Source of the DNA: Methanosarcina barkeri str. Wiesmoor
Lineage (GTDB): Archaea > Halobacteriota > Methanosarcinia > Methanosarcinales > Methanosarcinaceae
DNA length: 64,000 nucleotides
Direction: 5' to 3'
Assembly: GCF_000969985.1 (NCBI RefSeq)
Contig: NZ_CP009526.1
Location: forward strand, 310,001-374,000
The position numbers and the translations under genes were made by a program. The notes under the pieces were generated by a model. It ran no database searches. It was not told the origin of the DNA and saw nothing but the letters and a program-made list of their open reading frames with translations. Positions 1 to 64,000 of this stretch are shown piece by piece (positions within the stretch are counted from its first letter, which is position 1; every line of letters begins with the position of its first letter).

Positions 1-599
1 TTTGACTCTTCACGAAGTTCGCTATAAATTATATCAAATCCATGATTTCTAAAAAGTTGCTCATATTCATCCTTGCTGTCAAAGAAAAACCATGGGCTTT
101 TAAAGTGATTAAATACTTCTCGTGTATATGGATGCATACGGATTTTTTCTATTGCTGAAATAAAGTTAGGGCAATAAGATTGAGTAGCTGGAGCCTGTAT
201 CCCTATTCTACCTCCTTCCTTAAGCACATTAAAACAACGCATTAATACTTGGTCTGGTTTTTGAAACCACTGAAAACACGAGTTACACACAATAACATCA
301 AATTTTGTATTTAGTTCAAGATTTTCAGCATCCATGACAGAATATTTTAAGTTGGGAAGATCTTTGTTGGAGCTTATTGCCTGTTCTATCATACCTTGAG
401 AAACATCGATCCCCTGTACAGATCCGTTAGTAATTTTTGCAATTTTTTTTGTGATATGACCTGGCCCACAGCCTATATCAAGTACATCTTCTTCAGGTTG
501 AATTGATAATAAATTTAAGAGGACTTCAGAGGCTGATTTTTGAACCAATGCATTATCTGCATATGTAAAAGCCTTAGAATTAAAATTAACTTCTGACAT
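1..599 (-). CDS. Class I SAM-dependent methyltransferase (partial, runs off window start)
   Basis: I translated this frame by hand from the ATG at 599; it stays open to base 1, so the C-terminus is missing. The N-terminus begins MSEVNFNSKAFTYADNA, and about 40 residues in comes the SAM-binding motif I, VLDIGCGPGH, followed by an acidic post-I region (VQGIDVSQGMIEQA) and motif IV (FDVIVCNSCFQWF). This is the layout of the methyltransferase-11/UbiE-like group. The Q-W-F after motif IV resembles trans-aconitate or malonyl-ACP O-methyltransferases, but the substrate cannot be told. It is probably cytosolic and transcribed alone. Family confidence is high; function is unassigned. Confidence 0.85.
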   Translation of the reverse strand, partial: MSEVNFNSKAFTYADNALVQKSASEVLLNLLSIQPEEDVLDIGCGPGHITKKIAKITNGSVQGIDVSQGMIEQAISSNKDLPNLKYSVMDAENLELNTKFDVIVCNSCFQWFQKPDQVLMRCFNVLKEGGRIGIQAPATQSYCPNFISAIEKIRMHPYTREVFNHFKSPWFFFDSKDEYEQLFRNHGFDIIYSELREES

Positions 600-1050
600 A
601 GTTTTAACCACTTTCCTCACTGAGTTTTCATATTATTTAGGACTTATGCGGTTGAACCAAGAAATCAATATGTCTTTACCCTTCAAGGATCTAAAACATA
701 TATTTTACATCAATGTCTTTTGTGCCTGATTTTGCACCACAAGTGCCTACAATCCGATTATTATTCCAAAACCAAATTTACTGGTATACAAATTCAAGCA
801 ACGGTTATTAGATTCATCAATTTCAATTATTGATCACAGGAAAGCTGAACTTGAACGATTTCCTTGTTGAATGGCTTTTGAGACTGTCCGAGAAGTTTTC
901 ATGAAGAGTAGACATCTTGAAAATTGTGTATTGATTTAAACCATATCACTGCAATTTAGCCCTCTTGAGCGAAGCGGAGCGAGCGAAAAGGGCTCCGTCC
1001 TCCCGAGACGGGACTCGGGTGACGGGACTAGGATGACGGGACACGGGAAT
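600..1050. other. Intergenic stretch with a MITE-like half copy and a short GC-rich repeat
   Basis: No gene is seen. Bases about 637-715 match one half of the 112-bp inverted-repeat element found at 23878-23989 (shared GACTTAYGCRGTTGAA end, AATCAATA, and TCTAAAACAT). Bases about 985-1048 carry a short imperfect repeat of gacgggactngg, unusually GC-rich for this neighbourhood, lying directly after the desulfurase stop codon. Confidence 0.5.
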
Positions 1051-2232
1051 TTAAGAGACGAGTGCCTTAAGCCCTGCAACTGCATTTACCAGTATATCTA
1101 CCTCTTCTTCGGTATTATAGAGTGCAAAAGAAGCTCTTACAGTGCTGTCTACATTCAGGAAGCGAATGGTTGGAATTGCACAGTGATGCCCACTCCTTAC
1201 ACAGATTTTTCTTGTCTGGTCAAGGATCAGGGCAACATCGTGGGCATGAAGCCCTTTTACATTAAACGGTACTATCCCTGCCCTGTCATCAGGCCCATAT
1301 ACTTCTACATGCTCAAGTTCAGAGAGCCTTTTTGCAGTTTCCCTGGACAACTTTATTTCATGTGCCTCAATTTTCGGCACCCCTATTTTTTCTACATATT
1401 CGACTGCTCTTCCTAAGCCTATAACTCCAGGAATATTCGGAGTGCCGGCTTCAAAACAGGCCGGAGAAGGTTCCAGCACGTAAGTATATCCTTCAACATC
1501 CGAAACCGTACCTCCTCCCACTGAAGCACTATCGAGCACATCTGGTTCTTTGATATAGAGAACGCCAGTGCCCTGCGGTCCAAGCAAGCCTTTATGTCCC
1601 GCAGTTGCAAAGAAATCACAGTTAAGGTCTTTAAGGCTGACCGGCATATGTCCTGCAGATTGAGCCCCGTCTACCAGGACTTTTATGCCGTATCGATGGG
1701 CAAGTTTAGTAATGTTTTTTACATCCTGGACGGAACCGAAGACATTTGAAACCTGGTTTATGGCCACCAATCTGGTTTTTTCAGTAAAAGCTTTCTCTAT
1801 CGAAGAGATATCGATTTTTCCTTTACTGTCCGGACTTACAATCGTAACTTTTACTCCTTTTTTCTGCAGGCGCAGCCAGGGCAGGAGATTAGAATGGTGT
1901 TCGAGCACAGTTGTAACGATATGGTCTCCAGCCTCCCACGGGTAACTGTTTGCAATGAGATTGATTCCTTCAGTGGTATTTTTCGTAAGAACGGTCTTTG
2001 AAGGCTCTGCATTCAGGAAATGTGCAACTGTTTCCCTTGCATCTTCATAGCGGTTTGTAGCTTCCCTGGCCAGACGGTGGGCTCCTCTTCCGTGATTGCC
2101 AGCATACCTATAAAAGTACTCGACCATAGCTTCAACTGCAGGTATCGGAGTCTGAGTAGTTGCCGTACTGTCAAGGTACACGACTTCTTTAAGAACAGGG
2201 AAATCTTCACGAACCGCATATACGTCGTACAT
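1051..2232 (-). CDS. Cysteine desulfurase-like class V aminotransferase (SufS/CsdA type)
   Basis: This is a PLP enzyme expected to take sulfur from cysteine as a persulfide for Fe-S cluster or thio-cofactor assembly. The 393-aa length fits the SufS/CsdA group. The sequence shows the PLP-stacking His pair near residues 112-113 (VLEHHSN), the Asp/Gln cofactor contacts near 188-191 (VDGAQSAG), the Schiff-base lysine at about 214 (AGHKGLLG), and the catalytic cysteine at about 351 in RSGHHCA, matching the group II (SufS) active-site motif. N-terminal substrate residues (DSTATTQTP) are also typical. A small 52-aa gene lies just upstream on the same strand. No SufBC genes are in view, so the acceptor is unknown. 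Confidence 0.9.
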   Translation of the reverse strand: MYDVYAVREDFPVLKEVVYLDSTATTQTPIPAVEAMVEYFYRYAGNHGRGAHRLAREATNRYEDARETVAHFLNAEPSKTVLTKNTTEGINLIANSYPWEAGDHIVTTVLEHHSNLLPWLRLQKKGVKVTIVSPDSKGKIDISSIEKAFTEKTRLVAINQVSNVFGSVQDVKNITKLAHRYGIKVLVDGAQSAGHMPVSLKDLNCDFFATAGHKGLLGPQGTGVLYIKEPDVLDSASVGGGTVSDVEGYTYVLEPSPACFEAGTPNIPGVIGLGRAVEYVEKIGVPKIEAHEIKLSRETAKRLSELEHVEVYGPDDRAGIVPFNVKGLHAHDVALILDQTRKICVRSGHHCAIPTIRFLNVDSTVRASFALYNTEEEVDILVNAVAGLKALVS

Positions 2233-2274
2233 GCTTCTTTTTTAGGAACGAGAAATTAAAAAAGGTTTTGCAGG

Positions 2275-2433
2275 TTATTTACCCTGCACCCCGCCTATCA
2301 TAAAGCGGTAAAGGTCTAGTTCATCTGAGTCCAGGTTATCGGTACAGCCTTTTACAACGGCATGATAACCATTTTCCTGGCTTTTACGTCTATATTCTTT
2401 TCTTTTTCTGTGTTCATGCGTTAATTCACTCAT
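2275..2433 (-). CDS. Small conserved-looking hypothetical protein (52 aa)
   Basis: The frame could start further upstream at 2511, but the ATG at 2433 has a strong site (AGGAGG seven bases upstream), so I choose it. The product begins MSELTHEHRKRKEYRRKS and is strongly basic at the N-terminus and acidic in the middle (DNLDSDELDLYRF). It has no membrane segment and a single cysteine. It lies 42 bases upstream of the cysteine desulfurase on the same strand and is probably cotranscribed, which suggests but does not show a link to sulfur transfer. I do not recognise the family. Confidence 0.65.
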   Translation of the reverse strand: MSELTHEHRKRKEYRRKSQENGYHAVVKGCTDNLDSDELDLYRFMIGGVQGK

Positions 2434-2906
2434 AAAATTTCCTCCTGTCTCTTCAAAACCCGCGCTTACATGTAGGTCATAGTAGTCCTTGTGGATACGA
2501 GAGCCCTGCAATTCTGATTAAAGTTTCCAGCCTTTTCGGGAGCGGCAATTGAATGCAGGTTAGAATTCTCAGTCCCTCCAGGGAAGCTCAATCAAAGTCA
2601 TTCTCCAATTCCCTGTGGACAAACTCCTGCAATAAGGCTCAGAACCTCAATTGTTCTGGATAAAACCTGAGAGCAGGCCAGAATTCTATTTCATCTGGGC
2701 TAAAAACCCCACAACAGCGCAGCAAGCGTTGTTCTTACCCACAACAAGTATAAATTGTCAATCGTAATATATATTGGTTCCGGAATTTCTTTTAGATCCG
2801 ACTGAACTTTTTTTAAATGAGTCAAATTTTTTGATCAAACGATTGGAAGAACTCCCAATTTTTTTAACGTTACAATTTTTTAACTTTGTCAATTTCTCAC
2901 ACGAGT
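2434..2906. promoter_or_regulatory. Intergenic region with probable promoter for the desulfurase pair
   Basis: No gene is seen. On the minus strand a TATA-like box (atttatacttg) lies near 2746-2757, about 310 bases upstream of the 52-aa gene, implying a long leader. I could not match the leader to a known riboswitch. Confidence 0.35.
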
Positions 2907-3455
2907 TCATTTTTTAGTTTCAAAATTTACCATGAGCCCTGAAAGGTGTGCCGGGATTGCCCCTATAGCAGTACAGGTCTCAAGAGAAAGCCCTTTGCAG
3001 GTAATGTCAAGATGGTATCTTCCTCTTTCAAAAAGCTCTTTTGGAAGCCCCTTGTGTCCGAGTCCTACAAGAAACAGAAATGAGCGGTTTCGAAGAGCTT
3101 CCTCGGCAATCTTTATGGGCGGAACCTGTCTTTTTGGATCAGGTTTTGAGGTAGTGATTACGATTTCCCCAAACTGGGAAGGGAATCCTTTTTTTGGAAG
3201 ATCGGATACTGACAGGTAGTTTTTTTCATAAAGAATTTTGAGATAACTTCCCGATTCTCCTATTGTGGTTTTTTCCATCACATAAGCTACCAGTTCTTCT
3301 GCAGTCATCTTGAAAGGAAAATCGTAAAGGGCTAGGTGGAATCCAAAAGCATGGCAGATCGGAGCAGCTCTCGCAATTGCCCGATAATGCGCATCTAGAA
3401 CTTTGATTTTATCGTAGGTATTTACTATCCCAAGGGTGAGCATAAGATGCTTCAT
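2907..3455 (-). CDS. DUF531 family archaeal protein
   Basis: The 182-aa product matches my memory of the archaeal DUF531 family in its hallmark stretches: an N-terminus of MLTLGIVNTYDKIKVLDAH type, AFGFHLALYDFPF near residues 37-49, and LVGLGHKGLPKELF near 133-146. The glycine-rich GLGHKGLP segment resembles the cofactor knot of SPOUT-class RNA methyltransferases, so an RNA-modifying role is plausible but inferred. The start at 3455 gives the full domain; a second ATG lies four codons in. It stands alone, divergent from nothing, in an otherwise non-coding stretch. Confidence 0.75.
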   Translation of the reverse strand: MKHLMLTLGIVNTYDKIKVLDAHYRAIARAAPICHAFGFHLALYDFPFKMTAEELVAYVMEKTTIGESGSYLKILYEKNYLSVSDLPKKGFPSQFGEIVITTSKPDPKRQVPPIKIAEEALRNRSFLFLVGLGHKGLPKELFERGRYHLDITCKGLSLETCTAIGAIPAHLSGLMVNFETKK

Positions 3456-4200
3456 TATTCTTTTTCGTAAAATAATGTTTCGTCAACTTTTAGTGATTTT
3501 TCTTAAGTTTTTAGGGTTTAATAATTCCTTGAATCGTCAGTTACTTAGACCGAATTTAAAATCACGGCCTTCAAATACGATAAAAGGGAATAAAGCTCCT
3601 GTTTTTCAGATTGATATTTTACAATTTAATTCACAGAAAAACAAAAAACAGAAGTTTGTTAACGTAACCTAATAACTCTGAATAATCTTATTATAGTTCT
3701 GTGTTTAAAAGTTCAGATGCTTCTTGTAAAAAATGATTATAAATTCCACAGTAGTTTTTATCCAATGTTTTTGTACATGTGTAAGAATCATCTTTTATAC
3801 CCAGCACACCTCGATCTGTATTTACATTTATTATGAAACAGATGTTTTGTCCCAAAAGCTATGTTAAAAAATTTCATATATTAATATATACCATTTACAT
3901 ATTTAAATTTATCAAATAGTGTCAGACTATGTTTAGAGAGTTTGATATTCCTCATGCTACTGGTTATGCCATTGTTCGAAAAACTGAGAAAGTGTCAAAA
4001 ATTTCTTGTTTAAAACCCCAACTAATTAGAATAATTATTGAGTGAATGCTAAATCCTGTATAAACCACATTGAAATTTTTTAATATTAAATATCTTTACA
4101 ACAAAATATGAATGGTTCGAAGACCATCTCAAAGTAGCTTAGAATAAGTTAAAGAATTGGATTTTTGATCAGTTGTTAAAAATTACAAAAAAGGATTTTC
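3456..4200. other. Gene-less AT-rich stretch upstream of DUF531 and downstream of the surface protein
   Basis: No frame here has a convincing ribosome site or protein-like composition. Bases about 3975-4130 are a diverged direct repeat of about 6083-6230 (shared blocks such as atttcttgtttaaaacccc), part of the duplication unit that includes the surface-protein genes. Confidence 0.5.
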
Positions 4201-4241
4201 AAATCTGACAAAAGGATTACTTTCGCTTTTTTGTCAGATTT
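4201..4241 (-). terminator. Hairpin downstream of the 560-aa surface protein
   Basis: Arms aaatctgacaaaa (4201-4213) and ttttgtcagattt (4229-4241) are perfectly complementary over 13 bp with a 15-base loop. It lies 55 bases past the stop codon of the surface-protein gene. A near-copy lies at 6309-6349 behind the upstream paralog. On the minus strand no long T run follows, so its terminating activity is inferred from position. Confidence 0.55.
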
Positions 4242-4295
4242 GATCAAAGATCATACATCCCCTTTTAACCTTGATCTTTTATCCCGTTTTTCGGT

Positions 4296-5978
4296 TTAAG
4301 GATTTATTTCGCTTTTAGAGTATATACCTGGTCTTGTATTTGTTGTCACTTTTATGTAATTTGTTTTTGTTACAGTACTGCTGCCTGCAACATTGGTCAC
4401 CTTAAGTGTAATCTTATAGTTTCCTTCCTGTGAATACTGATGTTTTGGATTCTGTTCTCTTGAAATTGTTCCGTCTCCAAAACTCCATTTCCATTTAGTC
4501 GGTATTCCTGTACTTTTATCAGTAAAAGCGACATTTAATGGTGCTTTTCCGGAAGTCGGAGATGCCGAAAATGCAGCAACCGGCTTTGTTACTACATTTA
4601 TATAATCTGTTTTTGTTACCGTGTTGCGGCCTGCCGCATTCTTTACCGTTAAGCTAACAGTATATTTTCCTACTTTGGAATACTTGTGGATCGGATTCTG
4701 GAGGAATGACTTTGATCCATCTCCAAAGTTCCAGAACCAGGAAGTTGGGGAACCGGTGCTTGTATCTGTAAAGGCAACATTTAATGGAGCTTTTCCTGTA
4801 GTTGGAGATGCAGAAAATGCAGCAACCGGAGAACTTTTCGAAAGAATACCCATGTAGATATCAGGATTTCCATTACGCATATCTGTCCACACTATCCTGT
4901 CACCGTAGATTGCAGAATAGTACTGATCTGATTTATCAGTAGTGTGCCATTCCTGACCAGTGGCTAGATCGTACACATAGACGTCCCAGTTTCCTTTGCG
5001 ATTATTATTCCACACGATTCTGTCACCGTAGATTGCAGGATAAAGTGAATCTGATGGACCGGTGGTGATCTGAGTTTCCTTTTTAGTGGAAAGGTCATAC
5101 ATGTAGATATCCCAGTTTTCGTTGCGGGAATCCATCCATACTATTTTGTCGCCGTAGATAGCAGGACACATCTTCTCTGATTCATTGTTAGTAATTTGAG
5201 TTTCCTTTTTAGTGGAAATATCATACATGTAGACATCAGTATATCCATTGCGATAGTCTACCCATACTATCTTGTTACCGTAGATTGCAGGATAATATGA
5301 GTATCCATTGTCGGTTATCATTTTTTCCGTTTTAGTGGAGATGTCGTACATACAAACATCGTACAAATCAGAGAGGTCACCGTAGGGACAAGTTGTCCAG
5401 ACCATCTTGTCACCGCAGATTGAGGAGCTCCATAGATATCCTTCATTGTTTGTGATCTGAGTTTCTTTTTTAGTAGAGAGATCATACATGTAAATGTCGG
5501 AGTTCCCACTGAAATCCTCAGGGTTTCTATTGCGCTCATCGACCCATACTACTCTGTTACCATAAATGTAGGGGCTATACTGATCTGATACATTTGTAGT
5601 GATCTGAGTTTCCTTTTTAGTGGAGAGATCATACATGTAGATATCCCAGTTTCCATTACGATTATCATACCACACTATCCTGTTATCATAGACAATAGGA
5701 TCCCACTGTTCAAATTTATTGGTAGTTATTGGAGTTTCAGTGAGCTTTAACGCGGTAGCTTGTATAGATTCTGGGGCTGTAGCATTTCCCTCTGTAGATA
5801 ACTTATTTAAAACAACTGTGTCAGTGGAAGAGTCTCCTGATCCGCCGGTGATTTCTGGTACGGTGAATTTGTGATCTCTTCCATTAATCGGTACCGCTGT
5901 CGCAGATGAGGCCAAAATTAAAAATATAATCAATGTTGAAGCTAAAGCTATTGAATATGCTTTTTCTTTTTTTTTCAT
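4296..5978 (-). CDS. Secreted surface protein: seven-blade beta-propeller plus two PKD domains
   Basis: The 560-aa protein has a signal peptide (MKKKEKAYS, then a hydrophobic run ending in SATA). Seven repeats of about 40 residues follow, each built on aIYGdrIVWxDxRNGxxDIYMYDLSTKKE and starting near residue 80; seven is the usual blade number for a closed TolB/WD40-like propeller. Two PKD domains (WFWNFGDGSKSF and WKWSFGDGTISRE) fill about 380-545. There is no C-terminal membrane anchor or PGF-CTERM tail, so it is probably secreted or held in the S-layer by partners. A ribosome site (agaggaag) precedes the start. It is a tandem paralog of the 713-aa gene upstream. Ligand unknown; adhesion or matrix roles are usual for such proteins. 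Confidence 0.85.
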   Translation of the reverse strand: MKKKEKAYSIALASTLIIFLILASSATAVPINGRDHKFTVPEITGGSGDSSTDTVVLNKLSTEGNATAPESIQATALKLTETPITTNKFEQWDPIVYDNRIVWYDNRNGNWDIYMYDLSTKKETQITTNVSDQYSPYIYGNRVVWVDERNRNPEDFSGNSDIYMYDLSTKKETQITNNEGYLWSSSICGDKMVWTTCPYGDLSDLYDVCMYDISTKTEKMITDNGYSYYPAIYGNKIVWVDYRNGYTDVYMYDISTKKETQITNNESEKMCPAIYGDKIVWMDSRNENWDIYMYDLSTKKETQITTGPSDSLYPAIYGDRIVWNNNRKGNWDVYVYDLATGQEWHTTDKSDQYYSAIYGDRIVWTDMRNGNPDIYMGILSKSSPVAAFSASPTTGKAPLNVAFTDTSTGSPTSWFWNFGDGSKSFLQNPIHKYSKVGKYTVSLTVKNAAGRNTVTKTDYINVVTKPVAAFSASPTSGKAPLNVAFTDKSTGIPTKWKWSFGDGTISREQNPKHQYSQEGNYKITLKVTNVAGSSTVTKTNYIKVTTNTRPGIYSKSEINP

Positions 5979-6308
5979 TTTTCTTCCTCTTTTCCATTTT
6001 TCAGTGTTATTGTTCTAAACAATTGCTGAAACCAGGCATTGATATATCTAGCATCGATTTTGATTGCAATAGATTACCATTGCCAGAAAACTGAAAAATA
6101 CAAAAATTTCTTGTTTAAAACCCCAACTAATTGGAATGGTTATTAAATGAATGCTAAGATCCTGTATAAAATACCTTGGAATTTTTTAATATTGGATGCA
6201 TTGGCCCAAAATGTGGGAAAAGTGCGAAGAGCACCTCAAGTTAGCTTAAAAAAGCTAAAGAGCTGAATTTTAAGACCAGCTATTTTAAATTGTAAAAAAG
6301 GAATTCTC

Positions 6309-6349
6309 AAATCTGACAGAAGGATTACTTTCGCCTTTTTGTCAGATTT
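6309..6349 (-). terminator. Second copy of the surface-gene hairpin
   Basis: Arms aaatctgaca (6309-6318) and tgtcagattt (6340-6349) enclose a loop nearly identical to that of the hairpin at 4201-4241. It lies downstream of the PKD stump and upstream of the 560-aa gene, marking the end of the older duplicated unit. Confidence 0.5.
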
Positions 6350-6494
6350 GATTGATGATCCTAAGGCTCAGTAACAGAATAATCTATGCACATTCCCGAT
6401 TGGGTATTTTGATTTTCACTATCAAGGTCGCCAACCAAAGTTACAATAAATTACAAGTTGCATAGGTTATTTCGTTGCGGGCACTAACTACCCT

Positions 6495-6707
6495 TTAGAT
6501 TTGATCTTTTATCTCGTTTCTGTGAATACTGAGTTCTGGATTCTGTTCTCTTGAAATTGTTCCGTCTCCAAAACTCCATTTCCATTTAGTCGGCACCCTC
6601 GTACTTTTATCAGTAAAGGCAACATTTAATGGAGCTTTTCCTGAGGTAGGAGATGCAGAAAATGCAGCAACGGGTTTTACGATTTCATTTTTTAGATACT
6701 GTGACAT
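6495..6707 (-). pseudogene. Stump of a third PKD surface-protein copy
   Basis: This frame encodes one PKD domain (KPVAAFSASPTSGKAPLNVA onward, with WKWSFGDGTISREQNP) almost identical to the last PKD of the 560-aa neighbour, but it lacks a signal peptide, propeller and the end of the fold. Sequence after the conserved part (LSIHRNEIKDQI) differs from the neighbour because of a small deletion. The hairpin behind it matches the one behind the 560-aa gene. I infer the 3' end of an older tandem copy whose front was lost or replaced. It is unlikely to be translated. Confidence 0.7.
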
Positions 6708-6795
6708 CCATAAATGACTTTTGTATTACTGCATTTTGCATCTTTACCTGGGACTGAAGAACCCAGAAGAATTACAACCGTTTTCAAAGTTGCAG

Positions 6796-8937
6796 TCACT
6801 TTGCCACTTTTATATATTTCCATTTTGATTTTGTACTACTTCCTGCTTCATTTGTTGCTATGAGTTTAACCGTGTAAGTTCCTGCTGCTGAATATGTGTG
6901 TGTTGGACTCTTTTCTGTTGAATATTTTCCATCTCCGAAATCCCATTTCCATTTCGTTGGTGATCCTTTGCTCGTCTCCGTAAATTTTACCTTTAGCGGA
7001 GCTTTTCCTGATAATGGCCAGCCCCAGAAATCCGCAGTCGGAGCTTGCGAAGTTCCTGTCACGGTTATATACTTTGATTTTGTTGCTGTGTTGATGCCTA
7101 CCGCATTGGTTACTTTGAGGGTTACTGTGTATTTTCCTGCTTTGGAATACTTATGCGTTGGATTCTGATGGAATGACTTTGTTCCGTCTCCAAAATCCCA
7201 TTTCCATTTCGTTGGTGATCCGGTACTTTTGTCAGTAAATTTAACGTTTAATGGAGATTTTCCTGAGGTTGGAGATGCAGAGAAGGCAGCAACGGGTTTT
7301 GATGTCACGGTTATATACTTTGATTTTGTTACCGTGTTCTTGCCTTTAGCATTCTTTACTGTTAAGCTAACAGTATATACTCCTGCTTTTGAATACTTAT
7401 GAGTTGGATTCTGGTGGTATGACTTTGACCCATCTCCAAATTCCCATTTCCATTTAGCAGGTATTCCTGTACTTGTGTCAGTAAATTTAACCTTCAGTGG
7501 TACTTTTCCTGAAGTAGAAGAGGCTGAAAAGGCAGCAACTGGTTTTGTTATCACTTTTATATATTCTGTTTTTGTTACCGTGTTACTACCTGCAGCATTC
7601 TTTGCTGTTAAGCTAACAGTATATACTCCTGCTTTTGAATACTTGTGAGTTGGATTCTGGTGGAATGACTTTGATCCGTCTCCAAAGTCCCATATCCATT
7701 TAGCAGGTGTCCTTGTGCTTGTGTCAGTAAACTTAACCTTCAGTGGTGCTTTTCCTGTAGTTGGAGCTGCAGAAAATGCAGCAACTGGAGAGCTTTTCGA
7801 AAGGGTACCCATGTAAATGTCGCGATTTCCATTGCGCAGATCTGTCCATACTATCCTGTCACCATAGATCTCTGGATCGTACTGATCTGATTTATCAGTA
7901 GTGTGCCATTCCTGACCAGTGGCTAGATCGTACACGTAGACGTCCCAGTTTCCATTGCGACCATCAGACCACACTATTCTGTCACCATAGATTTCAGGAT
8001 AGCAGGTAGTTTCATGATTTGTGATCGGAGTTTCCTTTTTAGTGGAAAGATCATACATGTAGATATCCCAGCTTCCATTACGATTATCCATCCACGCTAT
8101 TCTGTCACCGCAGATAACAGAATACATCTTCTTTGATTCATTGTTAGTAATTTGAGTTTCCTTTTTAGTAGATATATCGTACATGTAGACATCAGTATAT
8201 CCATTGCGAGAGTCTACCCATACTATCCTGTTATCGTAGATAGCAGGATAGTTTGCAGATCCGCTATTAGTGATCCGGGTTTCCTTGGAAGTAGATAAGT
8301 TGTACATGTAGATATCGTCCATTCCAGTGGATCCATATCGGCGATTATCTTCCCACACTATTCTGTCCCCGTATATTGCAGGAGCAGAGAAAACTGCTGA
8401 GTCGTCAGTTATCCTTTTTTCCTTTTTAGTGGAAATATCGTACGTATAAATGTCGTAACCTTCATAGGGTTCACCGCGATAACCCATGCAGACAATCTTG
8501 TCACCGTAGATTGCAGGAGCAAATGTCCCTTCTGCATCAATAATAGATATCTGAGTTTCTTTTTTAGTAGAAAGATCGTACATATAGATATCCCCATTTC
8601 CATTGCGTTCATCATACCACAAGATTTTGTTACCATAAATAACAGGGTCAGACTGCTCGAAATTATTAGTGGTAATACGCTTTTCAGTGATCTTGAGCTC
8701 AGCAGCTTGTATAGATTCCGTGGCTGTATCAGTTTCTTCGGTAGATAACTCATCGGACGGAATCTGGTCATCTGAGGGATCGCCTGCTCCACTGCTGACC
8801 TCCGGTGGGGTGCTCAATGTGGTGTTATTATCTATTATATGCGCGAGTGCCGATGCCGTGGATGAAACAAAAATCAAAAATAAAATTATAAATGTTGAAA
8901 CTAAAGCTATTGAGTACGCTTTTTCTTTCTTTTTCAC
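6796..8937 (-). CDS. Secreted surface protein: seven-blade beta-propeller plus four PKD domains
   Basis: The 713-aa protein begins MKKKEKAYSIAL, nearly the same signal peptide as its 560-aa neighbour, followed by a serine/threonine-rich linker and seven propeller repeats (IYGDRIVW, DIYMYDLSTKKE). Four PKD domains follow, each with a W(K/I)W(D/E)FGDG core, from about residue 390 to the end (YIKVAK). There is no C-terminal anchor. The upstream leader (8950-9170) resembles that of the neighbour, including a shared ttcctcttttccattt ribosome-site region, so both are probably expressed from related promoters. Different PKD numbers in near-identical paralogs point to unequal recombination between repeats. 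Confidence 0.85.
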   Translation of the reverse strand: MKKKEKAYSIALVSTFIILFLIFVSSTASALAHIIDNNTTLSTPPEVSSGAGDPSDDQIPSDELSTEETDTATESIQAAELKITEKRITTNNFEQSDPVIYGNKILWYDERNGNGDIYMYDLSTKKETQISIIDAEGTFAPAIYGDKIVCMGYRGEPYEGYDIYTYDISTKKEKRITDDSAVFSAPAIYGDRIVWEDNRRYGSTGMDDIYMYNLSTSKETRITNSGSANYPAIYDNRIVWVDSRNGYTDVYMYDISTKKETQITNNESKKMYSVICGDRIAWMDNRNGSWDIYMYDLSTKKETPITNHETTCYPEIYGDRIVWSDGRNGNWDVYVYDLATGQEWHTTDKSDQYDPEIYGDRIVWTDLRNGNRDIYMGTLSKSSPVAAFSAAPTTGKAPLKVKFTDTSTRTPAKWIWDFGDGSKSFHQNPTHKYSKAGVYTVSLTAKNAAGSNTVTKTEYIKVITKPVAAFSASSTSGKVPLKVKFTDTSTGIPAKWKWEFGDGSKSYHQNPTHKYSKAGVYTVSLTVKNAKGKNTVTKSKYITVTSKPVAAFSASPTSGKSPLNVKFTDKSTGSPTKWKWDFGDGTKSFHQNPTHKYSKAGKYTVTLKVTNAVGINTATKSKYITVTGTSQAPTADFWGWPLSGKAPLKVKFTETSKGSPTKWKWDFGDGKYSTEKSPTHTYSAAGTYTVKLIATNEAGSSTKSKWKYIKVAK

Positions 8938-9359
8938 TTTTTCTTCCTCTTTTCCATTTCTTTTAGTGCTTATTATTCCCAGGAGTTGGCGAAATAGAGC
9001 AGTGGTAAACTAAGCATTGATCCTGCTTGCAACTGGCCACCACTACTAAGCAACCCGGAAAACATTAAAAATTACTTCACTTAAATTCTCTGTTATTTCC
9101 AATAGTTGTCCGGTTAAAGAAAATGATGGCCCTATATAAAATACCATTGAACTCTTTTTCATTCCTTCGTAGGTCATAGAAAATAAAATCGTAAAAATTA
9201 CATACAAATTCGACTAATAGAGGAACGATTAATCAAAAACTAATACATGGGAAAAAGACTCTTGTTTTCTCGATTTTCATAATAGGAAGACACTAAATAA
9301 TTTACATCGAGATACAGGTCAATATTTAGGAATGAAGACTTAATAATTGAGCTGGAAAT
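8938..9359. promoter_or_regulatory. Leader and promoter region of the 713-aa surface gene
   Basis: No gene is seen. Bases 8990-9170 share short blocks with the leader of the 560-aa gene (ctatataaaataccattgaa against ctgtataaaataccttggaa near 6163), supporting a duplicated 5' region that probably carries the promoter. Confidence 0.4.
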
Positions 9360-9803
9360 TCAACACTTGCAAGAATATTTCATTGCATGCTGCGTGCACT
9401 TATCAAAATGCTCACAATTTTTGCAATCTTTCCAGAGGGATAACTTTTCAGTATTATCTATTTTTGTAAAATTTAGCTTTTCAAAAAAAATAGGGGCAGT
9501 TGTCCTGACATACAAGTCGCAGCACTGGTCTCTAATAGTTGTTAGAAGATACTTAACAAGCCTGGTCCCAACCCCTTTTCCCCGGAAGTTCGGATGGACT
9601 GCAATAGAATGAATCTCCAGAAAATCTTTACCGTGGAATTCGGATCTTATAAGGGCAGCACATCCTGTAATTTTTCCATCGATTTCAGCCAGCACAAAAT
9701 CTTCCGGTCCAAGTCCTTCCATATCAAGAAAGTAAGTTGATAGTAACCTCTGAATTGCCAGCAGGTCTGATTTTCTGGCTTTTCGGATACGGATCTCTCT
9801 CAT
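9360..9803 (-). CDS. GNAT N-acetyltransferase, ArgA-like with C-terminal cysteine cluster
   Basis: This 147-aa GNAT-fold enzyme shows the acetyl-CoA-binding motif A as IAVHPNFRGKGVGTRLV (about 72-88), preceded by a beta-strand with EIHS. The C-terminus CKNCEHFDKCTQHAM is the CxxC-x4-C tail I associate with archaeal ArgA-like N-acetyltransferases (COG1246 type), which may bind a metal. A role in N-acetylation of glutamate or another amino acid is plausible, not proven. It ends 55 bases after the larE-like stop on the same strand and may be cotranscribed with it. Confidence 0.75.
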   Translation of the reverse strand: MREIRIRKARKSDLLAIQRLLSTYFLDMEGLGPEDFVLAEIDGKITGCAALIRSEFHGKDFLEIHSIAVHPNFRGKGVGTRLVKYLLTTIRDQCCDLYVRTTAPIFFEKLNFTKIDNTEKLSLWKDCKNCEHFDKCTQHAMKYSCKC

Positions 9804-9858
9804 AATTTCCTTTGTTCCTTAGTTATTTTCTGGTATTCAGGCTGTCTTCATCTGTCAA

Positions 9859-10677
9859 TCAGGTTTTCTTCAAGGTATAAGGTTCATCCATGCTCCCGCT
9901 CCGAAAGCCCTCAAGATCAAGAGTCACGTAGTCAAAGCCCAGGGATTTCAAACGCCGTGAAATTTTCTCTCTTTTCAGCAAAGCATCTTCCAGCTCATTC
10001 TGAATAATTTCTATCCGGGCAAGATTTTCGTGCGCCCTGACCCTGAACTGGGTAAAACCCAGAGAAAAAAGAAATTCTTCGGCTTTTTCGATTTTCTGGA
10101 GAGTCTCTGCAGTTATTGGCTGCCCGTAGGGAATACGGGTGGCAAGACAGGCTGCAGAAGGCCGGCTGGCTGCTGAGGGAGAAAGTTTAGAAGCAACTTC
10201 CCTTATTTCATCTTTTGTCACGTTAAATTCCACGAAAGGAGAATAAATCTTTTCTCCGGCTTCCTGTACTGCCCTGTATCCCGGACGGTTTTCTCCGTGT
10301 ATTTCAGAGGAATTAGTGCCCTCAAGTACAGCATTATATCCTGCTTTCTCCGCGAAATCGAGCAGGGTTTCAAGCAGAGCCTTTTTACAGAAATAGCACC
10401 TGTTTAATGTATTTGCAGAAAAATAAGGAAGACTTAACTGAGAGAAAGAGAGTATTTTGTGCTCAATTCCTATCTCGCAGGCTGTCTCGACAGCTGTTTC
10501 AAGTTGTTTCTTTGGAAAAAGTGGGGAATTTATGGTTACGGCAAGAGCCTTTTCTCCAAGTACCTCAAAAGCAAGGGCTGCAAGAGTTGCACTGTCTACC
10601 CCTCCTGAAAATGCGATGACCGCACTTTCTCTGGCTTTTATGGCTTCCTTTATCAATTCTATCTTTTCAATGGCCAT
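9859..10677 (-). CDS. larE: LarE-type ATP-dependent sulfur transferase (PP-loop)
   Basis: The 272-aa protein has a PP-loop SGGVDS at residues 24-29 for ATP hydrolysis to AMP and PPi. It has a CYFC pair at 94/97 and a cysteine at about 177 in SAACLATRIPYG, the position of the LarE sulfur donor. LarE inserts sulfur into the nickel-pincer precursor of lactate racemase. Members with three cysteines can instead carry a 4Fe-4S cluster that relays sulfur; the CxxC plus C177 here fits that type. No larB, larC or larA lies nearby, so the acceptor in this organism is open. The PP-loop and length make the family secure. Confidence 0.85.
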   Translation of the reverse strand: MAIEKIELIKEAIKARESAVIAFSGGVDSATLAALAFEVLGEKALAVTINSPLFPKKQLETAVETACEIGIEHKILSFSQLSLPYFSANTLNRCYFCKKALLETLLDFAEKAGYNAVLEGTNSSEIHGENRPGYRAVQEAGEKIYSPFVEFNVTKDEIREVASKLSPSAASRPSAACLATRIPYGQPITAETLQKIEKAEEFLFSLGFTQFRVRAHENLARIEIIQNELEDALLKREKISRRLKSLGFDYVTLDLEGFRSGSMDEPYTLKKT

Positions 10678-10958
10678 TAATAACGGGTTTTTAGCTAATA
10701 AGATATATGTATTTGCCAGCCCTATAATCAGGCAACTTGAAACAGCCGACAGAGGGGATTTATGGTTTTACATAACGGGCACTGTTTTTGAGTTTGAGAA
10801 TCTTCTCAAAACAGTGGCATCCTGAAATCGTTGTAATGTTTTTATTACCAGAACTTTGTTTCATATTAGAGATTTGTTTGTTATAATAATCCAAATTAAA
10901 GAGTAGATTTGCCTGAACGGCAGAATTTTCATTTAAGTTACAAAGATGGAGATCTTAC

Positions 10959-12317
10959 ATGGCATTATTCGGAACTAATGGTGTACGTGGTATCGCCAAT
11001 GAATATATAATTCCAGAGCTAGCAGTCAATTTAGCCAGAAGCCTTGGTACATATATGGGTTCAAAAGGCACGGTTGCTGTAGGCTGTGATACTCGGATTT
11101 CAGGTCAGATGCTGAAGTCTGCCGCAATCGCTGGGGCTCTTTCAACAGGTCTGAATGTAATTGACGTGGGAACGCTTCCTACTCCTTCTATTCAGTACTA
11201 TGTGCGCGATCACGCCGATGCGGGGATCGTTATTACTGCGTCTCACAACCCAAGACAATATAATGGAATCAAGTTAATTGCTGGAGATGGTACGGAGTTC
11301 CCCAGGGATGGAGAAAGAGAGATAGAAAAAATTTACTCCTCTGGAAAATATTCCATTGTATCTTGGGAGAAGACTGGAAGTTTCAGGGTTGATCCAGGAG
11401 TTAACGACTATTATATCAGAAATGTTATCAATGCAGTAGATGCCGAAAAGATTCGCAGCCGCAAACTCAAGGTAGTCATTGATACAGGTTCTGGAGCAGG
11501 TTCACTCACTCTCCCCTTCCTGCTCAGAGAACTGGGTTGCAATGTGCTGACTCTTGGAGCGCAACCCGACGGGACCTTCCCCTGGCGAAATCCTGAGCCA
11601 ACACCTGATGCTTTAACCGAGCTTTCCAAACTTGTGAAAATAACCGGTGCCGATTTTGGAGCAGCTCACGATGGAGATGCGGATAGGATAGTCTTTATAG
11701 ATGAAAATGGCGAATTCTTAAATGAAGAGGTTCTGCTTGCCATGATGGCAAAATATATGCTTGAACGCGAAAAAGGGCCTATAGTAACTCCTGTTAGCTC
11801 CTCACAGCGGATGGCCGACGTAGCAAAAGAAGAAGGTGTTGAGCTTTACTGGACAGCAGTTGGCTCCATCAACGTCGCCCGAAAGATGATGGAAGTAAAT
11901 GCAGTCTTCGGAGGCGAAGGCAATGGAGGCCTTATTTTCCCCAAACATCAATACTGTAGGGACGGAGCAATGGCCTGTGCCAAAATCCTTGAAATCCTGG
12001 CTGGCGGGAAAAAGCTTTCCGAGCTTGCTAAGAGTGTTCCTCAGTACTTCAACGCAAAAACCAAAGTTCCCTCTGTAAATACGCAGGCCACAATAGAAAG
12101 AGTAAAACATGAAGCTTCAGGCCTCGGACTTAAGATGGACACTATCGATGGAGTCAAAACCTGGTACGAAGACGGTTGGGTTCTTATCCGCCCCTCGGGT
12201 ACAGAACCGATTTTCCGAATATTTGCCGAAGCAAAGAAGCAAGAACGAGCTGAAAAACTCATGCAGGAAGGCATGCAAATGGTCATAAGAGCAGAAAAAG
12301 CTTCAACTCCCAAATGA
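10959..12317 (+). CDS. glmM: Phosphoglucosamine mutase / phosphomannomutase family enzyme
   Basis: This alpha-D-phosphohexomutase interconverts 6-phospho and 1-phospho sugars (probably glucosamine) on the route to UDP-GlcNAc for surface glycans. The 452-aa length is normal. The phosphoserine loop TASHNP places the catalytic Ser at 95. The metal loop is HDGDADRIVF, the sugar-specificity loop is GEGNGG, and the phosphate-binding loop is RPSGTEPIFR. The N-terminal FGTNGVRG is the GlmM signature. It is preceded by a 280-base region with a TATA-like element and ends 50 bases before the left arm of the 185-bp inverted repeat. Glucosamine rather than mannose specificity is inferred from the N-terminus. 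Confidence 0.9.
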   Translation: MALFGTNGVRGIANEYIIPELAVNLARSLGTYMGSKGTVAVGCDTRISGQMLKSAAIAGALSTGLNVIDVGTLPTPSIQYYVRDHADAGIVITASHNPRQYNGIKLIAGDGTEFPRDGEREIEKIYSSGKYSIVSWEKTGSFRVDPGVNDYYIRNVINAVDAEKIRSRKLKVVIDTGSGAGSLTLPFLLRELGCNVLTLGAQPDGTFPWRNPEPTPDALTELSKLVKITGADFGAAHDGDADRIVFIDENGEFLNEEVLLAMMAKYMLEREKGPIVTPVSSSQRMADVAKEEGVELYWTAVGSINVARKMMEVNAVFGGEGNGGLIFPKHQYCRDGAMACAKILEILAGGKKLSELAKSVPQYFNAKTKVPSVNTQATIERVKHEASGLGLKMDTIDGVKTWYEDGWVLIRPSGTEPIFRIFAEAKKQERAEKLMQEGMQMVIRAEKASTPK

Positions 12318-13235
12318 GTCCTGAATCTTTCCCTAAACTTGGCCTTCAAATCCCATTTTGAACAACCTTTGAGCTGCAACCGTTATGATGTTGATTTCTT
12401 CGTTGCTAAGATTTTCGGTCAAGCCTTTTTTGAAAAGGCTTGTGCTGCAACCGTTATGCCTGTTGATCACACCGACTATGTCGTTACTGGAGTTTTCGCT
12501 CAAGCCTTTTTTGAAAAGGGTTGCGGGAAAGCAGTTTTTTGAAAAGGCTTGTGATCACGCCGGATAGGGATTGGAGATAAAATCCTTAAACTCAAATTTT
12601 GAGCAGTTTTTGCTCAAACTTTTTTAAAAGACTTGCACCACTTTGAGCCTTTGGTTAAACTTTCCCCTGGAAAGGCTTTGGAACTCAAATGAATATTTTC
12701 ATTGATTAGTATGCTTTAATTTTAGATTAGTAGCAACAAATTATAAATACATTAACTCCTTTATTACATATGGGACTAAAAATGAAAGGTTCTCCCTTAT
12801 ATAAGTATGTCAGTATAAGAGCCTCCTAAGCTCAAAGCGTATACATTCTAAACTGAGAATTTAGTAAAAGCTCTAAGTATTGTTTGATTAAAGGAACAGC
12901 CGGTAGTACAAGATCAATCGAAAGTGCAAGACCAACAGATAAATTTGAAAAGTGTAGACTCAGTCAAACCAAGTATAACTATAACTTATTATAAAAATTA
13001 AACGTGAACTATTAAATGTGAACTGAAACTCTGGACTAAATCTCGAATTCAGGTTATGGAGTTGATAGGAGAAGATAGTAACAAAATAAGAGTAGATAAC
13101 GTGTGCGTAAATTTCAAAGATAAATAAATTGTGCTCAAACGTCTCAAGGAATTTATTGAATCCAGAACAATAAGATTTGGTTTCAAAGCCGATACTGGAA
13201 TACATATATCGGCCTTTAATCTTATCCCTTCAATT
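12318..13235. other. Gene-less stretch downstream of glmM, containing repeat-rich DNA
   Basis: Besides the inverted-repeat arm at 12369-12553, bases 12540-12690 hold weaker copies of the same palindromic motif (caaacttttttaaaagacttg, ctggaaaggctttgg). Bases 12700-13200 are AT-rich; short frames there lack ribosome sites. The frame reading LKEQPVVQDQSKVQDQQ near 12890-12945 looks like the tail of a lost protein but cannot be supported. Confidence 0.5.
12369..12553. repeat. Left arm of a perfect 185-bp inverted repeat
   Basis: Base-by-base comparison shows 12369-12553 equals the reverse complement of 18730-18914 without mismatch. The arm contains smaller palindromes of the type aagccttttttgaaaagg, repeated three times in variants, so each arm can itself fold. 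It lies just past the 3' end of glmM. Confidence 0.95.
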
Positions 13236-14369
13236 TTACTTTTTTTCAAATTTTTGGTGTTTTTCCCAGTATCCAGTAAGTTTGCCCCCAAGGGCAAGTT
13301 TTCCAAGCTCTCGCCTTACTCGGTCACTTACTTCTGAGGGGACAGCCGATGCATATGGAGTTCCTGGCAGGGGGGTCAGGTAATGTGCCCTTACAGTACC
13401 TCCTTTCTTGCAGATCCAGCGGACAAGGTCAAGGCTTTTTTCCTGGTCCTCTTCGGCTTCAGTGGGAAGGCCAAAAATGAAATCAACAGCGGGAACAATT
13501 CCATGTTCCAGGCAGCACTCAACTGCTGAAATGCTGTCTCTAACAGTATGCCCCCTGTGGATCTCCTTTAGAATTCGGTCACTGCCGGACTGAGCCCCAA
13601 GGCTAAGGCTATTGTTTGCACAATATTTTCTCACGAGTTCAACCGATTCGTCGGTTACGAATTCAGGACGCACTTCCGAAGGAAAAGTCCCGAAAAAGAT
13701 TTTCTTATCAGGCAGTTTATGAAGTGCAGAAAGCAATTTTTCCACTTTATCAAACCTGGGGTGAATTCCATCACTGCCGTAACCAAAGGCATTGGAGGCT
13801 ATAAAGCGAAGATCATTATAGTATCCCGCATTTTTCACAATGGAATCTACGCTTCTGTGCCTGACTTCTCTTCCGAAAAGCCTTGGAGTCTGGCAGTATT
13901 TGCAGCCCCAGGGACATCCCCTGCTAATTTCAATGGGAGCCCGGAGTTTATGAGGGTCAAAGCAAGGATAGGAATCAAGATTTGCATAGGGTCTTTTCGG
14001 AGTTCTGGCAACCTTGCCTGTTTTTACATCTCTGTATGCAATGCCAGGTACTTTTCGCGGATCTCCCTTTTCCTGGATCATTCCCACCAGTTCCGGAAGG
14101 GTTTCCTCTCCTTCCCCGATCACAACATAGTCAAAGTATTCGAGCGTTTCTTCTGGAGCGCCGGATGGATGAGGTCCTCCAGCAATAAAAATCGAATCCG
14201 TGCCTGCATTTTTTACTTCCGTAAATACTTTTGCTGCCTGGCGCGTTGTAAAACTGTAGATCATGATCCCGTCTACAGGCCTGTCTACAAAACCAGCTTC
14301 AGGCAGTAAAGGCGAAAGGACTGCGAAGCTGTAAGAGTTTTTCTTGCTGTACCGGAAGTGCACATTCAT
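13236..14369 (-). CDS. B12-binding / radical SAM protein (MJ1487-like)
   Basis: The 377-aa protein has a cobalamin-binding-like N-terminal Rossmann domain (FIAGGPHPSGAPEETLEYFD near 60-80) and a radical SAM core with SRGCPWGCKYCQTP, giving the CxxxCxxC ligands of the 4Fe-4S cluster that cleaves SAM. A GxSGxD-like segment (SLGAQSGSDRILKEIHRGHT) follows. The architecture matches the family I know as B12_SAM_MJ_1487, found in methanogens and without a proven reaction. The ribosome site GGAGGAG precedes the start. It is the last gene of the five-gene minus-strand run that begins with the UbiD decarboxylase, 36 bases after the M50 protease. Confidence 0.8.
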   Translation of the reverse strand: MNVHFRYSKKNSYSFAVLSPLLPEAGFVDRPVDGIMIYSFTTRQAAKVFTEVKNAGTDSIFIAGGPHPSGAPEETLEYFDYVVIGEGEETLPELVGMIQEKGDPRKVPGIAYRDVKTGKVARTPKRPYANLDSYPCFDPHKLRAPIEISRGCPWGCKYCQTPRLFGREVRHRSVDSIVKNAGYYNDLRFIASNAFGYGSDGIHPRFDKVEKLLSALHKLPDKKIFFGTFPSEVRPEFVTDESVELVRKYCANNSLSLGAQSGSDRILKEIHRGHTVRDSISAVECCLEHGIVPAVDFIFGLPTEAEEDQEKSLDLVRWICKKGGTVRAHYLTPLPGTPYASAVPSEVSDRVRRELGKLALGGKLTGYWEKHQKFEKK

Positions 14370-14405
14370 TATTTTCTCCTCCGTTTTTTAGAAATCCAGG
14401 CTCTT

Positions 14406-15515
14406 TCAGGGAATTGGCTTAAAAGGTATCAGAGTAAAGCAAAGTAAGCCCAGGATAAAGGTAATGATCCCTAACAAGATGCGTTTTTTGTCCAGTTCGA
14501 CTTCATCATGCAGGGGAGACGGATGCCCTATCGCAGCAAAAATCCAGAGGAAAAGAGCCCAGGAAATCCATATAAATCCATCTTCCTTCAGCCAGTAAAT
14601 TACATAAAGCCCTATCAGAAACAGGACACGTGGCATCATAAACGAAATCTTTTCCGCTTTCTTACCCAGCATAGCCCTGAGGATGTGCCCACCATCAAGT
14701 TGTCCTGCAGGAAGGAGGTTGAGCAGGGTCACGAACATTCCTACCCAGCCTGCAAAGGCTACGGGATGAAGGTTTTCTCCTGTAGCTCCTACAAGGTTCT
14801 GGATAAACACGAAAAGTGGAGGCAGGCCGCTAGGCATTACAAACTTCGAAAAGGGATTTACTGCAGATGCCTCAAGGTTAAGTCCTATTACTGTAACCGC
14901 GACTGACATGAACAGACCTACCAGTGGCCCTGCAACTCCCACATCAAAAAGTGCTTTTCGACTGGGTACAGGTCCTCTATAGCGAATTAACGCTCCCATA
15001 GTGCCAATAAAAGTCGGAAAAGGAATAAAATACGGAAGAGATGCCTTCATCCCATGGTATCTAGCCATTACATAGTGAGCCATCTCATGAGAACCAAGAA
15101 CTGCCATTATCGCAAGGGTAAATGGTAAGCCTCGGAAAAGTTGAAAGAGATCGTTTTCGAGGTCTGCTCCTGACATCCAGGCTCCGCAAACCATGGTTGT
15201 AAAAAAGGTTGCTATGAAAAGGACAAGGTTTATCCAGGTCTTTTCCTTTGCCTTCTTTTCAGGAAAAACCAGTAGTACATATTCTCCAAGCTCATACTTC
15301 AATGTACATCCGAACCCAAATTGCTGTAAAGGTTCCCAGAGTTCTCCTGTAATATTTTCGGTATTGGTTCTAGGAGTTCCAAAGAAGTAAAGAGCTTCAC
15401 CGGAATTTTGGACCTCATAAACGTCGAATACCCTAACTATGTAAGGATATAAACGCGAGACCGTTTCTTCGGCATTGAATATTCCCTTGCCTTTATTATG
15501 GTTTTCCTGGTTCAT
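14406..15515 (-). CDS. Site-2 protease-like M50 membrane metalloprotease
   Basis: The 369-aa protein has a soluble N-terminal domain of about 85 residues, then several hydrophobic segments. The zinc site HEMAH (in LGSHEMAHYVMARYHG) fits HExxH, and the third ligand lies in NLLPAGQLDGGHILRA, the LDG motif of site-2 proteases. Such enzymes cut transmembrane substrates within the membrane, often to release regulators. The gene is 111 bases after the small aconitase-X subunit and 36 before the radical SAM gene, all on one strand. Its link to the isoprenoid genes may be only cotranscription. The substrate is unknown. Confidence 0.88.
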   Translation of the reverse strand: MNQENHNKGKGIFNAEETVSRLYPYIVRVFDVYEVQNSGEALYFFGTPRTNTENITGELWEPLQQFGFGCTLKYELGEYVLLVFPEKKAKEKTWINLVLFIATFFTTMVCGAWMSGADLENDLFQLFRGLPFTLAIMAVLGSHEMAHYVMARYHGMKASLPYFIPFPTFIGTMGALIRYRGPVPSRKALFDVGVAGPLVGLFMSVAVTVIGLNLEASAVNPFSKFVMPSGLPPLFVFIQNLVGATGENLHPVAFAGWVGMFVTLLNLLPAGQLDGGHILRAMLGKKAEKISFMMPRVLFLIGLYVIYWLKEDGFIWISWALFLWIFAAIGHPSPLHDEVELDKKRILLGIITFILGLLCFTLIPFKPIP

Positions 15516-15626
15516 TTTGGAGTTCCTATCTCCTATCTTAAAACTTAATTTTCGGGTTTATCAGTTCAATTTTACCCTTACAGCTTTCAGGACTTAAATA
15601 ACCATTTTTCGTTTGCTAGTTATTTT

Positions 15627-16070
15627 TCATTTTTTCTCGTTTTCAGTTTTAATGGTTTCCTGTTTGAAAAGTTCAATATATCCTTTACTTCCGTTAACCA
15701 GAACAAGGTCTCCATTATTTAATACTTCGTAAGGGTTTTTCTCAAGCATATCAACAAGAGGGATTTCGGAAATAATAGCTCCGACTGCAACTATGGGTTC
15801 GGTTTCCAGATTTATTATTGCTGCAGGCGCAGTGCCGTTTTTCTTTAGTTGATACATAACATACGAGCCAACTGTAGAGCCTTTTCCGTGAGGAAAAACA
15901 AGAACTTTACCCTGGATTGATTTTCCTTCAAGGGCGTGATTCTCTTCAATTACGACCCCGGTTTTTGGGTCTACATTGCCAAGGAAGGAGATTGGGTCTC
16001 TGGAGAGTAGTACTTCTCCTTTTGCACATCCTCTTGAAATCGTCCTGCCTTTAAGTTTAATTGGAATCAC
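15627..16070 (-). CDS. Aconitase X swivel subunit; probable phosphomevalonate dehydratase small subunit
   Basis: The 147-aa protein is a DUF126/aconitase-X swivel domain, with the family features GRTISRGCAKGEVLLS at the N-terminus and FPHGKGSTVGSYVMYQL near 68-84. In archaea with the modified mevalonate pathway the two aconitase-X parts form phosphomevalonate dehydratase, converting (R)-5-phosphomevalonate to trans-anhydromevalonate phosphate. Its start overlaps the large-subunit stop by 14 bases, implying translational coupling. The UbiD-family decarboxylase of the next step lies upstream in the same run, which is the main reason for this assignment over a generic aconitase-X hydrolyase. Confidence 0.85.
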   Translation of the reverse strand: MIPIKLKGRTISRGCAKGEVLLSRDPISFLGNVDPKTGVVIEENHALEGKSIQGKVLVFPHGKGSTVGSYVMYQLKKNGTAPAAIINLETEPIVAVGAIISEIPLVDMLEKNPYEVLNNGDLVLVNGSKGYIELFKQETIKTENEKK

Positions 16071-17274
16071 CTGCCTTCTTTACTACCTTCTTTGCTGCTT
16101 CGCCTACTGCTTCCTTGACACAGGCCTCCATACTTCCATATACAGCTTCAGCTCCGCACATCCCTGGCACGTAAGCAAGTGCTTTTCCTGAGTTTACCAT
16201 GACGCAGGAATAGCTGTTGGTAGCAGGAGATACTACCATGCAGGTATCACAGACAACCTTAGCTCCACTTTCTTCAATGGTCCCGACATACTCAGGATAG
16301 CGTTTTGCAAGTTCCCTTGAGGTAAAGATCCAGAATTCTTTTGAAACCGTTTTTCCTCTCAGGAGTTTGGCTGCTTTTTCAAGTTCCGCTGCCGAGCAGT
16401 GAGGACACCCTATGGTTATCAATTCGGGTTCTTTACAGGCTTTTTTCAGGCTCTCATAAACCTCGTCAATCTGGCTTTTCTCAATAGTTATTTTTTCTGA
16501 CGGCTCTTCAAACTCCACCCTGCAATTCTCAGGCGTGACTCCTTTTACGTGGTAAAGAGCAACTGCTCCCGAAGCTGCCATTGCAGCTCCTAGTGCTTTT
16601 AACTCATCCGCATCCGGAGTACTCCTTATATGAAAAACAGGCACCCTACTCCCTGCAAGTTTCCCAGCTACATAACCGAGCGCACCGTAATCCGATCCAC
16701 TCAGTGGACACTCTACATCAAATGAAATCTCAGGCACACGGTTTTCATCCAGATGGAATCCATAGTTTGCGGTTTTCCCGAGGAGTGCCGCAGAAAGAGC
16801 TGATGGCCCACCTTCCCGGTTAGTCCTGGCCCCAATTACGGAATTTGCATAGGAGACAGCTGACGATTCGCTCCATGCCAGGTGGTCACCATAACCGACA
16901 TCGAATCCCTCGAGAGTATAAGGCGTACATGTACACTCACACCGAATTCCCAGTTTTTCGTATGCCTGGACAATCAATTTTTGTTTTTCCGCAAACTCGG
17001 GCGAGATCCTGAGCCTTTCCCAGTCTTGCAGATCCATTCCGGCAGGGTTCAGAATTGCAGGAACCTTAACCTTTCCTTTCAGGTCTGAAATCCATTCAAG
17101 ACCTGCATCGCCCATAGTTTTGTAGGAAACCCCTGCTATCTGGGCGCTTTTGATTGGGATAAGCCTGTCCGCACCGTAAATGTCTCCAAGAGCCACCAGG
17201 ATTTCAATAGCCTGCCTTAGAGTCTCCCCGGCTTCTCCATTCAGGATTTGCTCTTCTTCTTTTGTAAGATACAT
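16057..17274 (-). CDS. Aconitase X catalytic subunit; probable phosphomevalonate dehydratase large subunit
   Basis: The 405-aa protein is the aconitase-X catalytic domain (DUF521). It begins MYLTKEEEQILNGEAGE, a typical start for the family, and has cysteines placed for a 4Fe-4S cluster (CECTCTPYT near 112-119, TIGCPHCSAAEL near 292-303, VCDTCMVVSPAT near 340-351). With the small subunit it should dehydrate 5-phosphomevalonate in the cytosol for isoprenoid (archaeal lipid) synthesis. It begins 58 bases after the UbiD gene and overlaps the small subunit. Alternative aconitase-X activities (hydroxyproline or mevalonate-5-phosphate) exist, but the context favours the mevalonate route. Confidence 0.87.
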   Translation of the reverse strand: MYLTKEEEQILNGEAGETLRQAIEILVALGDIYGADRLIPIKSAQIAGVSYKTMGDAGLEWISDLKGKVKVPAILNPAGMDLQDWERLRISPEFAEKQKLIVQAYEKLGIRCECTCTPYTLEGFDVGYGDHLAWSESSAVSYANSVIGARTNREGGPSALSAALLGKTANYGFHLDENRVPEISFDVECPLSGSDYGALGYVAGKLAGSRVPVFHIRSTPDADELKALGAAMAASGAVALYHVKGVTPENCRVEFEEPSEKITIEKSQIDEVYESLKKACKEPELITIGCPHCSAAELEKAAKLLRGKTVSKEFWIFTSRELAKRYPEYVGTIEESGAKVVCDTCMVVSPATNSYSCVMVNSGKALAYVPGMCGAEAVYGSMEACVKEAVGEAAKKVVKKAGDSN

Positions 17275-17332
17275 TGAAATTCACTCGGTAATTGCCAGAT
17301 GCTTAAAATAATTTTTACCTATTCTTCCGGAA

Positions 17333-18598
17333 TTATTTCGGAATTACTGCCCTTTCAAAATTTTCCTTTTCTACGAGCACTTTTGTAGCATCAATTCCCA
17401 CTTTTGTGGTCGTTCCGTCAGGAGCTCCTCGTGGATCAAGGGAACTACCCCGGACATTGGGTATAATAAGAATATCCATATCTCCTTTTACCCTGGTAGC
17501 AATTGCAAACTCAACATCATTCGGGTCAAAAATATTTATATCTTCGTCCACAATCACTACATGCTTAAGGCTTGTATGGGCGGCAAAGGCTGCCATGATA
17601 GCGTTTTTTCCATCTCCTTCAGTCTGCTTCTCAATCTGAACAACTGCATGGAGATAACAGCATCCTCCTTCGGTCAACACAACGTTTTTGACCGTAGTAA
17701 CCTCTCCCACAGCCCTGTAAATCCTTGGCTCGTAAGGTACTCCCATCATCAGAAGATGCTCAGGGCCGGCTGGCAGAATTCCATGATAAATCGGGTCTTT
17801 TCTATGGATGATTCGAGTGATATGGATAACGGGCTCTTTTCTTACCACATCGTAGGTTCCGGTTATGTCAACAAAAGGCCCTTCATCAACCCTCTCTCTG
17901 GGGTCGATATAACCTTCAAGCACAATCTCCGCATGAGGGACTTTTACCCCGTTTGCACACTCAAAAAGTTCAACAGGAGCTCCTCGCAGGGCGGCTGCGT
18001 ATTCAAACTCTTTTCCTACAGGGACCCTTGTCGAAGTCGCGTAAATAATTGTTGGGTCGCAGCCAAGTACAATTGCAACAGGCAGAGGTTCACTTTTTTC
18101 AGCGGCTTTTTTGTGTAGTAGATAAGTATGCCTTGGAGGAACCAGCCGAACTGCAAGTTTATCTTTTCCTGCTAGCATAAGCCGATGAATAGAAGCATTA
18201 ATCGTACCTCCATACTCGGAAACTACAATTCCTGCCGTTATATAAGGGGCTCCATCTTTTTCAAAATGCGTGAGGATAGGAAGTTTTGTCAGATCAACCT
18301 GATCTTCTATGACCTCAAACGTTGGAGATTCTGACACCAGCCGTACTTCCCCTTCAGGAGAAACTTCCGAAAGTTTCTTTATAATTTTTTCTTTAGGAAC
18401 TCCGAGCATGGAGGACAGTTCATCCCTTGACCCGAGCAGGTTCATTATGACTTTTGAACCTGAAATATCATGAAAGAGAACGGGAGATTTTGTGTTTTTT
18501 GCAATTTTTGAAGCTTCAAACCTCGGGGACACAGGTTGGAGAATTTCTACCAGTTTTCCATTTTCTTTTAACTGGTTGATAAAAGTTCTAAAACTCAT
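17333..18598 (-). CDS. UbiD-family decarboxylase; probable anhydromevalonate phosphate decarboxylase
   Basis: The 421-aa protein is a full UbiD-type decarboxylase using prenylated FMN. The acidic active-site region is DPRERVDEGPFVDITG (about 225-240), and ATSTRVPVGKEFEYAA and PRIYRAVGEV are typical of the fold. In archaea with the modified mevalonate pathway such an enzyme decarboxylates trans-anhydromevalonate phosphate to isopentenyl phosphate, after phosphomevalonate dehydratase; both dehydratase subunits are encoded directly downstream. A TATA-like box (tctttttatc) lies at about 18629-18640, leaving a very short leader, and no strong ribosome site is seen. The UbiX-type flavin prenyltransferase is not in this window. 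Confidence 0.85.
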   Translation of the reverse strand: MSFRTFINQLKENGKLVEILQPVSPRFEASKIAKNTKSPVLFHDISGSKVIMNLLGSRDELSSMLGVPKEKIIKKLSEVSPEGEVRLVSESPTFEVIEDQVDLTKLPILTHFEKDGAPYITAGIVVSEYGGTINASIHRLMLAGKDKLAVRLVPPRHTYLLHKKAAEKSEPLPVAIVLGCDPTIIYATSTRVPVGKEFEYAAALRGAPVELFECANGVKVPHAEIVLEGYIDPRERVDEGPFVDITGTYDVVRKEPVIHITRIIHRKDPIYHGILPAGPEHLLMMGVPYEPRIYRAVGEVTTVKNVVLTEGGCCYLHAVVQIEKQTEGDGKNAIMAAFAAHTSLKHVVIVDEDINIFDPNDVEFAIATRVKGDMDILIIPNVRGSSLDPRGAPDGTTTKVGIDATKVLVEKENFERAVIPK

Positions 18599-18729
18599 GG
18601 GTATCTGGATATCAGAAAGCTTTCAGATGATAAAAAGATTGTCTGACAAGTTTTTTAAGAATAACTTCTAAAAAAGGCTTAAGCGAAAACCCCAAGAAAC
18701 AGAGTGAGCAACCGGTGCAACGGTTGCAG

Positions 18730-18914
18730 CACAAGCCTTTTCAAAAAACTGCTTTCCCGCAACCCTTTTCAAAAAAGGCTTGAGCGAAAACTCCAGTAAC
18801 GACATAGTCGGTGTGATCAACAGGCATAACGGTTGCAGCACAAGCCTTTTCAAAAAAGGCTTGACCGAAAATCTTAGCAACGAAGAAATCAACATCATAA
18901 CGGTTGCAGCTCAA
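18730..18914. repeat. Right arm of the perfect 185-bp inverted repeat
   Basis: Exact reverse complement of 12369-12553. It lies between the citrate synthase stop (18964) and the UbiD start (18598). Beyond the arm, 18711-18729 adds another caaccggtgcaacggttgc copy, so the motif family continues past the paired part. The gap 18599-18963 contains nothing else I can identify. Confidence 0.95.
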
Positions 18915-18963
18915 TGGTTGGTAACGCAAACCTTTTTCAAAAAAACTTGATTGAAAAGTCATC

Positions 18964-20031
18964 TTAGCATTCGTCAAGCATGAAAGCTCTGGGCCTTATG
19001 ATCTTTTTCTTCTCGTACTGGTCAAAGCAGTGAGCTATCCAGCCTGAGACCCTGCCGATTGCGAAGATTGATGTTGCAAGTTGAGGGGGAATATCCATAT
19101 ATTTGTAAATGACTCCAGAATAGAAATCAACATTAGGATAGATTGGCTTTCCTTTCTTTTCTACAAGTTCACGGATAACAGTGTTTTCTACTACCTCGGC
19201 AATGTTGTACCAGTGCATATCTCCTTTTGCTTCTGCGAGTTGTTTAGCAAGCTGCTTGAATATCATGCCTCTAGGATCGTAAGTTTTGTAAACTCTATGT
19301 CCAAAGCCCATAATTTTTTCTTTTTTACTCAGCTTATCAAGGACATAATTCTCCGCATTTTCTGGGCAAGCAATCTCTTCGATCATGGCTGTGACTTCTG
19401 CCCTTGCCCCTCCATGTAGAGGGCCTTTAAGGGTGCAGAGTCCGGAAACAACAGCAGAATAGAGATCTGAAAGAGTAGAGGCGGTAACTCTTGAAGAAAA
19501 AGTAGAGGCATTTAGTTCATGTTCGGCGCTGAGGATGAAGTCTTTTTCCATGACCTCAGCCTCCAACTGAGTTGGTTTGTTTCCTCTTAACATATACAGG
19601 AAGTTAGCTCCGTGTGATAGGGATGGATCCGGAGGTACAGGTTCTTTTCCGTTTGCGATTCTATAATACGCAGCAACTATGGTTGGTATCTTGGCAATTA
19701 ACCTTGTGGCCTTTCTCATGTTTCCTTCAGGAGAGCTGTCGTTGATGTCCGGATCGAATTGTGATATAAAAGAAACAATTGTACGCAGCGCTTCTATAGA
19801 GTCAATGTTGAAATTGCACATATGGATAACATCTATCACCTCCCTGTTGACTTCACGCTCCCCATGCAAGCAGGCTGAATACTCGGCAAGTTCCTGATCT
19901 CCGGGGAGATCTCCGAGGATAAGCAGATAGGAAACGGCATCATAGGGAAGATCAACCAGCTGGTTAATGTCTATCTCCCTGTATTTCAGAATGCCCTCCA
20001 ACCCATCGATGAAACAGATATTTTTACTCAT
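18964..20031 (-). CDS. gltA: Citrate synthase
   Basis: The enzyme condenses oxaloacetate with acetyl-CoA to citrate. Key regions are AEHELNASTFSSR (catalytic His), GPLHGGA (second His), MGFGHRVYKTYDPR (oxaloacetate/CoA contacts) and YPNVDFYSG (catalytic Asp). The 355-aa length fits the short archaeal/Gram-positive form. I choose the ATG at 20031 because gaggt lies just upstream; a GTG four codons earlier is the alternative. A TATA box (tatataa) at about 20096-20102 and a 7-bp hairpin (20055-20061 with 20086-20092) lie in the leader. With aconitase next door it starts the oxidative branch to 2-oxoglutarate, which methanogens of this genus use for glutamate synthesis. Confidence 0.93.
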   Translation of the reverse strand: MSKNICFIDGLEGILKYREIDINQLVDLPYDAVSYLLILGDLPGDQELAEYSACLHGEREVNREVIDVIHMCNFNIDSIEALRTIVSFISQFDPDINDSSPEGNMRKATRLIAKIPTIVAAYYRIANGKEPVPPDPSLSHGANFLYMLRGNKPTQLEAEVMEKDFILSAEHELNASTFSSRVTASTLSDLYSAVVSGLCTLKGPLHGGARAEVTAMIEEIACPENAENYVLDKLSKKEKIMGFGHRVYKTYDPRGMIFKQLAKQLAEAKGDMHWYNIAEVVENTVIRELVEKKGKPIYPNVDFYSGVIYKYMDIPPQLATSIFAIGRVSGWIAHCFDQYEKKKIIRPRAFMLDEC

Positions 20032-20043
20032 TTTATACCTCAC

Positions 20044-20376
20044 AGTTATGCCAAGAGGATTTTCAAAAAACTTTGAAGTTTGGGGAATCCTCTAATTATA
20101 TACGGAAAATTTAACACGAAGGGTCTTACAAGACCCAAAAATAGGGTGACAATGCATTCCTATTATCGTCGAATAAGTATATTAAATTTGTTGAAATTAT
20201 ATCTCAGGGTTCTTATAATAATTTTTTTGACATTAAGGATCTAAGGCCTTAAACCTCTCGATTATATTAAAAATGAAATGTGCTCTTTTCAGAATAAAGT
20301 TTTCCTTAAAATATCTGTAAGAATTAAAATAACTCTTTTATAACTCTCTTTCCGACCCAAGAAAAGAAAAGGTTGC
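20044..20376. promoter_or_regulatory. Citrate synthase promoter region
   Basis: Contains the TATA-like box at about 20096-20102 (minus strand), an overlapping 7-bp hairpin at 20055-20092 and a perfect small palindrome gggtcttacaagaccc at 20121-20136 about 20 bases upstream of the TATA box, a position suited to a regulator. No gene is seen. Confidence 0.45.
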
Positions 20377-20407
20377 AAAAAAGCAGGAAGTTTTAGGTAA
20401 ATCCTGC
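20377..20407 (-). terminator. Intrinsic-type terminator behind aconitase
   Basis: On the minus strand a gcagga/tcctgc stem (20402-20407 with 20383-20388) is followed directly by six T residues (20377-20382). It lies 50 bases after the aconitase stop, so citrate synthase is probably transcribed from its own promoter. Confidence 0.65.
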
Positions 20408-20456
20408 AAAACCTTTTCAAAAAGATTCTTTGTCTAATTCAAATACTACTACCCTA

Positions 20457-23261
20457 TTAATTTTTCTTCACGGAATCCCGCAGGAACTTATGCAAAATTC
20501 CACCGTTCAGGTAATACTCGACTTCTACAGCCGAATCCAGCCTCAAAGTTACCTGGAACTGAACTTCATTACCATCTTCGTCTTTTGCCCTTACAGTAAG
20601 TTCTCCTTGTGGTTCCATGTATTCAATGCCCAGAATATCATAACTTTCCTTTCCTGTAAGGCCCAGAGTATCGGCATTCTCGCCTTCTTTAAACTGCAAT
20701 GGAAGAACTCCCATGCCGACAAGGTTACTTCTGTGAATACGCTCGAAAGACTCGGCAATAACTGCTTTAACTCCGAGCAGGAACGTACCTTTAGCTGCCC
20801 AGTCCCTGGAACTGCCTGTTCCGTATTCCTTTCCTGCGATAACGATCAGAGGAGTATCATTTTCCGCATAAAGCATGGCTGCGTCATAAATAGGGATTCC
20901 TTCACAGGGTTCCTCGGGGAAGTCTTCTTTCCGGGAATGGTATACGGTCCATCCTCCTTCCCTGCCCACGAGCCTGTTCCTGAGCCGAATATTCCCAAAG
21001 GTCCCACGCATCATTACCTCGTGGTTACCCCTCCTGGACCCATAAGAATTGAAATCTTCAGGGCTCACACCCCAGGAAATCAGGTACCTGCCCGCAGGAC
21101 TGTCTGAAGGAATGGCACCCGCAGGGGAAATATGGTCCGTGGTAATGCTGTCCCCGAAAAGGGCCAGAACTCTTGCATTCTTTATATCCGCAGGCGAAGG
21201 TGGAGCAGGTGGGAAGTCCATGAAGTATGGAGGTTCCTGAATATATGTAGACATAGAGTTCCAATCATAGAGAGTACCTGTTGGAGCTTCCAGCTCTTTC
21301 CAGCGTTTGGAGCCCTCTAAAGCACCTGAATATTCTTTTTCGAACATTGAAGGTTTGATGCTGTTCTTTTCAGCGGCCCTTATTTCCTTTTCTGCAGGCC
21401 AGATATCTTTGAGGTAAACAGGGCGCCCGTTTGGATCATAAGCAAGAGGATCGGTTTCGAGGTTGATATTCACGGTACCTGCGATTGCATAGGCCACAAC
21501 AAGAGGTGGAGAAGCAAGGTAGTTTGCCCTGACAAGAGGATTAATCCGTCCTTCGAAGTTACGGTTTCCGCTGAGTACGGCTGCGACAGTAAGGTCATTT
21601 TCCTTAATTTCTTTTGAAACCTTTTCAGGTAAAGGTCCACTGTTTCCTATACAGGTTGTACAACCGTAACCAACCTGGTGGAAACCAAGGGCTTCGAGAT
21701 AGGGCAAAAGGCCTGCAGCTTTCAGATATTCCGTAGCTACTCTAGAACCTGGGGAAAGGCTTGTTTTTACAAAAGGTTTGACGTGCAGGCCCTTTTCTAC
21801 AGCCCTTTTGGCGAGCAGCCCGGCTCCTATTAAAACTGAAGGGTTTGAGGTATTGGTACAGGAAGTAATTGCTGCAATCACTACGGAACCATGTGTTACC
21901 CTGAAAGATTTTTCCGAAGATTCCTTTATTTCCTCTTCTGCACCAGGAGTTTCAGGTTCCTCAAAAGGCGTTCCTCCGTCTTCTATCCAGCGCTGGTAAG
22001 CAGGATCCTGGGAAAGTTCAAGCCCTGATTCTTTCTTTCGGATAAAGGTCTGCTTCATAATTTCATGGTAATTTTCAGGTACCTCACTCAAGAAAAGCTG
22101 GTCCTGAGGACGCTTTGGGCCTGCAAGACAGGGTTTTACCGTGCTCATATCAAGTTCCAGGGTAGTGCTGAAAACAGGGTCCGGATCATGAGTTGAATAA
22201 AAAAGGCCCTGAGCTTCCATATACTTTTTCACAAGATCAACCTGCTCTTTGCTCCTGCCAGTTCTTCGCAGGTAGTCAAGTGTCTCAGCATCAGGCGGAA
22301 AAATTCCAAGGGTTGCACCATACTCAGGAGCCATGTTTGAGATCGTTGCCCTGTCCGGAAGACTCAGTGAATTTAACCCGGGACCGTAAAATTCCACGAA
22401 TTTGCCGACAACTCCCTCTTTTCTAAGCATCTTCGTAATTGTCAGGACAAGATCGGTGGCAGTAACTCCAGGGGCAGGTTTTCCGTAAAGTTTGAAGCCC
22501 ACTACCTGAGGCACAGGCATATAATAAGGCTGCCCGAGCATTACGGCTTCGGCTTCTATGCCTCCTACTCCCCAGCCGAGTACTCCAATTCCGTTAATCA
22601 TTGTAGTATGGGAGTCTGTCCCTACAAGAGTATCAGGAAATGCAAATAACTCCCCATCTTTCTCTTTAAGATGCACAAGCGGGGCCAGATACTCAAGGTT
22701 CACCTGATGGATAATGCCCCTTCCTGGAGGCACAACTCTAAAATTGTCAAAGGCTTTCTGGGCCCAGCGCAGGACAGAATAGCGTTCCGTGTTGCGTTCA
22801 AACTCCTTTTTCTCGTTTTCCTCGAGAGCGTATGCCGTGCCATAAGAATCCACCTGGACCGAGTGGTCAATAACAAGATCGGCAGGGATAACAGGATTTA
22901 TTTTTGCGGGATCGCCTCCAAGGCGCTGCATTGCCGAGCGGAGGGCTGCCAGGTCTACTACAGCCGGAACGCCTGTAAAGTCCTGCATGATCACCCTTGA
23001 TGGAATGAACGGAATATCCCTGTCACTTATATTTTCCGGGCTCCAGCGAGCAAGAGCCTCCACATCCTCAGCAGTTATTATATGCTTTTCAGTATCTGCA
23101 TGCCTGAGCAGAGATTCCAGCAGGATCCTTATGGAGTAAGGAAGCAGGGAAATTCCCTCATAGCCCTTTTCTTCCAGTTTACCCAGACTGTAAATCGTAG
23201 CTTTTCCGGCAGCTGTTTCAATTGTGTCTCTGACCCCAAATGGGTCCGGACCTTCTCTCAT
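20457..23261 (-). CDS. acnA: Aconitate hydratase (AcnA type)
   Basis: The 934-aa monofunctional aconitase converts citrate to isocitrate. It has all four domains and the three cluster cysteines: one in AAITSCTNTSNPSVLIG and two in VGYGCTTCIGNSG. The swivel domain shows EYGTGSSRDWAAKG with the substrate-binding serine/arginine. The N-terminal VVPPGRGIIHQVNLEYL and LVGTDSHTTMINGIGVLGWG are typical of the AcnA/IRP1 branch. The start at 23261 has GGAGGT upstream. A TATA-like stretch (ctataatatcac) at about 23302-23312 and 17-bp iterated repeats just upstream (23325-23400) suggest specific control. It precedes citrate synthase on the same strand. A bacterial origin by transfer is usual for this branch in archaea. 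Confidence 0.94.
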   Translation of the reverse strand: MREGPDPFGVRDTIETAAGKATIYSLGKLEEKGYEGISLLPYSIRILLESLLRHADTEKHIITAEDVEALARWSPENISDRDIPFIPSRVIMQDFTGVPAVVDLAALRSAMQRLGGDPAKINPVIPADLVIDHSVQVDSYGTAYALEENEKKEFERNTERYSVLRWAQKAFDNFRVVPPGRGIIHQVNLEYLAPLVHLKEKDGELFAFPDTLVGTDSHTTMINGIGVLGWGVGGIEAEAVMLGQPYYMPVPQVVGFKLYGKPAPGVTATDLVLTITKMLRKEGVVGKFVEFYGPGLNSLSLPDRATISNMAPEYGATLGIFPPDAETLDYLRRTGRSKEQVDLVKKYMEAQGLFYSTHDPDPVFSTTLELDMSTVKPCLAGPKRPQDQLFLSEVPENYHEIMKQTFIRKKESGLELSQDPAYQRWIEDGGTPFEEPETPGAEEEIKESSEKSFRVTHGSVVIAAITSCTNTSNPSVLIGAGLLAKRAVEKGLHVKPFVKTSLSPGSRVATEYLKAAGLLPYLEALGFHQVGYGCTTCIGNSGPLPEKVSKEIKENDLTVAAVLSGNRNFEGRINPLVRANYLASPPLVVAYAIAGTVNINLETDPLAYDPNGRPVYLKDIWPAEKEIRAAEKNSIKPSMFEKEYSGALEGSKRWKELEAPTGTLYDWNSMSTYIQEPPYFMDFPPAPPSPADIKNARVLALFGDSITTDHISPAGAIPSDSPAGRYLISWGVSPEDFNSYGSRRGNHEVMMRGTFGNIRLRNRLVGREGGWTVYHSRKEDFPEEPCEGIPIYDAAMLYAENDTPLIVIAGKEYGTGSSRDWAAKGTFLLGVKAVIAESFERIHRSNLVGMGVLPLQFKEGENADTLGLTGKESYDILGIEYMEPQGELTVRAKDEDGNEVQFQVTLRLDSAVEVEYYLNGGILHKFLRDSVKKN

Positions 23262-23324
23262 ATATTTCTTACCTCCAGCAGAAATATGAAACTAAAATTG
23301 TGATATTATAGATTTTCTCTTTAC

Positions 23325-23400
23325 TGTGTCACTTTCTGTATTGTGTCATTTTTTGTATCGTGTCACTTTCTGTATCGTGTGAATCTCTTTATCGTGTTAA
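23325..23400. promoter_or_regulatory. Array of 17-bp direct repeats upstream of the aconitase TATA box
   Basis: Four consecutive 17-bp units start at 23325, 23342, 23359 and 23376, with a partial fifth at 23393. The consensus is (t/c)gtgtcactttctgtat. The first three differ at one to three positions; the fourth is more diverged. The array ends about 15 bases upstream of the TATA-like box of acnA, the expected place for an activator or repressor array. Confidence 0.7.
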
Positions 23401-23877
23401 AGTCCCATCTTATCTTCAGACTATTTTATTCCTTCGGGTTTACTATTCCCTTTTTACATACAAAAGTTTGCTCCCATTGAAGTGTTGCCCTCTACTTTTT
23501 TCCGGAGTCTCCGAAAATTGCGCTCTAACTTAATTATATATTAACCCGTATAATAATTACTGATTTTTTACTTTAGCTTTAGATATACTGGTTCTTTAAT
23601 TTGTGTTTTTTAGAGATTACAACAATGCAGGCAAAAAAGAAAGGTAAGAATAATTTAAAAATGATTAAACGATTAATATATTTTGGAAGTTTCAACGCTC
23701 TAGAGCAGTTTGAAACTACTATATTTTCAGAAATAGAGTTTATCCCAAAAACAAGTTCCCTCTTAAATCAACAAAAATTTCAAAATTATATTCCATTACA
23801 AGAAATTCAAGAGACCGTTTAAAGTTCGAGATTCAAGGAACCAATTTTGAGTTTTAGGATTAAGGTCATATATTTAT

Positions 23878-23989
23878 GACTTACGCAGTTGAGGAACAAA
23901 ATCAATCATGGCAAAGACTGTGGGTTGAAATCATGTTTTAGACAGTTAACGGTCTGATGCTATTGATTTTTAGTTCAATTGCGTAAGTC
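23878..23989. mobile_element. MITE-like 112-bp element with 15-bp inverted ends
   Basis: The ends gacttacgcagttga (23878-23892) and tcaattgcgtaagtc (23975-23989) are inverted copies with one mismatch. There is no coding capacity. Diverged relatives lie at 26151-26265 (opposite orientation, sharing aatcaatagcat and cagaccgttaac) and about 637-715 (one half). This is the pattern of a non-autonomous element mobilised by a transposase located elsewhere. Confidence 0.65.
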
Positions 23990-24029
23990 CTAATATTATT
24001 CTCGCCAAAAAAGAATTATAAAATCCATT

Positions 24030-24105
24030 TTTAACCCTAAGGCGTGAAGTCCCCTTCCTCGCCAGCTTCCGGTGAGAATCGGAAGCTGGCAGGTGGGGGA
24101 TGAAA
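24030..24105. mobile_element. Structured relic resembling an IS200/IS605 end
   Basis: A perfect 11-bp stem gccagcttccg/cggaagctggc (24061-24071 with 24080-24090) is enclosed by an outer tcccc..cct/agg..gggga pairing. The lead-in ctaaggcgtgaagtcccc and exit gtgggggatgaaagc resemble the right-end hairpins of IS605-family elements, where the TnpB guide RNA scaffold is encoded. No tnpA or tnpB remains. Confidence 0.4.
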
Positions 24106-24190
24106 GCATTCAACTTCCTTGCCGGCTCTTATTATTGATTCTGCTAAATTACTTGTGTTATAACAGTGTCTACTTTCTCACTTAGAACCC

Positions 24191-24331
24191 ATCCGAAAAG
24201 TCAGTAATGCATGTTGAAAAAGTCAGTAATGCATGTTGAAAAGTTACACTAAGTCTATGAAATCCGAGTGTCTAGTCCAGTTTTGCATATTGCGTATTTT
24301 AAAAGTTATACTAGGTAACAACTTTTCGGAT
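24191..24331. mobile_element. Short element with 11-bp inverted ends
   Basis: The ends atccgaaaagt (24191-24201) and acttttcggat (24321-24331) are perfect inverted copies 119 bases apart. The same end sequence recurs alone at 47038-47050, also directly beside the 3' end of a minus-strand gene. No frame inside. Confidence 0.5.
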
Positions 24332-24337
24332 AGGCTT

Positions 24338-25093
24338 TTATTCCGTCAAACCGAACTGTTTCCATGCCTCCTCAATATGCATGGTGCGCATTCCCAACTT
24401 TTTTGCAGGCACGAGATCGTTTTCGTTAGAGTCCCCTATTGATATAACACACTTGGGTTCGAATTCAAACCCCATCTTTTTAAGCGCAGTCATGAAAAGC
24501 CTAAGGTCAGGTTTTTTATATCCTATATCCGATGAGAAGATAACAAAGTCAAAATAATCGTGGAGCCCTAGAAACCTGAGTTCCAGTTCGGAAAAAACTC
24601 TTTGACCATTGGATATTATACATTTTGGGAGGTTTATACAGTGCTCAATAAGTTTTATGCTTTGAGGGAAAACCCGGAGTTTCCGTATGGAAGCTGCCCG
24701 AAAGACTCTTGAAGTTTCTACTCCCAAGCTATTTTCGTCAATTTTCCAGACTGAATTTTCCCTGCAAATCTCTGCAAAGATTTCCTCTACCTTTATCTCG
24801 GGATATTTTTCCCTGGAGCTTTCCATCTTCTGCCTGACCTTGAACATATATGTTTCCCACAGTTTTTCCGGCTTTATTTTTACTCCCTGATAGGCTAGCC
24901 ATTCGCTCAGTACTTGATATGTCTCCAAGCTATGTTCTTCGGTATGAATATCAATGAGGGTTTCATAGCAGTCAAAGATAACCCCTTTTATATGGCAGCT
25001 CTCAAATGCCTCTTCTCCCTTTGAAAGGGAATGGCTCAGAAATGTAACTTCACCTTTGCTTGCTTCAAGCTCTTGGTTCCCCATTATTCCCAT
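24338..25093 (-). CDS. HAD superfamily hydrolase, dehalogenase-like motif I
   Basis: The 251-aa protein carries HAD motif I as FDCYETL (nucleophile Asp near residue 40), motif II serine in CIISNGQR, motif III lysine in SDIGYKKPDLRLF and motif IV in ISIGDSNENDLVPA. The second aspartate of the phosphatase DxD is replaced by tyrosine, as in haloacid dehalogenases (DxYGT). The reaction is therefore uncertain: dehalogenase-like or phosphatase. An N-terminal extension of about 33 residues precedes the core; an ATG at 25084 is an alternative start. A paralog of similar sequence lies at 27592-28245 on the other strand. Confidence 0.82.
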   Translation of the reverse strand: MGIMGNQELEASKGEVTFLSHSLSKGEEAFESCHIKGVIFDCYETLIDIHTEEHSLETYQVLSEWLAYQGVKIKPEKLWETYMFKVRQKMESSREKYPEIKVEEIFAEICRENSVWKIDENSLGVETSRVFRAASIRKLRVFPQSIKLIEHCINLPKCIISNGQRVFSELELRFLGLHDYFDFVIFSSDIGYKKPDLRLFMTALKKMGFEFEPKCVISIGDSNENDLVPAKKLGMRTMHIEEAWKQFGLTE

Positions 25094-25481
25094 ACAACCT
25101 ATATGGTTTGTTTAGTAAGTGAAAGTCATTTCATAATTGTACTAAGATATCATATTCAGCAAATATAAAAACAAGAGAAATATAAATAAGAAATTGATAA
25201 TAATTAAAGGCAGATATTATTTGGTCAAATATTCTCATACATTTACTCAATAAATAGTGTTTTTCCGTGAGATTTCCCTATTTTCCAGATATAATTATAA
25301 AATGACTAATTATACTAATCATAACCCAAACTGCACACATACGCACCAGGTTCATAATCGTTGGTTTACCTCGTTAAGCACGTATTACAGGCAAGGGGTT
25401 TCTATCATTTGTAACTTAGTTAGTCTTATTCTGATAAAAGGAGTAGCGAGGAAACAAGCTTTTTGGAATTGTGGTGCTTGA
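25094..25481. other. AT-rich gene-less stretch
   Basis: Promoter region for the HAD gene on the minus strand, then sequence with scattered stops on both strands leading into the PhoU pseudogene. No structured element is recognised. Confidence 0.4.
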
Positions 25482-25985
25482 AGCCTGGGATACAAAAAAC
25501 CTTTAGTTGCAGATTATAATGTAGATCGTTTCTATTTTCTTTCTGTCCGCCAACTTAACGCCGCAGTTGAAGATATTAAGCTCTCTGAAACTATAGGAAT
25601 CCAACATCCACAAGAATGCCTGGAGTACAGACTGATTACGAAAATAATTGAGCGAATTGGAGCTCATGCAGTCAGAATAGCTGTAAATACTCAAAGACTG
25701 AATTCTGCAGTTAACCCTGATAATCCAATTTTCAAGATGGCTGAACTCTCCATTTACTTATTCAAGAGTTTGATTGATTCAATAGCATAAGAAGACTTGC
25801 AGACGATCAACAAAACTGTTAAGGAAGCCAAAAATGTTTCTCAGTTTGGAGTTTCTCTGGAGTCAGAGAACGTGGGAAATCCAGATAACGTTGAAATTAA
25901 TATGGTTCTGGAGAGTCTCCGGAGAATAGCCGAATATAGCGGCGATATCGCAGAGGCTTCAATCAATATGAATGTAAAGATCTAA
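25482..25985 (+). pseudogene. Decayed PhoU-domain phosphate regulator
   Basis: A single frame from 25482 to 25985 encodes two stretches with PhoU-like helices, separated by one in-frame TAA at 25788-25790. The first part reads YNVDRFYFLSVRQLNAAVED and IERIGAHAVRIAVNTQRL; the second has LESLRRIAEYSGDIAEASIN, a PhoU terminal helix. Upstream a TGA closes the frame and the N-terminus (usually an AbrB-like domain in archaeal PhoU fusions) is gone. The 62-aa downstream part starting at 25797 would be a fragment. I read this as the C-terminal half of a dead gene. Confidence 0.7.
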
Positions 25986-26595
25986 ATCTCAGGTGTTTTA
26001 TTTATAAAAGGGAAACGTAACCTTTAATTCGCAAAATTTCTTAATTTACTATTCTGTTTTCATTTACTATTCTGTTCTTTTTTCCGATTTATTGCTCCGA
26101 AACATCTCTTTTCTTTTCTAAGAGGGTAATTCCTGTAGCTTGTATTTGATGAACTTAAGAGGTTCAACTGAGAAATCAATAGCATTAACCATCAACTATC
26201 TAAAATATCAGACCGTTAACAATCCAGTGTGTGATTGAGTTTGTACTTCAATTGCGGGAATTCTTTATGATAAGGAATATTTACTTTAAAACTAATTAGT
26301 CTATTTTATTACTATATTGAATATATCCAAAAAATATATATTATTTCTATTCTATTTACGACTTAGGAGGTTTCCAGTACCTTCAACCAGATCTCTATGG
26401 GCTGTAGGCATCTCTTCCCCTGCAGCTCACAAATTTAATAAGGACAGTGACTGACGGAAATCCAACCCAGTAGCACATTTGGGAATACTGTGACTTTGCA
26501 GTATTGCCCGAATTAGGAAGGTTTCTACGGAGATCTAAAATCCTTTATTTAAGGTTCTATTCAGATAACTATCCATTTACCATGGAGATTTATTT
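25986..26595. other. Gene-less stretch with an inverted relative of the 112-bp MITE
   Basis: Bases about 26151-26265 match the 23878-23989 element in reverse orientation with many differences. Bases 26380-26560 are moderately GC-rich with no frame and no RNA family I recognise. Upstream of 26596 a ribosome site serves the small zinc-ribbon gene. Confidence 0.45.
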
Positions 26596-26736
26596 ATGAA
26601 AAGTCTAAAAATTTGTCCCGAATGCCATTCAATACTGAAGATGAGTCAAGGCAGCGATACTCAATACTGTCCTGTGTGTAAATACTGGACAAAGGTAGGT
26701 ACTGCAAGGCTTGATTCAATCATGATTTATGAATGA
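26596..26736 (+). CDS. Small zinc-ribbon protein (46 aa)
   Basis: The frame begins MKSLKICPECHSILKMSQGS and has a second cysteine pair YCPVCKYW, so it carries CxxC-x17-CxxC, a complete zinc-ribbon ligand set in a 46-residue protein. GGAG lies at 26584-26587, eight bases before the ATG. The sequence resembles rubredoxin-like or ribbon stubs that act as RNA- or protein-binding modules, but no partner is nearby. It stands alone between relics, so it may be an orphan small gene. Confidence 0.6.
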   Translation: MKSLKICPECHSILKMSQGSDTQYCPVCKYWTKVGTARLDSIMIYE

Positions 26737-27591
26737 GGGGTCTGCATGGAGGGAGCCAGTTCTTCTATGTTTTATAGCGCATGTAAAACAAACTCAAATG
26801 CAGGTTCATACTGATAAAATTATACTTCGCGGTAGATGTGAAAGAAACTATGAAAACATCAAGTTAGACCTTTAGTTTAAAAGTTTAATGATCATAGGTC
26901 AATTACTGAAAACTCAAGTAGAAAGACTGCTCTCAAATCCAGGCAAAAAAGTTGGATTTTCTTCTATTGTTAAACTTAGTCAACAATCTATGGACACAAT
27001 CAGTTTAATTTTACTCTTAAAATATGTCACATTGCCGTTCATTTAATTCTTTTTAAATTTTTCTCGCTTGGCTCAATTTTCGCGGAAAGCTCCAAACTTG
27101 GAACTTACATAAAGCAAAATCGATGACTAGTATTATGGCAATTTAATTATTGAGTATAGTTTTTGATTTATCCTCATTAATATATAGCGATTCAGAATTA
27201 ACATGTGACCAATAACTAAATTTTCTTGACACTAGCTTCTTGATGAGACTCACAAATCCATATAAAACCCAAGAAGTTCCCGAACCCCGATGAACATCTG
27301 AGAGATGAGCTCTGGCATATCTTCTATTTCATGACTGGACTTTTCTATTACTCCGGTTTCACTACACAATGAAACCAATAAGACAAATTAAATCCCTACT
27401 ATTCTTACTTTTTAGGTTGCGAATTAATGATAGACTACTATATAGAAATAAAAAACTATATATTGATAATTGTTCATAATAGACGTATACCCAAAATATC
27501 TATATGCTTGAAGGGTATTATTGTGATTGATCAAATATGATATAGAAAACCCAAAATTCATAATAAAGTATAAAATAAAAGGAGAAAACCT
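26737..27591. other. AT-rich gene-less stretch upstream of the second HAD gene
   Basis: A possible 22-aa frame directly follows the zinc ribbon (from 26747) but cannot be supported. The rest, 26850-27590, shows no frame of interest; a promoter and the ribosome site AAGGAG at about 27580-27586 serve the HAD gene. Confidence 0.4.
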
Positions 27592-28245
27592 ATGCTTCAA
27601 AACGGAAAAATTAAAGGCTTAATCTTTGATTGTTACAAAACCCTTATCGACATCAAAACTGACGAAAAAAGTCGAGAAACAAATGAAAGAGTAAGCAGGT
27701 GGCTGCTTTACCAGGGAGTGCGGATCGAACCTGAGAGGCTCAGGGAAGAATACAGATGGAAAATCATGGGCAGACTAGGCAATTCAGGCCAGCAGCACCC
27801 GGATATCCGTATAGAAGAGATTTTTGCGGAAATTTGTGCCGAAAACGCCTTTAAAGAAATCGATCCCTATTGGCTTGGAATTGAGACAGCAAAGGTCTTC
27901 AGAACTGCGTCTATAAGAAAACTTGAAGCTTACCCTCAAAGCCTGCAGCTGCTTGAAAAATACCGAAATGTCCCTAAGTGCATCGTTTCCAATGCTCAGA
28001 GAGTTTTTACGGAACAGGAACTGCGCTTTCTGGGTCTGTATGATCGCTTTAACTTCACAATTATGTCTTCGGACCACCGTGTAAAGAAACCTGATACCCG
28101 GCTCTTTAAGATGGCTCTCGACGGTCTCGGGCTTGAGCCCTGGGAAGTGCTCTCTATTGGCGACACTCCAGAAAACGATATTTATCCACCTCAAAGCCTC
28201 GGAATGAACGCGATGCATATCTGGGATGCCTGGAAATATGCATAA
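27592..28245 (+). CDS. HAD superfamily hydrolase, paralog of the 24338-25093 gene
   Basis: This 217-aa protein is the core-only version of its paralog: motif I FDCYKTL near residue 13, motif II CIVSNAQR, motif III SDHRVKKPDTRLF, motif IV SIGDTPENDIYPP. As in the paralog, tyrosine replaces the second Asp of motif I. The two share long blocks (DIRIEEIFAEIC here against EIKVEEIFAEIC; LRFLGLYD against LRFLGLHD), so they arose by duplication and now lie 2.5 kb apart, divergently oriented around relic DNA. A good ribosome site (AAGGAG) precedes the start. Substrate unknown. Confidence 0.82.
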   Translation: MLQNGKIKGLIFDCYKTLIDIKTDEKSRETNERVSRWLLYQGVRIEPERLREEYRWKIMGRLGNSGQQHPDIRIEEIFAEICAENAFKEIDPYWLGIETAKVFRTASIRKLEAYPQSLQLLEKYRNVPKCIVSNAQRVFTEQELRFLGLYDRFNFTIMSSDHRVKKPDTRLFKMALDGLGLEPWEVLSIGDTPENDIYPPQSLGMNAMHIWDAWKYA

Positions 28246-28309
28246 TCCTATCCACATTCATGATTAATATTTCAAAAAATTAAATGCCAGTAAATCCCTT
28301 AATGTCGGC

Positions 28310-28380
28310 TTTGAATAATCAGTTATATAGTTTGAATAATCAGTTATATAGTTTGAATAATCAGTTATATAGTTTGAATA
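28310..28380. repeat. 21-bp tandem repeat
   Basis: Three identical copies of tttgaataatcagttatata plus g start at 28310, 28331 and 28352, followed by a partial copy. It lies 65 bases after the HAD stop in an otherwise empty stretch (28246-28614) and encodes nothing convincing. Confidence 0.9.
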
Positions 28381-28614
28381 AGTAATTATACGTTCTTTTG
28401 CAAGTATATTTTGCATTTAATCTCTTTTTTACTGCTCAGGGCTTGTCACAAAATAAGTTTATTGACTTCCGGTACCCTTTGGTTTAAACGCGTAATTATA
28501 TTCTTTGTGAAACTATAGAATTTCTAGTAACTCCAGTTTATGTGACATTTAATTCGAGTAGAGATAGATGTCAAGAAACGGTGCAATAAGGATCAGGAGT
28601 CCAAATATAAGCTC

Positions 28615-29538
28615 TCAAATTTTCTCTATTGCCTTCAGACAGTTCTTTGCTTCCCTCAGAGGATAATCCCTGTAGCTCGTATTAGACTTAAACATTGCAA
28701 TTCTCAGCAGGCCATAAGCCATATAAAACGGAATAACTTTCGTTATTTTTCGGAATTCTTTTTCATCTTTGCTGTAATGTTTCAGAAAATGGTGGATATA
28801 AGGCTCTGCTCTCTGGCTCGATCCCTTCCGCGCAAAATAGTAATTAAGTTCAGCACAAAGTATCCCTAGATCGCATGCGAAATGTCCGTGTCGGGCTGCG
28901 AGGTCGAAGTCCAGTAAAAATGATCTTCCTTTGTGGAACACGAAATTTACAGGAGTAGAATCGTTATGAATCATACAACCGTTTTTTGTGTCTAGGAGGG
29001 AACTGTGCCACCATTTTCCAAGCAAGCGTTTATATTCTTTTTTCATACGCCGGCTGATTTTTAGGTGATTCAAAACATAATGAAATTTTGAAAATTCATT
29101 TTCTTTATCATAATATGTATGCGTATTTTCGTGAAGCTTTCTAAGCATATCTGCTATATGTTCTAACTTTTTTTTAAGCTCTCTCCTGTGCTTGAAGTAC
29201 CAGAATAAAGTTTTTCCAGGTACATATTTACTGACCAAAACGCAATTAAAATTTTTATTTATTGCAATAGGTTCCGGGACATCAATTATTTTTCTAGCTT
29301 TTTTAAGATCCTCATACTCTTTCTTCATTAAACTGTAACTATCGTATTTTTTGATCACTCCCGTAGGTATTGCAAAAAATTTGGCTATAACAGTGAGTTT
29401 TTCCCCTTTGAATTCATATTTACAGATTCTATGCGATGCGTGACTGAGTTTAAAAATTCGAACTTCACAACTCTTGTTATGTATTCTATCCCCAAGGACC
29501 TCTACAAGCCAGTCTCTAAAAGTATCACCTTGCTTCAC
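28615..29538 (-). CDS. Aminoglycoside phosphotransferase / choline kinase-fold kinase
   Basis: The 307-aa protein has the catalytic loop MIHNDSTPVNF (HxD then N four residues on) and the metal-binding Asp of LLDFDLAARHG, both diagnostic for the APH/choline-kinase fold of small-molecule kinases. The N-lobe lysine region is weakly marked (LTVIAKFFAIPTG), followed by VPEPIAINKNFNCVLVSKYV. The C-terminal half is helical and lysine-rich. The substrate could be a sugar, choline-like compound or lipid precursor. It stands alone; the gap upstream (29539-29902) holds only a promoter-like AT-rich stretch. Whether all kinase residues are intact needs a structure-based alignment. Confidence 0.75.
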   Translation of the reverse strand: MKQGDTFRDWLVEVLGDRIHNKSCEVRIFKLSHASHRICKYEFKGEKLTVIAKFFAIPTGVIKKYDSYSLMKKEYEDLKKARKIIDVPEPIAINKNFNCVLVSKYVPGKTLFWYFKHRRELKKKLEHIADMLRKLHENTHTYYDKENEFSKFHYVLNHLKISRRMKKEYKRLLGKWWHSSLLDTKNGCMIHNDSTPVNFVFHKGRSFLLDFDLAARHGHFACDLGILCAELNYYFARKGSSQRAEPYIHHFLKHYSKDEKEFRKITKVIPFYMAYGLLRIAMFKSNTSYRDYPLREAKNCLKAIEKI

Positions 29539-29902
29539 TGTTCTAATGTATTCAAAAAAAGCTATAAAACCCCTCCTTTAAACTTAAATTGCTCTGATTC
29601 TTGATCAATGTAGCTATCTATTGATAGTTCATATCTTGAGAAACATTGAAAAAAGTAATATTTTTGTTAAGGATAACAGTTTAGAGTCCCTGTCAATTAT
29701 CTCAGATTTAATTTCTGCCTTTTTGTTTCTTTCTGGCTATTAATCATAAAAGTCTATATAAAAATGAACAGCTATCTAAAAATAAGAAAATATATAAAAA
29801 ACCAATATACTATTCAATAAATACAAAAGGTATAATCTTTCAGGTTGTTAATGTTCATATGGTAAGAATTACGATAGTTCATAACACTTTTTGGACAGAC
29901 TC
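29539..29902. promoter_or_regulatory. Promoter region for the APH-like kinase gene
   Basis: AT-rich stretch with TATA-like elements and no frame of note. The end at 29890 lies just past the pentapeptide-repeat stop. Confidence 0.3.
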
Positions 29903-31054
29903 TTACTCAGGTTTTTCAAAGAGGGCAGGGTGCTTCTCTTTTAATTGTGTGAAAAGTTTTTCATCTAATTTTGCATTATAAAGTGTTTTTACATTAGAAA
30001 GCTGGTCAACTAATAAATGCTGAGCCCCTTCTAGATTTGCCTCCTTAAATTTAGCCCCTTGAAGATTAGCTTTTCTGAAGTTAACCCTTTGAAGGTCAGC
30101 TCCATTAAAATTAGCTTCTTTGAGGTTAGCTCTTTGAAGGTTAGCACCCTCAAGTTTAGCTTTTATAAGGTTAGCGCCATTGAAGTTAGCACTTTTAAGG
30201 TTAGCCTTTTGAAGTTTGGCCTTTATAAGTTTAGCTTTTATAAGGTTAGCTCCTTGAAGGATAGCTTCCTTAAGTTTTGCCTCTTCCAGATTAGTTTTCT
30301 CAAAATTAGCCTTTTTAAGATTAGCTCCTTTAAGGTTAGCCTGTTCAAAGTTAGCTTTTCCAAGGTCAGCTCCTTGGATATTAGCTTTTCTGAGGTCAGT
30401 TCTTTGGAGATTAGCTTCTTTAAGATTAGCTCCTTGAAGGTTAGCTCTTTGCAGGTTAGCCTCTTCAAGGTCAGCTCCTTGAAGGTCAGCTTCCTGGAGG
30501 TTAGTTTTTTCAAGATCAGTTCTTTTAAAGCTAGTCTCTTTAAGATTAGTTCCTTGAAGATTAACTTTTTCAAGGTCAGCTCCTTGAAAGTCAGCTCCTT
30601 GAAGGTCAGCTCCTTGAAAATTAGCCTCTTGAAGATCAGCTTCACAAAATATAGCCCCTTGAACTTTAGCCTTTTCAAGATTTGCTTCTACAAGGTCTGT
30701 TCTCTGGAGGTTAGCTTCTTGAAGATTAACCTCTTGAAGGTCAGCTCTTTGAAGGTTAGCTCCTTGAAGGTTAGCTTCTTGAAGGTTAGCCCTTTGAAGA
30801 TCAGCTCCATAAAGTGTGGCCACTTGAAGTTTAGCTCTATGAAGATTAGCCTCTTGAAGATTAACTCCTTGAAGTTCAGTTGCCTGCAGATTAGCTTTTT
30901 CAAGGTTAGCTCCTTTAAAGTTAGCTCCTTTAAGGTTAGAACCTATAAAATTTGCCTCTTCCAGATTAGCCCCCATAAAGTCGGCTCCTTCAAGTTTAGT
31001 CTTTATAAAATTAGCTCCTTGAAGATCTTTTTTTTCTTTATTGTCCATTTTCAA
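29903..31054 (-). CDS. Pentapeptide-repeat protein
   Basis: The 383-aa product is almost wholly made of A(D/N)LxxA-type pentapeptides (LQGANLQRADLQEVNLQEAN and so on) from about residue 12 to 345, followed by a short non-repeat tail ending in KEHPALFEKPE. About 65 pentapeptides would form a long right-handed quadrilateral beta-helix. Such proteins are cytosolic in many cases and some mimic DNA to protect gyrase; here no partner gene gives a clue. Frequent lysine and glutamine give a mixed surface. The opposite strand shows a long open frame only because the repeat codons lack stops in reverse. Confidence 0.9.
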   Translation of the reverse strand: MKMDNKEKKDLQGANFIKTKLEGADFMGANLEEANFIGSNLKGANFKGANLEKANLQATELQGVNLQEANLHRAKLQVATLYGADLQRANLQEANLQGANLQRADLQEVNLQEANLQRTDLVEANLEKAKVQGAIFCEADLQEANFQGADLQGADFQGADLEKVNLQGTNLKETSFKRTDLEKTNLQEADLQGADLEEANLQRANLQGANLKEANLQRTDLRKANIQGADLGKANFEQANLKGANLKKANFEKTNLEEAKLKEAILQGANLIKAKLIKAKLQKANLKSANFNGANLIKAKLEGANLQRANLKEANFNGADLQRVNFRKANLQGAKFKEANLEGAQHLLVDQLSNVKTLYNAKLDEKLFTQLKEKHPALFEKPE

Positions 31055-31795
31055 CCACTCAGATCTAGACTTATAAACATTGCTATCCTACAGTTTATTT
31101 AATTTGGATTAAATGAACTTAGTTAATATGTATGTAAATTAATCTTAAAATCAATATGCTCAAATAATATTTTATGCTTCTTCTGGTTCAGTTTCTAAAA
31201 CAAACATAAATTCTTTGAATTTGAAACGAAATTCCACCCTGTTCAAACTAAATTGTTTTGGGTTATTATTCTCTTTAACGGGATTTAGATCTGTGGCACG
31301 AACATACCTCGTTGCTTGCAGTGATGTATGTTCGCGCCACAGTAATTTTCTATTGATAAAATGTGTTTAGTGCCGCAGAAACAGTAAGACTTATATATAA
31401 GTTCTAACTATCGCCATCTTTTTAAAAATATTCATCTTTTAAAAATGGAAATATATTAACCTCCAGTATCATGTCTCCACTAAATTATTTACTGCTTTTC
31501 TATTTTTATCTATTTTACTATTCTTTAATAGATATACTATTATTTCTTATCACAAATTATTTATTTATGGTCTCACCTTGTCACTTTTTATTATTGACAC
31601 TTCGGAAAAAGAGCCAATGTCTCAGAGATGTATCCTGGAAGTATTTCATGGAAAAATCCCCATTTAATATAATAGAAGAAAAGAGAGATCCACAGGTAAA
31701 GTTATATATAAATAGTCACGAGAAGTCGGAGAAATACAGTAAGTATAATAAGGGAATAGAAAAGGCATACTGTTAAGAATTAAGGAGTTTAGCAC
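31055..31795. other. Gene-less stretch with a long hairpin
   Basis: The only marked structure is the 17-bp inverted repeat at 31291-31342. The 101-aa frame at 31471-31776 is hydrophobic by AT bias and lacks a ribosome site. AAGGAG at 31782-31787 belongs to the presenilin-like gene. Confidence 0.45.
31291..31342. repeat. Inverted repeat able to form a 17-bp hairpin
   Basis: Arms ctgtggcacgaacatac (31291-31307) and gtatgttcgcgccacag (31326-31342) pair with one A-C mismatch around an 18-base loop. It is unusually GC-rich for its surroundings. It could be a small mobile element end, a terminator for nothing obvious, or an RNA structure. Confidence 0.7.
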
Positions 31796-32683
31796 TTGAG
31801 TTCCATCGAACAATCAATTAAAGATTATTTCCCCATTATTTCCATGGGAGGACTAATCCTTATAGTGCAGATTCTTGCACTCTTTTTGTCCACACCAATG
31901 GAAGTTAGTGGAATGCAGGCTTTTGAGGACCCAACCCAGGTGTCTAATTCTATATATTATATTATAATGATCCTGGTTTTTACCCTGTTTGTCCTTATAG
32001 CAATAAAGAAAAATATGAAGTGGGTAATCAGCCTCTTTATTTATCTGGCCATAATAAGCACTATCTATTACGTAGTCCTCGCCCTGTTTACCCTTATTCC
32101 GTCTCTTTCAGGATTTGAGTCCATTGCCTCAATTGTGCTATCCATAGGAATAACAGTGCTGCTCTATAAATATCCAGAATGGTACATAGTTGACATTGTG
32201 GGAGTTTGTATTGCAGCCGGGGTCAGTGCTCTGATAGGAATTTCCCTCTCAGTTGTCCCCGTAATAATACTTCTGCTGCTTCTTGCAATATACGACGCTA
32301 TATCGGTGTACAAAACAAAGCATATGGTAACGATGGCTGAAGGGATAATGGATCTGAAGCTTCCAATCATGTTTGTAATTCCAAAAAACCTGAAATATTC
32401 TTTCTTGAAGGAAGACTTCAAAAAGGAAGGAAAGCACGAGGCCTTTTTTATGGGGCTTGGAGATGCGGTTATGCCTACTCTGTTGGTAGTATCAGCAAAT
32501 GTCTTCATGAAAAGTAATTTCTATCCAGTCACTGGGGCCATACTGGGCACGCTTCTAGGTCACGCAATCCTTTCCATTCAGGTAATGAAAGGAAATCCAC
32601 AGGCAGGTCTTCCCTTTTTGAATTCCGGAGTAATCCTGGGGTTCTTTGCTGGTGTCCTGATCTCAGGGGCTTCATTTTTGTGA
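31796..32683 (+). CDS. Presenilin-like intramembrane aspartyl protease (A22-like)
   Basis: The 295-aa, multi-helix membrane protein has the two catalytic motifs of presenilin/signal-peptide-peptidase homologs: YD at 166-167 (LAIYDAISVYKTKHM) and GLGD at 220-223 (MGLGDAVMPTLL), with a PAL-like QAGLPFL at 269-275. It should cut transmembrane peptides within the membrane. Translation begins at a TTG with AAGGAG eight bases upstream. Directly downstream lie a HAD protein and the MCR-activation cluster, but the gap and function give no clear link. Archaeal relatives are catalytically competent; native substrates are unknown. Confidence 0.88.
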   Translation: MSSIEQSIKDYFPIISMGGLILIVQILALFLSTPMEVSGMQAFEDPTQVSNSIYYIIMILVFTLFVLIAIKKNMKWVISLFIYLAIISTIYYVVLALFTLIPSLSGFESIASIVLSIGITVLLYKYPEWYIVDIVGVCIAAGVSALIGISLSVVPVIILLLLLAIYDAISVYKTKHMVTMAEGIMDLKLPIMFVIPKNLKYSFLKEDFKKEGKHEAFFMGLGDAVMPTLLVVSANVFMKSNFYPVTGAILGTLLGHAILSIQVMKGNPQAGLPFLNSGVILGFFAGVLISGASFL

Positions 32684-32780
32684 AGTTAAATTTTCTTCAC
32701 ACACTACTATTTTTATAAATCTCTCTTTTATTCTCAAATTTTCGCAAAGATTTTTTTATTTAATAGCTTAATCACTTGAT

Positions 32781-33581
32781 ATGTCCAAAAGAATTGCAGT
32801 GGTCTTTGACAGTGCCGGAACCCTTCTACATATGTACAGGGTTGCAAAAGAAGCTAGTACCGGGAATATTCTTGAAAACATAGAGAGCACTGCTATCGTC
32901 GCGCAAAAGAATGGATGCGGGCTTGTAGTTCTGAACGCCGAAAGTGATATACTCCTGAGCTCAAGAAAAGATATGTCTCTATTTGAGTTTATAAAAGAGT
33001 ACAGAGTTTCAATAGGTATAGGATGTTCAAAAGGAAACTTTACTCCGGAGATTGCATGTGATATCCTAAAAGGAACATCCCCAAGAATGGGCGACATACA
33101 TGATGTGCTGGAAGCGGTTACATCCCACTGTCCGAATGTTTTTTACCTGGCGGCAGGCCTGATAGTTGACTCTCAAGCTAGAAGCGTGCCATATATCCTG
33201 AGTACAGGAGGGCATGTATTCAGTACTACATTACAAACGATCCAGGCTCTCCATTCTATGAAAGTGGATACGTATATAGCATCTGGAGATAGTTTATTCG
33301 CTCTCATGCAGCTTGCCGAGTTCATAAACATTCCTCAGGAAAGAGTCTTTGCTTTTTCAAACACCATTATGAAGGAAAAAGTAGTGCTAGAACTAAAGCA
33401 AAAGTATGATAAAGTAGTCATGGTAGGGGATGGAATTAACGACATACTGGCATTCAGAGCAGCAGATCTGGGAGTAATGACAACACAGCAGGGCGATAAA
33501 AGACCTACTAAACTAAGAGAAGCAGCAGACGTGATTATTGACAATATTATAAAAGTTGTGGATGTGGTAAAAGTGCTGTAA
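32781..33581 (+). CDS. P-type-ATPase-like HAD phosphatase
   Basis: The 266-aa soluble protein has HAD motif I DSAGTLLHM near residue 10 (Asp nucleophile, third position Ala instead of Asp) and motif IV VMVGDGINDILAFRAADLGV, which is the P-type ATPase hinge motif GDGxND. A cap-like region of about 150 residues separates motif I from the TYIASGDS segment (motif II position). It belongs with soluble phosphatases related to P-type ATPases. Its place 380 bases before atwA, on the same strand as the methanogenesis-marker run, makes a role near MCR activation conceivable but unproven. Confidence 0.75.
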   Translation: MSKRIAVVFDSAGTLLHMYRVAKEASTGNILENIESTAIVAQKNGCGLVVLNAESDILLSSRKDMSLFEFIKEYRVSIGIGCSKGNFTPEIACDILKGTSPRMGDIHDVLEAVTSHCPNVFYLAAGLIVDSQARSVPYILSTGGHVFSTTLQTIQALHSMKVDTYIASGDSLFALMQLAEFINIPQERVFAFSNTIMKEKVVLELKQKYDKVVMVGDGINDILAFRAADLGVMTTQQGDKRPTKLREAADVIIDNIIKVVDVVKVL

Positions 33582-33962
33582 CCAAAAATAAAGAGAATTA
33601 TTATATAAACGAATCAATATAACACGACAGATCAATAATAAGACAAATAAATAAATCAATATAACATATTGAGTCAGTATACAGGACGAGATTAAAGTAC
33701 TGATTAAGCAAGTTCGTCAGAGGACTTGACTTTAAATGAGCTTTAAATGTTAACAGTGAAAAAATAATGCGTTATGTTTATGTAATCTTTACTCTTATGT
33801 AGTTGTTGCCCAAATGTGTGAAATTCGTTAAGTGTATGAAGTTTGTTGTTTGTACTATTGTATTATTCATTTATAGCAATTGTCTTTCACTCTTGAGCAA
33901 TATGCCCAGACAGGCAAGAGCCACCAGAAAGTATTGCAGCTCATAATTGCGGAGGAAAATCC
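33582..33962. promoter_or_regulatory. Probable promoter region of the MCR-activation cluster
   Basis: A 380-base gap with no gene, short direct repeats (aatcaatataaca near 33615 and 33655) and a GCGGAGG ribosome site about five bases before the atwA start. Confidence 0.4.
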
Positions 33963-35576
33963 ATGCCAGTATTTATTGAAGTCAAAAACTTAACCGTAGA
34001 TTTCGACGGTCATAAGGCCCTGAAAAACGTAAACTTAAGTATCAATGAAGGGGAAATAGTTGGAATTCTGGGTAAAAGCGGGTCCGGAAAAACAATCCTG
34101 ATGCATGTACTACGCGGCACAGAGTCTTTTGAGAACATTTCAGGTGAAGTAATTTATCATCTATCTCGCTGCTCGAAATGCGGATACATAGAGCGTCCCA
34201 GTAAAACAGGTCAGAAGTGTCCGGTCTGTGGAGAAGTACTGGAAGCTTTCGAAGCTGATTTTGTAAAACTTTCACTTTATGCTCCGATAAGGAAAGATAT
34301 TACAAAGCGCATAGCTATCATGCTTCAGCGCACCTTTGCCCTTTACGGAGACGAAAGGGTTCTTGTAAACGTCATAAACTCCCTGAATGAAATCGGATAT
34401 TCCGGACAAGACTCTATGAGAAAAGCAATCGAACTGCTGGAAGAAGTAAACCTAAGTCACCGCATGATGCATGTTGCAAGAGAGCTTTCAGGCGGAGAAA
34501 AACAGAGGGTTGTGCTTGCAAGGCAGCTTGTGAGAAACCCTTTGCTCCTGTTAGCTGACGAGCCCACAGGTACCCTTGATCCCATGACTGCAAAGCTGGT
34601 GCATGATGCTATGATAAGGGCAGTCAAGAATTATAATATGAGCATGGTCCTGACTTCGCACTGGCCTGAAGTTATTGAACAGCTGGCGAATAAAGCTATC
34701 CTGCTTGAAAACGGAGAGGTAGTCAAGGAAGGAGATCCACTAGAGGTTTCTGCGGTCTTTATGCAAAGTGTATCCATTGTGAGGCAGGAAAAGAACGTTA
34801 TGGTCGGGGAACCTATTATCAGGGTAAGAGACCTCTCAAAACGTTATATTTCAGTCGATAGAGGTGTGGTCAGAGCTGTAGACGGTATCTCTTTTGATGT
34901 GAAAGAAGGAGAAATCTTCGGGCTGGTCGGAGTGAGCGGAGCGGGCAAGACTACAACCTCAAAAATTCTAATGGGAATATTACCGCCCACATCCGGAGAG
35001 GTTGAGGTTCGCGTGGGAGACGAATGGGTTGACATGACAAAGCTGGGAGTGGATAATAAAGGAAGAGCAACCAAATATATGGGGTTCCTGCACCAGGAGT
35101 ACGGCCTTTACACTCATAGCTCAGTAATAGATAATCTTACCGAGTCTATTAGTCTTGATCTGCCTTTTGAACTCGGGGTCAGAAAAGCCGTAATTACTCT
35201 CAAAGCTGCAGGTTTTGAAGAAAATAAAGCAAAAGCTATTTTGCCCAAAATGACTGATGAGCTGAGTGAAGGAGAGCGGCACAGAATTGCACTTGCACAG
35301 GTTCTGATCAAAGAGCCGAGAATCGTCATTATGGACGAACCAACAGGGACTATGGACCCGATTACCAAGGTATCGGTGACGAATTCCATCCTGAAAGCTA
35401 GAGAAGAGATCGGAGAAACGTTTGTTGTAGTTTCTCACGATATCGACTTCGTAAACGAGATATGTGACCGTGTCGCACTTATGCGTAACGGGAAGATTGT
35501 AGACTTAGGTGAGCCAAATAATATACTCTCTCAACTCACCGAAGACGAAAGGGCCCAAGCTGCAGAAGAGATATAA
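33963..35576 (+). CDS. atwA: Methyl-coenzyme M reductase component A2 (two-domain ABC ATPase)
   Basis: The 537-aa protein has two ABC ATPase domains in one chain. Domain 1 has Walker A GKSGSGKT (37-44), a zinc-finger-like insert with Cys70/73/86/89 (CSKCGY, KCPVCGE) and signature LSGGEKQRV. Domain 2 has Walker [11 protein letters not shown] near 320, signature [13 protein letters not shown] and Walker [14 protein letters not shown]. This is the known architecture of component A2, the ATP-binding part of the complex that reduces Ni(II) F430 to the active Ni(I) state in methyl-coenzyme M reductase. It begins a seven-gene run with methanogenesis-marker genes 39 bases downstream. Confidence 0.95.
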
Positions 35577-35615
35577 ATATGTTGCCACCTCTAGTATAGA
35601 AAAATACTAAATGAG

Positions 35616-37172
35616 GTGCCGATTACGAGTAATGAGATTAGCGTAGAGGTGAATGGGCAACAATACACCTTACCTGCAGGCTCTACCCTTGGAGATGCCC
35701 TTAAAGTTTCCAGAGCCCCTTATATAGCCGGTACAGCGGTCGGAATTCTGAAAGAGGTCGCTGAGGAAAAGATAGAAATAGTCACCGAATACGCTATCAA
35801 TACTCCCAGAGGAGAATTCAGAATAGAAATAAACAATCCTGAATCGCCTTCAGGAAAATTATGGGCTGAGCATTTTAAAGAGTACGAAGGGAAATCTATC
35901 CACTGGGCAAGTCCTGAAGCTCTAGCTTTCGGGCCTTTTGAAGCCGAAATTAAACCTTCGCGTGAGACCGGGAGTTTTGAAGCGTTTGAGGTGATGTTTG
36001 GAGCAGGGGGTTTTGATCCCCATAACACACATCTTATTTTTTCGCTTAAAAGGCATACTGCGGAATATGGAACTCCTGAAGACGGAGTCTTTGCAGAAGT
36101 TGTGACCGGAAGGAAAATTTTGTCCAGGCTTTCCAGAGAAGATACAATTCTTGGTATTGAACCAATCATAGAATGGGAACAAATCTCAGAAAAGAACTGC
36201 ACAACTGATCTTTCTGTTCCGCTTGAAGATGGGAACAGCATATTTACTTATTTTGAGGTTGAGCTTTCCAGAAATGCTCCAAAAGGGGCAGAACATTTCT
36301 ATGCACTTACTCGTGAAGGAACTCTCAATGTAGATGTTACTACTAGCTCCTTTATCTCAGATGATGGCCTGAAGGGAGTAACTGCTCCTTACGAAAATTT
36401 CGAGCCAAGACGAGAAGGTGCAATTTCTGTCCGTACAGTCGGATATGGGTTGGGTAGAATATATATCTCAAGAGAGGAGCGTCCTTCAAGCCTTGTTCAC
36501 TCGGTTGTAGGGCAGGTAACGAAAGGTATCGAGCTCATTAAACTTGCAGAAGAAGGACAGAAGCTTTCGGTTGAGAGTCTTCCTCCCCAGATAGTGCTTC
36601 TGGGACATAGCTTTGAGGAGGCCGGGCTTGTACTTTCTTCCATAGGGGTTGAACTGATAAAAGACGGATATACCGGAGAAGATGCCGTAATCGTCAGTCA
36701 GGACCCTCCAACAACCCTTGAGATCCTTGGAGAAGCAAAAGTGACTGCTTATGCAGTACCCAGAGATAAACTGATTGAGATTGAGCTTTACCCTGAAAAA
36801 GCCCCGAAATCTGTGGATTTCTTCCGCCATGGTCTTGAACTTAAAACAAAAACTGTTGGGAAATTGCCTGTTTATATGATATATGACGATACTTACCTTT
36901 TTAAGACAGAAAAGGAAGTTGTGAAGTATAAGGAAATCCTTCCAGAAAATACCCCCACGGACAAAGTACTCGGAGGGGAAATAGGAATCACAAACCAGGC
37001 TGCAAAGAGGATGGGAACTATAGGAGTAAGACTTGGAGACGACGAACTTTTCGGCCCCACTGGAGAACGATTTTCCTCAACTAATATTGTCGGCAGGATA
37101 ATAAATCCTGAAAAGCTCCTTGCTGTCAAAGAAGGAGATGTGATATACGTAACTGAAATTGTACGCAAGTAA
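35616..37172 (+). CDS. mmp3: Methanogenesis marker protein 3
   Basis: The 518-aa protein matches methanogenesis marker 3. An N-terminal ubiquitin-like/TGS-like stretch (VNGQQYTLPAGSTLGDALKV) is followed by domains with cyclophilin-like features (LSRNAPKGAEHFYALTREG; ELYPEKAPKSVDFFRHG). Marker 3 is reported in the ATP-driven MCR activation complex with McrC, A2 and markers 7, 15 and 17. The GTG start at 35616 is the first in-frame start after the stop at 35592; the ribosome site overlaps it poorly, so the exact start is uncertain. It follows atwA by 39 bases. Confidence 0.92.
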   Translation: MPITSNEISVEVNGQQYTLPAGSTLGDALKVSRAPYIAGTAVGILKEVAEEKIEIVTEYAINTPRGEFRIEINNPESPSGKLWAEHFKEYEGKSIHWASPEALAFGPFEAEIKPSRETGSFEAFEVMFGAGGFDPHNTHLIFSLKRHTAEYGTPEDGVFAEVVTGRKILSRLSREDTILGIEPIIEWEQISEKNCTTDLSVPLEDGNSIFTYFEVELSRNAPKGAEHFYALTREGTLNVDVTTSSFISDDGLKGVTAPYENFEPRREGAISVRTVGYGLGRIYISREERPSSLVHSVVGQVTKGIELIKLAEEGQKLSVESLPPQIVLLGHSFEEAGLVLSSIGVELIKDGYTGEDAVIVSQDPPTTLEILGEAKVTAYAVPRDKLIEIELYPEKAPKSVDFFRHGLELKTKTVGKLPVYMIYDDTYLFKTEKEVVKYKEILPENTPTDKVLGGEIGITNQAAKRMGTIGVRLGDDELFGPTGERFSSTNIVGRIINPEKLLAVKEGDVIYVTEIVRK

Positions 37173-37457
37173 ACTTAAAAGTATAATATATAATACAATT
37201 GGATAACTACTTAGGCGTACATAATAAATATAATATATAAAAAAAGTAATATATATAAGCACATTCATAAGTAAGTAGACGTATAAGTACCTGGTTAGTA
37301 GCTTAAGCTGATTTTCGGCTTGCAGGTATCGGTTAAATTTTACTACGAATAAGTCAGCTTATTACAACGTGGCTGCTTTAATGAGTCCAGATGTTTAAGC
37401 GGAGTCATATTAATCTATTGAAAGTTAAAGTCTCCCAAGGCTAAGGAGAGACGAAAG
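37173..37457. promoter_or_regulatory. Gap inside the marker cluster, possible internal promoter
   Basis: The 285-base gap is very AT-rich, with TATA-like runs near 37188 and 37225 (tataatatataa) and the ribosome site AAGGAG before mmp6, so mmp6 onward may have its own promoter. Confidence 0.4.
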
Positions 37458-37901
37458 ATGACGGAAACGAAAAAAGAAGAGGTTACAAAGTACATTGTAA
37501 TCAGTTCGGACAAAGTGCTGCCTTCAGATGCAGCTATGAAGATCTATGAGTCAGAGTTTCCAGTTACGGTAAAGGAGACATGTTTTGGACTTATCGTATC
37601 AGGAGCCAAAGATGATGTCCAGACCCTGGTTGAACAAATCCGGCAACTGGATAAAAATCATATTTTCGTAAAGGATAGGGGATTTCCCCCAGGAGATGAG
37701 AGGCGCTGCCGCGCAAGCAGGGGAGGTGGCCCACGACCAGGTTTCCATTTCTTGAGGGAAGAAGTGGAAATGCTTCCTTCCATAGGGGCTGCACTTGACG
37801 AACTGGAAGCAAAGGAATGTGTAACAGAAAAATGCAAAAAGAAATGCAGGCTTAAAACTTCGGACCTGGAAAAAGTTATTGAAGAGGAGCTTGCGAGGTG
37901 A
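37458..37901 (+). CDS. mmp6: Methanogenesis marker protein 6
   Basis: The 147-aa protein matches methanogenesis marker 6: a central FVKDRGFPPGDERRCRASRG motif and a cysteine-rich C-terminus (KECVTEKCKKKCRLKTSDLEK near 119-139), with an N-terminal half reading YIVISSDKVLPSDAAMKIYE. The cysteine cluster may bind a metal or Fe-S centre. Its stop overlaps the GTG start of mmp5, indicating coupling. The biochemical role is not established; its constant linkage with A2 and markers 3, 5, 15, 17 and 7 points to MCR activation or F430 handling. Confidence 0.92.
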   Translation: MTETKKEEVTKYIVISSDKVLPSDAAMKIYESEFPVTVKETCFGLIVSGAKDDVQTLVEQIRQLDKNHIFVKDRGFPPGDERRCRASRGGGPRPGFHFLREEVEMLPSIGAALDELEAKECVTEKCKKKCRLKTSDLEKVIEEELAR

Positions 37902-38407
37902 GTTTTTTGGCAAAGGTTTTCATTTATCCTATAAATAGTCTTATTTTAGCTGATCTGGTTGAACGTTTCGGGCACAAACCCCTTACTATGATGAGTCAGA
38001 TCCGAGAAAAAGTTACAAGCCTCAGCCTTGACTCTCCTCCTCTAAATATTACTCCTGAAGACCCTAAATTGGGTCTTAAGTATGCTGCAATTGAAGTGCC
38101 GGCTGGAGTTAGGGGAAGAATGTCGTTGATAGGCCCTCTTATAGAACAGACAGAAGCTGCAATTATAGTTGAAAACCCACCTACGGACTTTGGTTGCGTG
38201 GGTTGTAACCGTACAAATGAGCTGACGAAGTATCTGGTCCGCTCAAAAGGTGTCCCCATACTCGAAGTGAAGTACCCTGAATCCGACGACGAAGCCCGTG
38301 ATTTTGTAAACAAAATCGTGACATTTCTGGAGTCATTGCCTAATGAGAAGTCTGAAGATGATAAGTCAAAAAGTGAAAAACAATCAGAAAAGGAGGGCAA
38401 AAAATGA
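37898..38407 (+). CDS. mmp5: Methanogenesis marker protein 5
   Basis: The 169-aa protein matches marker 5. It starts at GTG overlapping the mmp6 stop (gtga). Features include [20 protein letters not shown] near 25-44 and a [16 protein letters not shown] segment near 98-113 with a CxxC. The C-terminus is a charged, lysine/glutamate-rich tail of about 25 residues. Its stop overlaps the mmp15 start (ATGA). Function unproven. Confidence 0.9.
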
Positions 38408-39651
38408 GTGATGAAGAGTCGGGACTTGTTAAGATTGCACTGGTATCCTGTGGCTCTGAGTATGCTGGAGTTCAGCCTGAGTTTGAAGAAGCAGCAGCTA
38501 AAGTGAATGCAAAATTTATTTATCCTGAAATTGATGTTTCATCTGTAGATACTATAGGCAGAGAGTTCGGGCTTGAGGTTGCGAGTGGAGACCTGAGGCT
38601 TATGATGGCTCGGGCAAAAGCTGTTGTTGAAGGTATAACCAATGCGGACGGAGTTTTCATTACTACCTGTTTCCGCTGTGCCGAAGGAGCTATTGTACGA
38701 AATGAGGTCAGAAGATATATCCATGAACATTCCAATATTCCGGTAATCAGCTATTCTTTTACCGAAAGCACCAGTGCGGGTACGCTTCTTACTCGTCTGG
38801 AAGCTCTTACTACAATTGTCAGACGCAGGCACCTTCTTACAAGGGAAGTTCAGACAGGGCTGACCGCGGGAATAGATTCAGGGTCAACAACAACAAAAGC
38901 CGTGATAATGAGGGACAACAAAATAATAGGCATGGGCTGGGTGCCCACAACAAAAGTCCTTGAAAGTGCTGAAGAAGCTTACTCTATTGCCCTGAAAGAG
39001 GCTGGTGTTTCCAGGGAAGAAATTCAGGCTCTGGGTACGACCGGATATGGGCGATTTCTTATAGGTACTCATTTTAAAGCTCAACTTATTCAGGAAGAAA
39101 TTACTGTTAACTCAAAAGGAGCCGTCTACCTTGCTGATAAGCAGAAAGGCAATGCAACAGTTATTGATATAGGCGGTATGGACAACAAGGCAATCTCGGT
39201 TCAGGACGGAATTCCCGGAATGTTTACAATGGGTGGGATTTGCGCAGGTGCTTCCGGACGTTTCTTTGAGATGATCTCAAAGCGGCTTGGTGTAGATATC
39301 ACTGAACTGGGAGCTCTGGCAGTTAAAGGGATGCATGAACATGTATCTATGAACAGCTACTGCATAGTTTTCGGAACTCAATCCCTTGTAAATTCCCTTG
39401 CAAGAGGAGCCACTCCTGAGGATGTGGCTGCTGCAGCCTGCTATAGTGTGGTAGAACAGATCTATGAGCAGCAGTTACAGGAAGTAGATGTTAAAGAGCC
39501 ACTTATTCTTGTGGGTGGATCTTCCCTAATTGCAGGAGTACCAAAAGCCCTCGGAGAACTTCTAAAGATCGATGTCCTTGTGCCTGAGAACTCACACCTT
39601 ATAGGAGCAGTAGGAGCAGCTTTGCTTGCCTCGGGCTTTGTGGAGGAGTGA
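38404..39651 (+). CDS. mmp15: Methanogenesis marker protein 15 (BcrA/D-like ASKHA ATPase)
   Basis: The 415-aa protein has an N-terminal domain of about 150 residues, then an ASKHA ATPase: [14 protein letters not shown] (phosphate 1), [12 protein letters not shown] (phosphate 2) and [16 protein letters not shown] (adenosine). A conserved [14 protein letters not shown] holds the cysteine that in 2-hydroxyacyl-CoA dehydratase activases binds the shared Fe-S cluster. It is therefore an ATP-driven electron-transfer activator, fitting its reported place in the MCR activation complex. Start ATGA overlaps mmp5. Confidence 0.93.
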
Positions 39652-39658
39652 GGAAAAG

Positions 39659-40258
39659 ATGGATCCACTTGAAGTTTTTGATGTCGAGTCCGCAATTGCT
39701 CCGGAGCAGGAATTTTATAGAAAGATTATCGAGGACAATCTTTCAAGTCTCAAGCTTGTCCCGGCTATAGGGAGAATAAAGGTAGTGTTGAGACCTGAAG
39801 ATTCCCTTTTTCAGATGGCAATTCTCCTGAGGGATGTGGGCACCAGAGTTACAACAACTGATATTGCTGACATGGAAGTAAAACCGATTGCCAGTCAGAT
39901 AATAATTTCAATCAAAAAAGAGCAGTATATTCCAGAATTACTGGGAAAACTCTGGGAACGCTATGGAAAAGCAAATATCAGCCAGCCTGACCGCTGGACT
40001 GTGACCATAAGTACGGATAATCCAAGGGCAGAAGCGGCTTTTCTTAAAGATATGATGGTTGCAGATCCAAGGCACAGGCTTCACGAAAATCTTGTTGATT
40101 TTGCAATTCGTGTTACTCCAGAGGGTTTCAGGGTTCGGTATCATTTGTATAAAGGTAACCAGTTTATTTTCGTGGCGTCTGAGGAAGCACTAAAACATGA
40201 GTGGATCGAAGAAGCAGGAGCGATGCTCGAAGAACTGACGAAAGGAGGGAAAAAGTAA
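39659..40258 (+). CDS. mmp17: Methanogenesis marker protein 17
   Basis: I start this at the ATG at 39659 (MDPLEVFDVESAIAPEQEF) because GTGAGGAAAAG precedes it; an upstream frame adds 11 residues overlapping mmp15. The 199-aa product matches marker 17, a small protein of the MCR activation complex. It lies seven bases after mmp15 and one base before mmp7. No catalytic motif is visible. Confidence 0.9.
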   Translation: MDPLEVFDVESAIAPEQEFYRKIIEDNLSSLKLVPAIGRIKVVLRPEDSLFQMAILLRDVGTRVTTTDIADMEVKPIASQIIISIKKEQYIPELLGKLWERYGKANISQPDRWTVTISTDNPRAEAAFLKDMMVADPRHRLHENLVDFAIRVTPEGFRVRYHLYKGNQFIFVASEEALKHEWIEEAGAMLEELTKGGKK

Positions 40259-40259
40259 G

Positions 40260-41192
40260 ATGGCTGTACTCCGACCCTATCTTTATACCGGTGGTGTCCA
40301 CAAGCATGGACTTTTAATTGAGCTGCTGGAGGACCTTGGAGGTTACATAATCCAGAAAGTAGTTACGGGGACTGAAGTCAATCTTATTATGCTTATTCCG
40401 GAAAAAGATATTCCAATAGTGAAAAAGCAATCTGACGAACTACTTGGAATGATGGTAGAAGCTCCCCTGACTGGAGTTGAGATTGCAGTTGTTTCGCCAA
40501 CTCTTGCTTCTCACCACCTTCCGCATTCAGCCTGTGACATAGCAGAGTATCTCCGTCATCCTGGGGCCAATACAAACATGATAGGACTTGCAAGAGGAAT
40601 GGGGCGACGTGTATCCCTGTCCATGGATTACGAAAGGAGACTTATCAACGAACACGATATTGCAGTTTTCACATTTGGGTCTTTCAGTGACTGCATAATA
40701 AACAAAAAGCCAAAGCTTTTTGAAGGCATAGAAATTCCTATTGTGGTTACAGGCGGGCCTGACCTTAAGACCGAGGAAGTTCCCGGAGCAGACCTTTACG
40801 TTGGGGATATTGGGAGGACTTCTCACAGGTTGAGAAAAGCCGAGGAAATTAGCGCCCTTGATAAACTCAATGAAGGAGTTGGAAAGATTGCTGATAATAT
40901 TCGTAAACAGCAGGCAAAAGATCCTCTCGCAGTGCTTCCTGCCAGAGTTATGAAAGAGATTGAAAACCAGGTCCCGGAAATCCGAACTGTACTTTCGCCT
41001 GCTCCACTTACCCTCCAGCTTAATGGGCTCAGAGTCAAGTTGCCTTATGATGAATTCCACGAAAAAATTGAAAAACTGGAATTTGATGAAGGGGTTACTC
41101 TTTCCGAACTTGCAAATATTTCAAAATCAAAAATGAAAAATTATATATTGATAAAAATCAAATCTAAGTCTGACGTTGGTTTTGCAATTTGA
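40260..41192 (+). CDS. mmp7: Methanogenesis marker protein 7
   Basis: The 310-aa protein matches marker 7. Features include the N-terminal YLYTGGVHKHGLLIELLEDL, a histidine-cysteine segment SHHLPHSACDIAEYL near 83-97, and TGGPDLKTEEVPGADLYVGD near 164-183. Marker 7 forms part of the ATP-driven MCR activation complex and has been linked to the nitrogenase-like Fe-S clusters there. It ends the run; a 140-base gap follows. Confidence 0.9.
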   Translation: MAVLRPYLYTGGVHKHGLLIELLEDLGGYIIQKVVTGTEVNLIMLIPEKDIPIVKKQSDELLGMMVEAPLTGVEIAVVSPTLASHHLPHSACDIAEYLRHPGANTNMIGLARGMGRRVSLSMDYERRLINEHDIAVFTFGSFSDCIINKKPKLFEGIEIPIVVTGGPDLKTEEVPGADLYVGDIGRTSHRLRKAEEISALDKLNEGVGKIADNIRKQQAKDPLAVLPARVMKEIENQVPEIRTVLSPAPLTLQLNGLRVKLPYDEFHEKIEKLEFDEGVTLSELANISKSKMKNYILIKIKSKSDVGFAI

Positions 41193-41334
41193 CCCGGATT
41201 CTGTTGCATTAAGAGTTATTTGCTTTACATTTTACTGGGTGCGTGTTTTTCACTTATCCTCTATATTGTAAAGCCTGCCACAGAAAACGGAGTCCGAATC
41301 TTTTTTCCACGTTAATCTACGCTGGTGGTTTCGT

Positions 41335-41802
41335 ATGGAACTTGAGGATATTGTGGAAATTTTGAAAAAGGACCCTGAGAAAGCTGTTCCTGAACTCCTT
41401 GAAGATGTCCGGAATCAGTATGGTGAAGTCCCGTATATAATGAACTTCATGAAAGATCTCCCGGAGATTTTCATCCCAAAAACGCTTTACGAGAACTCTA
41501 TAATGAGGGGATTCAAGAACCTCGACCCAGAGACAGTTGAACTTATCGCGATAGGTGTAGCTTCTGCCCTTCGCTGCGAGCATTGCCTAAAAATGCATAT
41601 TAGAGTCGCAAAACGGAAAGGGGTTAGCAAAGAAAAAATATTTTATGCAATTATGATAGGAGCATCTCTCTCCAATGCCGCAGTACTCGCTGAAAGCACA
41701 AGAGCACTTACATCCGAATTTCCGGATGAAGGAAATGAAGAAGAATACTGCTGTGACTCGAACTGTGAGATATGCAATATCTCCAAAGCCACTTTTAAGT
41801 AA
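41335..41802 (+). CDS. Carboxymuconolactone decarboxylase / AhpD-like protein
   Basis: The 155-aa protein has the AhpD-like redox motif CEHCLKMHIRVAKRKGVS (CxxC then H, near 81-98), as in alkylhydroperoxidase-type and CMD-family proteins that use a vicinal cysteine pair. The C-terminus adds a second cysteine group (YCCDSNCEIC). It may act in peroxide defence or thiol relay. It is 142 bases after mmp7, on the same strand, so it could belong to that unit or stand alone. Confidence 0.85.
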   Translation: MELEDIVEILKKDPEKAVPELLEDVRNQYGEVPYIMNFMKDLPEIFIPKTLYENSIMRGFKNLDPETVELIAIGVASALRCEHCLKMHIRVAKRKGVSKEKIFYAIMIGASLSNAAVLAESTRALTSEFPDEGNEEEYCCDSNCEICNISKATFK

Positions 41803-42145
41803 ATAGATAATTGAGTAGATCTAAATTCACTATAAACACTGTAGAAATTCACTGTAGTAATTCGTTTTTGTGATATTATAAATTCAGTTCATCAGGATCT
41901 TATTTAATTTTGAAAAATTAATTTCCTGAACAAACCTGACCAAAAGCTAATCTGGGAGTTCTTCATCAATAATCATCCACCGATACAAACCCGCCTTCTT
42001 GCACTGGTTTTATGCGCACATGTGCGATAAAGGTGGAGTATATGCGGGATGCATATTGTATGTATGCAGGAGATAGATACTTTTACGTCAGGTTTTCAGG
42101 TTAATAATATTTATTATGGTAGGCCGATTTATATAAGTTGAGACT
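41803..42145. promoter_or_regulatory. Promoter region of the matrixin-like gene
   Basis: Contains a palindrome gcgcacatgtgcg near 42013-42025 and a TATA-like box (atttatataag) at about 42128-42138, only 7-17 bases before the annotated ATG. No gene. Confidence 0.4.
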
Positions 42146-42835
42146 ATGTACAGAGTTAGATTCTCTTTTATGCTGTTACTGATGGTACTTATTTTACCCA
42201 CTGTCTCAGCTGTATCTGAAGCGAATCCGGAAAAAATTCTGGATTATCCATGGGACCACTCCCCTATTACTGTATATATTGATGACAGCAATGTTCCCGA
42301 ACACTACAGCCCGAGCTATTACGCGCAAATAGAAAAGGCTATGGAATACTGGGAGGAGGGAGGAAACGGAAACCTTGAGTTTACTCCTGTTTTCAAACTT
42401 GTGGATTCTAAAGAAGCTGATATCAGGATAAAATGGGTCGAGAATCTGGAGAACGTTGAAGGTGCTCCTCAGGGCGTTGCTGGCTATGCAAGCCCTAGAG
42501 TATCTGATGGTCGATTTGTAAGGGTCGACATAGTGCTTGAGGTAGGAAATTATCAAGGAAGAGCCTGGTACCAGTATGGGGATGCAACAATGCTTTCTAT
42601 TGCAAAGCATGAATTCGGACATGCACTGGGCCTGGGGCATAGTAGCAACAGAAAAGATATCATGTATCCTGAGTACGAGCAAAGAGAAGATATAAACCCC
42701 CTCCTCCTGAGCAAGTACGGGCCTATACTGCAGATGGCAGCTCTTGCGGCTCTTGTAGTTCTCCTGTCCCTCGGGGTAAGCTGGCTGCGCAGCAGGAAAA
42801 AAAGGAAAAAACTTGAGAATAAATATTTTAAGTAA
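42146..42835 (+). CDS. Membrane-anchored matrixin-like metalloprotease
   Basis: The 229-aa protein has a signal peptide or N-terminal anchor (FSFMLLLMVLILPTVSAVS), a metzincin zinc site HEFGHALGLGH (His155, Glu156, His159, His165) and the Met-turn DIMYPEY a few residues later, so it is a minimal M10-type peptidase acting outside the cell. A C-terminal hydrophobic helix (about 197-213) followed by a basic tail anchors it to the membrane. The TATA box is so close to the ATG that the start could be the internal Met at residue 9. Substrates may be S-layer or other surface proteins. Confidence 0.85.
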   Translation: MYRVRFSFMLLLMVLILPTVSAVSEANPEKILDYPWDHSPITVYIDDSNVPEHYSPSYYAQIEKAMEYWEEGGNGNLEFTPVFKLVDSKEADIRIKWVENLENVEGAPQGVAGYASPRVSDGRFVRVDIVLEVGNYQGRAWYQYGDATMLSIAKHEFGHALGLGHSSNRKDIMYPEYEQREDINPLLLSKYGPILQMAALAALVVLLSLGVSWLRSRKKRKKLENKYFK

Positions 42836-43448
42836 AAATTTATTTAAAGTATCCCAGATTAAATCCAAGTTAAAACCTTATCCTAAAAATCAAAATTGGT
42901 TTTGGATAAGTTTACAAAAAATATTGTTGTAATAAAAATATTGTTGTAATAATACTTTATTCACATCCTCTTTATTAAATTTTTAAGTTTTCAATGAATG
43001 TATGAAATTTACTTTTACCCATATTATGATTTGAAGAGGATACTTTTTTCATTTATCCATATTTTTAAATCCATTTCAACTAATCTGATATATTCACAGT
43101 AGTTCCTAATATTTCCGGTTCAGAATCATGTTTGACTCCAAAAAGAATGAATAGTTGTTAGCATCCTCGCAACTAAAAATGGAACTATAAAAGACTTCAT
43201 TGGTCATCGGTTAGGAAATTTTATTGCCTGAAAACTATCAATTTTACATTAGAAGTCGGCCTTAAATTTTGGCCTGTTTACATGAAATCGATACTTTGTT
43301 CCAGCGCGTAAACTATTAAATTATCTAATTAATTTTTGAAAGTTGACGCAGTTTATCATGAGTCTTCACTTAACCGAAGACGTATATGTAAAAAACTTAG
43401 ATGAGGATATTGAATCCTCATCCTATATTCTTTCTTAATTACATATTC
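42836..43448. other. AT-rich gene-less stretch between convergent genes
   Basis: Lies between convergent ends. It has direct repeats (aaaatattgttgtaata twice near 42917-42952). No gene or RNA seen. Confidence 0.4.
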
Positions 43449-45209
43449 TTACTTTCTTTTATACAAAAATACAGCAAGCAAACTAACGATCCCAAAAACT
43501 GATTCAAAACCTGGAGATTTTTTGCCTTCATTTTCAGAAGTATTTGGACTTTGTGTCTGTTTAACATTTGTTGCATTACTTGCATTGTTTTCAAGACTAC
43601 TATTAGATCCAGATTGAGTTTCAGATTTTGTTTCGTTCAGAGTTGCGTTTGATGCTGTCTTGCCAGTTATTGCAAAAGGAGACGATAATCCTGGGGTTTC
43701 AGTTATGAAATACAGGTACTCATTATCTTCTCCTGCAAGAGTAGTTTGTAAAGGATTCCATTTTGAATCATTGTACTTATTGAAGTTAACGGAAGACTTG
43801 TCTATATTTTTATCTTGTAACCAGGATTTTTCAACCTTGAAATATACTATTGCATTTTCAATATTATCGGGAGTTGCAAATCCACTGTTTCCTACCCAGA
43901 TGTTTACGAATTTATATACTTCATCAGAAGGTGGTTCTGAAACCAGAGTGGACTGATTTATTAGCATCTCAACTATAGCTGTAGTTTTGCCAACAGTCTT
44001 TTTTGAATCAAAACTTATATTAGTGACAGGAGTGGCATTTTGTGGGAAATTGAAATTTACAGAGTTTCCATATGTAATAGATGTCTGTGAAAGTTCTTTA
44101 GTTGCTACATTGCTTTGAGGTTCAGGCGAACCCCCGGTGCCCCCACTGCTCCTACTACCACTGCTCCTACTACCACTGCTCCTACTACCACTGCTCCTAC
44201 TACCACTGCTCCTACTACCACTGCTACTATCACTACTACTTATTATAGTTGCAGTTCCTACGCTATCTCTACTGCTGCTGCTGTCCTCACTATTGCTTCC
44301 ATCACTTGAGCTGCTCACGTCTTCCACATTTATTGTCTTGTTTGCTAGGCTTGTTCCGTTTTCATTGTTTACTATTAGATTGACAGTATAGTTTCCTGCT
44401 TGCGAATATATGTGTGTCGGATTCTGCTCGGTTGAATTAGTTCCGTCTCCAAAATCCCAGTTCCATCCATTTGCATTTTGTGAGGTGTCTGCAAACTGCA
44501 CATCGAGACCATTGAATGTATCGGCATCAAAGCCTGCTTCAGGAAGAACTTTTTGTTGTCCCTGAACAGTTATTTCTTGAGCTGTCGCATCCCACCCTCT
44601 TCCATTGCTCACTTCTAAAACAACTCTATAAGTCCCGGGAGAAGTGAAAGTATATGTTGGGTTCTTTTCTTTTGAAGTATTTGTCAGTCCAAAATACCAT
44701 AAAGCTGTAGTTGCATTTTTACTGTTGTCAGTAAATGTTACATTCAATGGTGCATATCCAGAAGTAGAAGATGCAGAGAAATTAGCAGTTGGCAGACCTG
44801 TAGTGTTTTTATTTCCTACCACATAATCTATCTTTTTAAGTGAATCACTTCCATTAGACCCAACTACAATTAAAGTAACATTGAAGACTCCATAAGCACC
44901 AACTCTCCCAAATTCATGAGAAGTAGTTACCAGGTTTCCGTTTCCAGCGCTGTAAGACCAGTGGTCAATTTGAGGATTATAAAATTCCCATTTCCATCTG
45001 GCAACTTGACCGGTAACGTTACCATTTAGCCTGGACTCAAAAGGAACAGTCCCATGAGTAATATTACAAGTAAAGTCATTAATTGTGACATTATCTGAAG
45101 ATGTGACATTGCCTGCAGCTGAAACCACTCCAATTGATGGTATAATAGCTAAGGCTACTTGCAAGAATAGTATAACTAATAAAACCATAGATAAAAAAGA
45201 TTTTTTCAT
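43449..45209 (-). CDS. PGF-CTERM surface glycoprotein with PKD domains
   Basis: I start at 45209 (MKKSFLSMVLLVILFLQ) because AAGGAG lies just upstream; a longer frame to 45311 adds a non-signal-like extension. The about 586-aa protein has a signal peptide and three PKD-like domains (RWKWEFYN, ALWYFGLTNTS, WNWDFGDGTNST). A Ser/Gly/Arg repeat region follows, then a PGF-pre-PGF-type domain (VNIWVGNSGFATPDNIENA; LSSPFAITGK), an Asn/Thr/Ser linker and a C-terminal sorting signal SPGFESVFGIVSLLAVFLYK. The last is the PGF-CTERM signal processed by an archaeosortase, so the protein is lipid-anchored at the surface and probably glycosylated. Confidence 0.88.
   Translation of the reverse strand: MKKSFLSMVLLVILFLQVALAIIPSIGVVSAAGNVTSSDNVTINDFTCNITHGTVPFESRLNGNVTGQVARWKWEFYNPQIDHWSYSAGNGNLVTTSHEFGRVGAYGVFNVTLIVVGSNGSDSLKKIDYVVGNKNTTGLPTANFSASSTSGYAPLNVTFTDNSKNATTALWYFGLTNTSKEKNPTYTFTSPGTYRVVLEVSNGRGWDATAQEITVQGQQKVLPEAGFDADTFNGLDVQFADTSQNANGWNWDFGDGTNSTEQNPTHIYSQAGNYTVNLIVNNENGTSLANKTINVEDVSSSSDGSNSEDSSSSRDSVGTATIISSSDSSSGSRSSGSRSSGSRSSGSRSSGSRSSGGTGGSPEPQSNVATKELSQTSITYGNSVNFNFPQNATPVTNISFDSKKTVGKTTAIVEMLINQSTLVSEPPSDEVYKFVNIWVGNSGFATPDNIENAIVYFKVEKSWLQDKNIDKSSVNFNKYNDSKWNPLQTTLAGEDNEYLYFITETPGLSSPFAITGKTASNATLNETKSETQSGSNSSLENNASNATNVKQTQSPNTSENEGKKSPGFESVFGIVSLLAVFLYKRK
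44138..44225. repeat. 15-bp coding tandem repeat (Gly-Ser-Arg-Ser-Ser)
   Basis: The DNA unit actaccactgctcct (15 bp) repeats about five times with nearly no change, giving GSRSS repeats in the surface protein linker. The length (a multiple of three) lets unit number vary without frameshift. Confidence 0.85.
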
Positions 45210-45474
45210 ATAAGGACTCCTTAAGGACAAACCAACTAATATGTAAATTCTACAACTCTTTACTTTAGTTGTATAAGTCCTATTCATTTTTGTTAGCTGT
45301 TTACAAGACAATGACCGAAAAATTTGTTCTTAAATATAAGCTTACTTTTTTGAATAGAATTATTTCAAGAGTATATCTCTAAAAAAAAGTTCAGTTAATC
45401 CGTAATTTCTTGAAAACAACCCCGATAAAGTAATAATTATGAAAATAGTTCTTGAAATTGTAATTATAGATTGT

Positions 45475-46369
45475 GAGCCTATCCCAAAGCTTCATGTAAT
45501 CTAATTATTACTGCTAATATCACAACTCCTAAATATGACGTTTCTTTGATTTCATATATTGGAAATACTTTTTTACATGACTCTATTCTACTGAAAAACC
45601 TCTATATTGCACTTTTCTTTTTTTATTCTTACTTATCTCAATTTATTGGTTTTTTTCTCTTCTTTTTCTTCCTATTTCCTTTATTTTCTGGTGCATTGGA
45701 CTTTATTCCTTTTCTCCTGTTATATTTCCTAATTTTAGCTGTATCATACATTGCATCAGCTGTCATTTTGGAAGGCCTGTTTACAGGCCTTCCTGCAGGT
45801 CTTTTTATCTTGAAGTTTTTAAGCGTAGGAATATATCGAGTTGAGTTATTCTTATTTGTGGGAACAATAACAATAATAATTATAATAATTATTATAATAA
45901 TAATGGTAATAATAAAGAGAGATAAGCATTCTAAGTCTACTAAAACGCTTAATTTTACCCTTTTTACTTTTTTATAGGCATCTTAATTGGTGTTTCCCCT
46001 TTTTTGGCAGGAATATCCTTTGTATCAGTAAAGCAATAGGAAATATCTATCTTATTCAAATTATAACTTTTGTTTAAAAGTTCATTGAAAATCTTCTGAT
46101 AGATACCATGTTCAAACAGTATAGATGAAATCTATGAACTGTTGACTTAGATCCATATCTTCTGGGAACGTTTTTCCACGTACAACCGGTCATAACAACG
46201 TATAAAATACCGTTCATTAACTTCCTCAATTTGCACGAGGCCTTTCTATATTCGGTTTCTGCGGAGGAAGATAAGGTTCTATGGAGTTCCATAGAACGTC
46301 ATCGATTTCATGGAATGACATAACGATAAATTTATAATTTCAATATAATATTACTTTTGGGATAGGATC
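45475..46369 (-). mobile_element. Decayed IS5-type insertion sequence
   Basis: Inverted ends gagcctatcccaaa (45475-45488) and tttgggataggatc (46356-46369) bound an element of about 895 bp. The minus strand encodes a broken transposase: N-terminus from 46321 (FHEIDDVLWNSIEPYLPPQ), then a frameshift near 46240 into GILYVVMTGCTWKNVPRRYG (46074-46292 frame), then an interrupted middle with a taa/aat microsatellite (45864-45914), then a C-terminal match to the copy at 53845-54132. It is not functional. The open frame on the plus strand (45546-45977) is an artefact. Confidence 0.8.
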
Positions 46370-47053
46370 TGTATTAAAAATATACTTAAAATAGACAACA
46401 AGTTCTTTATTTAGGGTCCTTCCAAATAAGTATTAAAACTAAGGGCATACAATGCTTATTTTAGATGATAGGTATGCATTTAGAGTTTCTCCAATTAAGG
46501 TACACTCTAAAAATCAATTTTTTAGATAAATAATATATAATACTCTTTTAAATCAAGAAAAAAGTGAAATAAATACTTTATTCTTTTACAATTTATGTTT
46601 ATTTATAAATAAGGCATATGATGTCATTTTCATCCATACAAAATTCAATGTTAAAAGTAAGGATAAATCAACGTTTAATTTACCAATTAAAGTACTTAAG
46701 TCATTTAAACAGCAAATAGATCATTTAATAAATGTACCTTGACTGGGGGAGGGCTGACACTACATTATATTTGGCAAATAAGGTTTAATATCCCTTAAAA
46801 AACTAATCATTTTTCAAGGGGTCTATCTTTATTATTAGCTTACTAATGGCCTTAGTGTAAGTCACTAATTTTTCTTTCGAATTTTTACTTAAAGAGCTGA
46901 TTCAAAAACCCAAAATCTACTTTTTTGAAACTCATTTTTAAAATCGTCAATTGAGATTCTGACTAATAAAGCAATTCTAGAACTCTTATAAATTATGAAA
47001 ATAAAAATTGGTTTTGTGACAGGCTCAGAAGGTAATCACTTTTCGGATAGATT
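46370..47053. other. AT-rich gene-less stretch
   Basis: No frame with a ribosome site. It ends with acttttcggatag (47038-47050), the end sequence shared with the element at 24191-24331. Confidence 0.45.
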
Positions 47054-47491
47054 TTAAATAGACATCTCTGGGGGTTCCTTATTTTCTGCAGCGAATCTTT
47101 TGAAGAATTCCTTGAAGTGATCCGGAAGAGCATCCATTTCCAGAATATTCTCAAGAGAGCTCCATGCATGTTCCACATGTTCATAGCTCAACTTTACATC
47201 AGCAATGACATATCCTCCATCATATATTATGACAATTACCTTTTTGTCTGGAAGCTCAAAGGTAGCATATCCTGCAATCTCTCCGGGAGTAATTGAAATC
47301 CCGGTTTCCTCCCAGACCTCCCGAACAACTGCATCTTTAAGAAGTTCTCCATTGCCCAGCTTTCCACCCGGCAAATCCCATTTTCCCGGATTGCTGTGAG
47401 AATTTTCCGATCGCCTGAGAAGCAGGAATTCGCCTTTCTCGTTCCGTAGAACGGCATAAACAGAAACGATGTAAGGTTTCTCCAGATTCAT
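47054..47491 (-). CDS. Nudix hydrolase
   Basis: The 145-aa protein contains a perfect Nudix box: GGK followed by the spacing Gx5Ex7REVWEETGI (about residues 41-64), which binds the divalent metal for pyrophosphohydrolysis of nucleoside diphosphate derivatives. The N-terminus (YAVLRNEKGEFLLLRRSENS) is typical of the MutT/ADP-ribose pyrophosphatase types. The substrate cannot be told. It stands alone. Confidence 0.9.
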   Translation of the reverse strand: MNLEKPYIVSVYAVLRNEKGEFLLLRRSENSHSNPGKWDLPGGKLGNGELLKDAVVREVWEETGISITPGEIAGYATFELPDKKVIVIIYDGGYVIADVKLSYEHVEHAWSSLENILEMDALPDHFKEFFKRFAAENKEPPEMSI

Positions 47492-47589
47492 ATAATATAT
47501 AGTGAAATTTCTCTGTCTTAAAGGCTGGCTCTTTTAAGATCTTCAATATATAACCTTTTTTAAATACAGATTCCAATAGCATTTTTTAA

Positions 47590-47796
47590 AGAGCCGTCTT
47601 TCTATACTTTTTAACTAGCCTGCTTGATTCTTCGAAATGGTACTATGAAATAGGTGATAATACAGAAGCTGTTTCCCTGCTCAATTCCTTCATTCATCTC
47701 ACTGAGATGAAGCTATGCGAGCAGATTTCGGCTGATGAAGCAGATTACATAGTCAGGAAAGCAAAGGAAATTATCGACCAGATAAAAGTAAATTAA
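47590..47796 (+). pseudogene. C-terminal fragment of a helical domain protein
   Basis: A frame open from the stop at 47587 to TAA at 47794 reads WYYEIGDNTEAVSLLNSF near its start and EADYIVRKAKEIIDQIKVN at its end, but has no suitable start codon upstream. The pattern of short helices with GD near the front resembles FIMAH-like domains at the ends of secreted proteins. I read it as the tail of a lost gene, with modest confidence. Confidence 0.4.
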
Positions 47797-48031
47797 GAGT
47801 GAGGATTGAGTTTACAGCCATCAGGGAATAATAACGAAAATCAACAACATTCTCTACTTTTATTCATTAATTTTTCTTTTTTGATTTATTTGGTAATTTA
47901 ATTTTGTATATCTACGGCGTTTATGGGATTAGTTGCCATTAAGGTCACAGTTCTTATACTTTGATTATTGAATAAAAACGCTAATGTTAACTATTATGGT
48001 CTTGTCCATGGTTTTCTATCCAGAGGTGAGA

Positions 48032-48181
48032 ACAGAATTAAGAAGCAGAAGTAAAAACAGAATTAAGAAGCAGAAGTAAAAACAGAATTAAGAAGCAGAA
48101 GTAAAAACAGAATTAAGAAACAGAAGTAAAAACAGAATTAGGAAACAGAAGTAAAAACAGAATTAAGAAGCAGAAGTAAAA
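48032..48181. repeat. Six tandem copies of a 25-bp repeat upstream of the AOR gene
   Basis: Units of acagaattaagaagcagaag plus taaaa start at 48032, 48057, 48082, 48107, 48132 and 48157. They differ at one or two positions only (two units have aaac for aagc). The 25-bp period excludes a coding repeat. The array ends 30 bases before the ATG of the aldehyde oxidoreductase gene, so it probably lies in the transcribed leader or promoter. The rest of the gap (47797-48031) shows nothing. Confidence 0.9.
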
Positions 48182-48211
48182 TGGAGCGGGAAAAGGAATA
48201 GAGGAATTAAT

Positions 48212-49987
48212 ATGGCTGGCTGGAAAGGAATAACAGTATATGTAGACCTTGGTTCTGAATCTGTAAATACAGTCAGGACCGATGAGGACTTAATTCGGAA
48301 ATACCTTGGTGGCCGAGGGTTGGGGGTAAAACTGCTTTCCGAACTTACAGACGCGAATATTGACCCTCTTAGCTCGGAAAATCCCCTTATATTTGCCTCT
48401 GGGCCTCTCTCTGGCCTTGCCCCCATGGCTTCAGGTGCAGTTCTCACATCAAAATCGCCTTTAACAGGCACAGTATTTAGCTGGAATATGACTGGGGGCT
48501 TCGGAAGTGAACTGAAGAAAGCTGAAATCGATACTCTGATTGTTATCGGAAAGGCAAAAAGGCCTTCGTATATAAAAATAGAGACCGGAAATATTGAAAT
48601 TGTGCCCGCAGAACAGCTCTGGGGAATGAATGTCAGAGAGTGTACTGAAGCCCTTGAAAACAAAGGCATTGTAGCCTGTATTGGTAGGGCAGGAGAAAAA
48701 CAGGTTCTTATTTCCTCCTTTGTTGTTGATTCCATACATAGTGGAAGAGGAGGGCTGGGTGCGGTTGCCGGCTCAAAAATGCTCAAAGCCGTGGTTGTGA
48801 AAGGAGAAAAAGAACTTTCACCTTCTGATCCAGAGAGGTTCCGGGAACTTGAGATAAAACTGTTGAAGCTCTTTGATGCAAGTCCCGTGCTTTCTAAAGG
48901 CCTTGCAAATTACGGTACGTCTGCGCTTGTAAAACTGCTGGATTATATGAATCTCATTCCTAGCAGGAACTTTACCGGAAAAAAGACTCTCTTTGCAGAT
49001 GAGCTTTCAGGAGAGTGTATCAAATCCACTTTCGAGCTTGAAAATGAGAGTTGCCCTGGCTGTCCTCTGGGTTGTAAGAAGAAAATTAAAGGAGCAGGGC
49101 AGATGTTTAAAGAGACAGGATCTATTTTGCCTGAGAGGGCGATTTTACCCGAAGGAGCGATTTTGCCTGATTATGATTCCCTCTGGGCTTTTGGGTTTAA
49201 CCTTGAGAATCCTGATCTCACTTCCGTGCTTAAGGCTGACAGGATATGCAAGGATTACGGGCTTGACCCTATCTCGGCAGGTTCCGTGCTCGGGGCATAC
49301 GCAGAACTCAAAGAAGGAATAATCGAGGCTAATGAACTGGAATCCAGACTCTTTGAAATCGGGGAAGGAGGGAAACTCGGAAATGGAGCCAGACGATACT
49401 TATCAGGCCTTGGGAGAAAAGATCTGAGCATGGATGTAAAGGGGCTCGAACTCGGAGGTTTTGATCCGCGTGGGATAAGGGGACAGGCCCTGGCTTATGC
49501 TACTTCCAGCCATGGGGGTGACTATCTGACTGCTTTCATGGTTGGTCCCGAGGTACTTGGAAGGCCTGTAAGCCTTAACCGTCTGAGCCTTAAAGGAAAA
49601 GCAGGTATCCTCCAGGTATTTGAAAACCTGAATGCAGTTCTGGATTCTTTTGTATTCTGCCCTTACTCCAGTTTTGCTCTTAACGAAGAGCTAGGTTCTG
49701 CTCTTTTGCTCTTTGGTGCAGGTGTGGAGATTTCGCCTGCGGAACTCTTGAGAATTGGAGAAAGAATCTATAATCTGGAGAGAACGTATAACCTTAAAGC
49801 AGGATTTTCCTGGACAGACGATACCCTTCCTGAAAGGCTATTTGAAAACGAGGGCGAAAACGAAGGGTACGGACTTCCCAGGCAGGAATTCGAAGCTGCA
49901 CTTAAGGAATATTACCATTACCGCGGATGGGATGAAGAAGGAGTTCCTGGATCGGAAAAGTTAAAGGAGCTTGGAATCTGCTTTTAA
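48212..49987 (+). CDS. Tungsten-dependent aldehyde:ferredoxin oxidoreductase
   Basis: The 591-aa protein belongs to the AOR family, which oxidises aldehydes to acids with a bis-pterin tungsten cofactor and ferredoxin. The N-terminal domain 1 shows YLGGRGLGVKLL and FASGPLSGLAPMASGAVLTS (pterin contacts). Cysteines of the 4Fe-4S cluster lie in CPGCPLGC (near 284-291) and a fourth in SFVFCPYSSF near 484. EAALKEYYHYRGWDEEGVP closes the chain as in the family. GAGGA precedes the start. The subfamily (AOR, FOR or GAPOR) and physiological aldehyde are not decided. It stands alone, following the 25-bp repeats. Confidence 0.9.
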   Translation: MAGWKGITVYVDLGSESVNTVRTDEDLIRKYLGGRGLGVKLLSELTDANIDPLSSENPLIFASGPLSGLAPMASGAVLTSKSPLTGTVFSWNMTGGFGSELKKAEIDTLIVIGKAKRPSYIKIETGNIEIVPAEQLWGMNVRECTEALENKGIVACIGRAGEKQVLISSFVVDSIHSGRGGLGAVAGSKMLKAVVVKGEKELSPSDPERFRELEIKLLKLFDASPVLSKGLANYGTSALVKLLDYMNLIPSRNFTGKKTLFADELSGECIKSTFELENESCPGCPLGCKKKIKGAGQMFKETGSILPERAILPEGAILPDYDSLWAFGFNLENPDLTSVLKADRICKDYGLDPISAGSVLGAYAELKEGIIEANELESRLFEIGEGGKLGNGARRYLSGLGRKDLSMDVKGLELGGFDPRGIRGQALAYATSSHGGDYLTAFMVGPEVLGRPVSLNRLSLKGKAGILQVFENLNAVLDSFVFCPYSSFALNEELGSALLLFGAGVEISPAELLRIGERIYNLERTYNLKAGFSWTDDTLPERLFENEGENEGYGLPRQEFEAALKEYYHYRGWDEEGVPGSEKLKELGICF

Positions 49988-50535
49988 GAAGAAAGCCGGA
50001 AAGGCAGTGTGGGTAGCGTAGGAATTACGGAACGGAGTCTGGAAACATCTGTAAAAGAAAAAAGGAAAAAACTTCCAAGCAAATTTACTATACTGCACGC
50101 TCCAAGAGGCTAATAAATTTTATTGAGTAATGGATCTTCTCTTTGAAACCTAATATTCCTTTCAATCCACTATTTCCTTTAATCCAGTATTTCTTTAATC
50201 TGGATTTTTCCGGATTTTTTCGGAGATTTCAGGTAGTTTTCCCCAAAATCCAGTCAAAAGACGTAAAATCTCGCACAAGCGTTATATAGTCAAGGATAAA
50301 TTAATCGTATTAGTTCTCGATCTGTAGATTAGCTCTGCAGGCACTCCAAGCTCGGAATATTTTCCAGTTTTTCTATGCAGATCTTAAGTAGTGTATTGAT
50401 AAAATAAGAGTCAGACTTAAAAATTAGAAAAGCCTTCTTATACTACTTTACCGGAGCCTTGGAAAGTCTCTGGCAAATCCGGAATGGCATTTACAGCTTA
50501 TTTATAAACATCTAAAAACGTATGGGAGAATCATT
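49988..50535. promoter_or_regulatory. Promoter region of the aIF5A gene
   Basis: A 548-base gap with no frame of interest. Short direct repeats (tttcctttaatccagtatttc near 50168-50190) occur; TATA-like gcgttatatagtc at about 50279-50291 and tttataaaca near 50500 are candidates. Confidence 0.35.
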
Positions 50536-50922
50536 ATGAAACAGCAGGTAGAAGTTAAGGAACTCAAAGAAGGGAAATATGTAATCATTGATGACGAAGC
50601 ATGTGTCATAAAAAGCATTACCAAGTCTAAACCGGGAAAACACGGGGCTGCGAAGGCAAGGGTAGAGGCTATCGGCCTCTTTGATGGCCAGAAGCGCTCC
50701 TACATAGGTTCCGTTGCAAACAAAATATATGTCCCGATTGTGGAAAGAAAGACTGCTCAGGTAATCTCAATCACCGGTGATATTACCCAGCTTATGGACA
50801 TGGGAGACTTTTCAACCTTTGAGATCGTAGTTCCTGATGAATACAAGGACAAGATCAAAGAGGGCGAAGAAGTTTCTTACATTACAGCTCTTGGCAAGAT
50901 AAAACTCGATATACGGACATAA
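50536..50922 (+). CDS. eif5A: Translation initiation factor aIF5A (hypusine-containing)
   Basis: The 128-aa protein has the two-domain aIF5A length. The modified lysine is Lys35 in KPGKHGAAKARVEA, the residue converted to (deoxy)hypusine from spermidine or agmatine. The C-terminal OB-fold reads YIGSVANKIYVPIVERKT. It promotes peptide-bond formation at proline-rich sites on the ribosome. A terminator follows at 50945-50976 and agmatinase lies 83 bases downstream on the same strand, giving a polyamine-linked pair. Confidence 0.95.
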   Translation: MKQQVEVKELKEGKYVIIDDEACVIKSITKSKPGKHGAAKARVEAIGLFDGQKRSYIGSVANKIYVPIVERKTAQVISITGDITQLMDMGDFSTFEIVVPDEYKDKIKEGEEVSYITALGKIKLDIRT

Positions 50923-50944
50923 ATCTATTAAATTAAAGTGGAAA

Positions 50945-50976
50945 CTCAGGTTAAGAACCTGAGTCATTCTTTTTTT
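50945..50976 (+). terminator. Terminator behind aIF5A
   Basis: Stem ctcaggtt/aacctgag (50945-50952 with 50956-50963) with a three-base loop, followed by a run of T (50970-50976). It separates aIF5A from agmatinase and may allow partial readthrough. Confidence 0.75.
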
Positions 50977-51005
50977 AAGCAAATAATTTCATATCAGGCT
51001 AAATT

Positions 51006-51881
51006 ATGTTTTTACCCAATTCCTTTATAGACGCTCTTGCAGACTATGAATCTGCACGTTATGTTATCTTCGGCGTGCCTTTTGATAATACCTCTTCTTA
51101 CAGGGCAGGCAGCCGTTGGGCTCCTGACGCTATGCGGCAGGCTTCTGCAAATTTTGAGAGTTACAATCCTACTTTCGACATAGACCTTGTCGATCTTCCG
51201 ATCTATGATGCCGGAAACCTGGAAACTTCAGCTTTGGTTGACGAGACTCTGCAGAACCTCTACGAAGCTACAAAAGACCTCCTTAATGATGGAAAGCTTC
51301 CCATTATGCTTGGTGGAGAGCATTCGCTAACTTTCGCTATGGTGAAAGCCTGCGCCGAACTTGCAGGAGAAGATTTCGGGGTCCTTGTCCTAGATGCCCA
51401 TTTTGACCTCAGGGAAGAATACAGGGGCTTTAAGTATAACCATGCCTGTGTGTCCCGAAATATTCTCAGTGAGGTTACTAAGAATCTTGTTTCTATAGGC
51501 ATAAGAAGCGGCCCGGAAGAAGAATGGGTTTTTGCCAGGGAAAATAACCTGCAGTATTATACAGCTGATGATGTGGAATCCACTGGCATGGTAGAGATCC
51601 TTAAAGAAGCCCTCGAGTGGCTTGATTGCAGCCAGATCTATCTTTCCCTTGATATGGATGCAATAGACCCGTCTTATGCTCCTGGTCTCGGCACGCCTGA
51701 GCCTTTCGGCCTGAGTGCGCGAGATGTAAGGACTGCAATAAGGACGCTTGCTCCTTTTTCAATGGCTTTTGATGTTGTAGAAATTGCCCCTGAATATGAT
51801 TCCGGGCAAACTGCCATGCTTGGGGCAAAATTGATGAGGGAATTTATTGCTTCCCATGCAAAGAGTTGCAGGAAAGCATGA
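51006..51881 (+). CDS. speB: Agmatinase / ureohydrolase
   Basis: The 291-aa protein is an arginase/agmatinase-family manganese enzyme, with metal-binding motifs GGEHSLTFAM, VLDAHFDLR and SLDMDAIDPSYAPGLGTPEP. It cleaves agmatine to putrescine and urea. The residue pattern favours agmatinase over arginase, and pairing with aIF5A supports this: polyamine (or aminopropylagmatine) supplies the hypusine side chain. Start is an ATG with weak ribosome site (tcaggct). Confidence 0.88.
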   Translation: MFLPNSFIDALADYESARYVIFGVPFDNTSSYRAGSRWAPDAMRQASANFESYNPTFDIDLVDLPIYDAGNLETSALVDETLQNLYEATKDLLNDGKLPIMLGGEHSLTFAMVKACAELAGEDFGVLVLDAHFDLREEYRGFKYNHACVSRNILSEVTKNLVSIGIRSGPEEEWVFARENNLQYYTADDVESTGMVEILKEALEWLDCSQIYLSLDMDAIDPSYAPGLGTPEPFGLSARDVRTAIRTLAPFSMAFDVVEIAPEYDSGQTAMLGAKLMREFIASHAKSCRKA

Positions 51882-52138
51882 GTTAAGAAAACTGAAAAGT
51901 AATTCAGAGATCCAAAATTTGCTATTTAGGATTACTTCATTTTTTAGCTACTAATGGGATTACTTCATTTTTCACTTTTTTGAACTTAAAAACTGCTGGA
52001 AAAGGCGAAGTATTAAAACTTCGGAACTTTTCCAGGATTTAGTACCTCAACACTCAGTATGTTCAGGATTCAGTACGTTCAGGGCCTGATATGTTCGGGA
52101 CCCAACACTCTTTTTATTCAATGAACTGTTTATATCAG

Positions 52139-52318
52139 TTAAGCCTGCCAAATGGCTATTATTTTGTCAATGGCTATATGGGTAAGTTTTCCCTGGCTAC
52201 TGAGCGTCAAAACGTCGTCTGCACAGGCTTTTACATTTCCTTTGAATACGTCAGGTCCGCCGCAGTAAACATCTACGTCCTTGTTGAGATAATGTTCCAC
52301 TATAAACGATTGTATCAT
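52139..52318 (-). CDS. Small conserved protein (59 aa), possibly Sm-like fold
   Basis: Translated by hand from 52318: the N-terminus reads MIQSFIVEHYLNKDVDVYCG, the middle has VFKGNVKACADDVLTLSSQG and the end KIIAIWQA. AAGGAG lies nine bases before the ATG. The alternating hydrophobic pattern with GGP, G(N/T)V and IAIDKI would fit a small beta-barrel of the Sm type, a guess from pattern only. I recall similar short proteins in Methanosarcina genomes. At 59 residues it falls below common length cut-offs, and a long frame on the opposite strand (52091-52369) can mask it. Confidence 0.75.
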   Translation of the reverse strand: MIQSFIVEHYLNKDVDVYCGGPDVFKGNVKACADDVLTLSSQGKLTHIAIDKIIAIWQA

Positions 52319-52757
52319 AGATTTTTGCTCCTTCTTATTTTCTTAACAACTTGCGTATTTACCTGTTAGTTTTTCTGCTGCCAGAAACTGATGGTCTGTG
52401 CACTCACAGATGTTCGTTAATTGTAACTATCTTTTCATTCCATATAAATATATTTAGAAACTAAAGTTGCTTTTTGGAGCATAATGCTGTGAATTTCTGC
52501 AAGGAAAATCAGTTTACTTACTTCGGAGCCTGTATAGTTTTCGGTTCTCGTTTTCCCGAAAATAAAATAATGGTTATATGGCTTCTTTTCTCCTAGTTTA
52601 CTTGCTCACGAAATCCGGGAAAGCTAAGTTTATCTGGAAATATCTAATAAACTTGGCTTTTAATGAAAAAGAAGTAAATTTGAAACCATCTATATAAATT
52701 TACTTTAAAACTTCTCAATTTTAAACCAGTAAGTTTCTTATCTCAGAATTAAGCGAA
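52319..52757. other. Gap with a strong hairpin downstream of the XRE regulator
   Basis: The 13-bp stem aagctaagtttat (52621-52633) with ataaacttggctt (52647-52659), one G-T wobble, suits a terminator for the minus-strand regulator. No other feature is seen. Confidence 0.5.
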
Positions 52758-52982
52758 TCAGCCTTTTCTTTCGGAATTCCTGGCTTTACGGTCTTCATAG
52801 AGGAAAATATCCTCAATACGGACGTCAAAAAGTCTGGCAAGCTTGAATGCAAGTTCAAGAGAGGGATCATATTTTCCTTTTTCAATTGCATGTATGGTTT
52901 GCCTTGTCACCCCTACTTTTTCAGCCAGGTTTTCCTGAGTAAGGTCATGCATTGCCCTGTAAACTTTAATGTTGTTCTTCAT
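52758..52982 (-). CDS. XRE-family helix-turn-helix regulator
   Basis: I choose the ATG at 52982 (MKNNIKVYRAMHDLTQENLA), with GGAG about seven bases upstream, over a longer frame to 53054. The 74-aa protein is almost only a Cro/C1 HTH: LTQENLAEKVGVTRQTIHAIEK (positions 13-34), then LELAFKLARLFDVRIEDIF. It resembles the compact regulators often paired with DUF2178 membrane proteins, whose gene is directly upstream here. Probable autoregulator. Confidence 0.87.
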   Translation of the reverse strand: MKNNIKVYRAMHDLTQENLAEKVGVTRQTIHAIEKGKYDPSLELAFKLARLFDVRIEDIFLYEDRKARNSERKG

Positions 52983-53125
52983 CGCAAGCTCCAAGTATAA
53001 GTCTTTAGGACAGTATAGGTCTATTACAAAGTTAATGAAATCCCATTTTACCAAATTCTACTCACTAGCCCTCATGTATAAAATCTGGTTTTATTGTCCC
53101 TACAAGACGTAATCTGACTTTCTGC

Positions 53126-53509
53126 TTAACCACCGTATTCCCTGTTGTAATGCATATAAAGCAAACTATAAAGCACCATAATTGCACAACTTACATATAC
53201 CATGAAAAAACCAACATTATTATAGCCTGGATAACTGTTTCTCATTGCTATAAGAGTTGTTCCTCCAAGAGCGAAACTGATTACTACTATTTGGAAGGTA
53301 ATCCAAGAGGCTTTCTGGCTAATTTGGTGAATACGCTCGTCTTCCACAATGCCCTCCATCTTACTTTTTAAAAGATATGTTACAGTTATTCCCGCTAAGA
53401 AAACACTTATAGCAAGTGTAGGACTTCCTATCGAAAAAGCAAAACTTGAAACTGCTCCCATTAGCATTACAATCAGGAACAAAATTATACGAAATTGTTT
53501 CTGCTTCAT
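53126..53509 (-). CDS. DUF2178 membrane protein
   Basis: The about 127-aa protein has four hydrophobic helices and the family stretch EDERIHQISQKAS between helices two and three. I use the Met at 53509 because GGGAG is well spaced there; the upstream ATG at 53515 is too close. It precedes the XRE regulator on the same strand and probably shares its control. Such pairs are widespread with unknown role. Confidence 0.82.
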   Translation of the reverse strand: MKQKQFRIILFLIVMLMGAVSSFAFSIGSPTLAISVFLAGITVTYLLKSKMEGIVEDERIHQISQKASWITFQIVVISFALGGTTLIAMRNSYPGYNNVGFFMVYVSCAIMVLYSLLYMHYNREYGG

Positions 53510-53835
53510 CTGCATAACTCCCTTAAGTACATTTTTCCATGTAAGTCAAAACTCTGTATTTGTAACATTTCAATGTACAGTTTTATATACAAACTGAGTT
53601 CTTTTGCATATAATATGTAAAGAAAGCTTTACATATTGCAAATATGTATTTACATTATATAAAGTTATTGAAGAGGAGAGAGCAAAAGGATACAAATTGA
53701 TAGAGGAGAGAATAAGATAAGTAAGATTTCAAGACTGGGTAGGTAGAAAGTAGAGAGTCATTAGAAAGCAAGTTAGAAACGTGCACAAATGAATGAACTC
53801 GGTTTTTAATAAGTCGTAGTGTTCAGTTCAGTTTA
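53510..53835. promoter_or_regulatory. Promoter region of the DUF2178/XRE pair
   Basis: Contains tttacatattgcaaatatgtatttacattatataaag near 53631-53665; the tacatattgcaaatatgta core is a palindrome suited to a dimeric regulator, upstream of the gene pair. Confidence 0.45.
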
Positions 53836-54135
53836 TTATAGAGCCTATCCTAAAAGTTCATTTAATCTAATTATTACTGCTACCATTACAACTCCTAAAT
53901 ATGATGTCTCTTTAATTTCATATCTCGGAAATACTTTCTTGCATGACTCTATCCAGCTAAAAAACCTTTTTACTATGCTTTTCTTTTTGTATTCATCCTG
54001 ATCAACCTTTATTGGTCTTTCTCTCTTCTTTTTCTTCCTATTTCCTTTATTTTCTGGTCTATTGGACTTTATTCCTTTTCTTCTGTTATATTTTCTAATT
54101 TTAGCTGTATCATACATTGCATCAGCTGTCACTTT
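53836..54135 (-). mobile_element. Truncated IS5-type element (transposase C-terminus)
   Basis: The minus frame 53845-54132 encodes the last 95 residues of an IS5-type transposase (IVKRFFSWIESCKKVFPRYE and ETSYLGVVMVAVIIRLNELL). The end gagcctatcctaaaag (53836 on) matches the end of the element at 45475. The rest of the gene is missing where a second relic begins. Confidence 0.8.
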
Positions 54136-54202
54136 GGAAGACCGATGGTCAATTTGTATTTGATTGGTATTATATATTTGAACAGCATATTTTTATATTA
54201 TA

Positions 54203-54537
54203 GGAAAACGAGGTTCAAAACCACAATTCTTTGACGTTGCTTGTCCTAACGAAACTGCAAGCTCTATGGCCTTACTAACCAAGGCAATATTACTGGAAAT
54301 GGAACTTACATAAGTCGTGGAAAGAAAACAAGAAGATATGTTTGCCATCATTGCGGCAAAGTATTCAATGACCAAACAGGCACTTTTTATCATGACCTTC
54401 GCAAAGATGAGAAAACTATTGATTTAGCTCTTAAAATGTCAATGAAAGGAATGAGCATTGAAGCCATTGCCGATGTTTTAGAGGTACAATCTGCCAGTGT
54501 AAAGCGATGGCTAACTCGTGCAGCTGAACAATGCTAA
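54203..54537 (+). pseudogene. Frameshifted IS1-like transposase fragment (zinc finger and HTH)
   Basis: Reading from 54203 gives GKRGSKPQFFDVACPNET, then a one-base frameshift near 54256 continues as CKLYGLTNQGNITGNGTYI, then RYVCHHCGKVFND and MSIEAIADVLEVQSASVKRW, ending AAEQC at 54537. The CxxC pairs and helix-turn-helix are those of InsA-like transposase N-termini. The catalytic part is absent. Confidence 0.7.
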
Positions 54538-54685
54538 AGTAAATGAAAATATGATTCTCCCTGAACCAATTATTTCATAGTGGAGTCCTTGAATGAAATC
54601 CTTAATCGTTAAAAAAGCTGTAAAAAAGTATGCCTAGAGGCCCAGGATAATCTTTCATTTTTCAAATATTATTAATATTATCGTG

Positions 54686-54895
54686 TTACAGAGCTCCGCA
54701 ACCACAGCTTCTTCCTAGAAGGGTCGATATTCGGTGCTTCAAATGATTAATATCGTCTTCGGACATATTCTGAAGCTCTTTTTTATGTTGTTTTTCTATA
54801 TGATCGAGTATAGCGTTTTCAACTTCTTCCAGTTCGTTACCAGCAGCCATAAAGTTACATTTGAACCCCAGATCACCACATTTTATAATTTTCAT
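54686..54895 (-). CDS. DUF1059-like small protein
   Basis: The 69-aa protein starts at 54895 (MKIIKCGDLGFKCNFMAAG), with GAGGAG upstream, rather than at 54913. The N-terminal MKIIKCGDLGFKCNF and the motif DHIEKQH are typical of DUF1059. The C-terminus is cysteine-rich (GRSCGCGAL), possibly a metal site. Function unknown. Confidence 0.8.
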   Translation of the reverse strand: MKIIKCGDLGFKCNFMAAGNELEEVENAILDHIEKQHKKELQNMSEDDINHLKHRISTLLGRSCGCGAL

Positions 54896-55028
54896 AAAAT
54901 CTCCTCTACGCAAGCGAATCTCAATAGAAACGGTCTTTGTTGAATTAAATAAAAATATAATGAAGATTAATAGGATATAAAGTTAAGTTTTTTAGAGTTA
55001 TTTTACAATAATCTATTTTTTTGTTGCC

Positions 55029-55337
55029 TTACTCAATCGGAACATACCTTGCACACGTAAAACCCTCTTTGTAAGGGACTTTGATAGTAAGCATTCCTCT
55101 ATAATTAACTGCAATTGCTTTTTCGGGATCTACGGGCCCATCCAGAAAAAAAGACCCCAAATACTCTACGGTTTTACTAAAAGCTTTTAGATAAAAGCTG
55201 TTTTCATGCATTAAAAGTGTGATATTCTCATTTTCTACATCGGGAAGTTCAACTTCCAAAGTAAGATATTGACGTTTATCATCATGATACATTGCTAGTA
55301 TTGGAGTTTTCAATATTCTGGGTACTGCACTTTCCAT
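55029..55337 (-). CDS. Hsp20/alpha-crystallin-like protein
   Basis: The 102-aa protein shows the beta-sandwich pattern of an alpha-crystallin domain: YLTLEVELPDVENENITLLM then ENSFYLKAF and a final strand GMLTIKVPYKEG (the GxLxI/V signature). There is no long N-terminal arm or IxI/V tail, so oligomer formation is doubtful. It is the downstream member of a tandem pair of short paralogs. GAGAGGA precedes its ATG. May act as a small chaperone or as a CS-domain binding protein. Confidence 0.75.
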   Translation of the reverse strand: MESAVPRILKTPILAMYHDDKRQYLTLEVELPDVENENITLLMHENSFYLKAFSKTVEYLGSFFLDGPVDPEKAIAVNYRGMLTIKVPYKEGFTCARYVPIE

Positions 55338-55408
55338 AGTATCCTCTCCCCTTAAAGAATTCTCCCATAACTTCTTTTCTCTTTCTCTATTTTAACGTCC
55401 ACTGCTTT

Positions 55409-55669
55409 CTAAAAAGGCTGCGGATAAAGCACCTTTAATTTAAGTACACTGTTTGAATAATTAGCGACCGCTTTTTCCGGGTTTACAGGACAGCAGACTG
55501 CATAACTGTCTGCATACTCAACTCCGTTTTTGGTAGCTTTTACATAAAAACCGCCCTGTGTGATTTTAAAAGTAATATTTTTCTTTTCTAATCCTAGAAA
55601 AATTACTTCTATTTCCAGGTTTTCAAATTCATCATCAGGATATACACTGATAACCGGTGCTAGTCGCAA
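55409..55669 (-). CDS. Hsp20-like short paralog
   Basis: The 86-aa protein shares the layout of its neighbour: FENLEIEVIFLGLEKKNITF, GGFYVKAT, and a terminal SVLKLKVLYPQ strand, plus the same VNPEKAVA element (VDPEKAIA in the neighbour). The apparent start is TTG at 55669 with no close ribosome site (GGGGG is 16 bases away), so the start is uncertain. Two cysteines (YAVCCPVN) are unlike the neighbour. Confidence 0.65.
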   Translation of the reverse strand: MRLAPVISVYPDDEFENLEIEVIFLGLEKKNITFKITQGGFYVKATKNGVEYADSYAVCCPVNPEKAVANYSNSVLKLKVLYPQPF

Positions 55670-56459
55670 AATATCTACTGTTATTTACCCCCAAAATAAG
55701 ATCGTCGATTAACATATTTATATGTATCATCCCCCATAAATCTGAAAATATGTAAGCTAGAACTATAATTGTTCAGTATTACTTAACATAAATCCATTGT
55801 TATTAAGCCATCCAAAACCAATATTACTCCCAAATAAATCTGAATTTCTGAAATACTTTGTGGTCAGAAGCTCAATTGATTATTCCATCTTCGCGATTTA
55901 AAGAAGATCTTTTGAGTTTTGGGATGGATTCTTTTTTTAATAGAAGACTAGCTTCTAGTTTAATTAACTCCTGTGTAGAAACAGGTTCCATAATATAAAG
56001 ATATCTTCCTGATATTCATTCTATTTTTAATTTACAATGTAGTAAAGAAAGAATTTTTTAATAGAAAACAAAAGAGGGGAATCATAAGGGGCACAATTCA
56101 ATAAATAAGATTTAAACGAGTAATTTATCAGGCATCTTATAAACTTCTAAACGAAAAAACAAGTAGCATCTCAGAGGTTAGTTTAGAAACTTTATTTCCT
56201 ATTTATATAAACCATCTGAGACATAACTACTTGTGTAAAACTATCAAGATATTTATTCAAACTCAATAGTTTCAGTAAACTACTTACTAAACAGACATGA
56301 AATTCTTCGAATAACAGGCACAAAGAAATGAAAGTACTTTTTAAATTACAGTACTTTCATGCTAAATCTATACCCATTTAATAGGGAGTCTTACGTTGGG
56401 ATCTAATATAAATGACAGGAGTGATCCGATACGGTAGAGGGAAGGGGGTGGATTCACTA
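55670..56459. promoter_or_regulatory. Gap upstream of the ABC exporter with an 11-bp inverted repeat
   Basis: No gene is seen. Arms atgaaagtact (56328-56338) and agtactttcat (56350-56360) are perfectly complementary with an 11-base spacer, about 100 bases upstream of the exporter start. This could be an operator or a hairpin in the leader. Confidence 0.5.
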
Positions 56460-57449
56460 ATGACCAGTAATGTCATAGAAGTAAATAATCTTGAGCATTC
56501 ATATGGTTCTGTAAAAGCGGTTGACAATATCAGTTTTACTGTAAAACAGGGAGAGATTTTCTCATTCCTTGGTCCAAATGGGGCAGGCAAAAGTACTGTG
56601 ATTAATATTCTTACGACACTCAGGAAACTCCAGAAAGGCAACGCCAGAGTTAACGGGTATGATGTAACAAAGGAACCAAACTCCGTAAGAAGGTCAATAG
56701 GAATTGTTTTCCAGATGCTTTGCCTCGATCATGAAATGACGGTGTCTGAGAATCTGGAATATCACGGTAGGATCTATTCGATGAAAAAAAAAGAAAGAAA
56801 TAAACGCATCGAAGAACTTTTAAAGCTGACAGATCTGGAAAATAAAAAGGATACCCTGGGAAAAGATTTGAGTGGAGGCATGAAGCGAAGGCTTGAGCTT
56901 GCAAGAGGATTGATGACAAAACCTGCAGTCCTTTTCCTTGATGAACCAACGATAGGTTTCGATATCCAGACGAGAATGAGAATGTGGGAATACCTTAGAG
57001 AGATTAAGAGAGAGGGCACTACTATATTCCTGACAACACACTATATGGAAGAAGCCGATCAGTTGAGCGACAGGATAAGCATAATTGACCATGGAAAAAT
57101 AATCGTAACCGGAACCTCTAATGAGTTAAAGAATAAACTTGGTAAAGACCTTATTTATCTGGAAACAAGTGATAATAAGGCTGCTGCAGAGATCTTAAGG
57201 TCTCTAGTGTCAGTTAAAAGTGTAACAGAAGATACGAAATCCCTGAGAATTATGATCGGGGAAGACGTTACTCATGTGCTTCCTCAAATTATGGAGAAAA
57301 TTCGGAGAGAGGGGATAGATATTATAATCGTAAATATTAAAAAACCGTCAATGGATGATGTTTTTGTTCATTACACAGGACACGGGTTAAGGGAAGGCGA
57401 TGAAGACGAAAAACAGCAAGTAATAGAAATGGTGGGGATTTCTAAATGA
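56460..57449 (+). CDS. ABC exporter ATPase (DrrA/CcmA-like)
   Basis: I start at 56460 (MTSNVIEVNNLEHSYG), with aagggggtgg upstream, against a longer frame from 56412. The about 329-aa protein has Walker A GPNGAGKSTVINIL, signature LSGGMKRRLELARGL, Walker B AVLFLDEPTIGFD and H-loop TTHYMEEADQ. The C-terminal extension of about 90 residues is typical of drug/antibiotic exporter ATPases of the DrrA type. Its stop overlaps the permease start. Substrates may be lipids, antibiotics or peptides. Confidence 0.9.
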   Translation: MTSNVIEVNNLEHSYGSVKAVDNISFTVKQGEIFSFLGPNGAGKSTVINILTTLRKLQKGNARVNGYDVTKEPNSVRRSIGIVFQMLCLDHEMTVSENLEYHGRIYSMKKKERNKRIEELLKLTDLENKKDTLGKDLSGGMKRRLELARGLMTKPAVLFLDEPTIGFDIQTRMRMWEYLREIKREGTTIFLTTHYMEEADQLSDRISIIDHGKIIVTGTSNELKNKLGKDLIYLETSDNKAAAEILRSLVSVKSVTEDTKSLRIMIGEDVTHVLPQIMEKIRREGIDIIIVNIKKPSMDDVFVHYTGHGLREGDEDEKQQVIEMVGISK

Positions 57450-58279
57450 GCTTCGAATTTCGTGCCATATACTGGAGAGAGATGCTGAAATACTTTAGAT
57501 ATAAATCAGTACTCATCACTTCAATGATCCAACCTGTGATGTGGCTAGCATTTTTTGGGCTTGCCATGTCAGATAGTTTTGACAAACTAACTTCACTTGT
57601 TCCAAATGAACCCGGCGTTCCCATCGTCAAATATATTACCTACATGGGTGCAGGAATAATTGCAATGGATGTGCTGTTCAGCAGTTTGTTTGGAGGCACT
57701 ACCCTTATGTTTGACAAAAAATTTAGCCTTTTAAGGGAAACCCTTGCGAGTCCAGTCCCCAGGTCTCATATTATTCTCGGTGTTGGACTTTCCGGTGTGA
57801 CCAAAGCCCTCTTTCAAACTTTCATAATAATTGGGTTCGGAAAACTTGTAGGAATGGAGTTCTTTAAGGGATATACACTTATTGAAACTCTTATCGCAAT
57901 GGTGGGTATTATGTTACTAGTGTCAATTTTTACTCTTGGCTTCCTTTTTCTGTCAGGTTCAATTGCAATTACCGTTGAAAATCCGGAGGGAATGCAGTCT
58001 ATTCTCACCCTGGTTAGCATGCCAATTTTCTTCGTAAGTAACGCCCTTTATCCTATTGACGGATTTCCTACTTTCCTCAAAATTCTATCAATGTTTAACC
58101 CGCTGACCCTTCTGGCCGGTGGAATTCGTTACTTTGCTTTGGGAACCGATTTTTCTGTGATGGGAATTCACTATATCTATACAACAGTTGATATAGTCGC
58201 GTCTTTCTTGGGCCTCGTTTTCTTCGCCCTTGCAATGCTATCTATTGCTATGTGGAGGTTTAATAAAGTAGACATATAA
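57446..58279 (+). CDS. ABC-2 type permease (DrrB-like)
   Basis: The 277-aa protein has six hydrophobic segments and the ABC-2 signature region (ITVENPEGMQSILTLVSMPI and FVSNALYPIDGFPTFLKILS). It pairs with the ATPase upstream through an ATGA overlap, together forming an exporter. A 7-bp hairpin (acttggattaggactccaagt) at about 58369-58389 may end the transcript. No accessory protein is encoded beside it. Confidence 0.88.
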   Translation: MSFEFRAIYWREMLKYFRYKSVLITSMIQPVMWLAFFGLAMSDSFDKLTSLVPNEPGVPIVKYITYMGAGIIAMDVLFSSLFGGTTLMFDKKFSLLRETLASPVPRSHIILGVGLSGVTKALFQTFIIIGFGKLVGMEFFKGYTLIETLIAMVGIMLLVSIFTLGFLFLSGSIAITVENPEGMQSILTLVSMPIFFVSNALYPIDGFPTFLKILSMFNPLTLLAGGIRYFALGTDFSVMGIHYIYTTVDIVASFLGLVFFALAMLSIAMWRFNKVDI

Positions 58280-59360
58280 TTTCTCAGTTAGTTTAATTTT
58301 TTTAAAATTTTCATAATAGTTAATAAGATTTCTTTTTAATATGCAAGTTTTATATTTATACAAATTACACTTGGATTAGGACTCCAAGTTTCTTATCTAC
58401 AAAGTAAAGCTTAGATACTTATCTGTATTTTATGTATAGTTTGAGGCTTATAGCCCTAGCATTTTAATGAGGCTCATCTTTCAGTTAAGCTTTAGCAAAA
58501 CACTATAAAACGCGATTATAGTTATGTTAATGACGGTTTTCTATAGGGTGCTTTGAATCTTATTCTTTTTCGGAGAAAATGGTGTAAATACGGGACAGAC
58601 CTCGGAACCTCCCTGAATTTAAGACTTCGTTTTTCCAGTTTCATTCTAATAAAGTCGTTAACTACCGCTCTCCTGCAACGATATACTCGAACTAGTGCAT
58701 CAATCTCAAATAAATACATAATAAGAAAACAATTACAGCTTATAACGCAAATATTATTTTAAAGTCACATGAAATTCTGTAACACGGAAAACGTAACCGG
58801 TCGCAGAGTGATTCAATCTGGATATTACAACCACGGAAAACACGGAAAGCACGGAAGAAATACGCCTTTACTACTTATTTCCGTGTCTTCTATTATTGAA
58901 AATAAAGGGATTTACCGAAAAATGTTAAAACTTCATCTAGCTAACTCTTAAAAAAATTAGTAAAATTCGCTTTTTAATTAAAAGTTCGAAATCTGTTTCA
59001 TATTAAATATTTAAACCTTATTCATATTAAAAAGGTAAGATTAGTTCCTTTTATAAATTTTAAATTTCTTTGTTTTTTCTTTGTTCTTTATAACCCTTTA
59101 ATTAATTTTCAAAACGTCTCCTAAATTTCAGTTCCTCTGTCTAAATTACCTCCTTATCGGATTTTCAAGTACAAGAACAGAGATGAAATGTAAAGATTTA
59201 TTCGGTTGAATTCTTATGGCTGTTTGATTAATCATTGAGTAGTTTCTCTAAAAAAAATTGAACTCAGTCACTTCTGTTATGAAAAAATGATACAGGCCAC
59301 ACGCACACATGAGCATGTAATCTAAACCTGTATTGATATTATTACTACGGGAGCGCAGAG

Positions 59361-59402
59361 GTTCACTTCATCCCCATTCTTTAGATTGGGGCTGAAGTGA
59401 AC
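59361..59402. mobile_element. IS605-like end hairpin, copy 1
   Basis: The outer arms gttcacttca (59361-59370) and tgaagtgaac pair over 10 bp, with an inner tcccca/tgggg stem around ttctttaga. The ctttagrttggggt core recurs at 59577. It resembles IS200/IS605 ends; no transposase or TnpB gene remains. Confidence 0.4.
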
Positions 59403-59548
59403 TCTCGCCTCTTTTTGGTTTCGTTTAAACCTCTGTACCGTTGCTCCTTTGTAAAGTAGGTTTCTTAGTCTCATGGTTACATAAGTTGGTAATAAAACTC
59501 TGCATCAAGAAAGTCTTGTAAATGGATACTTAACTATTCCCCAGAAAC

Positions 59549-59600
59549 CGGGCGGGAGGCCCGAAGCATACTCCATCCTTTAGGTTGGGGTGGCCGCCCG
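59549..59600. mobile_element. IS605-like end hairpin, copy 2
   Basis: Arms cgggcgg (59549-59555) and ccgcccg (59594-59600) pair, enclosing tccatcctttaggttggggt. It shares the core of copy 1 but lies in a different, GC-rich frame. Confidence 0.4.
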
Positions 59601-59647
59601 CAATTTGATTTAGAATGGTAACTGACTAATAAATACTGAGGTCTACT

Positions 59648-59782
59648 TCACCTGGAGAATCTGCCGAAGAGACCAGAGCCACCAGAGCCACAAAAGCCCT
59701 GACCGCTGATGTACATCAACTTAAATCTTATAATCTCTATAAAAATGTTGATTTTTGTATAACTTAAATAAAATATTGGCAT
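59648..59782 (-). CDS. Candidate small Gly/Ser-rich peptide (44 aa)
   Basis: From the ATG at 59782 (eight bases after a run of six G) the frame reads MPIFYLSYTKINIFIEIIRF, a hydrophobic N-half, then a tail with GQGFCGSGGSGLFGRFSR. The contrast between the two halves and the lone cysteine is unusual. A second ATG at about 59716 would give 22 residues. It may be chance, but the site and tail make it worth listing. Function unknown. Confidence 0.35.
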   Translation of the reverse strand: MPIFYLSYTKINIFIEIIRFKLMYISGQGFCGSGGSGLFGRFSR

Positions 59783-60515
59783 TGTAAGTCCCCCCACTTT
59801 TCTACTTTTAAAATTGTCTTTTTTCAATTCATCTATCTTCAATTAAAATGAGCATTTTCTGCCAATTTTAACTCAGTTTGCGAAGCACTCTGGATAATAT
59901 GTGTTTTTCCTCAACCCCCTTAGACATCCATTCTATATCATACTCTCAAGCTATAACTCCAGGAATTTACTTTTGGAACTACAAGTAAGTATAAATAATC
60001 TTGAAGATTTCCAGCTAAAAGATTTATGAATTTGAAGGATATTAAATCGGATAGCTAGGTTATATATACTTACTCTAGTTAATATTAACAAATTTGTATC
60101 TATTTATATTTAATAGTTCCAATGATAAATTACTAAGGAGTATCAATAACAAGGTATACTTCAAATTTATATATAATGTGAAGAACGAAAACTCCTTACA
60201 AATAATAGTCTTTTAGTATTTAGAGACTGAATATTTTGCTTCAACATTTCTATAGGATTCTCCAGCATCTCGTTTTTTAATTTCCATCTCAATTTCTCGG
60301 AGGTAGGCGCCCATTTAATGGAACCATGAGGTTTAAAAAATATTATACTTTTCCGATTTTCAGCTTTTTAAAAACAATTTTAAATTATAGACTGTTTCTT
60401 ACCCCATATTTCAAAAAGTATGTTTGAAAAATGTAGAAACCTTCAAAAGAGTAAATATTAGGAAAATAAAAAAGAAGTAAAAAAGTGGTAATATTACGTT
60501 TTTTTTGTAAAGAAG
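59783..60515. other. AT-rich gene-less stretch before the peptide operon end
   Basis: No accepted gene. A 24-aa frame near 60209-60280 (minus) reads MEIKKRDAGESY and has no good ribosome site. Confidence 0.4.
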
Positions 60516-60540
60516 AAGTTACCTGAAAAGCAGGCAACTT
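60516..60540 (-). terminator. Terminator-like hairpin of the micro-peptide operon
   Basis: On the minus strand aagttgcctg ctttt caggtaactt (60540 to 60516) folds into a 10-bp stem with one mismatch and is followed by ttcttta. It lies 37 bases past the last peptide stop. Confidence 0.6.
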
Positions 60541-60576
60541 CATATGTTATTGTTATCTCTTAGTCATCATTATTGC

Positions 60577-60654
60577 TTAATCGCAGTAGAAAAATTTGAA
60601 GCATTCGGCCGCATAGTTATAGCAGACCTGTGTATAGTAAATGCTGAAGCTCAT
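60577..60654 (-). CDS. Micro-peptide A (25 aa, aromatic and Cys-rich)
   Basis: GAGGAGG lies about nine bases before the ATG at 60654. The 25-residue product begins MSFSIYYTQVCYNYAAEC and ends FFYCD, with cysteines at 11, 18 and 24 and nine aromatic residues. It differs from copy B only at residue 2 (Ser for Thr). It is the last of three homologous frames in one minus-strand unit, followed by a terminator-like hairpin. DNA outside the frame is less conserved than DNA inside, and the change gcagct to gcggcc at residues 15-16 is silent, which favours selection on the peptide. No family known to me. Confidence 0.7.
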   Translation of the reverse strand: MSFSIYYTQVCYNYAAECFKFFYCD

Positions 60655-60668
60655 ATTTAATTTCCTCC

Positions 60669-60790
60669 TCTCTTTTACCAAGTTTGTTCGTTCTCCGTTA
60701 TACACTGGGTTTCTGCAATTGGGAAATATAAGATCTTATGATCATCCCCTGCAGAAACCGTGTAATTTACAGCTTAATTAGCATTCCTGC
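60669..60790 (-). repeat. Palindromic spacer between micro-peptides B and A
   Basis: Arms ggtttctgca (60759-60750 region on the minus strand) and tgcagaaaccc enclose a second dyad (ggg-atgatcataagatcttatatttccc). Nearly the same structure lies between C and B (60905-60975), and a diverged one between D and C (61125-61180). They could be RNA processing sites, attenuators or regulator targets. Confidence 0.7.
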
Positions 60791-60868
60791 TTAATCGCAG
60801 TAGAAAAATTTGAAGCATTCAGCTGCATAGTTATAGCAGACCTGTGTATAGTAAATGCTGAAAGTCAT
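60791..60868 (-). CDS. Micro-peptide B (25 aa)
   Basis: Same layout as peptide A, beginning MTFSIYYTQVCYNYAAEC and ending FFYCD. GGAGGG lies 9-10 bases before the ATG at 60868. The spacer to peptide A folds into a hairpin with ggtttctgca-type arms. Cysteines 11, 18 and 24 are kept. One of three copies in tandem with a 213-214 base period. Confidence 0.72.
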   Translation of the reverse strand: MTFSIYYTQVCYNYAAECFKFFYCD

Positions 60869-60882
60869 AATATCGTTCCCTC

Positions 60883-61003
60883 CAATCTTTTCCTGATTTT
60901 TTATCTCCCATTATATGCTGGGTTTCTGCAATCGGGAAATATAAAATTTTATGCTCATTCCCTGCAGAAACCGTGTAATTTACAGCTTAATTAGCATTCC
61001 TGC
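60883..61003 (-). repeat. Palindromic spacer between micro-peptides C and B
   Basis: Contains ggtttctgca/tgcagaaacc (10-bp perfect stem) around gggaatgagcataaaatttt and its partial complement. The sequence is about 90 per cent like the B-A spacer by eye. Confidence 0.7.
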
Positions 61004-61081
61004 TTAATCGCAGTAGAAAAATTTGAAGCATTCAGCTGCATAGTTATAGCAGATCTGTGTATAGTAAATGCTGAAAGTCAT
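61004..61081 (-). CDS. Micro-peptide C (25 aa)
   Basis: Third copy, differing from B only by Ile for Val at residue 10. GGAGGG is placed as in B. All cysteines and aromatic residues are conserved. Downstream spacer of about 135 bases is nearly identical to that after B, including the long palindrome. Confidence 0.72.
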   Translation of the reverse strand: MTFSIYYTQICYNYAAECFKFFYCD

Positions 61082-61205
61082 AATATCGTCCCTCCAATCT
61101 TTTCCTGATTGTTCATACCCGTTATACACGGTCTTCTGCAATCCGAACACAATACCTTTGCCATTCTCTGCAGAGACCTCTTGAACTTCTGCTTTAAAAA
61201 TTCAT

Positions 61206-61295
61206 TTAACAGAACATAAAGAAGAAGCCCATATCGTTTGTAAAGTTAAAGCACTGGCTAAGGTTGAAGCCGAAGATAATTTCTGGAAATGCCAT
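61206..61295 (-). CDS. Micro-peptide D (29 aa, diverged member)
   Basis: GGAGGG lies seven bases before the ATG at 61295. The 29-residue product starts MAFPEIIFGFNLSQCFNF and ends FFFMFC, with cysteines at 15 and 29 and eight phenylalanines. It has no clear alignment with A-C except the aromatic/Cys composition and the same ribosome-site context. It precedes C, with a hairpin spacer between (ggtctctgcaga with ctgcagaagacc-like arms). It may be a partner of the A-C peptides or a different peptide of the same class. Confidence 0.6.
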   Translation of the reverse strand: MAFPEIIFGFNLSQCFNFTNDMGFFFMFC

Positions 61296-61493
61296 GTTTA
61301 TTCCCTCCATATCTTGTATTTTCGAAATCGATACTTGCATACTGTAGATAGCAATTTTATTTGCAACCGCTGTTTAATTTTGATATAATTTTCGTCTATC
61401 AAACCTCCAAATCACATGGCTACTGTCAGCCACTTGATAAGATTCATGTGGTGGATTTCCTCTTATTTCAGGATCTACCGTTAAAAGTTTTAG

Positions 61494-61541
61494 CTAACAG
61501 TGACTGTATATAGCTATATATATTAAGTTATATAAACTCAA
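61494..61541 (-). CDS. Candidate leader micro-peptide E (15 aa, TTG start)
   Basis: The minus strand has AAGGAGGTGAT (61558-61548), a full-length complement to the 16S rRNA 3' end, then TTG at 61541. The frame encodes MSLYNLIYIAIYSHC and stops at 61494. It is the first frame after the operon TATA box, about 30 bases from the predicted transcript start. Aromatic/hydrophobic composition and a C-terminal cysteine agree with the other peptides. It may be a leader peptide or a fifth member. Confidence 0.45.
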   Translation of the reverse strand: MSLYNLIYIAIYSHC

Positions 61542-61592
61542 TAGAAAATCACCTCCTTATAAATAATACCTCTTAAATGTTTAGAGTACTAA

Positions 61593-61601
61593 TTTTATAT
61601 A
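61593..61601 (-). promoter_or_regulatory. TATA box of the micro-peptide operon
   Basis: Minus-strand tatataaaa, about 35 bases upstream of the strong Shine-Dalgarno site at 61548-61558. A start about 25 bases downstream would give a leader of only about 15 bases before that site. Confidence 0.5.
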
Positions 61602-62165
61602 CATATATATGTTTTTTTAACTGGTATTATGTTCAAAAGTTTAGGATCTATTCCCACTTATATCTAAATATTTAATTGTCTTTACAGGTCCAAAGAAAAA
61701 ATTCTCTAAAATGTCCGGGGTAGCCATTTTAATTCTGCCATCATCTTTTTAGAAAAAATGTAATATAAAAACAGTATAAATTTATTAGAACCAACTCCGG
61801 GATGAGATTATGAATTTTTTGGGAAAAGCCTTCCCTCTCATTAAATAGTTACAGCTATCTGTTCTCACTGTTCCCATTTTAGTAGATTCCATTTATAGAA
61901 ATTTTTAGTAAAGAACTGCGTTTTATATTGAAAAAATTCGTCAAAAAGTCCAAAACCATATATAGAGTTTCAATTTTGAAAATTTAGTTTTGACTTCTTG
62001 ATTTCAAAGCTAGAAATTGATAGCTACATACCTTCAAATTGACTCTTTAGGCGAAAATTAAGAAAGCATAAGTTAAAATGGACTGTCTTACATAATAAGT
62101 AAAAGCGTTGAAATTATTCAATGTAATTCATTCATCACATTTCAGTAACTTTGGGAAAGGGGGAT
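61602..62165. other. Gene-less gap between divergent units
   Basis: Upstream regions of the minus-strand peptide operon and the plus-strand ABC pseudogene. A 12-codon frame at 61810 (MNFLGKAFPLIK) is not supported. Confidence 0.4.
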
Positions 62166-62866
62166 ATGAATATTATCAAAAATAGTTTACCTGAGGGTGG
62201 ATTCCATATTGTCAAGGTTTCAAATGTCAGGAAAAGCTATGTACTTGGAAGTCTGGAAATTCCCACGCTCTCAGACATCAATCTCAAAACTGAGAGAGGA
62301 GAACTTCTGGATATAGCTCAATCAGGCTCAGAAAAAAGTACTCTTGTGAACCTTATAGATTGCCGTAACAGGATTACTGAAGGTCAAGTTCTTGTAAGGG
62401 GTCATGACCTCAATAAAATAGACCAAGAGCTTGCCCTCCTTTGGGAAACTGAAATTTGTTTCGTTTTTCAGACCTTAAATTTTGTTCCGCGCCTGACTGC
62501 TTTTGAGAATGTTTTGCTCCCAACCTTTGCTAATTCGAGAAGCAATATTGCTCCAACGAAGCATGCAAGGGAACTTCTTGAAGTTATGGAACTTCGTAAC
62601 CGCATGCATCACAAACCAGGAAAACTTTCAGGAGGTCAGTCCCAGAGGGTTTCAATTGCACCGCATATTAATGATCCTGTAATCTTTCTTGCGAATGAAC
62701 CGACTGGAAAACCTTAACTCCAAAATAAGAGCCAAAATCCTTTGTATATTTATGGATTTTGATAAAGAAAGTAGAACAAATAGTAATCGTTGCACATGAC
62801 ACTGAGATTGCAAAATATGCTAACAGAGTTATCCTGGTAAAAGATGGAATAATTCAATACAATTGA
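62166..62866 (+). pseudogene. Decayed MacB/LolD-like ABC transporter ATPase
   Basis: Frame 62166-62717 has the LolD/MacB layout (VSNVRKSYVLGSLEIPTLSD). The Walker A is broken (SGSEKST, where G is replaced by E), the signature is intact (KLSGGQSQRVSIA), and Walker B reads FLANEPTG with Asp to Asn. A stop after NEPTGKP at 62717 is followed, in another frame, by the missing C-terminus (IVIVAHDTEIAKYANRVILV) ending at 62866. It is therefore a frameshifted pseudogene. AAGGGGG precedes the ATG. The COG1361 gene begins 12 bases further, the usual partner order with a FtsX-like permease missing here. Confidence 0.85.
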
Positions 62867-62878
62867 AGGTGCAAGTAT

Positions 62879-64000
62879 ATGGAAATGATTAAGAAGATTA
62901 CTGTAGCAACTATTTCTTCCTTGCTTTTGATTTCCTTGCTTTTTGCAGTTCCTGCCTCTGCAGCTGTTGGGGGAGCCAATCTAAAAGTTACAATAGTCGA
63001 AACAAATCCCTATCCTGCAAAAATAGGAGAATACCTGACTTTAACTGTCCAGGTGGAAAACATCGGCGGGGATAAAGCTGACAATGTTGACATCGAAGTT
63101 GTACCTCAATATCCTTTCTCTCTTGATTCAGAGACAAATGCCCTACAGAATGTTGGAGTCCTCAGTCCTGGCAGGACTGCTACAAAGGAATTTTACCTTT
63201 TTGTAGACAAAAATGCGCAGAAAGGAGTACGTTCCATTGACATCAGAACAAAAACCGGTAAAAACAGCCCCTGGAGTGAGAAAAGCTTTGACATACGAAT
63301 AGGCACTGAAACATTTAACAGCAAAGGTACAGTTGAACTTAAGGAATTTGTTTCGGACCCAGAGGTTTTCATGCCCGGAGACAGAGGTACTGTCACTGTA
63401 ACTCTGAAGAATACTGCAAGTAATCCTACTGTCACTATTGATGGAAGCGACTTTGATACAAATGCTCGAATTCAGGCTGCGGTTTTGAGACCTTTATCTG
63501 ATGGGATTATCGTTCTTGATGCTCCTTACGGAGATATGGGCCTTCTGGGACCAGGAGATAGCATCAAACTGACTTTTAATGTTAAAGTTGCAGAAGACAC
63601 TCCAGAAGGGACTCACAACTTTGAACTTGCAATAGAGGGAAACTCCTTCGATTACAACAGCAGAAAGAATATTCCTCTCAAGGTAGATTCTTCAAACATA
63701 AGAGTGATTCCTTCAAAAGAACTTCAACTGACAAATGGTGAATCTACAATTGAGTTCGATGTAGCGAACACTCATCCTAATGAGTTTAGCTCGGTTAGTA
63801 TAAAACCTGAGGCTGAGGGCATCACCTTCTACCCTGCAGAATATTTCATAGGGCCAATGAATCCGGACGAACTTTTTACGATTGAATTTAATGCCGTTGC
63901 AGACGATCCATGGGGTGCCAGTAAGGAAGGGGGGATAAACATGAGCCTCACTGCAAACTACAACAACGGAATCAACAGACACGCAAATACTGTAGGAGAC
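62879..64000 (+). CDS. COG1361-type S-layer-like surface protein (partial, runs off window end)
   Basis: Open from the ATG at 62879 to the end of the window; AAGGTG precedes it. A signal peptide (MEMIKKITVATISSLLLISL, ending near PASA) is followed by beta-sandwich repeats of the COG1361/CARDB type (LTLTVQVENIGGDKADNVDI, VTVTLKNTASNPTVTIDG, IEFDVANTHPNEFSSVSI). Such proteins sit next to MacB-like ABC ATPases and FtsX-like permeases and probably act outside the cell. The ATPase just upstream is decayed, so this copy may depend on another ATPase. The C-terminus lies beyond the window. Confidence 0.85.
   Translation, partial: MEMIKKITVATISSLLLISLLFAVPASAAVGGANLKVTIVETNPYPAKIGEYLTLTVQVENIGGDKADNVDIEVVPQYPFSLDSETNALQNVGVLSPGRTATKEFYLFVDKNAQKGVRSIDIRTKTGKNSPWSEKSFDIRIGTETFNSKGTVELKEFVSDPEVFMPGDRGTVTVTLKNTASNPTVTIDGSDFDTNARIQAAVLRPLSDGIIVLDAPYGDMGLLGPGDSIKLTFNVKVAEDTPEGTHNFELAIEGNSFDYNSRKNIPLKVDSSNIRVIPSKELQLTNGESTIEFDVANTHPNEFSSVSIKPEAEGITFYPAEYFIGPMNPDELFTIEFNAVADDPWGASKEGGINMSLTANYNNGINRHANTVGD

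Follow-up and report, generated by a model that had tools for sequence, protein, structure and literature searches.

The staphylococcal PSM-alpha operon encodes four leaderless peptides of 20-25 aa in tandem, which are amphipathic alpha-helices and leave the cell through an ABC exporter. Tandem leaderless micro-peptides with an ABC transporter nearby also make up garvicin KS and aureocin A70, both of which are cationic and strain-specific. Here, we analysed an array of tandem micro-peptide frames in the 4.9 Mb genome of a Methanosarcina of the M. barkeri type, within a stretch of 64,000 nucleotides that we refer to as the window. The array shares with PSM-alpha the tandem order of short leaderless peptides and a neighbouring ABC exporter, in this case of the MacB type and linked to the peptides by place only; it differs in having no known sequence similarity, in the periodicity of its peptides and in belonging to another domain of life. 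Unlike garvicin KS and aureocin A70, its peptides are near neutral or acidic and are kept throughout the genus. With the type I toxins Ldr and Ibs it has in common repeated short hydrophobic frames that annotation easily misses, while a promoter scan found no conserved antisense promoter in it and its peptides are aromatic, charge-bearing and linked to an exporter. Because cationic charge and helical moment are both missing, we do not consider the locus a member of the tandem leaderless-peptide operons, alike as the architecture is.

Methanosarcina species are a major biological source of methane, and neither peptide signalling nor peptide warfare is well understood in them. A multi-copy peptide operon next to a candidate exporter in a genetically tractable species makes the question of peptide signalling or warfare directly testable. 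In the same genus, the main text of a Ribo-seq study of M. mazei gives 314 small frames without annotation, of which half have at most 30 aa, and a membrane-bound small protein encoded within a transporter operon (PMC11456600). That main text presents no tandem micro-peptide array and does not use the words tandem, copies or paralog; its supplementary list may include some of the frames. Full-text searching of the literature returned no description of the micro-peptide operon, which seems to be undescribed.

Layout of the array and its distribution in the genus

Judged from its sequence, the minus-strand segment 60515-61545 of the window is a single conserved transcription unit, leading from a TATA-type leader through a first frame, C, and three D frames to a terminator-like hairpin. 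C (61206..61295, 29 aa, MAFPEIIFGFNLSQCFNFTNDMGFFFMFC) carries a GGAGG 8 nt upstream, and GGAGG-type ribosome sites are likewise present at D1 (61004..61081, MTFSIYYTQICYNYAAECFKFFYCD), D2 (60791..60868, MTFSIYYTQVCYNYAAECFKFFYCD) and D3 (60577..60654, MSFSIYYTQVCYNYAAECFKFFYCD), each of which encodes 25 aa and was subjected to profile and omega tests. D1-D3 sit on a repeat of 213/214 nt with DNA identities of 95% and 62%. A preliminary description of this DNA had placed five short frames with ribosome sites in the interval 60516-61601. The observation is real and four of these frames hold up; the fifth, of 15 aa, does not survive as a peptide, its start being lost in related species, and the system extends beyond that interval: a conserved single-copy micro-ORF, E (59648..59782 (-), 44 aa, MPIFYLSYTKINIFIEIIRFKLMYISGQGFCGSGGSGLFGRFSR), lies past the terminator-like hairpin.

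Is this array a common element of Methanosarcina genomes? Homologs were sought, by a single-sequence search and then with a profile built from 35 peptides, among 31 Methanosarcina species/genomes. D arrays were found in 21 of them, far beyond chance, with 2-7 copies each and 79 copies in total. All relatives of D in the GTDB contig collection belong to Methanosarcina, and weak matches of the D profile in other genera were judged to be chance. A mobile or viral origin was rejected, since a search of IMG/VR gave zero D relatives and the synteny is fixed.

With few exceptions the 79 copies are 25 aa long, whereas the spacers between them range from 51 to 287 nt. The consensus, MxFSIxYSxVxxxYxAECFKFFYCx, contains an invariant Met1, and Tyr7, Phe19, Lys20 and Tyr23 are nearly so; M. 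mazei-type frames read, for example, MFLSLFYKAVEIAYTSTVFKFFYCM, MILSIFYKTVSVVYNSTVFQLFYCM and MILSIFYKTTEIVYKSTVLKFFYCM. The cysteines at 11, 18 and 24, to which attention had been drawn as a shared trait, are common only to the D copies of the species in the window. In the genus as a whole, residues 11 and 18 vary and residue 24 is mostly, not always, Cys, and a disulfide-structured peptide was ruled out on this ground.

The accompanying frames are similarly widespread. Each of the 21 species has a counterpart of C (24-31 aa, 1-3 copies), which always comes first, ahead of D. Relatives of E, of 32-44 aa, are present in 23 of the 31 genomes, about 0.7-1 kb past the terminal hairpin. For E, a single helix (residues 3-28) followed by a flexible Gly-rich tail is predicted at a mean pLDDT of 68.6. 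D and E give a co-linear profile match, equal scores being reached in 7 of 200 column shuffles.

Coding evidence and conserved RNA or DNA elements

The pooled between-species comparison of D yields pN 0.369 and pS 0.605 in the true frame, as against pN/pS values of 0.399/0.400 and 0.403/0.349 in the frames shifted by 1 or 2 bases. In the least diverged pairs omega lies mostly at 0.15-0.4 (exceptions being G007-G023 with 0.68 and G001-G009 with 0.53), and an ATG start together with a ribosome site is found in 79/79 copies. The codon-substitution test suggested in the preliminary description thus reveals purifying selection that is specific to the frame, and the view expressed there that the peptides are selected is borne out: 21 species have kept the frame, and shifted frames carry no such signal. 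The sequence comparison makes it nearly certain that the D array is coding, and we strongly infer that the D peptides are made. Copy number and codon-level selection together allow genus-wide genes of only 25 codons to be detected. For C and E, in-frame pN/pS values amount to 0.27-0.55 and 0.16-0.47, respectively; C24, C29 and E38 give the clearest signal; in C25 and E32 it is weaker, and a shifted frame is somewhat biased as well. Because selection acts at the level of codons, the peptides matter, and not the RNA alone.

The leader region (61494..61617 (-)) is kept as DNA in 22 species, the start codon of the 15-aa frame is not. Two TATA-like boxes lie in the leader 5' of C. The upstream one reads AAAAAACATATATATGT; the second, likewise conserved (TTTATATAA...TATATAGCTATATACAGTCACTG), takes in the 15-aa frame (61494-61541). 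At least 10 of the 22 species have TTC, TTT, TCC, CCG or TAG in place of the TTG start of this frame, a frameshift occurs in G015, and the stop is gone in G018 and G029. Its pN/pS of 0.054/0.252 is coding-like, but with starts lost and conservation at the DNA level it was rejected as a peptide; because the start is missing in about half of the species, the frame is almost certainly a promoter/leader element. Between the TATA element and C, at 61420-61470 (-), the leader further contains a conserved linear motif, AAGTGGCTGACAG. The idea of a k-turn bound by L7Ae in the leader was set aside, as nothing spoke in its favour.

A locus-specific motif of the form TATAACGGG-RAY-GAACAA, with the consensus GTATAACGGGgRATGAACAAA, stands 30-45 nt 5' of the start codon of most D copies. 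In the window it lies upstream of D1 (61109..61126 (-), TATAACGGGTATGAACAA), is degenerate upstream of D2 (60897..60915 (-), TATAATGGGAGATAAAAAA) and forms the sole exact match to the search pattern in the entire genome upstream of D3 (60684..60702 (-), TATAACGGAGAACGAACAA); looser matches in this genome occur at the level of a reversed-pattern control. Several first D copies of M. acetivorans/M. mazei-type arrays have no clear match.

The palindromic spacers and the terminator-like hairpin pointed out earlier were both recovered. Spacer hairpins lie between D1 and D2 (60921..60972 (-), GGTTTCTGCAGGGAA...TTCCCGATTGCAGAAACC) and between D2 and D3 (60708..60759 (-)); where the spacers measure about 105-155 nt such a hairpin is present, 5 of its 11 consensus pairs showing compensatory changes, and arrays with spacers of 51-71 nt have none. 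The terminator-like hairpin 3' of D3 (60515..60541 (-), GAAGTTGCCTGCTTTTCAGGTAACTTC) has counterparts about 25-55 nt past the last D stop in all 21 species, followed by a T-rich tract, and also in a 22nd species, G011. It mostly reads AAGTTGCCTG-N5-CAGGCAACTT, has diverged in G015, and is specific to this locus within its own genome.

The conserved leader DNA, the covarying spacer hairpins and the repeated motif would suit a regulatory RNA that is processed into hairpin units and uses the frames only as devices for positioning ribosomes. Yet D, C and E are selected at the level of residues, and arrays with short spacers keep the frames without the spacer hairpins, so we regard such an RNA as very improbable.

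Peptide properties and known peptide systems

About 30% of the residues are aromatic, and on the Wimley-White scale the mean energy of transferring a peptide to a membrane interface is -4 to -8 kcal/mol; the composition is not that of simple transmembrane helices. D has a mean charge of +0.27 (range -2 to +2) and C one of about -0.8, which departs from the cationic character of leaderless bacteriocins. The moment of D at 100 degrees shows none of the excess that amphipathic helices like PSM-alpha would give (z = 0.1), and reaches z = 3.0 at 90 degrees, while the 24-25-aa forms of C show a strong two-residue alternation of the beta type (180 degrees, z = 4.0). None of the peptides has a signal or double-glycine leader, D being conserved from Met1. 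Searches of Pfam, NCBIfam, PDB sequences and Rfam gave zero matches.

These properties bear on two leads raised in the preliminary description. Peptides of the bacteriocin or modulin type in the strict sense, antimicrobial or surfactant and secreted by the flanking ABC exporters, would account for near-identical leaderless tandem micro-peptides adjoining such exporters, for the interface-active composition and for a turnover of peptides at one fixed site (see below). The exporter neighbourhood would fit the peptide-signal or bacteriocin lead; the charge and the helical moment do not fit the strict bacteriocin or modulin reading. The array is moreover genus-wide rather than strain-specific, and no immunity gene was recognised at it, which leaves this explanation unlikely.

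The short, repeated, hydrophobic-aromatic frames would suit a family of type I toxins, small toxic peptides silenced by antisense RNA. However, the antisense promoter scan returned no clear enrichment: it counted 32 TATA-like sites where about 23 were expected, and in a single copy out of 79 such a site lay in the 80 nt 3' of the frame. The peptide core contains charged residues, and up to seven strong ribosome sites per array would be hard to silence. We therefore give the toxin reading hardly any credence.

The MacB-type exporter and turnover of peptides at the locus

In the window, the array is divergent from a MacB/LolD-type ABC ATPase (62151..62717 (+), PF00005), which is followed by a CARDB/NEW3-type surface protein of the same cassette (62879..64000 (+), running off the window), with a MacB permease and a second ATPase beyond it. 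On its other side the array is convergent with an ABC-2 (DrrA/DrrB-like) exporter pair (56412..58279 (+)). The divergent arrangement with a MacB-type cassette recurs in 21/21 species. The cassette consists of a MacB-type ATPase, a CARDB/NEW3 surface protein and a MacB permease, and in most cases another ATPase and another surface protein come next, with contig ends cutting the gene order at some loci. NCBIfam relatives of the ATPase include LolD, MacB and the exporters of darobactin and lactococcin 972, which handle peptides or lipoproteins, all of them scoring below the cut-off. Most species, and most M. barkeri-type loci, have the DrrAB-like pair; in G001, G007, G009, G010 and G023 another gene of about 555-598 aa occupies this place. 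Several M. acetivorans-type loci carry an unrelated gene of ~590 aa in its stead. Since DrrAB is swapped out in those five species, the MacB link alone is constant.

We tentatively favour, at slightly below even chance, a dedicated micro-peptide operon, in which the leaderless peptides D, C and E act, together with the MacB-like exporter, at the cell surface or beyond it. The tandem copies would raise the dose and recombination would keep them alike. The aromatic leaderless peptides would favour membrane interfaces and work with the divergent MacB-like ABC exporter and its CARDB protein, most likely leaving the cell through that exporter and serving as a signal, a surfactant or an inhibitor of kin or competitors. 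Our confidence in the link between array and exporter is moderate; the mode of action of the peptides we infer. The link could also reflect a shared ancestry of place and not of function. The array-side ATPase in the window is truncated (188 aa) with a degenerate Walker A and resembles a decaying gene. In the M. barkeri group it has diverged fast (54-63% identity); the remaining cassette is 84-96% identical, and the second cassette ATPase is well conserved. In this species and its close relatives the nearby ATPase thus decays while the peptides are still selected, and this weakens a strict dependence on that subunit.

The main rival, which we consider rather unlikely though clearly worth weighing, is that the peptides stay inside the cell, in or on the membrane, where they would regulate a membrane complex or make it complete, either the MacB cassette or another. 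Vertical, genus-wide conservation suits housekeeping better than warfare, an export leader is absent, and E is predicted as one helix. Small accessory proteins of bacterial and archaeal transporters are known. The membrane-bound small protein in a transporter operon, as given in the main text of the M. mazei study, is a precedent from the same genus (PMC11456600). Two to seven tandem copies would, on the other hand, be unusual for accessory subunits, and at the same place other lineages have peptides unrelated to D.

In G025, a 23rd species, four tandem 32-aa peptides unrelated to D (MFDTLIGIGNFAIQTATGN...; MFDTLIGIGNFAIQTATGNAFIAQIIGQWTWV...) are encoded at L106:4862-5380 (+), between the same MacB and Drr genes, and the site also holds one D-like frame and E. 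In G036, of a sister genus and presumably Methanosarcina sp. MTP4, four intact tandem aromatic peptides of 21 aa (MLDFLIFAFNEFWFSYFQFYI and its kin) and a broken fifth lie at L154:1781-2624 (-), with two more micro-ORFs beside them. They are unrelated to D in sequence, show a pN/pS of 0.26 and are arranged divergently to a MacB cassette, with 79% identity in the N-terminus of its permease. That the architecture is shared although the sequences are unrelated is the best evidence that micro-peptides would belong with a MacB-type exporter. Peptide sequences that turn over between related lineages while the site stays fixed suggest that specificity may shift over time. The operon might even represent a new class of archaeal secreted peptides, leaderless aromatic tandem micro-peptides with a MacB/CARDB exporter that are replaced lineage by lineage in methanogen signalling or competition, a generalisation that we hold to be doubtful. 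At the other loci examined outside the genus no such array was found, and other genera with MacB cassettes are mostly without one.

In G011, three diverged D copies of 29 aa adjoin other genes, away from the MacB cassette. Similar repeat-like sequence (GGCTCTTCG...CGAAGAGCC) occurs in this species at L148 about 8800-8950 and at L153 about 13050-13170, one stretch beside the MacB cassette and one after the array. This suggests that a later rearrangement parted array and cassette, the repeats perhaps being the break points.

A second, single-copy D-like peptide, MVFSFYYSRVCWYYEKVCFFVKFCF, and its relatives occur elsewhere (L004:1501-1578 (+), G000:C2:1396611, and also L107-L112), in several species near an mptE/ileS-type region and a KaiC/RecA-like gene. 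Near this second locus, GGAGG-led micro-ORFs rich in Cys and Phe were seen at L110:4237 and L111:5313 (MCGCYSFFNLKWCFFKIKFFKCFQNFCGCR; MCGCFTFFNFNYRICYMKIYYKIVCSHGHGRGCGCGC; coordinates on the strand scanned), and these are possibly another undescribed micro-peptide family.
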